DNA of 44,629 nucleotides, from the NCBI GenBank assembly GCA_903859715.1, contig CAIONS010000047.1, positions 1 through 44,629 of the forward strand. The letters run 5' to 3'. The stretch's first letter is position 1; every line of letters begins with the position of its first letter. Both the position numbers and the translations under genes were made by a program. The notes under the pieces are model-generated. The model made no database searches. It was not told the DNA's origin and worked only from the letters and a program-made list of their open reading frames with translations. Positions 1-44,629 of the stretch are shown here, piece by piece. This stretch comes from an uncultured Opitutia bacterium. GTDB lineage: Bacteria > Verrucomicrobiota > Verrucomicrobiia > Opitutales > Opitutaceae.

Positions 1-14
1 GCCTGTTTGGAAAG

Positions 15-78
15 GTAGGGCGAATCCTCTGGATGAGCTGTCCGGCAGGCCTTGGCGGGGTCAGCGACCCCGCCCTAC
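15..78. repeat. GTAGGGCG-type palindromic repeat, copy 1
   Basis: The element is bounded by GTAGGGCG and CGCCCTAC and contains a perfect 9-bp hairpin (GGCGGGGTC/GACCCCGCC, 54-74). Its right 27 nt, read on the minus strand, are identical to the last 27 nt of the window (44603-44629). The arm also supplies the TAG stop codon of the tgt fusion gene (75-77). This is a REP-like intergenic palindrome, and related copies lie at 4437, 5499, 12730 and 27890. Confidence 0.75.
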
Positions 79-2108
79 ATTTCCCCAAACTGCGGATGCG
101 CCTCAAATCGCTTTTCGAAGGCGGGTCTCTCTTCTGCAGCCAGACCCGGCGGATACTTCGAATCGCTCCGTTGCCAGCGGGCGAGCCATTCATTCCCCAG
201 CAGGCGGACACCAGCCGGGTGAGCACGGATCCCGTGCTCCTGGGTGAATGCGACGGTGGTCGTGGCCTTGGGGCCGGTCCCGACCCCTTCCGCGACGAAG
301 AAGCCGGTCGTCAACAGCGCCACCCGCACCGCGGTCGCTGCCGAATAAGTGTACAACTCGGCCGGTTTGGGCCGGCAGTGCTGAAAGAGCCGTGCGAAAA
401 CCGCGGCCGTCCATAATCCGGTGTCGGTCTTTGCGGAGAACGGATCGTAGAAAATCAGGTCGGGCGCCGGCGTCGTTTCCAGGAACGTCAGAAAATCGCC
501 GTGATGCAGTTCCCAGTGGAGCAAGCCTGACGCGTGCGTCCAGCGTCCGGATTCCAGCACGGCGTGCGGTGCGCCGTGGCGCAGATGCGGGAAGTGGCTC
601 GCAAAGCGCAGCGCGAGCTTCAGCGGGTCGAGATCGATCTCGAAGCTCACGAGGCGCAGCGGTCGCACGGCCTCCGCACCATGCTCGGCGAGGGTCTTTT
701 CAAAGCATTGCACCGCCGCCATCGCGTTCGACGCGGCGCCGAGGCCGACATCCCAAATCACGAGCTCCGTCGCATGGCCGTCCCGCTTCAGCAGGCGTTT
801 GGCGAGGCCCGATTGTCCGACATAGAGGGCATTGGCCTCGTCGCTCGGACGGTTCACCGAGTGCATCACCTCGCCCGAGCTGAGCTGGCGGATGCTGGAA
901 AATCCCTGCGGCCCGGTGACGATGTCGTAGTCGCCCAGATGCTTGACCCGGGCTGGCGCGCGTTTTTTGACCGGGTGGACGACGTTTTCCTCATCGCTGC
1001 CGCCGAGATCGTGGCGCTTCGCCTCGTAGTAGGTGGCAAACGTGTCGTGCAGGATATGCTCCCGCATCTCCCGCATCAGGCGGTGATAGAACGCGAAATT
1101 ATGGACGCCCAGCAGATGCCAGCCGAGCGTCTCGTCGGCCTTGACGAGATGGTGCAGGTACGCGCGCGTGTAGGTCTGGCAGGTGGCACAGGGGCAGCCG
1201 GCCTCGAGCGGTGCCTCGGACAGCTTGTGCGCCACGCGGCGCAGCTGGAGCTTGCCCTGGAAGGTGAATGCCACGCCGCGCTGCGCGAGCTGGGAGGGAA
1301 TGATGCAGTCGAACATGTCGACCCCACGGTGCACGGCCTCGAGAATGTCGATCGGCGTGCCGACGCCCATGAGGTAGCGCGGCAGGTTTTTCGGCAGATG
1401 ATCGGTGACGAGCCCGGTGAACTCGTAGCGTTGCGCATGGGTTTCGCCCACCGCCAGTCCTCCGATGGCGAGTCCGTCGAAAGGCAGCTGGCGCAGAAAT
1501 GCCGCGCTCTTTTTCCGGAGATCGGGATGACACGCGCCCTGCACGATCCCGAACAACGCCGCTGGTGAGTCACCGCGGGCCTCCAGCGAGCGCCGGGCCC
1601 AGCGGTGGGTGAGTTCCATGGCGGCTTCCGCCTCGGCATGAGGAGCGGTGGACGGGATGCACTGGTCGAGCGCCATCATGATGTCGCTGCCGATTACCTT
1701 TTGCATCGCGATGCTGGTTTCCGGTGAGAGCAGATGGACGTCGCCGTCGACGTAGCTCCGGAATCGCGCGCCTTCTTCCCTCATCGATCGTTCGCCGGGC
1801 AGGGAAAAAATCTGGAATCCGCCGGAATCGGTCAGGACGGGACGGTCCCAAATCATGAACCGGTGGATGCCGCCGAACTTCCTGAACACGTCGGGACCGG
1901 GCCGGAGCAGCAGGTGATAGGTATTGGCCAGCAGCACGCTGGCGCCGGTCGTCTTGAGGGTTTCCACCGTCTGGCTTTTCACGGTCGCCTGCGTGCCGAC
2001 GGGCATGAACACCGGGGTTTGGACCGGGCCATGGAGCGTCTGGAAGGACGCGGCGCGGGCCTTGGAGCCGCTGGCTTCGCGTTCGAGGGTGAAGTTGAGA
2101 CGGGACAT
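75..2108 (-). CDS. tgt: tRNA-guanine transglycosylase fused to MnmC-like tRNA methyltransferase
   Basis: 677 residues, against about 370-380 for ordinary bacterial Tgt. Residues 1-375 are a full Tgt TIM barrel: D-S-G-G-F-Q (Asp94 region), G-V-D-M-F-D-C (262-268) with the nucleophile Asp, and the zinc site C305-x-C307-x2-C310-x25-H336. Tgt swaps guanine 34 of GUN-anticodon tRNAs for the queuosine precursor preQ1. After a charged linker (about 365-395), residues 400-660 resemble the MnmC methyltransferase domain (DUF752/Methyltransf_30): an SAM motif D-V-G-L-G-A near 453, an acidic F-E-I-D strand end, then D-L-I-F-Y-D-P-F and T-Y-S-A-A near the C-terminus. That family acts on the mnm5 pathway at wobble uridine 34. 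No oxidoreductase half of MnmC is present. The fusion is read through one open frame; joint activity is inferred. Confidence 0.92.
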   Translation of the reverse strand: MSRLNFTLEREASGSKARAASFQTLHGPVQTPVFMPVGTQATVKSQTVETLKTTGASVLLANTYHLLLRPGPDVFRKFGGIHRFMIWDRPVLTDSGGFQIFSLPGERSMREEGARFRSYVDGDVHLLSPETSIAMQKVIGSDIMMALDQCIPSTAPHAEAEAAMELTHRWARRSLEARGDSPAALFGIVQGACHPDLRKKSAAFLRQLPFDGLAIGGLAVGETHAQRYEFTGLVTDHLPKNLPRYLMGVGTPIDILEAVHRGVDMFDCIIPSQLAQRGVAFTFQGKLQLRRVAHKLSEAPLEAGCPCATCQTYTRAYLHHLVKADETLGWHLLGVHNFAFYHRLMREMREHILHDTFATYYEAKRHDLGGSDEENVVHPVKKRAPARVKHLGDYDIVTGPQGFSSIRQLSSGEVMHSVNRPSDEANALYVGQSGLAKRLLKRDGHATELVIWDVGLGAASNAMAAVQCFEKTLAEHGAEAVRPLRLVSFEIDLDPLKLALRFASHFPHLRHGAPHAVLESGRWTHASGLLHWELHHGDFLTFLETTPAPDLIFYDPFSAKTDTGLWTAAVFARLFQHCRPKPAELYTYSAATAVRVALLTTGFFVAEGVGTGPKATTTVAFTQEHGIRAHPAGVRLLGNEWLARWQRSDSKYPPGLAAEERPAFEKRFEAHPQFGEM

Positions 2109-2117
2109 CTGGCGGAG

Positions 2118-2147
2118 AGTTGAAAGGTGAAAGTTGAAGGTTGAAAG
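2118..2147. repeat. Short degenerate GTTGAAAG tandem repeat
   Basis: About four imperfect copies of a GTTGAAAG/GGTGAAAG unit lie just upstream of the tgt start codon and in front of the small ORF that follows on the plus strand. Such runs are typical of slippage-generated intergenic sequence. No function is visible. Confidence 0.5.
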
Positions 2148-2178
2148 CGCAGACGACAGCCGCCAATCCCGTGTTCAC

Positions 2179-2421
2179 ATGGATCTCCCCGACGATGACC
2201 AAGGCTTCCTCCGCGACCTGATTAAAGTTTCCCGCCAGAAAACCCATCATGTGGCATGGAAGGACCGCGACGGCACGGGGCGCCAGACGGCGCTCAACCA
2301 GGCCGAAGTCGTAAAGCTTAACATTCTCGCGCAGCGCCTGGGTATCTCCAAGGCCGAGTTGCTTCGCCAGGCGGCGCACATCCCGGTAACGAAGCCCGTC
2401 GCGAAGCCGCCGGAGGCGTAA
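2179..2421 (+). CDS. Small hypothetical protein, 80 residues
   Basis: I do not recognise the family. The reading frame has strong GC at third codon positions, like the neighbouring genes, and begins with an acidic stretch (M-D-L-P-D-D-D). The C-terminal half holds a segment that could be a short helix-turn-helix or ribbon-helix-helix-like unit (L-A-Q-R-L-G-I-S-K-A-E-L-L-R, about 51-64) and ends in a Pro/Lys-rich tail. The ATG at 2179 was chosen over an upstream TTG that lies inside the GTTGAAAG repeat. It is divergent from the tgt fusion and about 80 bp upstream of the PhyH gene. A small DNA-binding or accessory protein is possible, but this is inference. Confidence 0.55.
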   Translation: MDLPDDDQGFLRDLIKVSRQKTHHVAWKDRDGTGRQTALNQAEVVKLNILAQRLGISKAELLRQAAHIPVTKPVAKPPEA

Positions 2422-2498
2422 GGTTGGCCGGTCTTGTCATTGACTGAATCTCACCAGGCTGAAAAACAGGGCCGGTTTTCCCCAACCCCAATTCCCCC

Positions 2499-3338
2499 AT
2501 GTCCGATTTTAAACTGACCGAGCAACAGCTGACCTTCTTCAAGACCTTCGGGTTCATCGCCTTTCCCGGCCTGCTCAAGGACCGCATCGACGAGATCATC
2601 CGCGAGTTCGAGGCCATCTTCGTCAAACGCGGCGGCGGTCATGCGGGCAAGCCGCACGAGGGCAAGCAGCGCTCTTGCATCGTCCCGTTCCCCGACCAGA
2701 GCGTCGTGCTCTCGAGCCTGCTCGATGACCCGCGGATCCATGGGATCGCGGCCAGTCTGCTCGGCGATGATTTCAATTACATGCCGAGCGACGGGAATTA
2801 TTACACCGGCGACACCGGCTGGCATTCCGACGGCTGGCACAAGGAGCACCTGCACATCAAGATCGCGTTCTACCTCGATCCGCTGACGCGCAACACGGGC
2901 TGCCTCCGGGTGATTCCGGGCAGCCACAAGGTCGGTGACGGATTTGCCAACTCCCTCCAGGAGCAGATTCAGAAGTCGCCTGAAACTTGGGGCCTGCAGG
3001 GCCGGGACATTCCCGCCCAAGCGCTGGAGACCGTGCCCGGCGACATCCTGGTGTTTAACCACAACACCAAGCACGCCGCGTTCGGTGGCAGCGGCTGGCG
3101 GCGGATGTTCACGATGAATCTTTGCCAGCGCTATCCCGAGGCGAAGCTGCAGGAGCTGCGCGATTACCTTAACGGCGTCTCCCGTTTCTGGGTCGAGCGT
3201 GCCTACGGCGAGATCATGATGAACACCGCCACTCCCGAGCGCATGCGGCATCTCGAGCAGGTCATGGCCAACGACGGCCACATCGCCGAGTTGTCCCGCA
3301 AGGCCCGCGAATCGATGCTCGAGCCCTCGCGCGGGTAG
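2499..3338 (+). CDS. Phytanoyl-CoA dioxygenase (PhyH) family protein
   Basis: 279 residues. It is a double-stranded beta-helix Fe(II)/2-oxoglutarate oxygenase of the PhyH family. The iron triad can be read as H109-x-D111 (W-H-S-D-G) and H192 (T-K-H-A-A-F), with W-R-R about eight residues later as the likely 2-oxoglutarate anchor. A P-G-S-H-K motif after the first ligands is typical. The family hydroxylates small molecules and natural products; the substrate cannot be read from sequence. It is convergent with the epimerase gene (10 bp between stops), and a second, divergent PhyH gene lies at 5564-6394. No signal peptide is seen, so it should be cytoplasmic. Confidence 0.88.
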   Translation: MSDFKLTEQQLTFFKTFGFIAFPGLLKDRIDEIIREFEAIFVKRGGGHAGKPHEGKQRSCIVPFPDQSVVLSSLLDDPRIHGIAASLLGDDFNYMPSDGNYYTGDTGWHSDGWHKEHLHIKIAFYLDPLTRNTGCLRVIPGSHKVGDGFANSLQEQIQKSPETWGLQGRDIPAQALETVPGDILVFNHNTKHAAFGGSGWRRMFTMNLCQRYPEAKLQELRDYLNGVSRFWVERAYGEIMMNTATPERMRHLEQVMANDGHIAELSRKARESMLEPSRG

Positions 3339-3348
3339 CAGCGTGCGA

Positions 3349-4365
3349 TCATTTCGGCCCGAACACCTTCACCGTCTCGGCCGAGAATTTATCCCACGCC
3401 GCGACCAGGCGGTCCTCCATCGGATCGCTGTCGGCGCTCACAATCGTCTGGTGCCGGTCCATCCACGCCACGGTCCGACGCACGCCTTCTTCATAGGGCA
3501 TGGCCGGACGGTACTCGGGCACGTCGCGCTTTAGCTTTTCGTTGGAGTAGACGCCGTGGAAGCGGAAGATCTCCTCCAGCGCAAGGTAACGCGGCCGGTC
3601 GACGGCCAGCAGGAAATCAGTGGGCAGGTGCACGAGGCGCGGCGCCGGCGCGTCAATGGCTGCGGCCGTGCGGCGAGTGTAATCGTCCCAGGTCACGATC
3701 TCGTCACCGACGATATTGTAGGCCTCGCCGAGGCACTTCGCGTTTCCCGCCGCGTAGGCAAACCCGACGCCGACATCCTCGGAGTACGCGCTTTGCCACA
3801 GTCCGTGGCCGTCACCGCTGACGATGATCGGCCGGCCCTGACGCAGGCGGTCGACGAAGGTCGGTTCCCAGCCGAGATTGTTGATCACATTGCCGCCGGG
3901 TCCGTACGTGTGCGACGGGCGGAAGATCGTGACGGGCATTTTCCCTGCGGCGTGGGCGCGCAGGAAGAGTTGCTCGCAGGCGACCTTGTCGCGCCCATAG
4001 GCCGAGAGGGGTGTCTGCGGGGTAGTCTCAAGCGTGGGCACGATCGTCTGGGTGTTGCCGTAGGTGCAGACCGTGCTGCAGAAAATAAACTGCCCGCAGC
4101 GTCCGGCGAAAGCGCGGAGGTCACTCTCGGCCTGGTCAGGCCGGAAGCAGATCATGTCGATCACGACGTCCCACGGGCCGGTGGCAGCCATCGCCCGCTC
4201 GAACGCCGGGAAATCGTTGCGGTCGCCCGTGAGGTGCCGCACCGCCCCGAGCCGGTCATCGGTCTGGCCGCGGTTGAAGACGGTGATCGCGGCGCCGCGG
4301 GTGTGGAGCGCTTTGACAATCCCTGTGGAAATCAGGCCGGTTCCGCCGATGAGGAGCACGTTCAT
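3349..4365 (-). CDS. NAD-dependent epimerase/dehydratase family protein
   Basis: 338 residues from the internal ATG at 4365. That start was preferred because the Rossmann strand M-N-V-L-L-I-G-G-T-G begins there, while a 12-residue upstream extension looks non-native. It is an extended short-chain dehydrogenase: dinucleotide site G-G-T-G (7-10), in which the usual third glycine is replaced (G-T-G-L-I-S), and catalytic Y123-x3-K127 (Y-G-R-D-K). F-R-P-S-H-T-Y-G-P-G marks the sugar-nucleotide epimerase-like branch. It is the last gene of a minus-strand run PhyH, GH29-like, epimerase, with a hairpin terminator between it and the GH29-like gene. Likely role: oxidation or epimerisation of a sugar or sugar derivative. 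Confidence 0.85.
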   Translation of the reverse strand: MNVLLIGGTGLISTGIVKALHTRGAAITVFNRGQTDDRLGAVRHLTGDRNDFPAFERAMAATGPWDVVIDMICFRPDQAESDLRAFAGRCGQFIFCSTVCTYGNTQTIVPTLETTPQTPLSAYGRDKVACEQLFLRAHAAGKMPVTIFRPSHTYGPGGNVINNLGWEPTFVDRLRQGRPIIVSGDGHGLWQSAYSEDVGVGFAYAAGNAKCLGEAYNIVGDEIVTWDDYTRRTAAAIDAPAPRLVHLPTDFLLAVDRPRYLALEEIFRFHGVYSNEKLKRDVPEYRPAMPYEEGVRRTVAWMDRHQTIVSADSDPMEDRLVAAWDKFSAETVKVFGPK

Positions 4366-4432
4366 GCGGGCATCGAAAGGCGCGACCCGGCGGGTGTCCA
4401 ACCAACAAGCGTGGCGGCCGGCAGCCGTCAGT

Positions 4433-4459
4433 AAAAAGGGCGGGTCTGAGACCCGCCCT
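4433..4459 (-). terminator. Hairpin plus T-run (GTAGGGCG-family palindrome used as terminator)
   Basis: AGGGCGGGTC/GACCCGCCCT forms a 10-bp stem with a 3-nt loop. On the minus strand it is followed by TTTTT. It lies 36 bp beyond the stop of the GH29-like gene. The stem has the same sequence as the arms of the copies at 5499 and 12730, so a mobile palindrome seems to have been recruited as an intrinsic terminator. Confidence 0.65.
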
Positions 4460-4494
4460 GACTTGGCGTGCGATTGTGTCAGGGAAATCCCGGC

Positions 4495-5478
4495 TCAGCG
4501 CGCGGTGTGGATGGCGTGGCCGAGGGCGGTGATCTGGGGGTGAAACGCGGGGTCGATCAGGCCGCCGACCGTCAGCGGGGCATCCCATGAGATGACGCCG
4601 CCCTTGCCGTTGAAGTACTTGGTGTAGGCGATGGTAAACTCGTCGTCGAAACGCAGAGGGTGCTTGCCCCACCACTCGCCCATGATCGTGAGGATGTGGA
4701 GCTGCGCGCCGTCGAGAAAGCGGTCGAAATTCCGGAGGCGCGAGTAGTCGGGGAGGCAGCCGGGGGCGACGGGCAGGTCGCGCTCGATCTCACCTGGCGT
4801 GTAGTCCTCGTACTCGGTGATCGAATAGATCGGCGTGCGCAGGCCGTTGTTGAAGGCGATGATCGAATCGGGATTACCTGCCTTCAGGGCCTCGGCAAAA
4901 CTCCGGTAGTTGGGCGCATCGGGGTGCTGGTATTTTTCCTTCTCGTAGGGGCCGTCGACCCACCAGCCGCTCAGCGCTTTTCCCCAACGCAGCGACCATT
5001 CGCGGACGACGGCCTCCCAGTTGCGCTGGAGCTCGGTCATGCGTTCGTCGGGTTTTCCTTCGAGACGCTCCTTCGCGATGGGGTCGCTCGCGGGGGCCGT
5101 CCCGGGCACGTAGGCCATCAGACGAATGCCCCGGGCTGAGAGCGCGCGGGCCAGGTCGGCGATGAGATCGCGCTGGGAACACTTGCTGGGCTTGATGCCC
5201 ACGATGTCGTCGTAGGTCTGGTTCGGCGAAAGATAAAACCCCGAGTTCTGCCCGAGTGTGATGACGAAGTAGGGTACGTGCGCCTCGGCCAGTTGACGCG
5301 CGAGGCCCTCCACGTCAAACGCATCGATCCGGCGGTTCCAGTCACCGACCGGCAGCACGGTGGGCTTCAGGTTGCTGGCGGAATCGGCGAGGTAGTGCGT
5401 GAACAGGCCCCAGCGGCAGTCTTTGAACCAATCGGTGTTGGCGCGTTTCCAGGGAGTGGGAGATGAGGGAGTAGACAT
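4495..5478 (-). CDS. GH29-like (alpha-L-fucosidase-related) hydrolase
   Basis: 327 residues. The N-terminal W-F-K-D-C-R-W-G-L-F-T-H (17-28) is the signature of GH29 fucosidases (W-F-x-D-A-K-F-G-I-F-x-H). G-W-W-V-D-G-P (171-177) aligns with the W-x-D strand that carries the catalytic nucleophile, giving Asp175. The protein ends soon after the barrel and lacks the C-terminal beta-sandwich of full fucosidases (about 450 residues or more). There is no obvious signal peptide, so it may act in the cytoplasm on imported oligosaccharides. It lies between a PhyH oxygenase (upstream) and an epimerase (downstream) on the same strand. Fucosidase activity is not certain; the substrate may be another 6-deoxy sugar. 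Confidence 0.72.
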   Translation of the reverse strand: MSTPSSPTPWKRANTDWFKDCRWGLFTHYLADSASNLKPTVLPVGDWNRRIDAFDVEGLARQLAEAHVPYFVITLGQNSGFYLSPNQTYDDIVGIKPSKCSQRDLIADLARALSARGIRLMAYVPGTAPASDPIAKERLEGKPDERMTELQRNWEAVVREWSLRWGKALSGWWVDGPYEKEKYQHPDAPNYRSFAEALKAGNPDSIIAFNNGLRTPIYSITEYEDYTPGEIERDLPVAPGCLPDYSRLRNFDRFLDGAQLHILTIMGEWWGKHPLRFDDEFTIAYTKYFNGKGGVISWDAPLTVGGLIDPAFHPQITALGHAIHTAR

Positions 5479-5498
5479 GATGGAGAAGTGTTTCCGGG

Positions 5499-5559
5499 GT
5501 AGGGCGGGTCTTTGACCCGCCTTGGACGGTGCTGAGAGCGGGTCAGAGACCCGCCCTAC
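5499..5559. repeat. Paired GTAGGGCGGGTC palindrome
   Basis: The element starts GTAGGGCGGGTCTTTGACCC and ends with the reverse-complement arm GGGTCAGAGACCCGCCCTAC, so each half is a hairpin and the two halves are also inverted with respect to each other. It fills the gap between the PhyH and GH29-like genes. It is closely related to the copy at 12730-12789. Confidence 0.85.
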
Positions 5560-5563
5560 GACT

Positions 5564-6394
5564 TTACCCGCCGTAAATCACCGGGCAGATCGCAGGATTG
5601 TCGAGATGCCCGAGGTAATCGTAGCCGCCGCCCTGGGTGTCGATGTTCCGGTTGGGAATCGGCACGGCTTTTTCCGTGCAGAGATGGATGGCAAAGCTGC
5701 GCCGCGGTGAATCCGACAGGTTGGGCTGGCTGCCGTGGAAGGTCAGGCGGTGGTGGAGGCTGAAGGCGCCGGCCGGCATGGCGCCGGAAACATCCTTCCA
5801 TTCCGCCTTGGGCGGCAGGGCGATTTTCCGTTTCGATTCGTCGACCGAACCGAAAAAATCGCTTCCTTCCAGCAGACCCCAGCGGTGGGAGCCCGGCACG
5901 AAATGCATCGGGCCGCTTTCCTCGCGCACGTCGCTGATGGCGAGCCACGCGGTGAAAACGTCGCTGTTCGGCTGCCACCACGTGTTCCAGTAATAGAGAT
6001 CCTGATGCCAGCCCACGGCTCCCCGGGCGTCGCCGCCCGGCGGCTTGTGCAGCATCTGCACGGCCCAGACCTGCACCCGCTTCGCGCCCGTGAGGGCGGC
6101 GACCCACTCGCCGATCGCGGGGTGCGCGATGGTTTCAAAAATGGTGCGGTCGGCCACGTGGGCCTGGTCGATCTTGCTCAGTTTGCCCGGGGTATCGTTG
6201 GGCCCGGCCCAGGAGTTCAGCGGTTTCTTCCCGGTCTCGTACTCGCCGTGCCGCACGGCGTCCATGCGTGGGATGACACGAGCGAGCAACTCTGGCGGCA
6301 CGACGGGCGGTGCGATGCAAAATCCGTCGCGCTGGTACTGGGCGGATTTTTCGCGGACGACGGCAGCGTCAACCAAGGCAACGGGAGCGGGCAT
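5564..6394 (-). CDS. Phytanoyl-CoA dioxygenase (PhyH) family protein
   Basis: 276 residues. It is a second Fe(II)/2-oxoglutarate oxygenase: iron ligands H130-x-D132 (G-W-H-Q-D) and H220 (T-F-H-G-S), P-G-S-H at 167-170, and R231/R232 as the likely 2-oxoglutarate contact. It is not a recent duplicate of the 2499 gene, since similarity is limited to the family motifs. It is first in a minus-strand series with the GH29-like hydrolase (85 bp gap holding a palindromic repeat) and the epimerase. Hydroxylation of a sugar-linked or lipid substrate is plausible but inferred. Confidence 0.88.
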   Translation of the reverse strand: MPAPVALVDAAVVREKSAQYQRDGFCIAPPVVPPELLARVIPRMDAVRHGEYETGKKPLNSWAGPNDTPGKLSKIDQAHVADRTIFETIAHPAIGEWVAALTGAKRVQVWAVQMLHKPPGGDARGAVGWHQDLYYWNTWWQPNSDVFTAWLAISDVREESGPMHFVPGSHRWGLLEGSDFFGSVDESKRKIALPPKAEWKDVSGAMPAGAFSLHHRLTFHGSQPNLSDSPRRSFAIHLCTEKAVPIPNRNIDTQGGGYDYLGHLDNPAICPVIYGG

Positions 6395-6541
6395 GGGGTG
6401 GAGGACAGGGTTTTCCGACTCCCGTCTGGAGTGAAGCAGAGCCGAACGTTGGTCAACTGCTTCGCGGCCGGTGCCGATGCTGGTTGCCCATCCGACCGGT
6501 GCCGGGTATCTGGGTGGTTCGGCTGGTCCGAAATCCCACGC

Positions 6542-7147
6542 ATGAAAATCAAATCCGCTATCTTTGACACCAGCGCGCCCGACCTGAAGTCGTGCCCGCC
6601 CTCGGCGCTGCCGGAATTTGCCTTCATCGGCCGGTCCAACGTCGGCAAGTCCTCCCTGATCAACCTGCTCGCGGAGCGGCGCGAGCTGGCCAAGGTTTCC
6701 GTGACCCCGGGCAAGACCAAGCTGATCAATTTCTTCACGATGAACGACACGTGGAGCCTGGTGGATCTACCCGGCTACGGGTACGCCTCGGTCGGCCAGC
6801 AGCGACGCGACGAGTTCAACCAAGCGGTGAGTGATTATCTCACGAAGCGGAAAAATATCTTCTGCGTGTTCGTGCTGATCGATTCCCGCCTTCCCCCGCA
6901 GCCCATCGACCTGCAGTTCGTCCGCTGGCTGGCCAGCGCCTCGGTGCCATTCGTCCTGGTCTTCACCAAGACCGACAAGCAATCCATGCTCCGCTCGGAG
7001 GCGAGCGTCCGGCAGTTTCGCGAAACGCTGGCCGAAGGCGGAGTGGAGGTCCCGGAAGTCTTCCTCAGCTCGTCGAAGACCAAGACCGGCCGGAGTGACA
7101 TCCTCGGGTTCATCGAGTCGACCTTGGCCAAGAACAACCGGAAGTAA
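6542..7147 (+). CDS. engB: Ribosome biogenesis GTP-binding protein EngB (YsxC/YihA)
   Basis: 201 residues, the usual length. All G motifs are present: G1 G-R-S-N-V-G-K-S-S (30-38), G2 T in T-P-G-K-T, G3 D-L-P-G-Y-G, G4 T-K-T-D-K and G5 S-S-S-K-T. EngB is an essential TrmE-Era-class GTPase for assembly of the 50S subunit. The ATG at 6542 is used; longer open frame upstream has no EngB-like sequence and overlaps the start of the PhyH gene on the other strand. It stands alone, divergent from the PhyH gene. Confidence 0.96.
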   Translation: MKIKSAIFDTSAPDLKSCPPSALPEFAFIGRSNVGKSSLINLLAERRELAKVSVTPGKTKLINFFTMNDTWSLVDLPGYGYASVGQQRRDEFNQAVSDYLTKRKNIFCVFVLIDSRLPPQPIDLQFVRWLASASVPFVLVFTKTDKQSMLRSEASVRQFRETLAEGGVEVPEVFLSSSKTKTGRSDILGFIESTLAKNNRK

Positions 7148-7201
7148 GCGCGGAGGAAAATTTGTTCGTCGGCAGCGGGCGGGCGGCTACGCTTGCTCAT
7201 C

Positions 7202-8029
7202 ATGTGCTTCAGGATCCGGCAACTCACGTGGATGCTGCTTGCATTGTGCGGGGTCACGGCGCGCGGGGCCTGCGAGGACAAGGCGGTAACGCTGACCGAC
7301 CATCGGATGGGCGACGTGATCAGCCTCGTGGCCAATGTGCAGGATGGCATGGACATCACCCTCACGGTCGAGGCCAGCCTGCAGAATATGACTTCCTCCC
7401 GGCCGTTGCCGTGCACGTTTGATCTTTCCGGGCAGCACACCGTTGAAATTCTGAAGCTGTGGCCCGGCAATCCCAACGCCGCCTGGCGCTACAGCTACCG
7501 CTATTTCTGGCGCTATGGCGGGCGTCATGGCCGGCTTGATCCTGCGGTTGTCTACGAGCTGCCGTACGCGCCGCAGGAGTGGCACCGGCTTGCGCAGGGA
7601 AATTTCGGCCGGTTCAGCCACGGGCCCGGTTCGCAGAATGAGCACGCCTTCGACTTTAGCATGCCGGTCGGTACGGACGTCCGGGCGACGCGTGCGGGCA
7701 CCGTGACGGGGGTGCGCGCGGATTCCACGTCCGGCGGGGCGGATCCCGTGTTCAAGGAATGCGCCAATTACGTCATCATCCGGCATTCGGATGGCACGTA
7801 TGCGGAATACCTCCACCTCTCGACTGGCGGGGTGCTCGTGCGGGTTGGCGAGCGGGTGAAAACCGGCCAGGTCATCGCCCGGTCGGGCAACACGGGGTAT
7901 TCCAGCGGTCCGCATCTGCATTTTTGCGTGTTCCGGGCGCTGGACGGCAAAACCCGCGAGACCCTGCCGGTTCGCTTCCGGCTCAAAGACGGCGCCGTCG
8001 ACTCACTGACCGAAGGGCAGACCTATTGA
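7202..8029 (+). CDS. Secreted M23-family (LytM-like) peptidase
   Basis: 275 residues from the ATG at 7202. An N-terminal hydrophobic stretch (M-L-L-A-L-C-G-V-T-A, 11-20) reads as a signal peptide. Residues 30-120 form a domain I do not recognise, with Tyr/Trp-rich Y-S-Y-R-Y-F-W-R-Y. The C-terminal M23 domain shows a zinc-site segment N-E-H-A-F-D-F-S-M-P-V-G-T (around 148-151), G-N-T-G-Y-S-S-G-P and the second motif H238-L-H240. M23 enzymes cut peptidoglycan cross-bridges or act as regulators of other amidases. The gene is 54 bp after engB and convergent with the ferritin-like gene. Confidence 0.88.
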   Translation: MCFRIRQLTWMLLALCGVTARGACEDKAVTLTDHRMGDVISLVANVQDGMDITLTVEASLQNMTSSRPLPCTFDLSGQHTVEILKLWPGNPNAAWRYSYRYFWRYGGRHGRLDPAVVYELPYAPQEWHRLAQGNFGRFSHGPGSQNEHAFDFSMPVGTDVRATRAGTVTGVRADSTSGGADPVFKECANYVIIRHSDGTYAEYLHLSTGGVLVRVGERVKTGQVIARSGNTGYSSGPHLHFCVFRALDGKTRETLPVRFRLKDGAVDSLTEGQTY

Positions 8030-8034
8030 CGTGA

Positions 8035-8490
8035 TCAGGCCTTGATGGCCGGATTGTCGATGCCCAGCGCGTCCGCGAGGTCGGTCAGGTGTTCCTGCTC
8101 CTGCGCGATGATTTTCCGCAGCACTTCGCTGAGCGCAAATTCGCCCATGGCCTCGGCCTGCCGAATCCGGTCCCGGTAATGGCGGATCGTGGTCTCCTCA
8201 TTTTCGAGATCGAAGCGGAGCATGTCCTCGGGCTTGGCCGAGAGCTTTACCGACTTCGGCGTGGTTACGGGCGTACCGTTGAAATAGTCGATCTGCTTGG
8301 CGATCTGGAGCGCGTGATCGAGCTCCTCGCCGGCGTGGAGCTTCAGCTCGTCGGCGATGCCCTTGTACTTCGCGCCCTTCATTGTCTGGCTGTAAACGGT
8401 ATAGGCGATGATCGCCTGGAATTCGCGGGCGAGGTCCTCGTTGAGGAGCTGGATCATCTTTTTGCGGGTAATGGGAGCGTGCTTTTTCAT
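8035..8490 (-). CDS. Ferritin-like (bacterioferritin-type) protein
   Basis: 151 residues, a four-helix ferritin-like protein. Di-iron-type residues are visible in each helix: E18/E23 in L-N-E-D-L-A-R-E-F, E56-x2-H59 in A-G-E-E-L-D-H, glutamates in L-E-N-E-E (96-99), and E131/E133-H134 in Q-E-Q-E-H. It is shorter at the N-terminus than many annotated bacterioferritins and lacks an obvious haem-ligand Met in the usual place. An iron-storage or oxidative-stress role fits. The ATG at 8490 was chosen; the frame extends far upstream, but that part is intergenic sequence including a MITE-like repeat. Confidence 0.85.
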   Translation of the reverse strand: MKKHAPITRKKMIQLLNEDLAREFQAIIAYTVYSQTMKGAKYKGIADELKLHAGEELDHALQIAKQIDYFNGTPVTTPKSVKLSAKPEDMLRFDLENEETTIRHYRDRIRQAEAMGEFALSEVLRKIIAQEQEHLTDLADALGIDNPAIKA

Positions 8491-8556
8491 GGCGATGCCA
8501 AAACGGACAGCCGGATGAGAGGCCGGTTCGCGCAATTCGGGTGCGGCCTCGAAGAG

Positions 8557-8671
8557 TTGGCCGCAAAGAGGCACCAGGGCACCAAGGCTCTGGCTCAAAT
8601 CTCCCGCGCGCCTATAGGCGCAATGGCCGCGCATTCGTAGCCCCAATGCCCTTGGGCATTTTTGTGGCCAA
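8557..8671. mobile_element. 115-bp MITE-like element, copy 1
   Basis: The termini are imperfect inverted repeats (TTGGCCGCAAAGAGGCAC and its partner ending GTTTTTGTGGCCAA-like), and the centre is the perfect palindrome GCGCCTATAGGCGC (8608-8621). A second copy of exactly the same length lies at 15835-15949 and shares an identical 29-nt core. The element carries no ORF. It lies between the divergent ferritin-like and PAP2 genes, so it may influence their promoters. Confidence 0.8.
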
Positions 8672-8786
8672 CCTGCATTGGGTATTATCCGCGACCGTTC
8701 CCGAGGTTTGACGTCGCGGCTGGTTCTGCAACGAATGCGGGGATGATCGCCGCCTCCGTCCCGACCTCCGGCCACAGGAGCGGATC

Positions 8787-9443
8787 ATGACCGGTCCCGG
8801 ACCGCGTCATTCCACCGCGGCGGAGTGGAAGGCGCGCATCACAGCGGACTGGTGGCTGAAGTTTTTCGGCATCACCGCCTTCATCACGGTTTTCTTTTTT
8901 GCGTACTTCCTGCTGCAACGGTTCCCGGTCTTTGCCGTCACGGTGATGCCGCTGACGGCGGTCGACCGGTGGATTCCGTTTCAGCCGGCGATGCTGGGTC
9001 TGTACCTGTCGCTATGGTTTTATGTCTCGCTCCCCCCGACGCTGATGCGAACGCGGCCCGAATTGTACGCTTACGGCTGGCTGGCAGGCGGGGTGGCGGT
9101 GGTGGGGCTGGCGTTTTTCTTTCTCTGGCCAACCTCGATTCCGGTCACGACGGGGATCGAGTGGGCGCGTTACCGGGGATTCACCTGGCTGAAGAGCGTG
9201 GACGCGGCGCAGAACGCGTGCCCCTCGCTGCACGTGGCCTTCGCGGTGTTCTCAGGCGTCTGGCTCGACCGGCTGCTCCGGAAAATGCGGATGCCCGCCG
9301 GTGCGCGGGTGCTGAACGCGGCGTGGTGTCTCGGCATTGTCTACTCAACGTTGGCGACCCGGCAGCACGTGGCAGTCGACGCTTTGGCGGGAGCCGCCTT
9401 GGGTCTGCTGTCGGCTTGGTACCGGCCGGCGATCCTCAAGTGA
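8787..9443 (+). CDS. PAP2-family membrane phosphatase
   Basis: 218 residues with about five or six transmembrane segments. It has PAP2 (type 2 phosphatidic acid phosphatase) motifs: C-P-S-L-H-V with H149, and the final motif R-Q-H194-V-A-V-D198 followed by A-L-A-G-A. The first motif (K-x6-R-P) is not clear, as in the inositol-phosphoceramide-synthase-like branch. The active site would face the periplasm. Substrates could be phosphatidate, undecaprenyl pyrophosphate or another lipid phosphate. The PagL-like gene follows on the same strand after 62 bp, suggesting a small envelope-lipid unit. Confidence 0.83.
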   Translation: MTGPGPRHSTAAEWKARITADWWLKFFGITAFITVFFFAYFLLQRFPVFAVTVMPLTAVDRWIPFQPAMLGLYLSLWFYVSLPPTLMRTRPELYAYGWLAGGVAVVGLAFFFLWPTSIPVTTGIEWARYRGFTWLKSVDAAQNACPSLHVAFAVFSGVWLDRLLRKMRMPAGARVLNAAWCLGIVYSTLATRQHVAVDALAGAALGLLSAWYRPAILK

Positions 9444-9505
9444 GCCCGCGATATCGGATGGTCATAGGGGCGGTGATGTGCACGCTGCGCGGCATGGCAC
9501 GAATC

Positions 9506-10111
9506 ATGAAAGCATGGAGATTGACGGGCGCCCTGGGTCTGGTCGCCGGCCTGATGGCCGTCCGCATGCAGGCCGTGGAAGATGTCACGTTCACTCCCAA
9601 TCTGCGCTACGAGCTGGATTATACGACGGGTATCTTCTGGAAGGTGGGCGGCGGGGCCACGCCGCTCAGCTACACGCTGCTCCCGCAGATCATCACGCTG
9701 AAGATTCCGCCGATCCACGAGTGGCCGTGGGCGGGCGGGACGCTGGTGATGCGTTCGCGTTTCAGCCTGCTGCTCGAACCCATCCTGCACGGGCCGGAGG
9801 ATTATTTCGCAGGCTTGGTGGCGGCGGGAGAGCTCGAGTGGCGCGACCCGACGCAGCGCTTCACCGCCTTTTTCGCGAGCGGCGGTGGCTTTGGCTGGCT
9901 GGACAGCAAGGGCTACCAGATCCGCGGCGCCCAAGGACAGGACTTCAATCTCACCTGGCTGATTCACTCCGGTGTCCGCTATCGGCTGAACGAGCAGTGG
10001 CAGACGTCGCTGGGACTTTATTTCCAGCACATTTCCAACAAAGGGCTGAACAAGGTGAATCCCGGCCTCAACGCCCTTGGGCCGACGCTGAGTCTGTCCC
10101 GGCTCTTTTGA
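9506..10111 (+). CDS. PagL-like acyloxyacyl hydrolase (lipid A 3-O-deacylase family)
   Basis: 201 residues from ATG 9506 (another in-frame ATG lies at 9494). A signal peptide ends near M-Q-A, followed by alternating strands of a small outer-membrane beta-barrel. The C-terminal part has F-Q-H-I-S-N-K-G with the His and Ser of the PagL catalytic site, then N-P-G-L-N-A-L-G and a terminal aromatic residue (L-F), as expected for an outer-membrane protein. The position usually held by the catalytic Glu appears to be Asn, so activity is uncertain. Family role: removal of the 3-O acyl chain of lipid A. Confidence 0.8.
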   Translation: MKAWRLTGALGLVAGLMAVRMQAVEDVTFTPNLRYELDYTTGIFWKVGGGATPLSYTLLPQIITLKIPPIHEWPWAGGTLVMRSRFSLLLEPILHGPEDYFAGLVAAGELEWRDPTQRFTAFFASGGGFGWLDSKGYQIRGAQGQDFNLTWLIHSGVRYRLNEQWQTSLGLYFQHISNKGLNKVNPGLNALGPTLSLSRLF

Positions 10112-10153
10112 TGCGGCCGGTGAGATTTTCACTCGGTTGGTTATGAGGCCGTC

Positions 10154-10324
10154 ATGAAAAAACCCACACGGGAAGAGCAGCGGCACCGATGCACGCGCAA
10201 ACGGCGCTATCGCACGCAGGGCGATGCCCTCGCCGCTGCGATGCTGGCGGGCGTGGAGCGGCAGCGGAGCGCCTACCTTTGCCCGATCTGCAGTAACTGG
10301 CACCTGAGCTCGGCGGGAAACTGA
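10154..10324 (+). CDS. Small zinc-ribbon-like protein, 56 residues
   Basis: The frame runs from ATG 10154 to TGA 10324. It is highly basic at the N-terminus (K-K-P-T-R-E-E-Q-R-H-R-C-T-R-K-R-R-Y-R) and ends in C-P-I-C-S-N-W-H-L-S. With the N-terminal Cys13, the C-x2-C-x3-W-H tail forms a possible metal knuckle. Small proteins with the C-P-x-C-x-x-W-H-L tail recur in many bacteria with no known function. The gene is 42 bp downstream of the PagL-like gene. It may be a nucleic-acid-binding protein, but this is inference. Confidence 0.65.
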   Translation: MKKPTREEQRHRCTRKRRYRTQGDALAAAMLAGVERQRSAYLCPICSNWHLSSAGN

Positions 10325-10341
10325 GGGCGGTGCGGGCCAGA

Positions 10342-10366
10342 CCAGCCTCCTTACGTCGGCTGCTAC
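10342..10366. repeat. Single arm of the GTAGCAGCCGACG inverted repeat
   Basis: CCAGCCTCCTTACGTCGGCT plus GCTAC matches the right arm of the full palindromic element at 11518-11587 with two differences. It is a solo half-element between the small zinc-ribbon gene and the DUF3892 gene. Confidence 0.75.
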
Positions 10367-10384
10367 GTGTCGCTCGACTGCAAC

Positions 10385-10675
10385 TTAACTGGACGGCAGC
10401 GCGAGGAGGGAGTCCGGACCCTTTTCCCCTTGCTCAGTCTTGAGGTATTTCTGCCCGGCGTAGGTGACCACGACGACCTTCACGGTGCGGTCCTTGGTGA
10501 TCACGAAAAACTCGTCGGTGCCGGACTCGATGGCGCTGATGGCGGCCTGTTGGGAAAGCTTCCAGCGGCTCTTGTCGGAGTTGAGTCCTCCGATCAGCTC
10601 GATGCGCTCATGCGGATCATAGCTGTAGGCCTTCTGGGCGAAAGTAACGGTGCGGCGGTGAATGGGACGGGCCAT
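10385..10675 (-). CDS. DUF3892 domain-containing protein
   Basis: 96 residues from ATG 10675; the frame extends 21 codons further upstream but without family-like sequence. It matches the DUF3892 pattern: I[20 protein letters not shown] then I-E-S-G and [13 protein letters not shown] near the C-terminus. The function of the family is unknown. It is divergent from the DTW-domain gene and convergent with the small zinc-ribbon gene. Confidence 0.78.
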
Positions 10676-10830
10676 GATGGTCTTGGTGATCGAAGGATGC
10701 GGGCGGACGAGCCCTACCTTCGCCGCGATTGTCGCCATTAGCGAATTAAACCGCCGTGGCCTTGGGGGTACGGGCGAGGGGAGAAGTCCGGGTTGACCGG
10801 CCGGCGTTTGTTGCTCCCGATGGCGGCACG

Positions 10831-11508
10831 ATGGCGCGAAGCGTGGTCCTCAATCAAAGCCCCCGGTGTGAACGCTGCCAGCTCCCTCCGCGGTGGTGCA
10901 TCTGTGATGGACTCAGGAACGTCGACTGCCCGGTGAAGGTGGATGTGCTCATGCACCACATGGAAAACTGGCGCCCGAGCAGCACGGGGCACCTCATCAA
11001 ACGCGTGATCCCGACGGCGGACGTGCATCTTTACCGGCGGGAGCGCCCGTTGGAACGCGAGCTGATCGTGCAACCGGGCAAGGCGCTGTGGATCCTGCAT
11101 CCGCTGGGTGAGCCGCTGCCCGCGGCGGAACCGCCCGTGGGCCTGCAGGTGCTGCTGCTGGACGGCACATGGCGGCAGGCGGGCGACATGATGCGCGCAG
11201 TCGAGCCGTGGGGCCGTCGCGTCTGCCTGCCCATGACGGGCGAGAGTCGCTACTGGCTGCGCACGCAGGCGGGCGAAGGAAAGTTTTGCACCGTCGAGGC
11301 GCTGATTTTTCTGCTGGCCGCGCTTGGGCTGAAGTCGGCCCACGACCAATTGCGGCTGCAGTTTGAGCTGCACGTTTATGCCGGGCTTTGTTCCCGCGGG
11401 GCCAAGGCGAAGGCGGCGGAATATCTGGCGGAGTCGCCGGTGCGCGCCGCGTTCCCCGAGCTGCTGGAGAAACTTTCCCGGCGCCGGGCGCGGGACGACG
11501 TCGCGTAG
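10831..11508 (+). CDS. DTW-domain protein (tRNA-uridine aminocarboxypropyltransferase-like)
   Basis: 225 residues from ATG 10831; a longer GTG start at 10756 is possible. The metal-binding N-terminus C13-x2-C16-x6-C23-x-C25 and the name-giving D111-G-T-W114 motif are present, followed by T-G-E-S-R and C-T-V-E-A. E. coli TapT (YfiP) and TuaA of this family install acp3U on tRNA using SAM. The family is related to Tsr3. It is a second tRNA-modifying enzyme in the window beside the Tgt fusion. GTAGCAGCC repeats lie on both sides of this gene and the DUF3892 gene. Confidence 0.87.
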
Positions 11509-11517
11509 CTCCCGATA

Positions 11518-11587
11518 GTAGCAGCCGACGTAAGGAGGCTGGTTCGAGCTGCGGCGTTAAGGCCAGCCTCCTCACGTCGGTTGCTAC
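11518..11587. repeat. GTAGCAGCCGACGTAAGGAG inverted-repeat element
   Basis: Two 25-nt arms (11518-11542 and 11563-11587) match as reverse complements with two mismatches around a 20-nt spacer. The element sits directly downstream of the DTW gene and would form a strong hairpin. A half copy lies at 10342-10366. Confidence 0.85.
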
Positions 11588-11659
11588 CCGGGGGCCGGCT
11601 CGTTCATTCGCGCCATCATGCTTGCCATGCCGGGCGGCGTTCCTAATACCCGACACCGT

Positions 11660-12694
11660 ATGGCCGAAACGCGCACCCCACCTGTCGTCGACTGGTACCG
11701 CACCCCGCTCCCGACGGACGTCTTCAAGCGCCTGCACCAGCGCAGCGACTGGAAAGCCTTCGCGCAGACCGGCGGGTTTCTTGGAGTCTATGCGACGACC
11801 GCGACCCTCGCGTTCCTTTCCTGGCGCCATCACGAACCGTGGTATCTCACAGTGCTGCTGGTCTTCCTGCACGGCACGGTGGCCAGCTTCCTGACCAACG
11901 GGATGCACGAGCTGGGCCATGGCACGGTCTTCAAGACGAAGATCTTCAACGAGATTTTCGTGCGCGTCCTCTCTTTCCTAGGCTGGCTTCACCCGGACAT
12001 GTTCACCGGCAGCCACCAACGGCATCACCGCTACACGCTGCATCCGCCGGACGATCAGGAAGTCGTGCTGCCGACGAAGCTGATGCTGAAACATTTTCTT
12101 GAGCAATCGATCATCAACCCGCGTGGGTTCAAGTGGATGTTCCTCTACACGCTGCGCCTCGCCTGCGGCCGCTTTGAGGGCACGTGGGAGCTGGTCTGTT
12201 TCCCGCCGGAGCAGCCGCAACTGCGGCGCGTCCCGATTCTCTGGGCGCGGGTGGTGCTGGCCGGCCATGTGCTCATCGCGGCGGTGTCGCTGTACTACGG
12301 GCTGTGGATCATCCCCGTGCTCATTTCCCTCACGCCGGCCTACGGCGGCTGGCTGTTTTTCCTCTGCAACAACACGCAGCACATCGGCCTGCAGGACAAG
12401 GTCCCGGACTTCCGCCTGTGCTGCCGCACTGTGATCCTGACGCCCGTGGTAAGCTTCCTGTTTTGGGAAATGAACTACCACATGGAGCATCACATGTTTG
12501 CCGCGGTGCCCTGCTACAACCTCAAGCGGCTCCATGCGGCGGTGAAGCACGATGTGCCTCCGGCTCCCGATGGCCTGATCGCGGTTTGGCGCCACATCAT
12601 CTCGGTCCTGCAACGTCAGGCGAAAGAGCCCGATTACCAATATGTCGCGGAACTGCCGTCCACCGCGGACCGGCTGAAGCCGGCTCGAGCATAG
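11660..12694 (+). CDS. Membrane fatty acid desaturase
   Basis: 344 residues from ATG 11660; an ATG at 11618 would add 14 residues. It has the three histidine boxes of membrane di-iron desaturases: H-E-L-G-H (83-87), H-Q-R-H-H (119-123) and H-M-E-H-H (274-278), with four hydrophobic stretches between them. The long loop W-E-L-V-C-F-P-P-E-Q and C-N-N-T-Q-H-I-G resemble the DesA-like / carotenoid-ketolase-like group. It would introduce a double bond in membrane lipid acyl chains or act on a related lipid. It is a stand-alone gene, followed by a palindromic repeat. Confidence 0.88.
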   Translation: MAETRTPPVVDWYRTPLPTDVFKRLHQRSDWKAFAQTGGFLGVYATTATLAFLSWRHHEPWYLTVLLVFLHGTVASFLTNGMHELGHGTVFKTKIFNEIFVRVLSFLGWLHPDMFTGSHQRHHRYTLHPPDDQEVVLPTKLMLKHFLEQSIINPRGFKWMFLYTLRLACGRFEGTWELVCFPPEQPQLRRVPILWARVVLAGHVLIAAVSLYYGLWIIPVLISLTPAYGGWLFFLCNNTQHIGLQDKVPDFRLCCRTVILTPVVSFLFWEMNYHMEHHMFAAVPCYNLKRLHAAVKHDVPPAPDGLIAVWRHIISVLQRQAKEPDYQYVAELPSTADRLKPARA

Positions 12695-12729
12695 CCCTCG
12701 GCAAGCCTGGGGCGGGTGAACAGTCGCGA

Positions 12730-12789
12730 GTAGGGCGGGTCTTTGACCCGCCTTGGAGTCTCTGATGGCGGGTCAAAGACCCGCCCTAC
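12730..12789. repeat. Paired GTAGGGCGGGTC palindrome
   Basis: The element starts GTAGGGCGGGTCTTTGACCC and ends GGGTCAAAGACCCGCCCTAC, perfect reverse complements over 20 nt around a short spacer. It is the cleanest copy of the family also found at 5499-5559. It lies between the convergent desaturase and peroxiredoxin genes. Confidence 0.9.
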
Positions 12790-12820
12790 CACGGACGCCG
12801 GCGGGCGCGCTGCGGCACTG

Positions 12821-12854
12821 AAAAAACAAAACCCCCGGATGATTTTATCCGGGG
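12821..12854 (-). terminator. Intrinsic terminator of the peroxiredoxin gene
   Basis: The stem CCCCGGAT/ATCCGGGG (12833-12840 and 12847-12854, 6-nt loop) is followed on the minus strand by a T-rich tail (GTTTTGTTTTTT). It begins 33 bp beyond the peroxiredoxin stop codon. Confidence 0.88.
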
Positions 12855-12887
12855 CTGCGGTGAATCTGCGGAAGTGACGAGTGCGCC

Positions 12888-13526
12888 TTACGACGCCATC
12901 GCGAGGTAATCGGCCACGCCCTGGTTGGTGGGCTTCATGCCTTTCTTGCCGCGGGTCCAGTTGGCCGGGCAGACCTCGCCGTGCTGCTCGAAGAACTGCA
13001 GCGAGTCCACCATGCGGATCGCCTCATCAATGCTGCGCCCGAGCGGGAGGTCGTTGATGAGCTGGTGGCGCACCACGCCCTTCAGGTCGATCAGGAACAG
13101 GCCGCGGTAGGCGATGAGGTCGCCGGTCGCGGTGAACGGATCACCGGGCCGCCCGCCCGCCTGCAGTTCGCCGGCCAGTACGCCATAGGCGGATGAAATG
13201 GTCTTGTTCGTGTCAGCCACGATCGGGTAGGTGACGCCGCCGATGCCGCCCTTGTCCTTCGGCACCTGGAGCCAGCCCCAGTGGGACTGCTCGGTATCGG
13301 TCGAGCACGCCACCACGGCGGTGTTGCGCGCCTCGAAATCCGGCAGCGCGGCTTGGAAGGCATGCAGCTCGCTCGGGCAGACGAACGTGAAATCCTTCGG
13401 ATAAAAGAAGAAGACCACGTGCTTTTTGCCGAGATAGCGCGTCAGGGAGAAATCGGAGACGACCTGCCCGTTGACGACAGCGTTGGCGTTGAAGGTGGGA
13501 GCGGATTTTCCGACGAGGATAGGCAT
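12888..13526 (-). CDS. Typical 2-Cys peroxiredoxin (AhpC/TSA family)
   Basis: 212 residues. The peroxidatic Cys50 lies in D-F-T-F-V-C-P-S-E and the resolving Cys186 in G-E-V-C-P-A-N-W, as in typical 2-Cys Prx1-type enzymes. The C-terminal extension G-K-K-G-M-K-P is also typical. It reduces H2O2 and organic peroxides in the cytoplasm, with electrons from thioredoxin or AhpF. It is a single-gene unit with its own terminator. A perfect palindrome at 13593-13611 lies 67 bp upstream of the start codon and could be an operator. Confidence 0.95.
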   Translation of the reverse strand: MPILVGKSAPTFNANAVVNGQVVSDFSLTRYLGKKHVVFFFYPKDFTFVCPSELHAFQAALPDFEARNTAVVACSTDTEQSHWGWLQVPKDKGGIGGVTYPIVADTNKTISSAYGVLAGELQAGGRPGDPFTATGDLIAYRGLFLIDLKGVVRHQLINDLPLGRSIDEAIRMVDSLQFFEQHGEVCPANWTRGKKGMKPTNQGVADYLAMAS

Positions 13527-13592
13527 AAGCGGTGGTGAAGGAGAGCGGGAAGCTTAAGCATGGCAAGTGCCAGTGGGGCCCTAAAAAATGAA

Positions 13593-13611
13593 AATTCTCC
13601 GTCGGAGAATT
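13593..13611. promoter_or_regulatory. Perfect palindrome, putative operator
   Basis: AATTCTCCGTCGGAGAATT is a perfect inverted repeat with 8-bp arms around GTC. It sits in the divergent region between the peroxiredoxin and GH78-like genes, 67 bp from the first start codon and 64 bp from the second. It lacks a T-run on either side, so it is not a terminator. Regulator unknown. Confidence 0.5.
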
Positions 13612-13674
13612 GAAACCGCGAGACGGAGCTGGCCATCCCCCGGACCTTCCGTGCAAGACTGCGCGCCTTCCCCT

Positions 13675-15807
13675 ATGTTACCCTATCGTCCCTTTGCCCG
13701 CGCTCTTCCTGTCTGGCCGCAAAAACTTTCCGGCCGCATGAACATCTGGATCAGTCTGCACACTGCGGTCCGGCTTGCCGCCGGCCATCGGGCCACGCTG
13801 AAAATCGCCGCTGCCCAGGCTTGGCGGGTGTGGGTCAACGGTGAACTCGCCGGCCGCGGTCCGGCGCGCACGGCGCATGGCCATGCCCGCGTGGATGAAT
13901 GGCCTGTGCAGGCCGCCGCCACCGGCCGGCTGGAGCTGGTCATCGAGGTGATGGCTTACGGCGTGCCGACCTTCTGCTCGACGTTCGAGCCGGAATTTTG
14001 CTGCGCCGAACTCGTGGTCGGACGGAAAGTCGTGGCGTGGACCGCCCCGCGCGGCGGAAACTTTGCGGTCGAGCACCGCACCGAGCGCATCCAGCGCGTC
14101 GAGCGCTACAGCTACCAGCGCGCGTTTGCCGAGGCCTACCATTTCGGCACCGGGGGCCTGGCCTGGCGTGCGCCGGGCTACACGCCACGGCGACCGTTGG
14201 GGCTGGAGCGCGTTGCGTATCGGCGCAACTGGCTCGAGCGCGGCATGGCTTACCCCGATCTCTCCCTCGCTCGTCCGCAGCCGTCGGCCGTCCAGGGCCG
14301 CGCGGCGCCCTACAGCGCGAAGCTCGCCAAGCAGGCGACGGAGTGGCGGCACATCTATGACGTGCCGAAGACGTCGAAGGGTTTCAAAATCAAGCAGCTC
14401 GAATGGCCGATCTTTCTCCCGCTGAAGGGCACGAAGTTCACCGACCGCGGACACGCGAAGCTCGGCGCGAAGCCGCTGGCCCTGCGGACGCGCGACTATG
14501 TGCGCGCGGATTTCGGGGCGGACTTCACCGGGTTCCCGGCGCTGCGCGCGAAGGCGGTGAAGGCGACGCGGCTGATCCTGATGTTTGAGGAAATCCTGGT
14601 CGACGGACGCCTCGTGTTTGACCGCTCCTCGAACGTCAACGCGATCCGCCTCGATCTCGCCGCCGGCGTGGAAATCGATTTTGAGGCGTTCGAGCCGTAC
14701 ACGCTCCGCCATCTGCAGATCCTGGTGTGGGAAGGCCAGGTCGAGATTTCCGACGTGCGCCTGCGCCACTACCGCAACGGCACGCAACTGCGCGAGGCGC
14801 CGGCCAACCTCGAGGCCGCCGCGGCCGGAGTGCGCCGCGCCGCGCTGTCAAGCTACCGCCAGAACGCACTGGATATCTTCATGGACTGCCCGTCGCGCGA
14901 GCGCGCCGGCTGGCTTTGCGACAGCCTTTTCACCGCGCGCGCCGAGTGGCACCTCACAGGTGACAACGCGATCGAGCGCGCCTTTCTCGAGAATTACCTG
15001 GTCGCGCCGCAACTGAAGGACCTGCCGCGCGGCATGGTCGCGATGTGCTACCCGGCGGAAGCGCTGGCCAAGCAGTTCATCCCCAACTGGGCGATGTTCT
15101 ATGTCATCCAGCTCGACGAGGCCCGGCGGGTGCGCGGCCTGCCGGCGGCCTGGCAGCCGCTGATTGAGAAGAGCGTGCGCGGCCTGGTCGCCTACTTCCG
15201 GAAATTCGAGAACGAACTCGGCCTGCTCGAGAAATTGGAGAGCTGGGTGTTCGTCGAGTGGTCGAAGGCCAACGACTACGTGCAGGACGTGAACTTCCCC
15301 TCAAACATGCTCTACGCGATGATGCTGCGCTCCGCGGCGCGTCTGCTCGAGCAACCCCGGCTGGCCGAACAGGCGGAGCGCATCGAGGCGAAGGTGCGCG
15401 AACTCGCGTGGCGCGACGGGCGCTTCGTCGACAACGCCGTGCGCGACAAGCAGGGCAAACTGGTGGTGAACGACAAGGCTAGCGAGGCCTGCCAATACTA
15501 CGCTTTCTTCACCGGCGTCGCCTCGACCGGGCGCGAAGTCGCGCTCTGGCGCCGGCTCGTGCGCGCGGATTATGGCGAGATGCATCCGGCGAATGTCTTC
15601 GTCGGCAAGATCATGCGGTTCCAGCTCCTGATCGAGAACGGGGAATATGCCGCCGCCCGCCGCGAGGTCCTGAAGAGCTATGTCCCGATGGTGAAGCTCA
15701 CCGGCACACTTTGGGAGCTCTTCGAGAAAAATGTGAGCTGCAACCACGGCTTCACGTCGTACATCGCCGTCCTGATTGACCAACTCGCCGCGGCGCGCAA
15801 AGCTTAG
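13675..15807 (+). CDS. GH78-like (alpha-L-rhamnosidase-related) glycoside hydrolase
   Basis: 710 residues from ATG 13675. The N-terminal half is beta-rich, with a jelly-roll region W-R-V-W-V-N-G-E-L-A-G-R-G-P typical of rhamnosidase N-domains. The (alpha/alpha)6 region begins near D404-C-P-S-R-E-R-A-G-W, the GH78 signature D-C-P-x-R-x-E-R-x-x-W. The C-terminal G-T-L-W-E followed by S-C-N-H-G-F-T-S-Y is also typical. No signal peptide is seen. It would remove terminal rhamnose or a related sugar from plant or algal glycans. No transporter or regulator of that sugar is adjacent. Confidence 0.78.
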   Translation: MLPYRPFARALPVWPQKLSGRMNIWISLHTAVRLAAGHRATLKIAAAQAWRVWVNGELAGRGPARTAHGHARVDEWPVQAAATGRLELVIEVMAYGVPTFCSTFEPEFCCAELVVGRKVVAWTAPRGGNFAVEHRTERIQRVERYSYQRAFAEAYHFGTGGLAWRAPGYTPRRPLGLERVAYRRNWLERGMAYPDLSLARPQPSAVQGRAAPYSAKLAKQATEWRHIYDVPKTSKGFKIKQLEWPIFLPLKGTKFTDRGHAKLGAKPLALRTRDYVRADFGADFTGFPALRAKAVKATRLILMFEEILVDGRLVFDRSSNVNAIRLDLAAGVEIDFEAFEPYTLRHLQILVWEGQVEISDVRLRHYRNGTQLREAPANLEAAAAGVRRAALSSYRQNALDIFMDCPSRERAGWLCDSLFTARAEWHLTGDNAIERAFLENYLVAPQLKDLPRGMVAMCYPAEALAKQFIPNWAMFYVIQLDEARRVRGLPAAWQPLIEKSVRGLVAYFRKFENELGLLEKLESWVFVEWSKANDYVQDVNFPSNMLYAMMLRSAARLLEQPRLAEQAERIEAKVRELAWRDGRFVDNAVRDKQGKLVVNDKASEACQYYAFFTGVASTGREVALWRRLVRADYGEMHPANVFVGKIMRFQLLIENGEYAAARREVLKSYVPMVKLTGTLWELFEKNVSCNHGFTSYIAVLIDQLAAARKA

Positions 15808-15834
15808 CCGGTTCCACGCAATCAGCCCGATATT

Positions 15835-15949
15835 TTGGCCACAAAAAGGCGCAAGGGCTCCAAGACTCCGGCTTGAATCTCCCGCGCGCCTATAGGCGCA
15901 ATGGACGCACCTTCGCAACCCCGGATCCCTTGTGCCTCTTTGTGGCCAA
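15835..15949. mobile_element. 115-bp MITE-like element, copy 2
   Basis: The inverted termini TTGGCCACAAAAAGGCGCAA and (reverse strand) TTGGCCACAAAGAGGCACAA differ at two positions. The central palindrome GCGCCTATAGGCGC is at 15886-15899. It has the same length as copy 1 (8557-8671). It lies between convergent genes and has no ORF. Confidence 0.82.
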
Positions 15950-15979
15950 CCCGGATTGGATCCGATGGATTGATCCGGC

Positions 15980-16807
15980 TCAGGCCGCTGGATGCCAGTC
16001 GGCTGACGGCCAGTTATAAATGAAGCGCGGGTCGCTGATTTTCCAGGAGACGGTGCGGGCATGCAGCCGGCGCACTCCGGGGATGGCCGCGAGTTTGTCG
16101 GCGAACGCGCTCCACCCGAACTCAACGGTGATCTCGATGGGCGTGGCCAGTTGCCAGGGTTGCGCGACGGAGCGGCGGCCGATGGCCTGTGCGACCTCGC
16201 GCTGGATGCGCGCACGGACGTCATCGACCGGATAAAGTTCGCAGGTTTCCCAGCCGAGGCCGCGCTTGGTCGGCGTGCTGGCGACCCACGGAAACAGGCG
16301 CTGCGCCTCCGTGCAGAGCGCTTCATCGCCGGAGACATGGAGCAGCGGCACGCCATAAGCCCCGGCATGGAGCGCGAACTGGCTCATTTCGCCGTGCTCC
16401 TCGCCGTTGATGAGGAAACGGCAGATTTCCTTGGGACACTGGGTATGATCGAGAAACCCTCCGATTGTGCCGGCCATCGCGTGCTGGCCGACCATCACCA
16501 CGCCAGCGGTAGACTCATCCAGTCCATGGAGACGGATCGGCAGGGCGTGCTGGAGTCGCTGCAGCGACGCGCGGGGATCGAGGGCGACGCGCGTGAAAGC
16601 CTTCTGGCCATTCCGGCCGTGGCCGTCCCAGACGACCACCTCGGAGGCGCCGCCATCGAAGCAACCGGCGACCGTGGCATTTGTGTCCGCGGCAAGCTGG
16701 GTGAGGCCGTGGGCATATCGCGGATCCTGATCATCCGTGGCGTAGCACTGCTCCCAGTCGCTCACGCCGGCCAGACCCTCCATATCGGTGACGATGCAGA
16801 TTTTCAT
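15980..16807 (-). CDS. M55 family D-aminopeptidase (DppA-like)
   Basis: 275 residues, the family length. Zinc and active-site residues can be followed: D8 and E10 (V-T-D-M-E-G), D61-G-H63, H109 in G-Q-H-A-M-A-G, and E136/E140 in N-G-E-E-H-G-E. DppA of Bacillus is a cytoplasmic decameric D-aminopeptidase that releases D-Ala from peptides, for example from recycled peptidoglycan. No dipeptide-permease genes are nearby. It is convergent with the GH78-like gene across the MITE-like repeat. Confidence 0.88.
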   Translation of the reverse strand: MKICIVTDMEGLAGVSDWEQCYATDDQDPRYAHGLTQLAADTNATVAGCFDGGASEVVVWDGHGRNGQKAFTRVALDPRASLQRLQHALPIRLHGLDESTAGVVMVGQHAMAGTIGGFLDHTQCPKEICRFLINGEEHGEMSQFALHAGAYGVPLLHVSGDEALCTEAQRLFPWVASTPTKRGLGWETCELYPVDDVRARIQREVAQAIGRRSVAQPWQLATPIEITVEFGWSAFADKLAAIPGVRRLHARTVSWKISDPRFIYNWPSADWHPAA

Positions 16808-16891
16808 GGGTGCGAGCCGATCTGACTACACTGGGCTGCGGACGTGGCGAATCATAAAGCCGGCAGATCAGCGGTGTGCGGTCACGGGCAT

Positions 16892-16918
16892 AAAAAAAGC
16901 CCCGCCTTTCAGCGGGGC
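16892..16918 (-). terminator. Intrinsic terminator
   Basis: The stem GCCCCGC/GCGGGGC (16899-16905 and 16912-16918) is followed on the minus strand by seven T residues. It lies 39 bp downstream of the glycine-zipper lipoprotein gene. Confidence 0.88.
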
Positions 16919-16957
16919 CCTCATGAGCCGGCGGAGCCGGTAAAAACTTATCCGCGC

Positions 16958-17470
16958 TTAGCGCCAGTAGCCCTGGATATAAACGTAGTTGCCGCCGCGG
17001 GGCTCCCAGTGCGGCTGGACATAGGCGTGGTAGCGACGATGCGGCGGACGGGCCCAACGGCCTCCGATCCACACATAGCGGGCGCCATCGTAGGCCCAGT
17101 AGCCGGAAATCCACACCACGCCGGGATCGGGCTGGGCGTAGACGACTTCGGTTTGGGGCGGCGGGGGCGGAGGCGGCTGGGCCACCACGACCGTGGTCGT
17201 GGCCTGCGCTTCGGAGGTGTAAAGCGTACCACGCTCATGATCGAGGCTGTTGCCGATCGTGCCGCCGGCAATGCCGCCGGCGATCGCGCCGATGGCGGCA
17301 CCAGCCGCGCCGTTGTGGCTGCCGCTGTTATTGCCGATGATGGCGCCAGCGAGCGCGCCGAGGGCGGCGCCCCCGACCACACCCTGCTGGGTATTGGGGC
17401 CCGTGCCGGCGCAACCGGCAAGAAGGCCGGTGAGGGCAAGGGCGGTTAGGATGGGTTTAGTAGGATTCAT
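16958..17470 (-). CDS. Glycine-zipper lipoprotein with YXWGXW-like repeats
   Basis: 170 residues. A lipoprotein signal with lipobox L-L-A-G-C20 anchors it, probably to the outer membrane. Residues 28-75 are a glycine-zipper (G-G-A-A-L-G-A-L-A-G-A-I-I-G-N and G-A-A-I-G-A-I-A-G-G), a Pro-rich linker follows at about 98-105, and the C-terminal third holds three aromatic repeats of the Y-W-x(n)-Y-V-W-I-G-G-R-W / G-Y-W-R type. This matches the YXWGXW-containing envelope proteins. Function is unknown; an envelope-stress or OmpA-anchoring role is only a guess. It has its own terminator. Confidence 0.85.
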   Translation of the reverse strand: MNPTKPILTALALTGLLAGCAGTGPNTQQGVVGGAALGALAGAIIGNNSGSHNGAAGAAIGAIAGGIAGGTIGNSLDHERGTLYTSEAQATTTVVVAQPPPPPPPQTEVVYAQPDPGVVWISGYWAYDGARYVWIGGRWARPPHRRYHAYVQPHWEPRGGNYVYIQGYWR

Positions 17471-17715
17471 GGTGTCTGCTATTGGACGAGTGAAGGAGGG
17501 AATTGGTTCCGCCCGACTGGAGGAATGACGGCGAAAGGGGTTTCGTGGTGTCAGGGCGGCTCAAGATTTAGTTTATGAGGATGAAGTGACGGTGGATGCC
17601 CTGATTTGGGCCCTACAGCGTTTTCATAAATTGCCGATCGTCAAATTCCAGCCGGAGAGAACCTGGCGGACAGCCTGGCGAACAGGGCGTCCATCGCGGA
17701 CCGGACAACCAACCT

Positions 17716-17895
17716 TTATTTCCGGAAAATCTTCGCGATGATGAAGATCACCACGGCGCCGAAGAATCCGCCACCGAAGAGGAGATAGAGGAGCGAATAA
17801 CCAATCGCCGCCAGCGGCAGCAGAGTGGGGAGGAGTGCATTCAAGGTCGGGGTGGGTTGAAGGGTTTGGGCCGTATTAACTGCGGGTGAAGGCAT
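17716..17895 (-). CDS. Small membrane protein, 59 residues
   Basis: The frame runs from ATG 17895 to TAA 17716. A polar N-terminus (about 17 residues, Thr/Pro-rich) is followed by a long hydrophobic region with a central G-G-G, probably a helical hairpin or one long helix, ending in the basic A-K-I-F-R-K. An internal TTG at 17844 could be the start of a 42-residue form. No family is recognised. The gene lies between the lipoprotein and the MFS transporter. Coding is supported by the clean membrane-protein composition, not by homology. Confidence 0.5.
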   Translation of the reverse strand: MPSPAVNTAQTLQPTPTLNALLPTLLPLAAIGYSLLYLLFGGGFFGAVVIFIIAKIFRK

Positions 17896-18034
17896 CCGTT
17901 GTTGGATATCCGCATGGTAGCATCAAAGCCCGCTCGGTTCCCGGGATTCGCTGACCGGGTGGATCGTTTCGGGTCGGGACGTCTGGAATGTTTGCAGGCT
18001 CGCCAAGAACGCGGTGGCCACAAAACATGGCGGC

Positions 18035-19279
18035 ATGAGTAATCCGGCAGCGCGGAAACCCGCGACCAGTTTCATCTTCGTCACGCTTGTGCTCTCCGTT
18101 GTCGGGTTCGGTTTGCTCATTCCGGTGCTGCCGTCGCTGGTCAAGGAATTCAACGGCGGCGACCTTTCCGCCGGCTCACATGCTTATGGCTGGATCATCA
18201 GCACCTATGCGCTGATGCAGTTTGTCGGGTCGCCGATCATGGGTTCGCTCTCGGACCGGTTTGGTCGGCGGCGGATCATCCTGATCGCCACCGCCGGCTC
18301 CACCATCGACTACGTGATCATGGCGAATGCGCCGAATCTCACGTGGTTGTTCGTGGCACGTGTCATTGCCGGTTTCACCGCCGGCGTGCTCTCGACGGCC
18401 AATGCTTATATTGCGGATGTCACTCCGCCCGAGAAGCGCGCCCAGTCGTTCGGTCTGATGGGCGCGGCCTTCGGCATCGGCTTTGTGATCGGTCCCGTGC
18501 TCGGCGGTTTCCTGGGTCACATCGACCTCCGGCTGCCGTTCTGGGCGGCGGCGGGCTGCGCCGGCCTCAATTGGCTGTGGGGTTTCTTTGTGCTGCCGGA
18601 ATCGCTCAAGCCGGAGAATCGCCGCGCATTTGAGTGGAAGCGCGCGAACCCGGTCGGTGCGTTGCTGGCCCTGCGCCATTTGCCGGCGGTGCTCGCGCTG
18701 GCCGGAAGCTATTTCATGCTGATGCTCGCGCAGACCATGCTGCAGTCGACCTGGGCGCTCTACACGGACGCCCGTTACCACTGGGGCCCGCTGCAGGTCG
18801 GGCTCTCCCTGATGTCCATCGGTGTGCTATCGGGATTGGTGCAGGCGACCTTGGTCAAGAAGATCGTGCCCCGCCTCGGCGAGACCCGGGCGGTGATCAT
18901 CGGGTTCATCATCTCGATCATCGCGCAGATTGGCTACGGCCTCGCGACGCAGGGCTGGATGATTTACGGGATCCTGATCGCCGGTGCCTTCGCCGGCATC
19001 AGTCAGCCCGCACTCCAAGCCTACATCACCAAGCACGTTCCGCCCAATGAGCAGGGAGCGGTGCAGGGCGTTTACGCGGGCCTCGCCAGCCTCGCCGGCA
19101 TTCCAGGACCGCTGATTGGAACCTTTATTCTTGGTTGGGCTGTCGGACCGCAGCAATTCCCCTGGCTGGCGGGTTCGTCGTTTTTTACCGGCGCGATCAT
19201 CACTGGGCTGGCACTCTACCTGGCGTTGCGCACTTTCCGGAAACATATCCCGGAGGTCGCCGCTGCGACGGTCAGCTGA
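18035..19279 (+). CDS. MFS drug-efflux transporter, TetA-like
   Basis: 414 residues and 12 predicted transmembrane segments. Motif A is complete between TM2 and TM3: [11 protein letters not shown]. The opening [11 protein letters not shown] and later G-P-V-L-G-G (motif C) place it with the TCR/Tet family of drug:H+ antiporters. ATG 18035 was chosen over a GTG at 18014. No TetR-type regulator is adjacent, so a role in intrinsic efflux or metabolite export is more likely than acquired resistance. Confidence 0.88.
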
Positions 19280-19386
19280 AGCTCACCGGCCGACGACCTT
19301 CATCATAGCTTCAGGACAACGGAGACCGGCGGCGGAAAAGCGGATCCAGACTGGCGGAGAGACGGGGGTGGTGTAGGGTCAGGCCC

Positions 19387-20295
19387 ATGATCAAATTCAT
19401 GAGTCTTGGCCGCTGGTGCGTTGGAATGATCGTGGGCGTGAGCGGCCTGATGGCCGCGGAGCCGGTGAATGGGGATTATGTCCACGAAATCGAGGCGTGG
19501 CGTGCGGCGCGAGTGCAGCAACTGACCAAGCCGGATGGCTGGCTGACTTTGATCGGGCTGCACTTTTTGAAACAGGGTGAAAATACGGTTGGCTCGGCGC
19601 CCGACAATACGGTGGTGCTGGCGAAAGGACCCGCGCATTTGGGAACCGTTATGCTGTCGCTGGAAGGTCAGGCGAAAGCGTTGTTTAATCCCGGGCTCGA
19701 TGTGCAGGTGGACGGTACGGCTGTCCTCGCGGCAGACTTGCATGATGACAAGAAGAGCGCGCCGACGGTGGTAACGGTTGGTGCGGTCAGTTTTCTGGTG
19801 ATCGACCGGGGTGGAAAGAAGGCCCTGCGGGTGAAAGACGGCGAGTCGGAGCGACGCACGCATTTCCTGGGGATCGACTATTTCCCGATCGATCCGAGCT
19901 GGCGGATCGAGGCGGACTGGGTGCCGTTCGAGAAGCCGCGGGAAGTTTCCATCCGCAACATCCTCGGGAATGTCTCGCCAGCGTTGATCTTGGGCAAGGC
20001 GGTGTTCACGCGGGAAGGCCGGACGTATGAATTGTGGCCGATTCAGGAGGCGCCGGATGAGACGCTCTTCTTTGTGATCTCGGATTTGACGAGTGGTGAC
20101 CAGACCTACGCCGCGGCGCGGTTTCTTTATGCGGCGCCACCCGTCGACGGCAAAGTCCTGCTCGATTTCAACAAAGCCCAGAATCCGCCCTGCGCCTTCA
20201 CCCCTTTCGCGACCTGCCCCTTACCCCCGAAGGAAAATCAACTGCCCCTAGCCATAACCGCGGGCGAAAAGAAGTACCGCGGCGAACATCATTGA
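19387..20295 (+). CDS. DUF1684 domain-containing exported protein
   Basis: 302 residues. The N-terminal signal peptide ends near L-M-A-A-E-P. The DUF1684 pattern is clear: W-R-A-A-R-V-x-x-L-T-K-P-D-G-W-L-T-L-I-G-L early, and at the end D-F-N-K-A-Q-N-P-P-C-A-F-T-P-F-A-T-C-P-L-P-P then I-T-A-G-E-K. The function of the family is unknown. The stop codon TGA is the first triplet of the 29-bp inverted repeat of the RAYT element, so the natural end may have been slightly altered by the insertion. Confidence 0.85.
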   Translation: MIKFMSLGRWCVGMIVGVSGLMAAEPVNGDYVHEIEAWRAARVQQLTKPDGWLTLIGLHFLKQGENTVGSAPDNTVVLAKGPAHLGTVMLSLEGQAKALFNPGLDVQVDGTAVLAADLHDDKKSAPTVVTVGAVSFLVIDRGGKKALRVKDGESERRTHFLGIDYFPIDPSWRIEADWVPFEKPREVSIRNILGNVSPALILGKAVFTREGRTYELWPIQEAPDETLFFVISDLTSGDQTYAAARFLYAAPPVDGKVLLDFNKAQNPPCAFTPFATCPLPPKENQLPLAITAGEKKYRGEHH

Positions 20296-20321
20296 TGGGG
20301 TCAGCCCCTAACCTTTGTGGT
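20293..20321. repeat. Left 29-bp inverted repeat of the RAYT element
   Basis: Perfect reverse complement of 21323-21351. GGGGTCA in this arm pairs with TGACCCC immediately after it (20322-20328), giving a REP-like hairpin that a RAYT could recognise. Confidence 0.9.
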
Positions 20322-20356
20322 TGACCCCGGTTTGAGTGCTGTTTGGTTGTGCCACT

Positions 20357-21343
20357 ATGGCACGCAAACCTCGCATCGAATTCGCCGGTGCGATTTATCA
20401 CGTGCTGAACCGGGGGAATTACCGGAAGGATTTATTTGATTCCGCCGGCGCGGCCCAAGCCTTCGTTGATTGCCTCTTCCAAGCCTGTGAACGGATGGGG
20501 TGGCGGCTGCACGCCTACTGCGTGATGCGAAACCATTATCATTTGGCACTGGAGACTCCGCAGGGAAACCTTGTGGACGGAATTCACTGGCTGCAAAGCA
20601 CCTTTGGCAATCGCTTCAATCGGTTTCGCGGTGAAAACGGTCGCGCCTTTCAGGGACGCTACCGGGCGATTCACGTGGAACCGGGACTGCATCTGGCGCG
20701 GCTCGTGAACTACATTCATCTTAATCCCGTGCGGGCGAAGATCGTGTCGTTGGAGATGCTCTCGCAGTTTCGCTGGTCGAGCTACCGGCATTTTATGCGT
20801 CCGCCTTCAGAGCGTCCGCCGGCCTTGGCGTGCGATGACTGGCTTCAGGCTGGCGGAGGGCTGATGGATTCCGCGGAAGGATGGCATTCATACCGTGAAC
20901 ATTTGGCCTGGTTGATGGCGGATGAAGGCCGGCAAAAGGCGGAAGCCTTTGACCGAATGAGCCAAGGCTGGATGCATGGCGGAGCGGAGTATCAAAAAAC
21001 CGTGGCGGACCAGTTTAAGCAGATGACCGTGGCGCAGGATTGGGGTGGCGGAGAGATCCGGGAGATGAACCGGCTCGAGTGGAGCCGGCTTCTGGCTCGA
21101 GCGATGAAAGCTTTGGGGCAGGCCCCGGAAAATATCGATGCAGCACGCAAGTGTGAGCCTTGGAAAATAGCCATCGCGGCCTGGCTAAAGGAGCAAACCA
21201 GCGTGACCAACCGATGGCTAACCGAACAGCTGAAGATGGGGCCGGCTGATGCTGTCAGCCGGTACACGGGTGAGTGTCAACGTGGGCAAAGGATTGAAGC
21301 CAAGCTATTACTGAATAAACTGACCACAAAGGTTAGGGGCTGA
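20357..21343 (+). CDS. REP-associated tyrosine transposase (Y1_Tnp, IS200-like)
   Basis: 328 residues. The N-terminal Y1_Tnp domain has the opening R-K-P-R-I-E-F-A-G-A-I-Y-H-V-L-N-R-G-N and the HUH-type motif N-H-Y-H-L (H-Y-H). It also has the usual Q-S-T-F-G-N-R-F-N-R and F-Q-G-R-Y-R-A-I. A C-terminal extension of about 120 residues ends in a basic helical region. Such proteins nick single-stranded palindromes and are thought to spread REP sequences. ATG 20357 gives the conserved start. The reading frame is intact, so it may be active. Confidence 0.88.
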   Translation: MARKPRIEFAGAIYHVLNRGNYRKDLFDSAGAAQAFVDCLFQACERMGWRLHAYCVMRNHYHLALETPQGNLVDGIHWLQSTFGNRFNRFRGENGRAFQGRYRAIHVEPGLHLARLVNYIHLNPVRAKIVSLEMLSQFRWSSYRHFMRPPSERPPALACDDWLQAGGGLMDSAEGWHSYREHLAWLMADEGRQKAEAFDRMSQGWMHGGAEYQKTVADQFKQMTVAQDWGGGEIREMNRLEWSRLLARAMKALGQAPENIDAARKCEPWKIAIAAWLKEQTSVTNRWLTEQLKMGPADAVSRYTGECQRGQRIEAKLLLNKLTTKVRG

Positions 21344-21351
21344 CCCCATCA
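21323..21351. repeat. Right 29-bp inverted repeat of the RAYT element
   Basis: Perfect reverse complement of the left arm at 20293-20321. Its outer three bases form the TGA stop of the DsbA-like gene on the minus strand. Confidence 0.9.
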
Positions 21352-22005
21352 GGCGGGTGGCTTTCCGAAGTGGGTGGCGTGCGCGGCGTAGGCGGCGGTG
21401 TCGGCGAGCATGGCGTCGATGGTGGCTGTGAGGGGTTCCAAGCGGATCAAGCCGGAAAACACCGCTTTGTCGCCGATGGCGTCGGTCAGGATGAATGCGG
21501 GGCGCTGATTGATTTGGTGCGCGAAGAATTCCTGGGTGCTTGCCTCAATCCGCGCTCTCACCGCCGCGGACTCGGCGTTGGCCCGCAGTTTCTTCGCGTT
21601 GAGTTTACCAGCCTTGGCCGCGACGGCGACCGCCGTCGCCATGTCGCCGACTTTCCGGCCTTCCCGCACGGCGGCGTGCGCGAGGGCCCGGCGGAGCTCA
21701 TCACCTTCAAAACCAAAATCACGGCCGGCCTCGGCGACCAGGTTCGGCGCATCGTAGATGCCTTTGCGTGACGCATCAAACCAGCCCGAGTTCAGCATGA
21801 ACGGCGACCGCATCACGGTGCCGCCACTGCGGCGGTAGAACCAGTCGCATTGCGCCTGCGACGAAGGAAAATCCCCCGGACTCATTAGCGCGATTTTCCA
21901 TTCGAACTGCACGCGGTTGCCGTAGCGCTCCTTGAGTGCGTCCCACGTCGGCTCAACCCAGGTGCACCACGATGAAAGAACCTCAAGATAGTAGGTGATT
22001 TTCAT
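21349..22005 (-). CDS. DsbA/FrnE-like thioredoxin-fold protein
   Basis: 218 residues from ATG 22005. The first strand M-K-I-T-Y-Y-L-E-V-L-S-S-W-C-T-W resembles the DsbA-family (FrnE/HCCA isomerase-like) fold: the active-site Cys14 lies at the start of helix 1, but the second Cys of CxxC is absent (C-T-W-V). A helical insertion follows, and R-P-A-F-I-L near residue 165 matches the cis-Pro loop. It is likely cytoplasmic because no signal peptide is seen. A thiol-dependent isomerase or reductase role is inferred. The stop codon is shared with the RAYT inverted repeat. Confidence 0.7.
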   Translation of the reverse strand: MKITYYLEVLSSWCTWVEPTWDALKERYGNRVQFEWKIALMSPGDFPSSQAQCDWFYRRSGGTVMRSPFMLNSGWFDASRKGIYDAPNLVAEAGRDFGFEGDELRRALAHAAVREGRKVGDMATAVAVAAKAGKLNAKKLRANAESAAVRARIEASTQEFFAHQINQRPAFILTDAIGDKAVFSGLIRLEPLTATIDAMLADTAAYAAHATHFGKPPA

Positions 22006-22064
22006 GCCCGTCAGCGCAGCGCGCGCGACGCGTGGCGTCGATGCAAATACGCCCAAGCCCGCGC

Positions 22065-22808
22065 TTACTTGCCGCCGCCAAAGAGCTTTTTGATGCTCTC
22101 GCCCGTCTTCCTGACGCCTTCGACCGCGGCGGCCCCCGCCGTGGTCCCGATCTGGCCGGCGGCATGCGTGGTGGCGCCGACGACGTCGCTGGTCACACTC
22201 TTCATGATCGCAAAGGCGAGCTGATTGGCGGTGATGCCGCCTTCCTTGGTGCCGAGGTCGTTCAACTCGATCGGTGGCATCGGAAGCGGCAGGGCGGCGA
22301 CCCCGACGCCAAGGGTGACCTTCCCGTTGGTCAGGCGGAAGTGCCGGACTTCAAACTTGGTGGGCTGACCGCTCGCGGTAGCAGACGCGGCGGCCTGACG
22401 GTTGCCGCCCATGGCCGCCTCGACGTTTTTCAGCAGATCGCTGATGTTGCTGGAAATGATCTTGGTTTCATAGGCGAACTCCGCCTGGTCGATCACGATT
22501 TCCTCGATGATGACGTGGTCGCCGAAAATCGAGAACGGCTTCATCACGACATGAACCTGACCGAGATAAAAGGCCCGGCCCGAGCTCCAGCCCGCAGGGT
22601 TGTCCACCGAGAGCCCGGTGAGGGTGCCGCTGCCCGAGAGTGGCGAGATGTTTGCGCCGTCGAGCACGACCTTGGTCTGGGTGAGCAGCGGCGCGATCCG
22701 GTTGACTCCGGCCTTCACCACGGAACCGAGAAAATACGCCAAGCCGACATAAGTCACGAGCGCGAGCACGAGGATCGCGGTGCCGAGATAGGTGAAGAAT
22801 TTTTTCAT
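22065..22808 (-). CDS. Inner-membrane-anchored AsmA/DUF748-like protein
   Basis: 247 residues. One N-terminal transmembrane segment (about 7-30) is followed by a periplasmic beta-rich domain with repeats of the form L-x-G-L-x-V-x-N-P-x-G and V-I-I-E-E-I-V-I-D, as in AsmA-like and DUF748 proteins. The C-terminus has an Ala/Gly-rich helix and ends in F-G-G-G-K. AsmA-like proteins are linked to lipid transport and outer-membrane integrity; this short version has a single copy of the repeat module. The DsbA-like gene follows on the same strand after about 60 bp. Confidence 0.7.
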   Translation of the reverse strand: MKKFFTYLGTAILVLALVTYVGLAYFLGSVVKAGVNRIAPLLTQTKVVLDGANISPLSGSGTLTGLSVDNPAGWSSGRAFYLGQVHVVMKPFSIFGDHVIIEEIVIDQAEFAYETKIISSNISDLLKNVEAAMGGNRQAAASATASGQPTKFEVRHFRLTNGKVTLGVGVAALPLPMPPIELNDLGTKEGGITANQLAFAIMKSVTSDVVGATTHAAGQIGTTAGAAAVEGVRKTGESIKKLFGGGK

Positions 22809-22930
22809 GCCGGAGCGCCGCAGGATGGACGCCCATGCCGGCAGTACAATTCAAACCACGAGACCGGTGATTGACCGGTTGGTTCGCGAACTTCCCGCGC
22901 CGGACTGATCCGGCTGCCACTCGTCCGCGC

Positions 22931-23212
22931 TCAGCGCTGCGCCAGCTCGGCGCCCGTACTCACAGGATGAGTGGCCTCGGTCGGGTATAAATCGGAACCG
23001 GCGGAGGAAAATTTCTCGCCCACGAAACCAAGGCCCAGCCCCAGGAACAGCAGCCAGAGTGCGCAGGCGAACACCCGCCACTGCGCCACGCCCGGCTTTG
23101 CCTTTTCCTGCTGCATCGGGGAGGGCGAAAACGCGCTGGTCGACGGCTCATTCCGCACCGGGAGGCTGCGGCTAGCGGGTCTGCTCGAACTGCGGGCGGC
23201 AGTATGATTCAT
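22931..23212 (-). CDS. Small single-span membrane protein
   Basis: 93 residues, or 61 if the internal ATG at 23116 is used. The Ser/Arg-rich N-terminal part could be non-native. The remainder has one clear transmembrane helix (F-A-C-A-L-W-L-L-F-L-G-L-G-L-G-F-V-G) followed by a short polar tail. No family is recognised. It is upstream of the AsmA-like gene on the same strand. Confidence 0.5.
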   Translation of the reverse strand: MNHTAARSSSRPASRSLPVRNEPSTSAFSPSPMQQEKAKPGVAQWRVFACALWLLFLGLGLGFVGEKFSSAGSDLYPTEATHPVSTGAELAQR

Positions 23213-23349
23213 GGGGGGTCAGACGCGCCCACCCGCGTTTTGTTACCGCCCCGCCAGAGTTTTAACAAAGAATTCCCCAATGGGTGGTCCGGCAATTTCG
23301 CTTGTCACCCCGCGCGGCGCCCGGACGCTGTGCGCCATACCGATTCCCC

Positions 23350-25191
23350 ATGGCCCAAGCCTATACTGAAGCCAGCATCAAGACTCTCAGCTCCCTCGAT
23401 CACATCCGCCTCCGCCCCGGCATGTACATCGGGCGCCTCGGCAACGGCCTGCACGCCGAGGATGGCATCTACGTCCTGCTCAAGGAGACCATCGATAACT
23501 CCATCGACGAGTTCATGATGGGGCAGGGTCGGAAGATCGAGGTCGAGCTGACCGACCGCACCGTGCGCGTGCGCGACTACGGCCGCGGCATTCCGCTCGG
23601 CAAGCTCGTGGACTGCGTCTCGATCATCAACACGGGCGCCAAATACGACAGCGAGACCTTCCAGAAGGCCGTCGGCCTCAACGGCGTCGGCCAGAAGGCC
23701 GTCAACGCCCTCTCCGTCTCCTATCGCGCGCAGGCCTTCCGGGAAAACGAGACCAAGCTGGCCGAGTTTGCCCAAGGCAAGCTGAAGAAGGAGACCAAGG
23801 TCACCAAGACCGACGAGCGCAACGGCACCCTGATCGAGTTCACCCCCGACACCGCGCTCTTCGGCGCCGATTTCAAGTTCCGCCTCGAATTCATCGAGGA
23901 CATGCTCTGGAACTACGCGTTTCTCAATCGCGGGCTCACGCTCACGCTCAATGGCAAGCCCTTCAAATCGGAGAACGGCCTGAAGGATCTCCTCACCAAG
24001 GAGCTCAGCGGCGAGCCGCTCTACCCGATCATCCACCTCGAGGGTGAGGACATCGAGGTCGCCTTCACCCACGGCAACCATTACGGCGAGGAATACTGGT
24101 CCTTCGTCAACGGCCAGCACACGACCATGGGCGGCACGCATCTCGCCGCTTTCCGCGAGGCACTGGTCGATACGCTCCGCAACCACTTCAAGAAGGACTT
24201 CGACGCGGCGGACGTCCGCCAGTCGATCGACGCCGCCATCGTGGTGCGCGTGCAGGAGCCCGTCTTCGAGTCGCAGACCAAGACGAAGCTCGGCTCCGCC
24301 GACCTCGGCCCCAAGGGCCCGTCGATCAAGGAATTTGTCGGCAAGTTCATGCAGCAGTCGCTCGACACCTACCTGCACAAGAACCGCGAGACGGCCGAGA
24401 TCATCCGGAAGAAGATCGATGAGAACGAGCATGAGCGGAAGGAACTCGCCGGCATCCGCAACATCGCCCGCGAGCGAGCCAAGAAGGCCTCGCTCCACAA
24501 TCGCAAGCTCCGTGACTGCCGCCTCCACCTCGGCGACCGCAATCCGCGCTCCGAGGAAAGCACTCTGTTCATTGTTGAGGGCGACTCTGCCGCCGGCTCG
24601 CTCACCGCGACGCGCGATGTCCAGACGCAGGCCGTCTTCGCCCTGAAGGGCAAACCACTCAACACCTACGGCCTGACCAAGAAAGTCATCTACGAGAACG
24701 AGGAATTCCACCTCCTGCAGTCCGCCTTGAACATCGAGGACGGCCTCGACGGCCTCCGCTACAACAAGATCGTCATCGCCACCGACGCCGATGTCGACGG
24801 CATGCACATCCGGCTGCTGCTGCTCTCGTTCTTCCTGCAGTTCTTCCCCGACGTCATCCGCAACAACCACCTCTTCATTTTGCAGACGCCGCTCTTCCGC
24901 GTCCGCAACAAGAAGATCACGCGTTACTGCTACTCCGAGCAGGAGAAGCAGGCGGCCGTCACCGAGTGTGGCGCCACCCACGAGATCACGCGGTTCAAGG
25001 GCCTCGGCGAAATCTCCGCCGGCGAGTTCAAGGACTTCATCGGCGAGAACATCCGGCTCGACCCGATCAACCTCCACCATCTCTACAGCAGCGACGAACT
25101 CCTGTCCTTCTTCATGGGCAAGAACACGCCTGAGCGGCAGGATTTTATCATTGATAATCTCAGGGTGGAAAAAGATTTGGTGGAAGTCTGA
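23350..25191 (+). CDS. parE: DNA topoisomerase IV subunit B (GyrB/ParE type)
   Basis: 613 residues from ATG 23350. The GHKL ATPase motifs are E-x3-D-N-S-I-D-E, D-Y-G-R-G-I-P and N-G-V-G-Q-K. The transducer has H-T-T-M-G-G-T-H, and the TOPRIM domain has E-G-D-S-A-A-G-S and [10 protein letters not shown]. The length and compact TOPRIM fit ParE rather than the longer GyrB. With ParC it forms the type II topoisomerase that decatenates chromosomes. Normally it would be directly followed by parC; here a GxxExxY cassette occupies the gap. Confidence 0.93.
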
Positions 25192-25193
25192 CC

Positions 25194-25604
25194 ATGATGG
25201 GCTCACGCAGAGACGCAGAGACGCAGAGAGACCTGAATGACATTTCGGGTCAGATCGTTGATGCGGCTATGCATGTTCATATCAAACTGGGACCCGGGCT
25301 GTTGGAATCAGTCTATGAACGAATCCTGGTCCATGAATTAAGGAAGCGGGGTCTGGCCGTGGAGCACCAAGTTCCTGTGCCGATCGTTTACGATGACATT
25401 CACTTCGAGGAAGGCTTCCGCGCCGATCTGATTGTTGAAAATTCCGTGATCGTGGAGCTGAAATCCGTCGAGACCATGGCGCCGGTGCATAGCAAGCAGC
25501 TCCTGACCTATCTTAAACTCATGGATTGCCGGCTTGGCCTACTGATCAATTTCGGTGCTCCTCTGCTCAAAGATGGAATCAAACGCATCGCCAACAATCT
25601 TTAA
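25194..25604 (+). CDS. GxxExxY protein (PDDEXK_3-type, repeat-associated)
   Basis: 136 residues. G35-x2-E38-x2-Y41 defines the GxxExxY family (TIGR04256 / PF13366). A PD-(D/E)XK-like core is readable: D78 in R-A-D-L, E88-L-K90 in V-E-L-K and a conserved Q102-L-L-T-Y. This suggests a nuclease fold, although activity has not been shown to my knowledge. The first 12 residues (M-M-G-S-R-R-D-A-E-T-Q-R) are encoded by a CTCACGCAGAGACGCAGAGA repeat, and the start ATG is 2 nt after the parE stop, so translation may be coupled. The gene is flanked by further copies of the same repeat. Confidence 0.88.
   Translation: MMGSRRDAETQRDLNDISGQIVDAAMHVHIKLGPGLLESVYERILVHELRKRGLAVEHQVPVPIVYDDIHFEEGFRADLIVENSVIVELKSVETMAPVHSKQLLTYLKLMDCRLGLLINFGAPLLKDGIKRIANNL
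25201..25230. repeat. CTCACGCAGAGACGC repeat, left copy
   Basis: GCTCACGCAGAGACGCAGAG followed by a further ACGCAGAG unit. It encodes the N-terminus of the GxxExxY protein. Related copies lie at 25611, 25688 (inverted), 28153 and 28248 (inverted). Confidence 0.9.
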
Positions 25605-25610
25605 CTATCT

Positions 25611-25647
25611 GATGAGCTCACGCAGAGACGCTAAGACGCAGAGGCAC
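25611..25647. repeat. CTCACGCAGAGACGC repeat, second copy
   Basis: GATGAGCTCACGCAGAGACG and following CTAAGACGCAGAGGCAC. It is in direct orientation to the left copy, 7 bp after the GxxExxY stop codon, and forms an inverted pair with 25688-25717. Confidence 0.88.
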
Positions 25648-25687
25648 AAATCCATTCACCAAACTTGAGTCTGATTCCGAATAATTT

Positions 25688-25717
25688 CTCTCCGCGTCTC
25701 CGCGCCTCTGCGTGAGA
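25688..25717. repeat. CTCACGCAGAGACGC repeat, inverted copy
   Basis: CTCTCCGCGTCTCCGCGCCT followed by CTGCGTGAGA, the reverse complement of the repeat consensus. It ends 16 bp before the parC start codon and so contributes to the parC leader. Confidence 0.88.
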
Positions 25718-25733
25718 CCAAATCTTTTCCGCA

Positions 25734-27893
25734 ATGGCTAAACGCAAGAAACCCAGCAGCGATCAATCTGAACTACCGCTCGGTGGCGCGGAGGTGCCAG
25801 CCAGCACCCAGCCCACCACCCAACCGGCCAAGGAGTCCGAAAATTCCGAGCTGAAAGCTGAAGGCTTGCCGCTGACCGCTGCCTCGGAGACTCCGCCTCC
25901 GAAGCGGAAGAAAGGCGAAAAGGTCCAGGATGAGCAGGCGCCGCTCGCGCAGAGCTACCGCAACTGGTTTCTCGACTACGCCAGCTACGTCATTCTCGAC
26001 CGCGCCGTCCCGCATATCGACGACGGCCTGAAGCCCGTGCAGCGCCGCGTCCTGCACACGCTCTGGGACATGGACGACGGCCGCTTCCACAAGGTCGCCA
26101 ACGTCGTCGGCGCCACGATGAAGCTCCACCCGCACGGCGACGCCTCCATCGGCGCCGCGCTCGTGTCCATCGGCCAGCGCGCCTGGCTCATCGAGCCCCA
26201 GGGCAACTACGGCAACACCCTCACCGGCGACGATGCCGCCGCCCCCCGTTACATCGAGGCCCGCCTCACCAATTTCGCCAAGGACGTCCTCTTCAACCCG
26301 AAGACCACCACCTGGCAGCTCAGCTACGACGGCCGCAACAAGGAGCCGATCACCCTCCCCGCCAAGTTCCCGATCGTCCTCCTCGAGGGCGCCGACGGCA
26401 TCGCGGTCGGCCTCTCGACCAAGATCCTCCCGCACAACTTCAACGACCTCTGCCGCGCGGCGATCAACCACCTCCAGGGAAAAACCTTCCGCATCCTCCC
26501 CGACTTCCCCACCGGCGGCACCGCCGACTTCGCGGAATACAACGACGGCGAGCGCGGCGGCAAGGTGAAGGTCCGCGCCAAGATCGAGGAGCGCTCCAAA
26601 TACCTCCTCGCCGTCACCGAGCTCCCCTACGGCGTCACCACCGAGTCGCTCATCGAGTCGATCCTCGCCGCCAACGCCAAGGGCAAGATCAAGGTGAAGC
26701 ACGTCGACGACAACACCGCCGACAAGGTCGAGATCCTCGTCCACCTCCCGCAGGGCGCCGAGCCCGACAAGGTCATCCAGCAGCTCTACGTCTTCACCAG
26801 CTGCCAGGTGCAGCTCAACCCTGCCGCGTGCGTCATCATCCGCGATCCCAAGACGGGCGACGATAAGCCGCATTTCCTCGGTGTCCGCGATATCCTCAAG
26901 ACCAGCGCCGAGGCCACGAAGGAACTCCTCAAGCGCGAACTCGAGATCAAGCTCGGTGAGCTCGAGCAGCAGTGGCACTGGGATTCCCTCGAGCGCATTT
27001 TCATCGAGGAGCGCATCTACCGGCTCATCGAGAAATCCAAGACCTGGGAAAGCGTGCTCGCCGAGATCCGCGGCGGGTTGAAACCGTTCCTCAAGCAGCT
27101 GCGCCGCGACGTGACCGACGACGACATCGTCCGGCTCACCGAAATTCGCATCAAGCGCATCTCCGCCTACAACCGCTTCCAGGCCGAGGAGGCCATGAAG
27201 AAGATCGAGGAGGGGATCAAGGAGACGAAGGCGAACCTGAAGAAACTCACGGAGTACGCCGTCGCGTGGTTCGAGATGCTGCAGGAGAAGTACGGCAAGG
27301 GCATCAAGCGGAAGACGAGCTACGACGAGATCGAGCAGATCGACGCGTCGGAAGTCGTCTCGGCCAACCAACGCCTGTACGTCAACCGCGAGGACGGCTT
27401 CATCGGCCTGAACTGGCGCCAGCATGAATTCGTCACGGAGTGCACGATCCTCGACAGCGTCCTCACGATCATGGGTGACGCCACGCTCAAGGTCACGAAG
27501 GTCGCCGACAAGACCTTCATGGGCCTCGACATCAAGCACGTCGCGATCTGGCCGAAGGACGGTGACACGAAATTCTACACGATGATCTACCGGGACGGCC
27601 CGGAGGGGAAATCCTACGCCAAGAAATTCCAGATCGGCGGCCTGAGCCGCGACAAACTCTACCCGTTGGCCAAGTCCGAAGGCTCGAAGCTCCTCTGGCT
27701 CGAAGTCAGCGACAAGGAGAAGGACATGCCGAAGAGCGTCCACATCTCCCTCGACGGCCGTAGCGGCGCCCGCGTCCGCGAGTTCGACTTCGATCTCACG
27801 CCCGTACCCGTCAGCACCCGCACATCCAAGGGTCTGACGATCACCAAGTGGTCGATCAAGGAAGTGAAGCGGAACGACCTGGCGCTCAAGTAG
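25734..27893 (+). CDS. parC: DNA topoisomerase IV subunit A (GyrA/ParC type)
   Basis: 719 residues. Residues 1-70 form a low-complexity Lys/Pro/Thr-rich extension, partly encoded by a degenerate repeat (A-x-L-K-A-E-G-L-P-L). The catalytic core starts near Y-R-N-W-F-L-D-Y-A-S-Y-V-I-L-D-R-A-V-P. The helix-turn-helix H132-P-H-G-D and the active tyrosine Y173 in A-P-R-Y-I-E-A-R-L are intact. The C-terminal region is a shortened pinwheel-like domain without a GyrA box. It pairs with ParE upstream. Its TAG stop comes from a GTAGGG palindrome arm. Confidence 0.92.
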   Translation: MAKRKKPSSDQSELPLGGAEVPASTQPTTQPAKESENSELKAEGLPLTAASETPPPKRKKGEKVQDEQAPLAQSYRNWFLDYASYVILDRAVPHIDDGLKPVQRRVLHTLWDMDDGRFHKVANVVGATMKLHPHGDASIGAALVSIGQRAWLIEPQGNYGNTLTGDDAAAPRYIEARLTNFAKDVLFNPKTTTWQLSYDGRNKEPITLPAKFPIVLLEGADGIAVGLSTKILPHNFNDLCRAAINHLQGKTFRILPDFPTGGTADFAEYNDGERGGKVKVRAKIEERSKYLLAVTELPYGVTTESLIESILAANAKGKIKVKHVDDNTADKVEILVHLPQGAEPDKVIQQLYVFTSCQVQLNPAACVIIRDPKTGDDKPHFLGVRDILKTSAEATKELLKRELEIKLGELEQQWHWDSLERIFIEERIYRLIEKSKTWESVLAEIRGGLKPFLKQLRRDVTDDDIVRLTEIRIKRISAYNRFQAEEAMKKIEEGIKETKANLKKLTEYAVAWFEMLQEKYGKGIKRKTSYDEIEQIDASEVVSANQRLYVNREDGFIGLNWRQHEFVTECTILDSVLTIMGDATLKVTKVADKTFMGLDIKHVAIWPKDGDTKFYTMIYRDGPEGKSYAKKFQIGGLSRDKLYPLAKSEGSKLLWLEVSDKEKDMPKSVHISLDGRSGARVREFDFDLTPVPVSTRTSKGLTITKWSIKEVKRNDLALK

Positions 27894-27950
27894 GGTCGGG
27901 CGAGTCCTCCTGACGAGTCGTTGTAGAGCGGGATCGCCGAATCCCGCATT
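27890..27950. repeat. GTAGGG palindromic repeat, diverged copy
   Basis: It begins GTAGGGTCGGGCGAGTCCTC and includes the hairpin GCGGGAT/ATCCCGC (27928-27947). The first half resembles the distal half of the copy at 15-78. It overlaps the parC stop codon and may also act as a weak 3' end structure. Confidence 0.6.
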
Positions 27951-28020
27951 CTTTCCTACGTCAGTTTTTCGCGATTTCCCCTTAAATTGTGACTCATAGT
28001 CCGTGGTCTGATAGTCCACA

Positions 28021-28128
28021 TTCGACTATGTGATCATCGCGAACATCGGCGACCAGGACAGTGATCTGGCCGGTGGGTTTGCGGAGAAGACGTTCAAGCT
28101 GCCGGATCCGTTTTACCTGATTAGGTGA
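28021..28128 (+). pseudogene. C-terminal remnant of a HAD-family acid phosphatase
   Basis: A 35-codon open stretch ends at TGA 28126-28128 and reads ...V-I-I-A-N-I-G-D-Q-D-S-D-L-A-G-G then F-K-L-P-D-P-F-Y-L-I. This is the C-terminal signature of class B/III-like HAD acid phosphatases (N-I-G-D-Q-x-S-D-L and F-K-L-P-N-P-x-Y). An in-frame TAG lies directly upstream (28012-28014), and no start codon or N-terminal part remains nearby. It is probably a gene remnant left after deletion at the 3' side of parC. Confidence 0.62.
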
Positions 28129-28152
28129 GGAGCGGGCGTAGCTACCCGAGTG

Positions 28153-28274
28153 GACTCACGCAGAGTCGCGGAGGCGCAGGGCAGGCAATCAGAGCCAAGG
28201 CTTCCCTGATTGGGACCCGCTCTGGTTCGATACCTTCGCACTCCTGACTCCGCGTCTTTGCGCCTCTGCGTGAG
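28153..28274. repeat. Gene-free inverted pair of CTCACGCAGAG repeats
   Basis: The left arm (from 28153) reads GGACTCACGCAGAGTCGCGG, and the right arm (28248-28274) is its inverted partner, ending CTGCGTGAG. The intervening 66 bp have no recognisable gene. It is the same repeat family as the GxxExxY cassette, so it may be an empty or non-autonomous version. Confidence 0.82.
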
Positions 28275-28332
28275 GCCGTCATGTCCCTTGGTTGGAATGG
28301 GTAGGGTGTGTCGCATTCGGAGTCAGGGCATG

Positions 28333-28358
28333 AAAAAGCCGCGTGGGATACACGCGGC
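28333..28358 (-). terminator. Intrinsic terminator
   Basis: The stem GCCGCGTG/CACGCGGC (28338-28345 and 28351-28358, 5-nt loop) is followed on the minus strand by TTTTT. It is 29 bp beyond the stop of the membrane-anchored coiled-coil gene. Confidence 0.85.
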
Positions 28359-28386
28359 TGGGAAAGTGACACGAGTCGCGACCGGA

Positions 28387-29199
28387 TTACTTCTTCGGGG
28401 CTTCGGCCTGGATCTGCGTGAGGCGCTGGTCGATCTCGTTCATCCGCTTCAGGAGGTCGTCCTCGACCTTCTTGCGGTCGCTGCTGGAGACGATGCTCAG
28501 GCTGGCAGCGTCCTTGACGATGTTGGCCGGCAGCGTGAGCAGGCGGGTGATGAGGCCCTGGTCCTTGAACGAGCTGAGATAGAGGGCCGTGATCTCGTGG
28601 GAGAGCTTGAGCGAGTCCTGGGCGACGGTCTGCGTGGCGACCAGGTTGTTGTTCAGCTGCTGGTTCTTCGCGAGCTCGCTCGTGAGCACGTTGCCGACTT
28701 GGTCGGAGATTTTCTGGCTGTAGGCGGCGATGGAGTCGCGGGTGAGGTGCTGGTCGCTGGCCATTTCGGCGAGGATGGGCTTGATCTTGTCCGTCATGCG
28801 CGAGGAAACCTTGTCGACCTGCTCGTTCTGCATCTTCTCGGCCTCTTCCGGGGTCTTCGGGAGCGGGTTGTAGGGCTGGATCTTCTTGGCGACGGCCTCG
28901 GCGAGGGCGTTGATCTTGTCGGCGTTGAGCTTGTTGAGCTCCTCATCGGTCATGAACATGTCGGCCTCGCGCTTGGAGATGGCGTCCTTGAGCAACTTGT
29001 TGGTCGCCTCGATCTGCCGGCGGTTTTCCTCGGCGGAGGCCTTGAGCGAGTCGTTCTGTTCGCGCAGGGGCGCGAGTTCGGCCTGCTCCCGGGCGGCCAT
29101 TTCATTGACGGTCTTTTGGTGAAGCCAGAAGGCGGCGCCCGTGATGATGAGCGCGGTGAGGATGACGGTGGGTAATTGCTCTTTAAGTTTTGACCACAT
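28387..29199 (-). CDS. Membrane-anchored coiled-coil protein of unknown function
   Basis: 270 residues from ATG 29199; the upstream frame is shared with the divergent gene's promoter region. One transmembrane helix at about 10-26 (V-I-L-T-A-L-I-I-T-G-A-A-F-W-L) precedes a largely helical, charged protein with coiled-coil stretches (about 30-80 and 210-265). The middle contains P-L-P-K-T-P-E-E-A-E-K. No family is recognised. The topology (short N-terminus in, large helical domain out) suggests an envelope scaffold. It has its own terminator. Confidence 0.72.
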   Translation of the reverse strand: MWSKLKEQLPTVILTALIITGAAFWLHQKTVNEMAAREQAELAPLREQNDSLKASAEENRRQIEATNKLLKDAISKREADMFMTDEELNKLNADKINALAEAVAKKIQPYNPLPKTPEEAEKMQNEQVDKVSSRMTDKIKPILAEMASDQHLTRDSIAAYSQKISDQVGNVLTSELAKNQQLNNNLVATQTVAQDSLKLSHEITALYLSSFKDQGLITRLLTLPANIVKDAASLSIVSSSDRKKVEDDLLKRMNEIDQRLTQIQAEAPKK

Positions 29200-29312
29200 G
29201 GACGGTAAGGGGTTGTTGGCGGATGGTTGTGAAGTAGATACAGGCGGAATGCAATAATGCGGTGACCGGGCTTTGCGGTTGTTTTTTACCAATGAGGAAG
29301 CAGGTTGGCGGC

Positions 29313-29621
29313 ATGAGCCTTAACCGCAGCGAACAACGGGTGTTCGACTATCTTCAAGGGCACGCGGAAGAGAGACATTACTGGTTGGGCAAGGTTCAGA
29401 CTATCGCCGCCGCGGCCGAAGATCCTCATGCCGCCGCCATCCGGCTCGATGCGGACCTGTGGCGCTACTATGAGGAGCGCAGTGCGGTGGTCCCGGTCTT
29501 TAAGGAAGCCGCGCGTCATGAAGGCCTGAAGCGCATCAGTATGAAAAACCTGGCGGAGCATCTGTTGCGCCTGTGGGTCGCGCCTCGCCCAAAGAAACCG
29601 GCCGCACCGGCCTCGCGCTGA
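29313..29621 (+). CDS. Hypothetical protein, 102 residues
   Basis: It begins M-S-L-N-R-S-E-Q-R-V-F-D-Y-L from ATG 29313 and is helical throughout, with several aromatic-charged motifs (R-H-Y-W-L-G-K-V; L-W-R-Y-Y-E-E-R). The C-terminus is rich in Pro, Lys and Ala. GC3 is high and the frame is clean. No family is recognised; no membrane segment or signal peptide is present. It is divergent from the coiled-coil gene. Confidence 0.65.
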   Translation: MSLNRSEQRVFDYLQGHAEERHYWLGKVQTIAAAAEDPHAAAIRLDADLWRYYEERSAVVPVFKEAARHEGLKRISMKNLAEHLLRLWVAPRPKKPAAPASR

Positions 29622-29727
29622 CTTGGCAAGCCATACCATGGCCGGGCGGTGCCTCGTTTTGTCTGCCGCATAGAAGTCTGATGTGGGCACCCGCCCCACA
29701 TTCGATCTCCAAAAGGAGGTACGGCCC

Positions 29728-29817
29728 ATGGCTGGAATTCCGCGCCGGGAACATTGCCCCGGTTTCGTCGTCTATCGTCTCGTTCCTTTCTCCCGCCTAG
29801 CGGGAGAATTGGGGTAA
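29728..29817 (+). CDS. Possible 29-residue small protein with strong Shine-Dalgarno
   Basis: AAAAGGAGGT, close to a perfect anti-16S match, stands 7 nt before ATG 29728. The frame runs 29 codons to TAA 29815 and is followed after 13 nt by a strong intrinsic terminator (29831-29871). The product would begin M-A-G-I-P-R-R-E-H-C. Most genes in the window lack such an obvious Shine-Dalgarno, which makes this one stand out. It could be a small protein, a leader peptide, or chance within a noncoding RNA. Confidence 0.42.
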   Translation: MAGIPRREHCPGFVVYRLVPFSRLAGELG

Positions 29818-29830
29818 GTAAGAAAGTAAT

Positions 29831-29871
29831 AGGCGGGCCGTCTAGGGGTAGACGGCCCGCCTTCCTTTTTT
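29831..29871 (+). terminator. Strong intrinsic terminator
   Basis: The 14-bp perfect stem AGGCGGGCCGTCTA/TAGACGGCCCGCCT with a GGGG loop is followed by TCCTTTTTT. It ends transcription after the possible 29-residue ORF and 113 bp before the PhoH start. Confidence 0.9.
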
Positions 29872-29983
29872 GGAAGTCCGCCGCAGCGATGTGTGCCGCT
29901 GAGGTGAATTTTTTCAAAACGCCCAAGTCTATGGTCGACAAGTGGCACGGTACCTGCAGAGTTATTCACAAGATACCCACACG

Positions 29984-31522
29984 ATGGAAAACCTGCGCGG
30001 GGCGTTAGCTCCAAATTCGCGGATCAGGGTTTCGGCCAAAGTTAAGACCTTCGTGCTCGACACGAACGTTCTCCTACACGATCCGCAATCGATCTATAAA
30101 TTCCAGGAAAACAACCTCGCGATCCCGGTCGAGGTCCTGGAGGAACTGGACGCCATCAAGGGCGAACAGTCTACCGAGCGCGGCCGCAATGCCCGCCGCG
30201 TGCACCGCATCCTGCAGGAGTTGCTGCCGGACTCGCGCTCGATGCACGAGGGCGTGGAACTGCCCACGGGCGGCACGCTTTCCATCATCATCAATCCCTA
30301 CCTGATGGACGGAGGGCGGACCTCGCCCGCGATGGACCGGTTGCGGGCCATCCTGCCGGATCTCTCGAAAAAGGACAACCGCATCATCGCGGCGGCACTG
30401 TTTGTGCAGGAGCAGTTTCCGCCGCCGACCATCCTGGTCACGAAGGACGTCAACGTGCAGCTGAAGGCCCGCGCCGTCGGTCTGGAGTCGGAGGATTACC
30501 TCAACGACAAGGTCCCGGAAGACGTCGAGGAGGCGAGCTATCGCGAGCTGCCGCTCAATCTCTACGAGCTGCAGCGGTTCTGCTCCGAGGGCGAATTCGA
30601 CATCGGCGACGTGGCGGCCAAGCCCCTCTACCTCAACGAATACGTCCTGCTCCGCTCCGACGAAGGCAAGACGATGCCGGCCCGTTATTACGGCGAAGGC
30701 ATCGTCCGCCGCCTAAAGATCCCCGATTTCGTCAAAGCGCCCGGCGGCATCACCATTCGCGCCCGCAACCTGGAGCAGCAGTTCTTCCTCGATGCGCTGC
30801 TGGACGACAGCATCCACATGCTCACCTGCTTCGGCAAGGCGGGCACGGGCAAGACGCTCCTCTCCATCGCCGGCGCCCTGCACCAGACGCACGACGACCA
30901 GTCGCGCTACGACGGCGTGTCGATTTCCCGCCCGGTCATCGCCCTCGGCAAGGACATCGGCTTTCTCCCCGGCACGCTGGAAGAGAAGATGAAGCCCTGG
31001 CTGCAGCCCTATTACGACGCGCTGGAGGTCCTTATTCCCTCCAAGCCGCAGAAGGATCCGCAGTTTGCGGCCAAGAAGGTTTCCAAGAAGAAGCACAAGA
31101 AGCACGACGGCTTTCTCGCCGCCATGACATCGGCGCAGCCGGCGCATGTGAGCCAGAGCGGCGGCCATGGCGGTGCGCCCGTCGCCAAACCCTATGAGCG
31201 CCTGCTGAAGAGCGGTCTGGTCGAGATCGAAGCCTTAGCCTTTATCCGCGGCCGCTCGATCGCGCGGCGCTTCTTCATCCTTGATGAGGCTCAGCAGCTC
31301 ACGCCGCACGAGGTGAAGACGGTCATCACCCGCATTTCCGAGGGCTCAAAAATCGTCCTCATCGGCGACCCGGCGCAGATCGACAATCCCTACGTCGACT
31401 CGCGCAGCAACGGTCTCGTCTATTGCCACAACCGCATGAAGGGCCAGGCCATCGCCGCACACGTGAAGCTCACGAAGGGCGAGCGCTCGAGGCTGGCTGA
31501 GCTGGCGGCGGATTTGCTCTGA
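29984..31522 (+). CDS. PIN-domain PhoH-family ATPase (YlaK-like)
   Basis: 512 residues from ATG 29984; a GTG at 29942 is possible. The N-terminal PIN domain (about 20-165) keeps its acidic residues: D26 in V-L-D-T-N, E-E-L-D, K-D-N and T-K-D-V-N. The PhoH helicase-like domain has Walker A G-K-A-G-T-G-K-T (284-291) and Walker B F-I-L-D434-E435. Between them is a Lys/His-rich insertion (K-K-V-S-K-K-K-H-K-K-H). PIN-PhoH proteins are RNA helicase-ribonucleases. It is a single-gene unit. Confidence 0.92.
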   Translation: MENLRGALAPNSRIRVSAKVKTFVLDTNVLLHDPQSIYKFQENNLAIPVEVLEELDAIKGEQSTERGRNARRVHRILQELLPDSRSMHEGVELPTGGTLSIIINPYLMDGGRTSPAMDRLRAILPDLSKKDNRIIAAALFVQEQFPPPTILVTKDVNVQLKARAVGLESEDYLNDKVPEDVEEASYRELPLNLYELQRFCSEGEFDIGDVAAKPLYLNEYVLLRSDEGKTMPARYYGEGIVRRLKIPDFVKAPGGITIRARNLEQQFFLDALLDDSIHMLTCFGKAGTGKTLLSIAGALHQTHDDQSRYDGVSISRPVIALGKDIGFLPGTLEEKMKPWLQPYYDALEVLIPSKPQKDPQFAAKKVSKKKHKKHDGFLAAMTSAQPAHVSQSGGHGGAPVAKPYERLLKSGLVEIEALAFIRGRSIARRFFILDEAQQLTPHEVKTVITRISEGSKIVLIGDPAQIDNPYVDSRSNGLVYCHNRMKGQAIAAHVKLTKGERSRLAELAADLL

Positions 31523-31573
31523 GCGCAGCGCTCGCTCTCAGCCATCAGCTCTAATCACGAGCGGTCGCGACCC

Positions 31574-31604
31574 AAAAGCTGATTGCTGAAAGCTGACCGC
31601 TGCT
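31574..31604. repeat. Degenerate AGCTGAAAGCTGACCGCT repeat
   Basis: The sequence AAGCTGATTGCTGAAAGCTG followed by ACCGCTGCTCC lies between phoH and the membrane protein. It shares GCTGAAAGCTGA and CCGCTGACCGCT-like pieces with the segment encoding the ParC N-terminal extension (25850-25881). It is partly self-complementary to GCCATCAGCTC at 31541. Confidence 0.4.
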
Positions 31605-31606
31605 CC

Positions 31607-32182
31607 TCAAGCCGCTTGCCGCTTGAGCAGGCTCGGCTGCTCCGCGCGGAGGGCGCGGTATTCCATCACCAGCACGAAGGCGGCGACGAAGAGGAAATCG
31701 CTCGCGAGGGAATTGCGGAAGAACAGCAGGGTCGGCGCGTACTCCGGATGCCCCACCGTCATCGCCTGCCACCAGCCGGCGGCGGTCTTGGCGTAGCCCA
31801 GGTCCGACCACCAGGAGTGGGTGTTGGTCACGAGATAGAAAAACACCGCCCCGCCGAGCGTCCCGGAGAAGAGATTCAGCCAGGTCTTCTGCTGCGCCAC
31901 CAGCCGGCCCAGCCCGAGCGCTACAATGAAGCACACGGCCCGGATGGCCGCGCCACTGAGCGTCCAGAGATAGCCGTACTGCGTGGCGTAATAGTGGTCG
32001 ATGTAGAGATCCGACAGCACCAGGGCGGCGAACGGCACGAGCCACAGCCGGCGGTCGCGGAAATAGACGCCACCGCAGAAGGTCAGGGCCATCAGGGGCG
32101 CGAAATTGGACATCGCGGGTTCGTGCACGGCGGCCATGCGGTAGCCGGCGGCGAGGATGATCATGACAATGGCGATCAGCAT
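31607..32182 (-). CDS. Integral membrane protein, DUF6580-like
   Basis: 191 residues from ATG 32182, with five or six transmembrane helices. Motifs such as F-A-P-L-M-A-L-T-F-C-G-G-V-Y-F and V-P-F-A-A-L-V-L-S-D-L-Y and T-N-T-H-S-W-W-S match the DUF6580/putative ECF-type substrate-binding membrane family. Substrate unknown. It is followed, toward phoH, only by short repeat sequence. The cobalamin adenosyltransferase gene on the same strand lies upstream, with a palindromic element in between. Confidence 0.72.
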   Translation of the reverse strand: MLIAIVMIILAAGYRMAAVHEPAMSNFAPLMALTFCGGVYFRDRRLWLVPFAALVLSDLYIDHYYATQYGYLWTLSGAAIRAVCFIVALGLGRLVAQQKTWLNLFSGTLGGAVFFYLVTNTHSWWSDLGYAKTAAGWWQAMTVGHPEYAPTLLFFRNSLASDFLFVAAFVLVMEYRALRAEQPSLLKRQAA

Positions 32183-32260
32183 GGCTGGATACTTGGCGGG
32201 TAAAGCCCGCGATGACAAGACTGCGTCGCGACGAGCCGTACTTCCTTTGGGGAATTCGAA

Positions 32261-32319
32261 TGTGGGGCGGGTGCCCTCACCCGCCTTTGAGCTAGCGGGG
32301 TGAGGGCACCCCGCCCACA
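32261..32319. repeat. TGTGGGGCGGGTGCCC palindromic repeat
   Basis: TGTGGGGCGGGTGCCCTCAC and, 20 nt later, GTGAGGGCACCCCGCCCACA are inverted with respect to each other, and each can also fold alone. Short relatives occur at 29684-29700 and 40563-40582. Confidence 0.85.
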
Positions 32320-32340
32320 TCATACTCTAAAGCGGCGGCC

Positions 32341-32877
32341 TTACTGCTCTGCATCCCGGGCCATCAGCCACAGCAGGTCGGACACGCGGTTGACGAATTG
32401 CTGCAGCACGGGCCGCACACTGCGCCCCTGCGCGGGCAACGCGGTGAGCCGGCGCTCTGCTCGGCGCGCGGCGGTGCGGGCCAGATCTAGGGCGGCGGCG
32501 GGAAGATTTCCGCCGGGTGTTGCCCAGCCGTCGAACCGCAGGGACTTGGACTCGAGAATCGCGAGGGCCGCGTCGATGCGCGCCAGTTCGAGGTCGCTGA
32601 TTTTTTGAAACTTCGAGCCGGCATAGCGGGCGGCATCGGTCTCGGCGCAGGCGAGTTCGCCCATCAGCGCCACGAGGTCCTTTTGGATCAACTCCAGCGC
32701 GGTCTTTCGCTCCGCGTCCGGGCAGTGGGCCTTGGCGAAGCCGAGGGCGGCGTTTAACTCATCGAAGGCGCCGACCGCCTCGATCTGGAAGTGATCCTTC
32801 GGCACGCGCTGGCCATAGAGCAGGCTGGTCGTGCCGTCGTCGCCGGTGCGCGTGGCGATGGAGCGGGGTGTGCTCAT
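32341..32877 (-). CDS. Cob(I)yrinic acid a,c-diamide adenosyltransferase, PduO type
   Basis: 178 residues. It has T-R-T-G-D-D-G-T-T-S-L-L near the start (ATP site), R-x-x-E-R-R-L, and the C-terminal N-R-V-S-D-L-L-W-L-M-A-R motif. All are typical of PduO/MMAB ATP:cob(I)alamin adenosyltransferases that make adenosylcobalamin. The start codon overlaps the deformylase stop by 4 bp (ATGA), so the two are translationally coupled. No cobalamin riboswitch is seen. Confidence 0.92.
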   Translation of the reverse strand: MSTPRSIATRTGDDGTTSLLYGQRVPKDHFQIEAVGAFDELNAALGFAKAHCPDAERKTALELIQKDLVALMGELACAETDAARYAGSKFQKISDLELARIDAALAILESKSLRFDGWATPGGNLPAAALDLARTAARRAERRLTALPAQGRSVRPVLQQFVNRVSDLLWLMARDAEQ

Positions 32878-33443
32878 GCCTTGGCCGCCTCGCGGGTTTC
32901 CTTCGCGAGCGCCTTGATCGCGTCGTTGATCGTGGCGCGGACTTTTTTCTCCATCCGGTCGATGAACAGCACGCCGTTCAAATGGTCGGCCTCGTGCTGC
33001 ACACAGCGCGCCAGGAGGCCGTCGCAGCGCAGCACGTGCGGCACGCCGCGCTCGTCCTGGAAATGGACGGTGATCTCGTCGGGCCGGACCACGTCGCCGT
33101 GGATTTTCGGGAACGACAGGCAGCCTTCCTCGTAAATCATCTCCTCGGTCCCGCGCACCACGGTAATCTTGGGATTGGCCACCACCATCGGCATGAACAG
33201 GTCGAGCGGTGGCTTCGCACCGTCGAGCTCCCAGGTGAAATCGGGGTCGGCGCGGCGCAGGTCCACGACGCACAGCTGGATCGCCCGGCCGATTTGCTGG
33301 GCGGCGAGCCCGATGCCTTGGGCGGCGTGCATGGTTTCGATCATGTCCCCGGCGAGCTTGGCGAGGGCCGCGTCGAAAACGGCGACTTTCTCGCCTTTCT
33401 TTCTTAAAACGGGGTTACTGTAGTGAACAATTGTAAGGGACAT
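32874..33443 (-). CDS. def: Peptide deformylase
   Basis: 189 residues from ATG 33443. It carries the three metal and catalytic motifs: G-I-G-L-A-A-Q-Q (motif 1), E-G-C-L-S-F-P (motif 2, Cys metal ligand) and Q-H-E-A-D-H (motif 3, two His and the catalytic Glu). It removes the N-formyl group from nascent proteins. It is coupled to the adenosyltransferase gene by a 4-bp overlap rather than to fmt, which is unusual. Confidence 0.96.
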   Translation of the reverse strand: MSLTIVHYSNPVLRKKGEKVAVFDAALAKLAGDMIETMHAAQGIGLAAQQIGRAIQLCVVDLRRADPDFTWELDGAKPPLDLFMPMVVANPKITVVRGTEEMIYEEGCLSFPKIHGDVVRPDEITVHFQDERGVPHVLRCDGLLARCVQHEADHLNGVLFIDRMEKKVRATINDAIKALAKETREAAKA

Positions 33444-33505
33444 CGGTCGGTGAGCCGCGAGCGTGGGTTTGCTATCCGCGGCCCGCAAATAAATACTCCA
33501 TTTCG

Positions 33506-35170
33506 ATGAGCCTGCAGGCCAATGCCTCCAAAAAGCCGCTCACCGCGCCTTTGGTCGTGGTGGTGGGGCTGGTCGTGGCCTTGGCGGCTTGGTCGCTGCC
33601 GGTGAACCTCAAGTCCGTCAGCCCTGCGCTGTTGCGCGTGGCGGGTGAGGGCACGCCCACACTGGCGCAATTCGGCCGCCAGCTCGTCGACTCCGAGAAA
33701 ATCGGCCCCGCCGGCCTGACCCTGGCTGCGGCCCGCGCCGTCAACGATCCCGGTGTCTCCGCGCTGGAAAAAGATCTCGCCGCCCTGTCGGCCCACACGC
33801 CGGAACTCGTCGCCTGGGGCGGCTGGGATCCCTTCCTCGATCCGCTGTTCAATCTACACGAAAACAAGGGCCGGGCCGCGAGCACGCCGGTACTCACGTT
33901 CTTTATCACGGAAAAGGCGCGGGCCACGCTCCGGGATTATCTGGCGACCTCCCGTTCCCTCGGCGTGCAGGCGCTCCTCCGCACCCGCGAGGTTACCGCG
34001 ACGGGACGGTTTGTGCCTGTCGGCCAGCCGGGCGGCCAGCCGCTCGACGCGGTCATTCTGCTTACGGCGTTGCTCTATCAGGGCGAGCATCTGGCGCCCT
34101 CGCTTCAGCGCGATCTGCGCAGCCTCGCCGAGGCGGCGGTCGCCCAGAAGGATCTGGGTGAGCTGGAGCCGTTTTTCATCGACGTGCTTTCCCTCGGCAA
34201 ACGCCTCGACTGGGCGCAACTCGGCGAGTTGCTGCGCCGGACCGAAAACACGAAGACGGTCGGCGAATACGCGCACCTGGCCCGCGTGGCGCCGGACGAG
34301 TTACCCTTGATCTACACGGCGGCGCTGTTCTCCGGCTCGGCTGACCAGGTGGCGGCGTACCTGATCAAATACGGCAAACTCGGCCTGGCGGACCTGCGCC
34401 TCGCGCTGGCGGACGGGCAGGGGGCGGTGAACCAGCTGCTGCTCTGGCAGGTGCCGGTGAACCACGGCGCGAGCGGCGGCCTCGACACCGCGGCCTCACT
34501 GGTACTGCTGCACCCGCGCCTGATGATCGTGCTGAAATACCTCGGGTATGTGCTCGGGGCGTTTTTGATCTTTTGGGGACTTGATCGCTGGATCGTGACC
34601 CCGGTTCCCGGCGCCACCTCGGGGCTGCCGCACATGAAGAGCGGAGTCCTCGCGCTGCTCTTCGCCTCGCTTCTGATCATCGCGACCGAGCCGTTTTTGC
34701 TCAAGGCGGCGCCGCCCTCGGAGTTCCGTTTCCGGCTGGTTTTGCCGGTACTCCTGTCAACTTCCACCACGTCTGCCCATCCTCCCGTCAAACCCACTCC
34801 CACCATGGATGCTTCCACCCTCATCTCCATCGGCTTTTTTGCCATGCTGCAAATCGCCATGTACTTCACCTGCCTCCTCAAGATCCGCGAGATCGCACGC
34901 ACGACGCTGCCGCCGCTCGTGAAGCTCCGTCTCATGGAGAACGAGGAGAACCTCTTTGACGGCGGCCTCTACGTCGGCATCGGCGGCACGGCCACGGCAC
35001 TCGTGCTGCAGGTGCTCGGGGTCATCGAGCCCAACCTGCTCGCCGCGTATTCCTCCAATCTGTTCGGCATCACCTGCGTCGCGCTCGTGAAGATCCGCCA
35101 TGTGCGGCCCTACAAGCGCCAGCTGATCCTCGACACCCAGGCCGCGGTTCCCCTCAAGACCACGCCATGA
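33506..35170 (+). CDS. Multispan membrane protein of unknown function
   Basis: 554 residues. One N-terminal transmembrane helix (about 15-31) precedes a large, mainly helical domain of about 300 residues with no recognised family. The C-terminal 200 residues have about five helices (for example Y-L-G-Y-V-L-G-A-F-L-I-F-W-G-L and M-L-Q-I-A-M-Y-F-T-C-L-L). The domain order suggests a periplasmic or extracytoplasmic soluble part between membrane anchors. It overlaps the next gene by 4 bp. Divergent from def. Confidence 0.75.
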   Translation: MSLQANASKKPLTAPLVVVVGLVVALAAWSLPVNLKSVSPALLRVAGEGTPTLAQFGRQLVDSEKIGPAGLTLAAARAVNDPGVSALEKDLAALSAHTPELVAWGGWDPFLDPLFNLHENKGRAASTPVLTFFITEKARATLRDYLATSRSLGVQALLRTREVTATGRFVPVGQPGGQPLDAVILLTALLYQGEHLAPSLQRDLRSLAEAAVAQKDLGELEPFFIDVLSLGKRLDWAQLGELLRRTENTKTVGEYAHLARVAPDELPLIYTAALFSGSADQVAAYLIKYGKLGLADLRLALADGQGAVNQLLLWQVPVNHGASGGLDTAASLVLLHPRLMIVLKYLGYVLGAFLIFWGLDRWIVTPVPGATSGLPHMKSGVLALLFASLLIIATEPFLLKAAPPSEFRFRLVLPVLLSTSTTSAHPPVKPTPTMDASTLISIGFFAMLQIAMYFTCLLKIREIARTTLPPLVKLRLMENEENLFDGGLYVGIGGTATALVLQVLGVIEPNLLAAYSSNLFGITCVALVKIRHVRPYKRQLILDTQAAVPLKTTP

Positions 35171-36558
35171 ACAAGACCCTGCTGCTCATCCTCTGCGACT
35201 TTCTCCTGCTGAATCTCCTCGCGCTCACGCGCTGGGAGAAGGCGGAGCCGGCGCGCGCGAAGCAGCCGCCCGTGCCCGAACTCGCCGCCAATGCCGCGAC
35301 CAAGGACCAGGACCTGGTCGAGGCGATGAAACTTTCCCTTGCGGACGAACGCGCGACGCGCGAGCAGCTGATGCAGAAGCTGACCTCCACCGAATCGACC
35401 CTTGCGCAGCGGGACCAGAATCTCACGCAGCTGCAGGCGGACCGGGCGAAACTCGCCGCATCGCTGAGCGCCACGCAGCAGACCGCCGCCGAGCTGGGCC
35501 AGCAGGTGACCGCGGCCACGCAGGATGCGACGATGACGAAGGAGCAGCTCGCCCGCATCCAGCGGATGCTCGACGACAAGCGCACCGAGGCCGAGCGCCA
35601 GGCGCAGGCCCTGGCCGCGCTTACGCAGCAGCAGGCCGATGCGCGCCAGAAGATCGAGGGCCTGACGGTCGCCGTGAAGGTGGCCGAGCAGGAAAAGCAG
35701 CTGCTGCGGGAAACCGCCGATTCGCTCAAGACGCAGGTCGAGGCCGAGCGTCAGGACCGGCTCAAGGTCCAGGAAACCACCACGCAGCTGGCGCAGGGTG
35801 TCGGCCAGCTGGCCGAGAAATCGGGCGAGCTCACGAAGGAGATCCGCGACAACCGCCCGATCAACGCGAACGTGCTCTTCAATGACTTCCTCGCCAACCG
35901 CGTCACCGCCACATTCACCGCGGTGCGTCCCGGCTTCCTCAGCCCGGCGACGACCGTGAAGACCGCCGACACCGTGCTGGTCACCGATGGCGACAAGATC
36001 TATGCGCTGCTCCACATCGATGACACGCCGTTTACCCTCGGTGAGAATCCCTACGACTGGGACAAGGTCGGCGTGACGTTCTCCCGGGGAACAGCGCGGC
36101 CGACGCCGGCCGGTGCGATCCAGTTCCTTTCGATCGACCCGCGCGTGGTGGCGATTCCGGTCGATGCCGCGCAGGCGGCCGCGCTGGGCGTGAAGGTTTA
36201 TCCCACGGCGCTGGAGCCGTTCAAGTTTCCCGATGCCGTGCTGGTCAACGGCGGCGGCAAGGGCTACGGCGAGGTCGGCTTCAAGCTCGATGCGTCGCAG
36301 CCCGGCTACGTGCAGGTCGACAACCGGCTTTTCAAGCGGCTCTTCGGCGTCTTTGCGCCGTCCCGCGGCGACCTCGTGCTCAGCAAGACCGGCGAACTCC
36401 TCGGCATCATGGTCAACAGCGACTATTGCGCCGTCGTGAACAATTTTCTGCCGAACAAGACCATCCGCACCGGCGACAACGTGACGGCCCAGCACACGGC
36501 CGACTTGCTCAACGCGCTCACCGCCCGGAAAATGGCGCTCCCGTTGAAGCTGCAGTGA
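35167..36558 (+). CDS. Membrane-anchored coiled-coil protein with trypsin-like C-terminal domain
   Basis: 463 residues. The N-terminus N-K-T-L-L-L-I-L-C-D-F-L-L-L-N-L-L-A-L-T is a membrane anchor. A long Gln/Ala/Glu-rich coiled coil spans about 45-225. The C-terminal 230 residues look beta-rich; near residues 405-420 G-D-L-V-L-S-K-T-G-E-L-L-G-I resembles the G-S-P-x-x-D-x-x-G-x-x-V-G-I strand of trypsin-like folds, but I see no clear catalytic His/Asp/Ser set. The start overlaps the upstream stop (ATGA). The pair is probably a two-component envelope complex. Confidence 0.72.
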   Translation: MNKTLLLILCDFLLLNLLALTRWEKAEPARAKQPPVPELAANAATKDQDLVEAMKLSLADERATREQLMQKLTSTESTLAQRDQNLTQLQADRAKLAASLSATQQTAAELGQQVTAATQDATMTKEQLARIQRMLDDKRTEAERQAQALAALTQQQADARQKIEGLTVAVKVAEQEKQLLRETADSLKTQVEAERQDRLKVQETTTQLAQGVGQLAEKSGELTKEIRDNRPINANVLFNDFLANRVTATFTAVRPGFLSPATTVKTADTVLVTDGDKIYALLHIDDTPFTLGENPYDWDKVGVTFSRGTARPTPAGAIQFLSIDPRVVAIPVDAAQAAALGVKVYPTALEPFKFPDAVLVNGGGKGYGEVGFKLDASQPGYVQVDNRLFKRLFGVFAPSRGDLVLSKTGELLGIMVNSDYCAVVNNFLPNKTIRTGDNVTAQHTADLLNALTARKMALPLKLQ

Positions 36559-36563
36559 GTGAG

Positions 36564-36746
36564 TCTTACAGGAGGTAACGGAGAAAACAGAGAGATCTGA
36601 TTTTGCACCAAGATCGCAAAGAGCGCGAAGGATTCGGATCAAACCATTTGGTCGCCTTCGCGGCCTTTGCGATCTTGGTGTGAAGAATGGCTCGAAGGAA
36701 TCCAGGGCCAAACTCTCCTCCGTTCTCTCCGTTACCTCCTGTAAGA
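36564..36746. repeat. Nested inverted repeats of two families
   Basis: The outer arms TCTTACAGGAGGTAACGGAG (36564-36583) and its perfect complement (36727-36746) enclose inner arms CACCAAGATCGCAAAG (36606-36621) and complement (36665-36680). The inner arms continue imperfectly into CGCGAAGG. The element fills the convergent gap between the coiled-coil and methyltransferase genes and has no ORF. Confidence 0.92.
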
Positions 36747-36760
36747 ATCAGGATCGGCAG

Positions 36761-37438
36761 TTAGTTAGTCGTTGATCCGGACACAAACCAGCTGCTCCGC
36801 AGGAGTCCCCATTGGAAATCCTGCGAGGCGGCGCGGCGGAACCCGGCCTGTTGGATTAGTTCTTCCGAGGGCGGCAGTGCGCGGGTGCGCAGTCCGGTTT
36901 GCCAGCGGAAGAAGGCATAGAGCAGCGCGAGCCAGGCCCGCGCGCGGAGCCGTGCCAATCCATGCTCCGGTACCGTGAAGTCTGCGAACAGCCAGCCTGC
37001 GCCGGGTTGCAGCGCCGCGCTGATCCGGCTCACCAAGTCTGCCGTTTGCGTTGGGTCGAAGCAGTCGAGAAAAAATAGGGTGATCACCGCGTCGTAGCGG
37101 CCGGCGGGAAACACGGAGGTGAGGACGTCGGCGCATTCAAAGGTCACGCGGCTCTGTGCGGCCGTGTTGGCGATCCGGGCCCCGGCGCGGGCGAGCATCG
37201 CTGGACTGGCATCGAGGCAGTGGATCCGGGCCTCGGGCGCGAGCGGGAGCAGACGTGCGAGGCAGCGGCCATCGCCTTCGCCAAGGATCAGGATCGAGCG
37301 GCGGCCGGCGAGGTGGTCGAGCAGGCAGAACCGCGCCCGCTCGAGGTCGCCGCCAAAGGCCAGATATTCCAGGGCGCGATAGAGTCGCGCCAAAGGATCG
37401 AAATTGGCGGCGGGCGTGGTCACGGAAACAGCAGCCAT
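36761..37438 (-). CDS. Class I SAM-dependent methyltransferase
   Basis: 225 residues from ATG 37438. Motif I I-L-I-L-G-E-G-D-G-R binds SAM, with the acidic residue of motif II in I-H-C-L-D-A-S-P and motif post-I as Y-D-A-V-I-T-L-F-F-L-D. The start overlaps the end of the UbiA-like gene by 19 bp, which argues for coupled expression. A substrate made or held by the UbiA-like membrane protein, such as a prenylated ring compound, is likely but inferred. Confidence 0.85.
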   Translation of the reverse strand: MAAVSVTTPAANFDPLARLYRALEYLAFGGDLERARFCLLDHLAGRRSILILGEGDGRCLARLLPLAPEARIHCLDASPAMLARAGARIANTAAQSRVTFECADVLTSVFPAGRYDAVITLFFLDCFDPTQTADLVSRISAALQPGAGWLFADFTVPEHGLARLRARAWLALLYAFFRWQTGLRTRALPPSEELIQQAGFRRAASQDFQWGLLRSSWFVSGSTTN

Positions 37439-38286
37439 TCGAACAACAGGACGGCGAGCGGGGTCATCAGCGTGACATCGGCGAGTACGCGAGCGCCGCG
37501 CGGCCCGATCCGGGACTGGACGAGATCGAGCAGGCCCAGCAGCACGCCGCTCATCACGGCGCATACGAGCGTCGTGCGCACGGCACCGCTGGCGGCCGGG
37601 GCAAACCCGAGTGCCGTCGCTGCGATCAGCCAGGGCAGGAGGCGCGTGAATGCGCGGGTTCGTCGGAATTGCAGGGCGAGGGACGTTTGGCCGTGCGCTT
37701 CGTCGACGGCCTGCTCCCAGAGTGAAATCAGCGCGCAGTTGGAGAAGCACAGCAGACAGAACAGGCCGAGCGGTCCGAGCAGCGAGTGCACGGCCTCGCC
37801 GGGCTGGGCGAGCGGGAAGACCGAGACGCCGCCGCCGAACAGCAACGCCACGCAGATTTCCTTCGGTGCGCGCCACGGGTGGCGCCGGTGGATGAGCTGG
37901 TGGGAAAGCAGGTAAGCGATGACGGGCAGCAGCAATAGCAGCCCGGCGGTTAATTCCCGAGCCGTCAGGCACAGGACCGAGATCATGAGATCGGCGCCGA
38001 GCACAGCGCACCACAAGGCGCACAGCGGCCAGCGCCAGCGTTGGTAGAAGTCATGCCGCTGGGTCTGGATCTGGCCGGGGCGGAGTCGCCAACCCTCGAT
38101 CCAGCGGTCGGCGGCGTAGGCGAGCCAGACGGAGGCGCCGAGGATGAAGGCGTGAGGCCAGCCCAGTTGCACGCTGGCCACGCGGGCGAGCAGCCATTGC
38201 CAGAGCAGTGCCACGGCGGGTGCGTCCAGCGATAGGACGGTCGGCCATTGCCACCAGTGCGGCCGTCCGGGAATGAAAGGCTTCAT
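37420..38286 (-). CDS. UbiA-like membrane protein
   Basis: 288 residues from ATG 38286, with eight or nine transmembrane segments. Remnants of the UbiA aspartate motifs can be recognised: W-L-A-Y-A-A-D60-R-W-I-E64 for the first and N183...W-E191-Q-A-V-D195 for the second. Both are reduced compared with N-D-x-x-D-x3-D in true prenyltransferases. It may be a divergent UbiA with a changed substrate. The methyltransferase follows with a 19-bp overlap. Confidence 0.62.
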   Translation of the reverse strand: MKPFIPGRPHWWQWPTVLSLDAPAVALLWQWLLARVASVQLGWPHAFILGASVWLAYAADRWIEGWRLRPGQIQTQRHDFYQRWRWPLCALWCAVLGADLMISVLCLTARELTAGLLLLLPVIAYLLSHQLIHRRHPWRAPKEICVALLFGGGVSVFPLAQPGEAVHSLLGPLGLFCLLCFSNCALISLWEQAVDEAHGQTSLALQFRRTRAFTRLLPWLIAATALGFAPAASGAVRTTLVCAVMSGVLLGLLDLVQSRIGPRGARVLADVTLMTPLAVLLFEWLLFP

Positions 38287-38316
38287 GACGAGGGATTCCA
38301 AACCGCCGGATTTTTA

Positions 38317-38417
38317 AACCACGGATTTCACGGATTCGATCTGGATAAAGCCCTTGGCCACGGATTGATGCCTTGAGTTTGGTTTCCCATCCGGATCCAT
38401 CCGTGAAATCCGTGGTT
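38317..38417. repeat. AACCACGGATTTCACGGAT inverted pair
   Basis: AACCACGGATTTCACGGAT (38317-38335) and its perfect complement ATCCGTGAAATCCGTGGTT (38399-38417) flank 63 bp without a gene. The type is known from genomes of environmental bacteria as abundant dispersed repeats. It lies between the UbiA-like gene start and the hydrolase gene end. Confidence 0.9.
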
Positions 38418-38433
38418 AAAATGGATTCTCTGC

Positions 38434-39222
38434 TTAGTGCTTCGTTTCCGTTGGACCGGAGGTGGCGAGGCGCAGGTCACCCTCGCCGAGTTTGCGGCGG
38501 AAGAGACTCACGGCGAGACCGAGACAAATGTAAGCGAGCTCGGGATCGTAGCGGAAGCCCTCGTCGCGGAGGAAGGCGTGGGCGCCGTTGAACTCGTGCC
38601 ACGTGAAATTCGAGCCGGCGACACAGAGGGCGGCGTGGACCTTGCCGCGGCCCTCGAGCGGCACGTGCGGATCCTGGCGGCCCCAGATCATGAGCAGTTC
38701 GCCCTTGATCTCGGGGGTGCGGGCGAGCGAATCGGCGTTTTTGCCCTGGCCGAGGTCGCCGCTGTGGAGGCCGGTCGCGTAGAAGCAGGTGGCCGCGAGC
38801 ACGGACGGATTCGTGGCAGCGCGGAACGCGAGGTGTCCACCAATGCAGATGCCGATCGTGCCGAGTTTGCCGGTGCACAGCGGGTGCTGGGCGAGGTACG
38901 CCAGCACGGCGCGGGCATCGGCGTCGTAGGCGGCGAGTTCCTTGGCGATCTTCAGGGCGTTGCCCCGCTCGGCGCCGGGCTGGTCATAGGCGAGGATGGT
39001 GCCGGCGGGTTCGAACTCGTGATAAATTTCCGGCACGGCGACGACGAAGCCATGGCCGGCGAGAAATGCGGCGGTGCGGCGGATGGGACCAGTGACTTGG
39101 AAGATCTCGGAGTAGAGCAGGAGGCCGGGATATTTCCCGGGCGCGGTGGGGCGGAACACGTGGGTCCGCATCGGGCCGGAGGGTGTGGCGAGGTCGATAA
39201 ACTCGTTGTCTTGGATTGTCAT
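38434..39222 (-). CDS. Dienelactone hydrolase family protein
   Basis: 262 residues. The alpha/beta-hydrolase active site is the dienelactone-hydrolase type: nucleophile Cys126 in G-I-C-I-G-G-H, Asp184 in G-R-Q-D-P-H and His215 in N-G-A-H-A-F, with the conserved Glu39 (Y-S-E-I-F). It would hydrolyse a lactone or ester in the cytoplasm. It is divergent from the sulfatase-like gene (37 bp between start codons), so both may share a promoter region. Confidence 0.9.
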   Translation of the reverse strand: MTIQDNEFIDLATPSGPMRTHVFRPTAPGKYPGLLLYSEIFQVTGPIRRTAAFLAGHGFVVAVPEIYHEFEPAGTILAYDQPGAERGNALKIAKELAAYDADARAVLAYLAQHPLCTGKLGTIGICIGGHLAFRAATNPSVLAATCFYATGLHSGDLGQGKNADSLARTPEIKGELLMIWGRQDPHVPLEGRGKVHAALCVAGSNFTWHEFNGAHAFLRDEGFRYDPELAYICLGLAVSLFRRKLGEGDLRLATSGPTETKH

Positions 39223-39259
39223 GAAGCGGGGAGGCTTGGAGTTTACCTAACACCGACGC

Positions 39260-40543
39260 ATGAGTGCACGCACGCCGAATATTTTGTGGATCGTGACGAC
39301 GCAGTGGCGCGCGTCGGCCTTCGGCTATGCGGGCGACCCGAATGCCCGCACGCCGCACCTCGATGCGCTGGCGGCGGCGAGCGTGAACTACGCGCAGGCC
39401 GTGACGCCGCATCCGTTTGGTCCGTTCGCGCGGGCGGCGATGCTGACAGGAGTGCCGTCGCCGGAGAACGGCGTGCGCGATTATTTTGATCCGTTGCCGC
39501 TGACGGCGCGGACGGTGGCGCACGATTTGACCGACCGGGATTATGCGACGGCCTTTTTCGGCAAGTGGCATCTCGGGAAGCGCGATCCCGCGGCGCCGCT
39601 GGTGGGTGAGGCGCATGCGAAAACCGTGGTGCCGCCTGAAGCCCGCGGAGGGTTTGAGTTTTGGGAAGGATTTGAGAGCGGGTTCCTGCTCAACGAGCCG
39701 TGGTTGCACGGTTCCCGGCTGCCGGCGCCGGCCAAATTTCCGGGATATCAAAGTGACGTAGTCTGCGACCGCGCGGCCCGGTGGATCGCGGAGCGCGCTA
39801 ATCCTGCGGCGAAAAACTGGCTTTGCATGGTGAGCCTGGAGGCGCCACATCCGCCCTATGATGCGCCGGCGGCCGGCGTGAAGGCGCAGGATCCCGCGAT
39901 GATCGCGCTGCCGGCGAACGTGCCGCGTGGCGGCGAGGCGGAGGCCAAGGCGCGCAAGGAACTCGCGGGGTATTACGCGCACATCGAGGCGACGGACCGG
40001 GCGATAGGGCGGCTCTTGGCGGCGGTGCCGCCTGGAGAAGGGAGAAAGGAGAAGGGAGAAGGGAATGAAGACGTGGTGCGGGACACGATCGTGGTGTTTA
40101 CGAGCGTGCATGGGGATATGCACGGGGCGCATGGACTTTTCAGAAAAGGGTGGCCACACGAGGAAAGTGTGCGCGTGCCGCTGCTGGTGCGGATGCCAGG
40201 CGTGGCGGCACGAAAGGATGAGGCCGCGGTGTCGCTGGTGGATTTGAGGGGCTGGGCCACAGGATGGGCGGAAGGTGAGCCGGCCAACGGGATCGAACGC
40301 GGCGGATTAGGGATAATCCGCTCTGCCTATTCGAGGATATCGATGCCGTCGGTGGTGGCGCTGCCGTACCAGTGCGACCGGGTGTGGCGGGGCGTGCGGA
40401 CGAAGACGCGGAAGCTGGTCCTCAACGCCGACGGTTCGCCGTGGTTGTTTTTCGATTTGGAGAAGGATCCGCTCGAAATGAAAAACCTCGCCGGGGATCC
40501 AGCGAGGTCGGGTGAAATGGCGGAGTTGATGCGGTGGGTGTGA
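39260..40543 (+). CDS. Sulfatase-fold protein lacking catalytic residues (likely pseudoenzyme)
   Basis: 427 residues. The sulfatase/alkaline-phosphatase fold is clear (P-N-I-L-W-I-V near the start, G-K102-W-H104-L-G, A-P-H-P-P, F-D-L-E-K-D-P-L-E). The catalytic positions are changed: the D-D metal pair is T13-T14, the formylglycine motif C/S-x-P-x-R is G54-P-F-A-R58, and the D-H-G of the second metal site is V283-H-G. It is therefore unlikely to hydrolyse sulfate esters. A heptanucleotide repeat lies in the coding region at 40034-40061. Ends with a palindromic hairpin about 20 bp downstream. Confidence 0.82.
   Translation: MSARTPNILWIVTTQWRASAFGYAGDPNARTPHLDALAAASVNYAQAVTPHPFGPFARAAMLTGVPSPENGVRDYFDPLPLTARTVAHDLTDRDYATAFFGKWHLGKRDPAAPLVGEAHAKTVVPPEARGGFEFWEGFESGFLLNEPWLHGSRLPAPAKFPGYQSDVVCDRAARWIAERANPAAKNWLCMVSLEAPHPPYDAPAAGVKAQDPAMIALPANVPRGGEAEAKARKELAGYYAHIEATDRAIGRLLAAVPPGEGRKEKGEGNEDVVRDTIVVFTSVHGDMHGAHGLFRKGWPHEESVRVPLLVRMPGVAARKDEAAVSLVDLRGWATGWAEGEPANGIERGGLGIIRSAYSRISMPSVVALPYQCDRVWRGVRTKTRKLVLNADGSPWLFFDLEKDPLEMKNLAGDPARSGEMAELMRWV
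40034..40061. repeat. Tandem heptanucleotide GGAGAAG repeat inside the sulfatase-like gene
   Basis: Four units of GGAGAAG (the second is GGAGAAA), followed by a partial GG, encode G-E-G-R-K-E-K-G-E-G. Because seven is not a multiple of three, gain or loss of one unit would shift the frame. Confidence 0.85.
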
Positions 40544-40562
40544 GCCCATGACCCGACCGATC

Positions 40563-40582
40563 GGCGGGTGAGGGCACCCGCC
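40563..40582. repeat. GGCGGGTG hairpin between convergent genes
   Basis: GGCGGGTGAGGGCACCCGCC: an 8-bp stem with a 4-nt loop. It lies between the stops of the sulfatase-like and histidine kinase genes. It resembles half of the element at 32261-32319 and has no T-run, so a terminator role is uncertain. Confidence 0.7.
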
Positions 40583-40601
40583 ACACAAATAACGCGACAC
40601 T

Positions 40602-43600
40602 TCACCCGATCAGGCGCTCGCCGATGGGCGTGGGGGCGGGCTTGTCGAACAGGCGGCGGATGGCGGCGCCGATTTCGTGGAGCTTCACCGGTTTGCTGAT
40701 GTAGTCATCCATGCCGGCGTCGAGACAGAGTTCGCGGTCGCCCTGCATGGCGTTGGCCGTGAGCGCGACGATCTTGGGCTGGCGGTCCGGCGGCAGCAGA
40801 CGGCGGATCTGGCGGCTGGCCTCCAAGCCATCCATCTCGGGCATCTGCAGATCCATCAGGACGAGATCATAATGGCGCGTCTCCAGCGCGGTGATCACCT
40901 CGAGGCCGTTGCTCACGGCGTCGGCGCGGTAGCCGAGGCGCTCGAGGAAGCGGAGGGCGACCTTCTGGTTGACGTTGTTGTCCTCGGCGAGAAGCACGTT
41001 GAGCGGAAATTCGGTGGCGAGCAGGAGCTTGGGGACGGCGGCGAGACCCTGGGACGCGATCTTCGGGTTGACGGGTGAGCCCAACGTGATGAGCGCTTGC
41101 AGGAGCGTGCTGGCCTTGAGCGGCTTGTAGACGACCGCGAACGGCTGGCCATCGGCCGGTGCGGCCGGTGCGGTCTGTCCGAACGGCAGCATCAACAACC
41201 GGGGTACTTTGAGCGTGAGCAGCGGGTCGAGCGGCGAAACGCCGGCCGTTTCATCGCCGTCCAGCACGAGGAGCACGGGCGGACTGGCCAGCGTGCCGAT
41301 GAGCGCGGCGGCCGTGCCCGCATCCTGGGCGAGCACGCACGTGGCACCGAGCGATTCGAGGAGGGTGCGGAGGCGCCTTTGAGTCACGGGGTTGTCCTCA
41401 ACGCACAGCACTGGGCCCGCGCGCAGAGCAGCCGGAAGGGCGGGCGCCGGGCCCTCGGTGGGCAGCGGAACCGCCTCGGTCTGGATGGTAAAGGTGAACG
41501 CGGCGCCGTAGCCGACCGTGCTGGTGACACTGATGCTGCCACCCATGAGAGCGGCGAGGCTTTGCGAGATGACGAGACCGAGGCCGGTGCCACCGTATTT
41601 GCGGGTGGTGGAGGAGTCGATCTGGCTGAAGGCCTTGAAGAGCCGGTCGAGGCGGTCCGGCGGGATGCCGATACCGGTGTCCCGGACCGTGAACTCGAGG
41701 GTGAGACCGGAGGCCGGTGCCACCGCCGGGACGGAGCGAACCTCGATGGAGATGTTGCCGCGCGGCGTGAACTTCACGGCGTTGTTGACGAGATTGACGA
41801 GGATCTGGCGGAGCCGCGTGACGTCGCCGAGAATCCACGGCGGAACCCCGGCCTCGATGTGATAAACGAGTTCGAGTTTCTTCGCCGAGGCCTGGAGGGC
41901 AAAAAGGTCGAGCGTTTCCTCGAGGCAGCTGACGAGCTCGAAGGGCATGTGCTCGAGGTCCATCTTGCCGGACTCGATCTTGGAGAAATCAAGGATGTCG
42001 TTGATAATGGTGAGGAGAGCTTCGCCGGAGATGCGGATGGTGTTGACGAAGTCCCGCTGCTCGGCGCTCAGCGACGATTCCATGAGGAGGCTGGTCATGC
42101 CGATGACGCCGTTCATCGGGGTGCGGATCTCATGGGACATGGACGCGAGGAATTCGCTCTTGGCGCGGGAGGCGTCGTCGGCCTCGGCCTCGGTCTCGAC
42201 GCGGGCGGTGATGTCGGACTCGATCGCGATGAAATTCTCCAGCTGGCCGGCCTCGTTGCGCACGGGCTGGATCTCGAGGTGAAGATGATATTTGCGGCCG
42301 GACTTGGAGTAATTGACGACATCGGTGCTGAGGCCCAGGCCGCGGGACATCGCGGCGCGGATCTGGACGATGGTGCGCGGGCTGGTATCGGGCCCGACCA
42401 TGAACTCGGCGGGATTCCGGCCGACGACCTCCGCGAGGGAGTATTCCATGACGCGGCAGAAGCTCTCGTTGACCCACTCGATGACGCCGCTGGGCGAGCC
42501 GATGAGCACGGGGTTGTCGGTTTTCGAGGCGACGAGGGAGAGTTTGCGCGTCTCGGCCTGGCTCTCGCGCAAGGCCAGCTCGGCCTCGCGGCGGGCGGTG
42601 ATGTCCTGGACGGTGCCGATGATCCGGGTCGGCAGGCCGTCGGCCGAACTGACGACGATCTTGGAGCGGGTATAAACCCAGCGCCACTCGCCGGTGCCGG
42701 CCTGCACGCGGTACTCGGGATCGATGAATGGAGTGCGGCCCTCGAGCTGGGCCTGGACGCGTTCCCGATAGAGCGGGAGGTCGTCGGGATGAATCAGCGA
42801 CTGCAGGATTTCGACGGTGGCCGGCATGCGGTGATGCTCGTAGCCGAGCATGGCCCACAGGCCGGGGCTGTAATAAATATGACCGGCGGCGACATTCCAT
42901 TCGAAGATGCCGATCTGGGTCGAATCGAGGGCGAGGCGCAGGCGTTCGTCCGAGATCTTCAGGCGCTCCTCGATCCGGCGGCGTTCCTCGTTTTCGGCGA
43001 CGAGCTTGCGGTTGGACAGCTCGGCGGCGCGCTGGCCGGTGCCGGCGCGACGGGCGAGGTGCACGCTGAGGCCGAGGAGCAGGGTGATGCCGAGGCCGGC
43101 GACGAGCGCGAGTTCAGGCAGGAAGCGGCGGTCGCTGGCGAGCGCGGCATCGGACGGCGTAAAGCTGAGCCGGATGCGGCGGTCGAAAATGGGGTAGGAC
43201 TTGTCGAGGGCGAGATCGGCGTTGTGATCCGTGGTGCCGGGGGCGGAGTCGAACAGCCGCTCGGGTCCGATCGCGATAATGATGTGGTAGTCGGAGGCCA
43301 GTTTGCGCTCATCGATAATGCCCGTGAAAAAAGGCCGGTAGAGAAACTCGGCCGCAACGAAGCCGGCGAGCTGGCCGGCGCGGGTGACCGGGGCATAAAC
43401 GACAAAGCCTTTGCCGCGGTCGCCGATGTCGGTGGTGCCGGAGACCACGGTGTTCCGCTCAGTCCGCACGCTCTCGAGGGCGCGGAAGCGCACTTCATCC
43501 CGGTGATGGTCCAGGTTGATGGCGGCCTCGTTGTCCTGCTGCGGATAAACCCACGTGTTGTGCAAGGTGAGGTTGACCCAGCTCAGCGACACGCAGCCGA

Positions 43601-44516
43601 GCTGCTTGAACTCGTCCATCTGGAGATGCGCGTCGGTCTCCCAGATGGCCGTGGCGTTTTCCTGGCCGTTGGCCCAGTTGGTCGCGAGGCGTTCGACGAG
43701 TGATTTCTGGTGATCGAGCTCGTAGTTGATGGTTGTGGCCAGGCCTTCCATGGAAGTCTGGGTCTTGGCGCCGATGTAGCCGTGCTCCCGGGCGCGCAGG
43801 CCGATCCACAGGATGAGCGTGAGGGTGAGGCAGGCCATGGCGGCCGGGATGGGCGACCAGCTGGGCGTGCCGCCCTCGGCCGCCACCGCCTCGCGCCAGG
43901 CGAGGCCCAGCAGGGCGAGGCCGAGCAGCAGCAGTGCAAGGCCGCTGAGCGGGGAGATGGCGGTATCGGTGCCCCAGCTGTACACCGCGGGCACGCCGGC
44001 GGCGTAACCCAGCAGGGTGGAGAAACCGACGGCGGCGACGATGGACCCGACCACGCCGCCGGCGAACGCCTGCGAACGCGCGCCCCGGGTGACGCTGCGC
44101 CAGACAAACGCCACCGCGACGAGCAGCAGGCAGAGCGCCGTTGCCAGCGACATGCGGCCGGATTGCGCCGTATCGATCATCAGGTGGTCGTGGGCGAGCA
44201 GCTCATCGATCTTGAAATCCGCATTCAGGGTGTATTCCCCGAGCGTGAGCGCCGTGAGCACGACCGCAGGCAGGGAGCACCAGACGGGGGGGAACCACTT
44301 CAACTCCAGACCGAGCAACGCACCGCCCAGCAGGAGGACGCACAGCGATTCGTTGACGGTGATGGGGGCAAACCTGACCCACGGCTGCACCAGCGCGTCG
44401 ATATGAAACCACCAACCGGCCAGGCTGCAGGCCCCGAGGAGCACCAGCGCACCGGCCAGAAGCAGCGAGAGGCGTTCAAGCCAGGAGCGGCGTGGCAGTG
44501 TGGGCAAAATCGCCAT
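40602..44516 (-). CDS. Membrane hybrid sensor histidine kinase with CHASE, PAS and two receiver domains
   Basis: 1304 residues from ATG 44516; the frame starts 14 codons earlier. About seven N-terminal transmembrane helices (to about 250) are followed by a CHASE-like extracytoplasmic sensor (about 265-480), another helix, and two PAS domains (about 520-640 and 655-775). HisKA has H795 in S-H-E-I-R-T-P, and the ATPase domain has N-x3-N, D-T-G-I-G-I and G-G-T-G-L-G-L. The first receiver (about 1035-1150) keeps L-V-L-D but has an atypical T/S position. The second (about 1170-1290) is complete with D1222 (L-M-D-L-Q-M-P). No separate response regulator is adjacent. Confidence 0.93.
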   Translation of the reverse strand: MAILPTLPRRSWLERLSLLLAGALVLLGACSLAGWWFHIDALVQPWVRFAPITVNESLCVLLLGGALLGLELKWFPPVWCSLPAVVLTALTLGEYTLNADFKIDELLAHDHLMIDTAQSGRMSLATALCLLLVAVAFVWRSVTRGARSQAFAGGVVGSIVAAVGFSTLLGYAAGVPAVYSWGTDTAISPLSGLALLLLGLALLGLAWREAVAAEGGTPSWSPIPAAMACLTLTLILWIGLRAREHGYIGAKTQTSMEGLATTINYELDHQKSLVERLATNWANGQENATAIWETDAHLQMDEFKQLGCVSLSWVNLTLHNTWVYPQQDNEAAINLDHHRDEVRFRALESVRTERNTVVSGTTDIGDRGKGFVVYAPVTRAGQLAGFVAAEFLYRPFFTGIIDERKLASDYHIIIAIGPERLFDSAPGTTDHNADLALDKSYPIFDRRIRLSFTPSDAALASDRRFLPELALVAGLGITLLLGLSVHLARRAGTGQRAAELSNRKLVAENEERRRIEERLKISDERLRLALDSTQIGIFEWNVAAGHIYYSPGLWAMLGYEHHRMPATVEILQSLIHPDDLPLYRERVQAQLEGRTPFIDPEYRVQAGTGEWRWVYTRSKIVVSSADGLPTRIIGTVQDITARREAELALRESQAETRKLSLVASKTDNPVLIGSPSGVIEWVNESFCRVMEYSLAEVVGRNPAEFMVGPDTSPRTIVQIRAAMSRGLGLSTDVVNYSKSGRKYHLHLEIQPVRNEAGQLENFIAIESDITARVETEAEADDASRAKSEFLASMSHEIRTPMNGVIGMTSLLMESSLSAEQRDFVNTIRISGEALLTIINDILDFSKIESGKMDLEHMPFELVSCLEETLDLFALQASAKKLELVYHIEAGVPPWILGDVTRLRQILVNLVNNAVKFTPRGNISIEVRSVPAVAPASGLTLEFTVRDTGIGIPPDRLDRLFKAFSQIDSSTTRKYGGTGLGLVISQSLAALMGGSISVTSTVGYGAAFTFTIQTEAVPLPTEGPAPALPAALRAGPVLCVEDNPVTQRRLRTLLESLGATCVLAQDAGTAAALIGTLASPPVLLVLDGDETAGVSPLDPLLTLKVPRLLMLPFGQTAPAAPADGQPFAVVYKPLKASTLLQALITLGSPVNPKIASQGLAAVPKLLLATEFPLNVLLAEDNNVNQKVALRFLERLGYRADAVSNGLEVITALETRHYDLVLMDLQMPEMDGLEASRQIRRLLPPDRQPKIVALTANAMQGDRELCLDAGMDDYISKPVKLHEIGAAIRRLFDKPAPTPIGERLIG

Positions 44517-44532
44517 TAAGGTATTTACCCTA

Positions 44533-44561
44533 AGTATAGGCCTCGTCTGCCGGCGCAACGA
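44533..44561 (-). promoter_or_regulatory. Putative sigma-70 promoter of the histidine kinase gene
   Basis: On the minus strand TATACT (-10, 44538-44533) is preceded by TCGTTG (-35, 44561-44556) with 17 bp between. The -10 is near consensus, but the -35 is weak. The transcript would start a few bases before the ATG at 44516, so the leader would be very short. Confidence 0.38.
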
Positions 44562-44602
44562 GTTTTCAGCCGGGGTGGGATGAGCTGTGGCCTGATTCCG
44601 AT

Positions 44603-44629
44603 GTAGGGCGGGGTCGCTGACCCCGCCAA
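44603..44629. repeat. GTAGGGCGGGGTC palindromic repeat, window-end copy
   Basis: GTAGGGCGGGGTCGCTGACC and the following CCGCCAA are identical, in the opposite orientation, to positions 52-78. The element is cut off by the window end. Confidence 0.85.

Follow-up and report, generated by a model that had tools for sequence, protein, structure and literature searches.

The window analysed here, a stretch of 44,629 nucleotides from an uncultured Opitutia bacterium, encodes on its minus strand (75..2108) a fusion of Tgt and a methyltransferase that runs through 677 codons from ATG to TAG in one uninterrupted frame. By analogy with characterised wobble enzymes, we propose that the product combines two RNA-modifying activities, with a specialised second Tgt as its core: it would insert preQ1 and then N-methylate it. 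We give this explanation, the best of those considered, close to an even chance of being correct.

The initial annotation had described a Tgt and an MnmC-like methyltransferase in a single 677-codon frame without stating the strand. Pfam, NCBIfam and Foldseek bore this out, and all sequence motifs quoted at the time were found in the translated ORF. Its picture of two wobble-base enzymes in one chain was right as far as the two folds are concerned, not in placing the methyltransferase close to true MnmC2 (see below). A missed stop between the domains had been raised as a worry. However, the same uninterrupted frame was seen again in independent assemblies, which is why an assembly or frameshift artefact was ruled out. 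Purifying selection appears to act on both domains: against four relatives from the genus, dN/dS was 0.07-0.18 for the Tgt domain and 0.10-0.17 for the methyltransferase domain, at high dS values of 0.56-1.14 in these comparisons. Modelled with AlphaFold2, the full-length protein reached a pLDDT of 86 and a pTM of 0.57, so the model does not fix how the two domains are placed relative to each other; the linker (residues 374-385; 954..989, minus strand) has a pLDDT below 50.

The Tgt domain, with a preQ1-type active site, spans residues 16-365 (1014..2063, minus strand; Pfam TGT, E 5.9e-141). It scores 432 bits with the NCBIfam Tgt equivalog model TIGR00430, passing the cutoff of 306.75, and the N-terminal part of the predicted structure superposes on Z. 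mobilis Tgt with a TM score of 0.94 by target length (Foldseek). In the alignment, Asp267 (1308..1310, minus strand) is the equivalent of Asp280 of Z. mobilis Tgt, which is described as the nucleophile of that enzyme (PMC6165067), and the position is invariant in the Tgts compared. The zinc site consists of C305, C307, C310 and H336 (1101..1196, minus strand) and is CCCH in all 106 fused Tgts. Eight residues (D102, D156, C158, Q203, G230, V233, E235 and D280 in Z. mobilis numbering), which we take, in part by presumption, to be functional catalytic and preQ1-pocket residues, were invariant in 142 fused and stand-alone Tgts (106 and 36 distinct sequences, among which overlapping loci may have contributed partial copies of the same gene). 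Since these residues are invariant, the fused Tgt should still use preQ1 as its substrate.

The clearest differences between fused and stand-alone Tgts lie at positions 157, 286, 289 and 290 (Z. mobilis numbering throughout). The sequence PSQLAQRG (residues 271-278; 1275..1298, minus strand) replaces the P[TS]RxxRNG of stand-alone Tgts in the alignment, and Gln273 and Gln276 of the fused protein sit at the positions of Arg286 and Arg289. Glu157, Arg286 and Arg289 are present in all 36 stand-alone Tgts, whereas Glu157 is gone from all 106 fused Tgts (Gln in 102), Arg286 from 105 of them (Gln in 100), and Arg289 is retained in just four. The six fused Tgts without Gln286 carry Ser (2), Lys (2), Ala (1) or Arg (1), the last of these (L185) retaining both Arg286 and Arg289; the Arg286 count is weighted to the Opitutaceae, and most of the exceptions to Gln286 come from lineages outside the family. 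Both arginines presumably contact U35 in the Tgt-RNA complex. In the twisted dimer of Z. mobilis Tgt, the ribose-34 and phosphate-35 pockets are described as joined by a cavity with Arg286 in its wall (PMC5395182). Because Gln is found at both 286 and 289, we did not class the fused Tgt as a Q34 Tgt; judged by its sequence it is a Tgt paralogue, for which we use the name Tgt2. The initial annotation had correctly recognised a complete Tgt, but had missed both the altered, presumably anticodon-reading arginines and the normal Tgt encoded alongside.

Indeed, genomes with the fused Tgt nearly always encode a normal Tgt as well, which makes the fused one a second Tgt. The source genome also holds a stand-alone Tgt that is 44% identical to the fused one, and at least two Tgt matches were obtained in 64 of the 70 family genomes with the fusion versus 9 of the 130 without it. 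The six family fusion genomes with only one Tgt match (G006, G038, G146, G177, G193 and G197) may be real cases or may reflect gaps in the assemblies. Beyond the family, an additional Tgt was present in 24/24 fusion genomes checked, in two of them (G289 and G563) as a contig-edge piece only; the piece in G563 reads PTRHARNG, the normal motif. QueA was found in 65/70 family fusion genomes and in 121/130 of the others, a similar share, so its presence is not tied to the fusion. In the Tgt tree, a single branch (100/100, length 1.02) separates all 55 fused Tgts from 37 stand-alone Tgts, the latter clustering mostly by organism. Fused Tgts from Riflebacteria-type genomes (G561 and G565) and from genome G554 fall among Opitutae sequences, which suggests horizontal transfer of the fusion between phyla. 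Compared with the Z. mobilis/E. coli type of Tgt (TIGR00430), the fused Tgt shares the fold, the catalytic aspartates, the zinc quartet and the preQ1 pocket, and passes the cutoff of the model. It differs in forming a separate clade, in the change of Arg286, Arg289, Asn290 and Glu157 in nearly all members, in its extra methyltransferase domain and in its occurrence beside another Tgt.

A domain search across the Verrucomicrobiota, as had been suggested for gauging how common the fusion is, revealed it to be widespread in the family, the phylum and public genomes. It is present in 5/12 genomes of the genus. In the family, the C-terminal domain was matched in 70/200 genomes, mostly in frames of about 700 aa, and 29 of 30 loci were in-frame fusions, the remaining one being truncated by the contig start. 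Among public bacterial and archaeal genomes, 157 relatives were obtained, and 77 of the 80 listed loci are in-frame fusions; the other three are truncated by the contig start, and beyond these three the methyltransferase subtype was not seen without a Tgt among the 80 listed. The titles of the public loci are mostly Opitutae, Opitutaceae and Verrucomicrobia; other names include Deltaproteobacteria, Riflebacteria, Spirochaetes and Bacteroidetes, and a number of MAG titles look wrong. For a phylum sample of 374 genomes, in which six or five candidates per genome were scored and cut Tgt2 pieces could escape, 24 Tgt2 matches were listed, each with at least 64% identity and in a frame no shorter than 575 aa; the next-best Tgt among the matches listed drops to 50% identity. 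The methyltransferase was intact in 21 of these 24 (E < 1e-90) and decayed in three, and, with decayed domains counted as present, no Tgt2 without the C-terminal domain occurred among the matches listed for the 374 genomes. The family sample and the two phylum samples overlap.

The MnmC2-fold methyltransferase domain comprises residues 387-677 (78..950, minus strand) and, modelled separately, has a pLDDT of 91.6 and a pTM of 0.91. The assignment of the C-terminal half to DUF752 had been made to depend on a profile match, and it stands: Pfam Methyltransf_30 (DUF752) matches residues 526-621 significantly (246..533, minus strand; E 2e-12; score 47.6 bits, gathering threshold 22). The NCBIfam MnmC2 model (NF033855) matches residues 411-620 with 72.5 bits, below its cutoff of 136; four MnmC2-like proteins scanned also stayed below it (104-121 bits), so that the shortfall counts for little. 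In a Foldseek search of the C-terminal model against the PDB, ranks 1-9 were all MnmC or MnmC2 (E 1e-14 to 1e-10), followed by an archaeal m4,4C synthase and spermidine synthases; these enzymes likewise act on amines.

The SAM-loop region reads DVGLGAASN (residues 453-461; 726..752, minus strand), corresponding to GFGLGxN or close variants in the MnmC2 rows compared, and Asp555 of the DPFS motif (residues 555-558; 435..446, minus strand) aligns with the Asp of MnmC2 chains. G455, G457, E490 and D555 are invariant across 59 aligned rows. In place of the N-x-E-x-W and (G)GT of most MnmC2 rows, the fused rows shown have TDxxLW (TDTxCW in one of them) and a TGPKxxTT-like sequence, although no source names these motifs as family-defining. 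In the tree, the fused methyltransferases and three stand-alone relatives are split from the MnmC2 rows compared by one long branch (100/100), and long branches of 1.96 and 3.34 accompany the separate clade. On this sequence evidence, the methyltransferase half is a branch apart from MnmC2. The three stand-alone relatives (L152-L154), with 32-36% identity to the fused domain, cluster together (99/92) and separately from the fused methyltransferases (92/94). They were found in genomes with one Tgt, so the methyltransferase subfamily can act without Tgt2. Conversely, the three decayed methyltransferases (L155-L157), from genomes of one genus, have lost DPFS and TYSAA next to an intact Tgt half, indicating that Tgt2 can do without methylation there. 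The latter cases would fit a C-terminal domain that serves chiefly to bind or position RNA, helping Tgt2 to keep hold of its substrate, methylation being lost or minor. Nevertheless, we consider this quite improbable: the four residues named above are invariant in the 59 rows, dN/dS of the domain is as low as 0.10-0.17, and conservation of the SAM site points to catalysis in the majority of members.

The main rival to N-methylation of preQ1 is methylation at U34. The C-terminal domain would be a working MnmC2 that converts nm5U34, made by MnmEG with ammonium, to mnm5U34, and the fusion would merely co-express or co-localise two wobble enzymes with different tRNA targets. The MnmC2 fold and the significant MnmC2 profile match are in line with this. 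Moreover, Methyltransf_30 was matched in 71/200 family genomes, in 69 of the 71 at the fusion, so that the family genomes hold no other MnmC2 look-alike. The E. coli MnmC2 forms one protein with MnmC1, and the Aquifex MnmC2 is described as standing alone without MnmC1 (PMC3648344). MnmC1 and MnmL/YtqA both belong to nm5U formation (PMC12548931). MnmEG is reported to be able to make nm5U34 from ammonium, and mnmE-mnmG are described as universally conserved in bacteria (PMC9976899). A partner MnmC1 or MnmL in the genome is hence not an absolute requirement for MnmC2, and the lack of MnmC1 and MnmL over cutoff leaves room for an mnm5U role.

On the other hand, the methyltransferase clade is separate from the MnmC2 rows, with the long branches and replaced motifs given above, and no partner enzyme passed its cutoff in the fusion genomes searched. 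MnmL over cutoff was detected in 0/70 fusion genomes, and in 4/200 family genomes overall, none of the four with the fusion. MnmC1 over cutoff was found in 0/55 fusion genomes, with a strict model that only 2/14 control genomes pass and with at most 27 candidates scored in some genomes. A search for a separate mnmC, as had been advised, led to an MnmC2-like protein besides the fusion in a single genome, G554, a MAG that could be mixed; if genuine, its presence speaks against U34 as the target of the fused domain. Finally, the mnm5U34 reading leaves unexplained why the partner should be a second Tgt with altered residues. We therefore regard it as rather unlikely, and the earlier suggestion that the fusion coordinates mnm5U34 and Q34 formation on different tRNAs has been weakened by the lack of MnmL and MnmC1 over cutoff and by the replaced MnmC2 motifs.

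Two sets of further candidates were rejected. Weak phylum matches of 580-600 aa, considered as MnmC1-MnmC2, proved to be MnmL-MnmC2 from their sequences and from scans of two (13 of 70 weak phylum methyltransferase matches were read). Possible extra copies of MnmC2 in five family fusion genomes and in G563 all scored best as polyamine aminopropyltransferases. Elsewhere in the phylum, MnmC2 is thus joined to MnmL/YtqA, as seen in the two proteins scanned. This architecture resembles the fusion studied here in carrying a C-terminal MnmC2 fold on a wobble enzyme of aminomethyl-group formation; it differs in its partner, there a radical SAM enzyme from the mnm5U pathway instead of a Tgt. Relative to the MnmC2/DUF752 proteins themselves (the N-domain of E. 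coli MnmC and Aquifex MnmC2), the fused domain has the same fold, SAM-site glycines, DxF Asp and Methyltransf_30 match, but falls below the equivalog cutoff, has replaced motifs and lacks an MnmC1 or MnmL partner over cutoff.

According to the preferred proposal, insertion of preQ1 and its N-methylation would proceed as follows. Given the intact active site, the Tgt half would exchange an RNA guanine, most likely the wobble G34 of a tRNA, for preQ1 (7-aminomethyl-7-deazaguanine). The MnmC2-fold domain would then transfer a methyl group from SAM to the primary amine of the newly inserted preQ1, yielding N-methyl-preQ1; this is the chemistry of MnmC2 on the aminomethyl group of nm5U34. The changed residues suggest that Tgt2 may recognise its RNA in surroundings that differ from the U33-G34-U35 of the normal Tgt. 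This would account for the coexistence of the two Tgts and for queuosine not being displaced. This two-step reading, the simplest one, is suggested by the MnmC2 partners: MnmC1 and MnmL belong to formation of an aminomethyl group on which MnmC2 then acts, and a Tgt likewise installs an aminomethyl group, on C7 of preQ1. The proposal is consistent with the two-way linkage of the halves, the invariant pocket, the extra Tgt copy, the loss of Arg286 and Glu157, the methyltransferase fold and the logic of the fusion, as well as with the lack of MnmL and MnmC1 over cutoff and the aminopropyltransferase-like nature of the extra DUF752 matches. It is opposed by the ammonium route to nm5U34, the strict MnmC1 cutoff, the Gln286 exceptions including L185, the decay in L155-L157, the stand-alone sisters in one-Tgt genomes and the six single-Tgt fusion genomes. 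The initial annotation had already put forward another target for the C-terminal domain, from the 7-deazaguanine (queuosine) pathway; architecture, conservation and residue changes now favour it, though by inference only.

If the preferred reading holds, the DUF752 family would have shifted from a uridine to a 7-deazaguanine substrate, and a widespread, horizontally moving second Tgt, altered next to the anticodon site and equipped with a methyltransferase, would point to a new modified nucleoside and perhaps to new target tRNAs. Bacterial queuosine has been described at tRNA GUN anticodons. A more far-reaching idea, which we regard as doubtful while giving it some weight, is that a single self-sufficient enzyme places N-methyl-preQ1 at G34 of non-GUN tRNAs, as a parallel second 7-deazaguanine wobble code next to queuosine that has spread horizontally between phyla. 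Neither a Tgt-methyltransferase fusion nor N-methyl-preQ1 in tRNA was found among the open-access titles and abstracts listed. N-methylated preQ1 (mdPreQ1), which occurs in phage DNA, is the same base as in the proposed product, but it is carried by DNA and not by tRNA.

A further alternative is that Tgt2 inserts preQ1 or preQ0 while the methyltransferase modifies a different group of that tRNA, such as a queuosine intermediate further along the pathway or an adjacent base, or else a different nucleic acid, e.g. DNA. The changed Tgt2 residues leave the target open, and DpdA is an example of a Tgt paralogue described as modifying DNA (PMC6884629). Taken together, these options appear improbable to us: the zinc site and the TIGR00430 score group the fused Tgt with the tRNA Tgts, no match of the methyltransferase domain was found in phages, plasmids or viral contigs, and no neighbour is conserved in more than 10/94 loci. 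DpdA was not among the seven NCBIfam matches at E up to 1.

A mobile-element origin was rejected as well. The methyltransferase domain had no match in phages or plasmids, none of 33 pattern matches in viral contigs was confirmed, and the PHROGs phage protein families gave no match at E up to 1. A conserved operon context was not apparent in the 94 loci compared, the commonest neighbouring ORF cluster being present in ten of them and on the opposite strand. As for the stand-alone methyltransferase relatives, the neighbours include TrmL at one locus and an RlmB-like gene at another.

All four zinc ligands are present in each of the 106 fused Tgts, in which the enzyme is joined to a C-terminal MnmC2-type methyltransferase domain, whereas only 18 of the 36 stand-alone Tgts have the complete set; one of those without it (locus L013) is truncated by the end of its contig. 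Some of the zinc cysteines are missing from the stand-alone Tgt of the window's own genome (L002, 1489-2640), and the same applies to those of L007-L016, L203, L205, L210, L214 and L216.

In the fused Tgts of L155 (3655-5559), L156 (4850-6586) and L157 (4992-6716) the methyltransferase tail has decayed and the DPFS and TYSAA motifs are gone; for L155, the Methyltransf_30 (DUF752) profile gave no match to this tail. One genome (L088, 4842-5768; G555:C552) carries the fused Tgt as two pieces in different frames, and this copy may therefore be broken or misassembled. Genome G168 contains the fusion twice, about 220 kb apart (L169, 8953-11217; L170, 7057-9174), with a small additional piece of methyltransferase tail (L169, 6903-7172) adjoining one of the copies.

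In other Verrucomicrobiota an MnmC2 domain is joined to the radical SAM enzyme MnmL/YtqA, as found by profile scan in L230 (330-2093) and L233 (1717-3471) and judged by eye in L231, L232 and L234. In L153 (4414-4950 and 5435-6415), roughly 500 bases separate a TrmL-like gene from a stand-alone relative of the methyltransferase. TrmL is another tRNA methyltransferase family acting at position 34; the gene scored 181 bits, below the cutoff of 191.

The palindrome GGCGGGGTCAGCGACCCCGCC occurs once at either end of the contig (54-74 and 44607-44627). These two sites, both of which match on either strand, compare with none expected. Similar copies lie 3' of this genome's stand-alone tgt (L002, beyond position 2640). 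The palindrome is a dispersed intergenic repeat, and may have caused the assembly to break.
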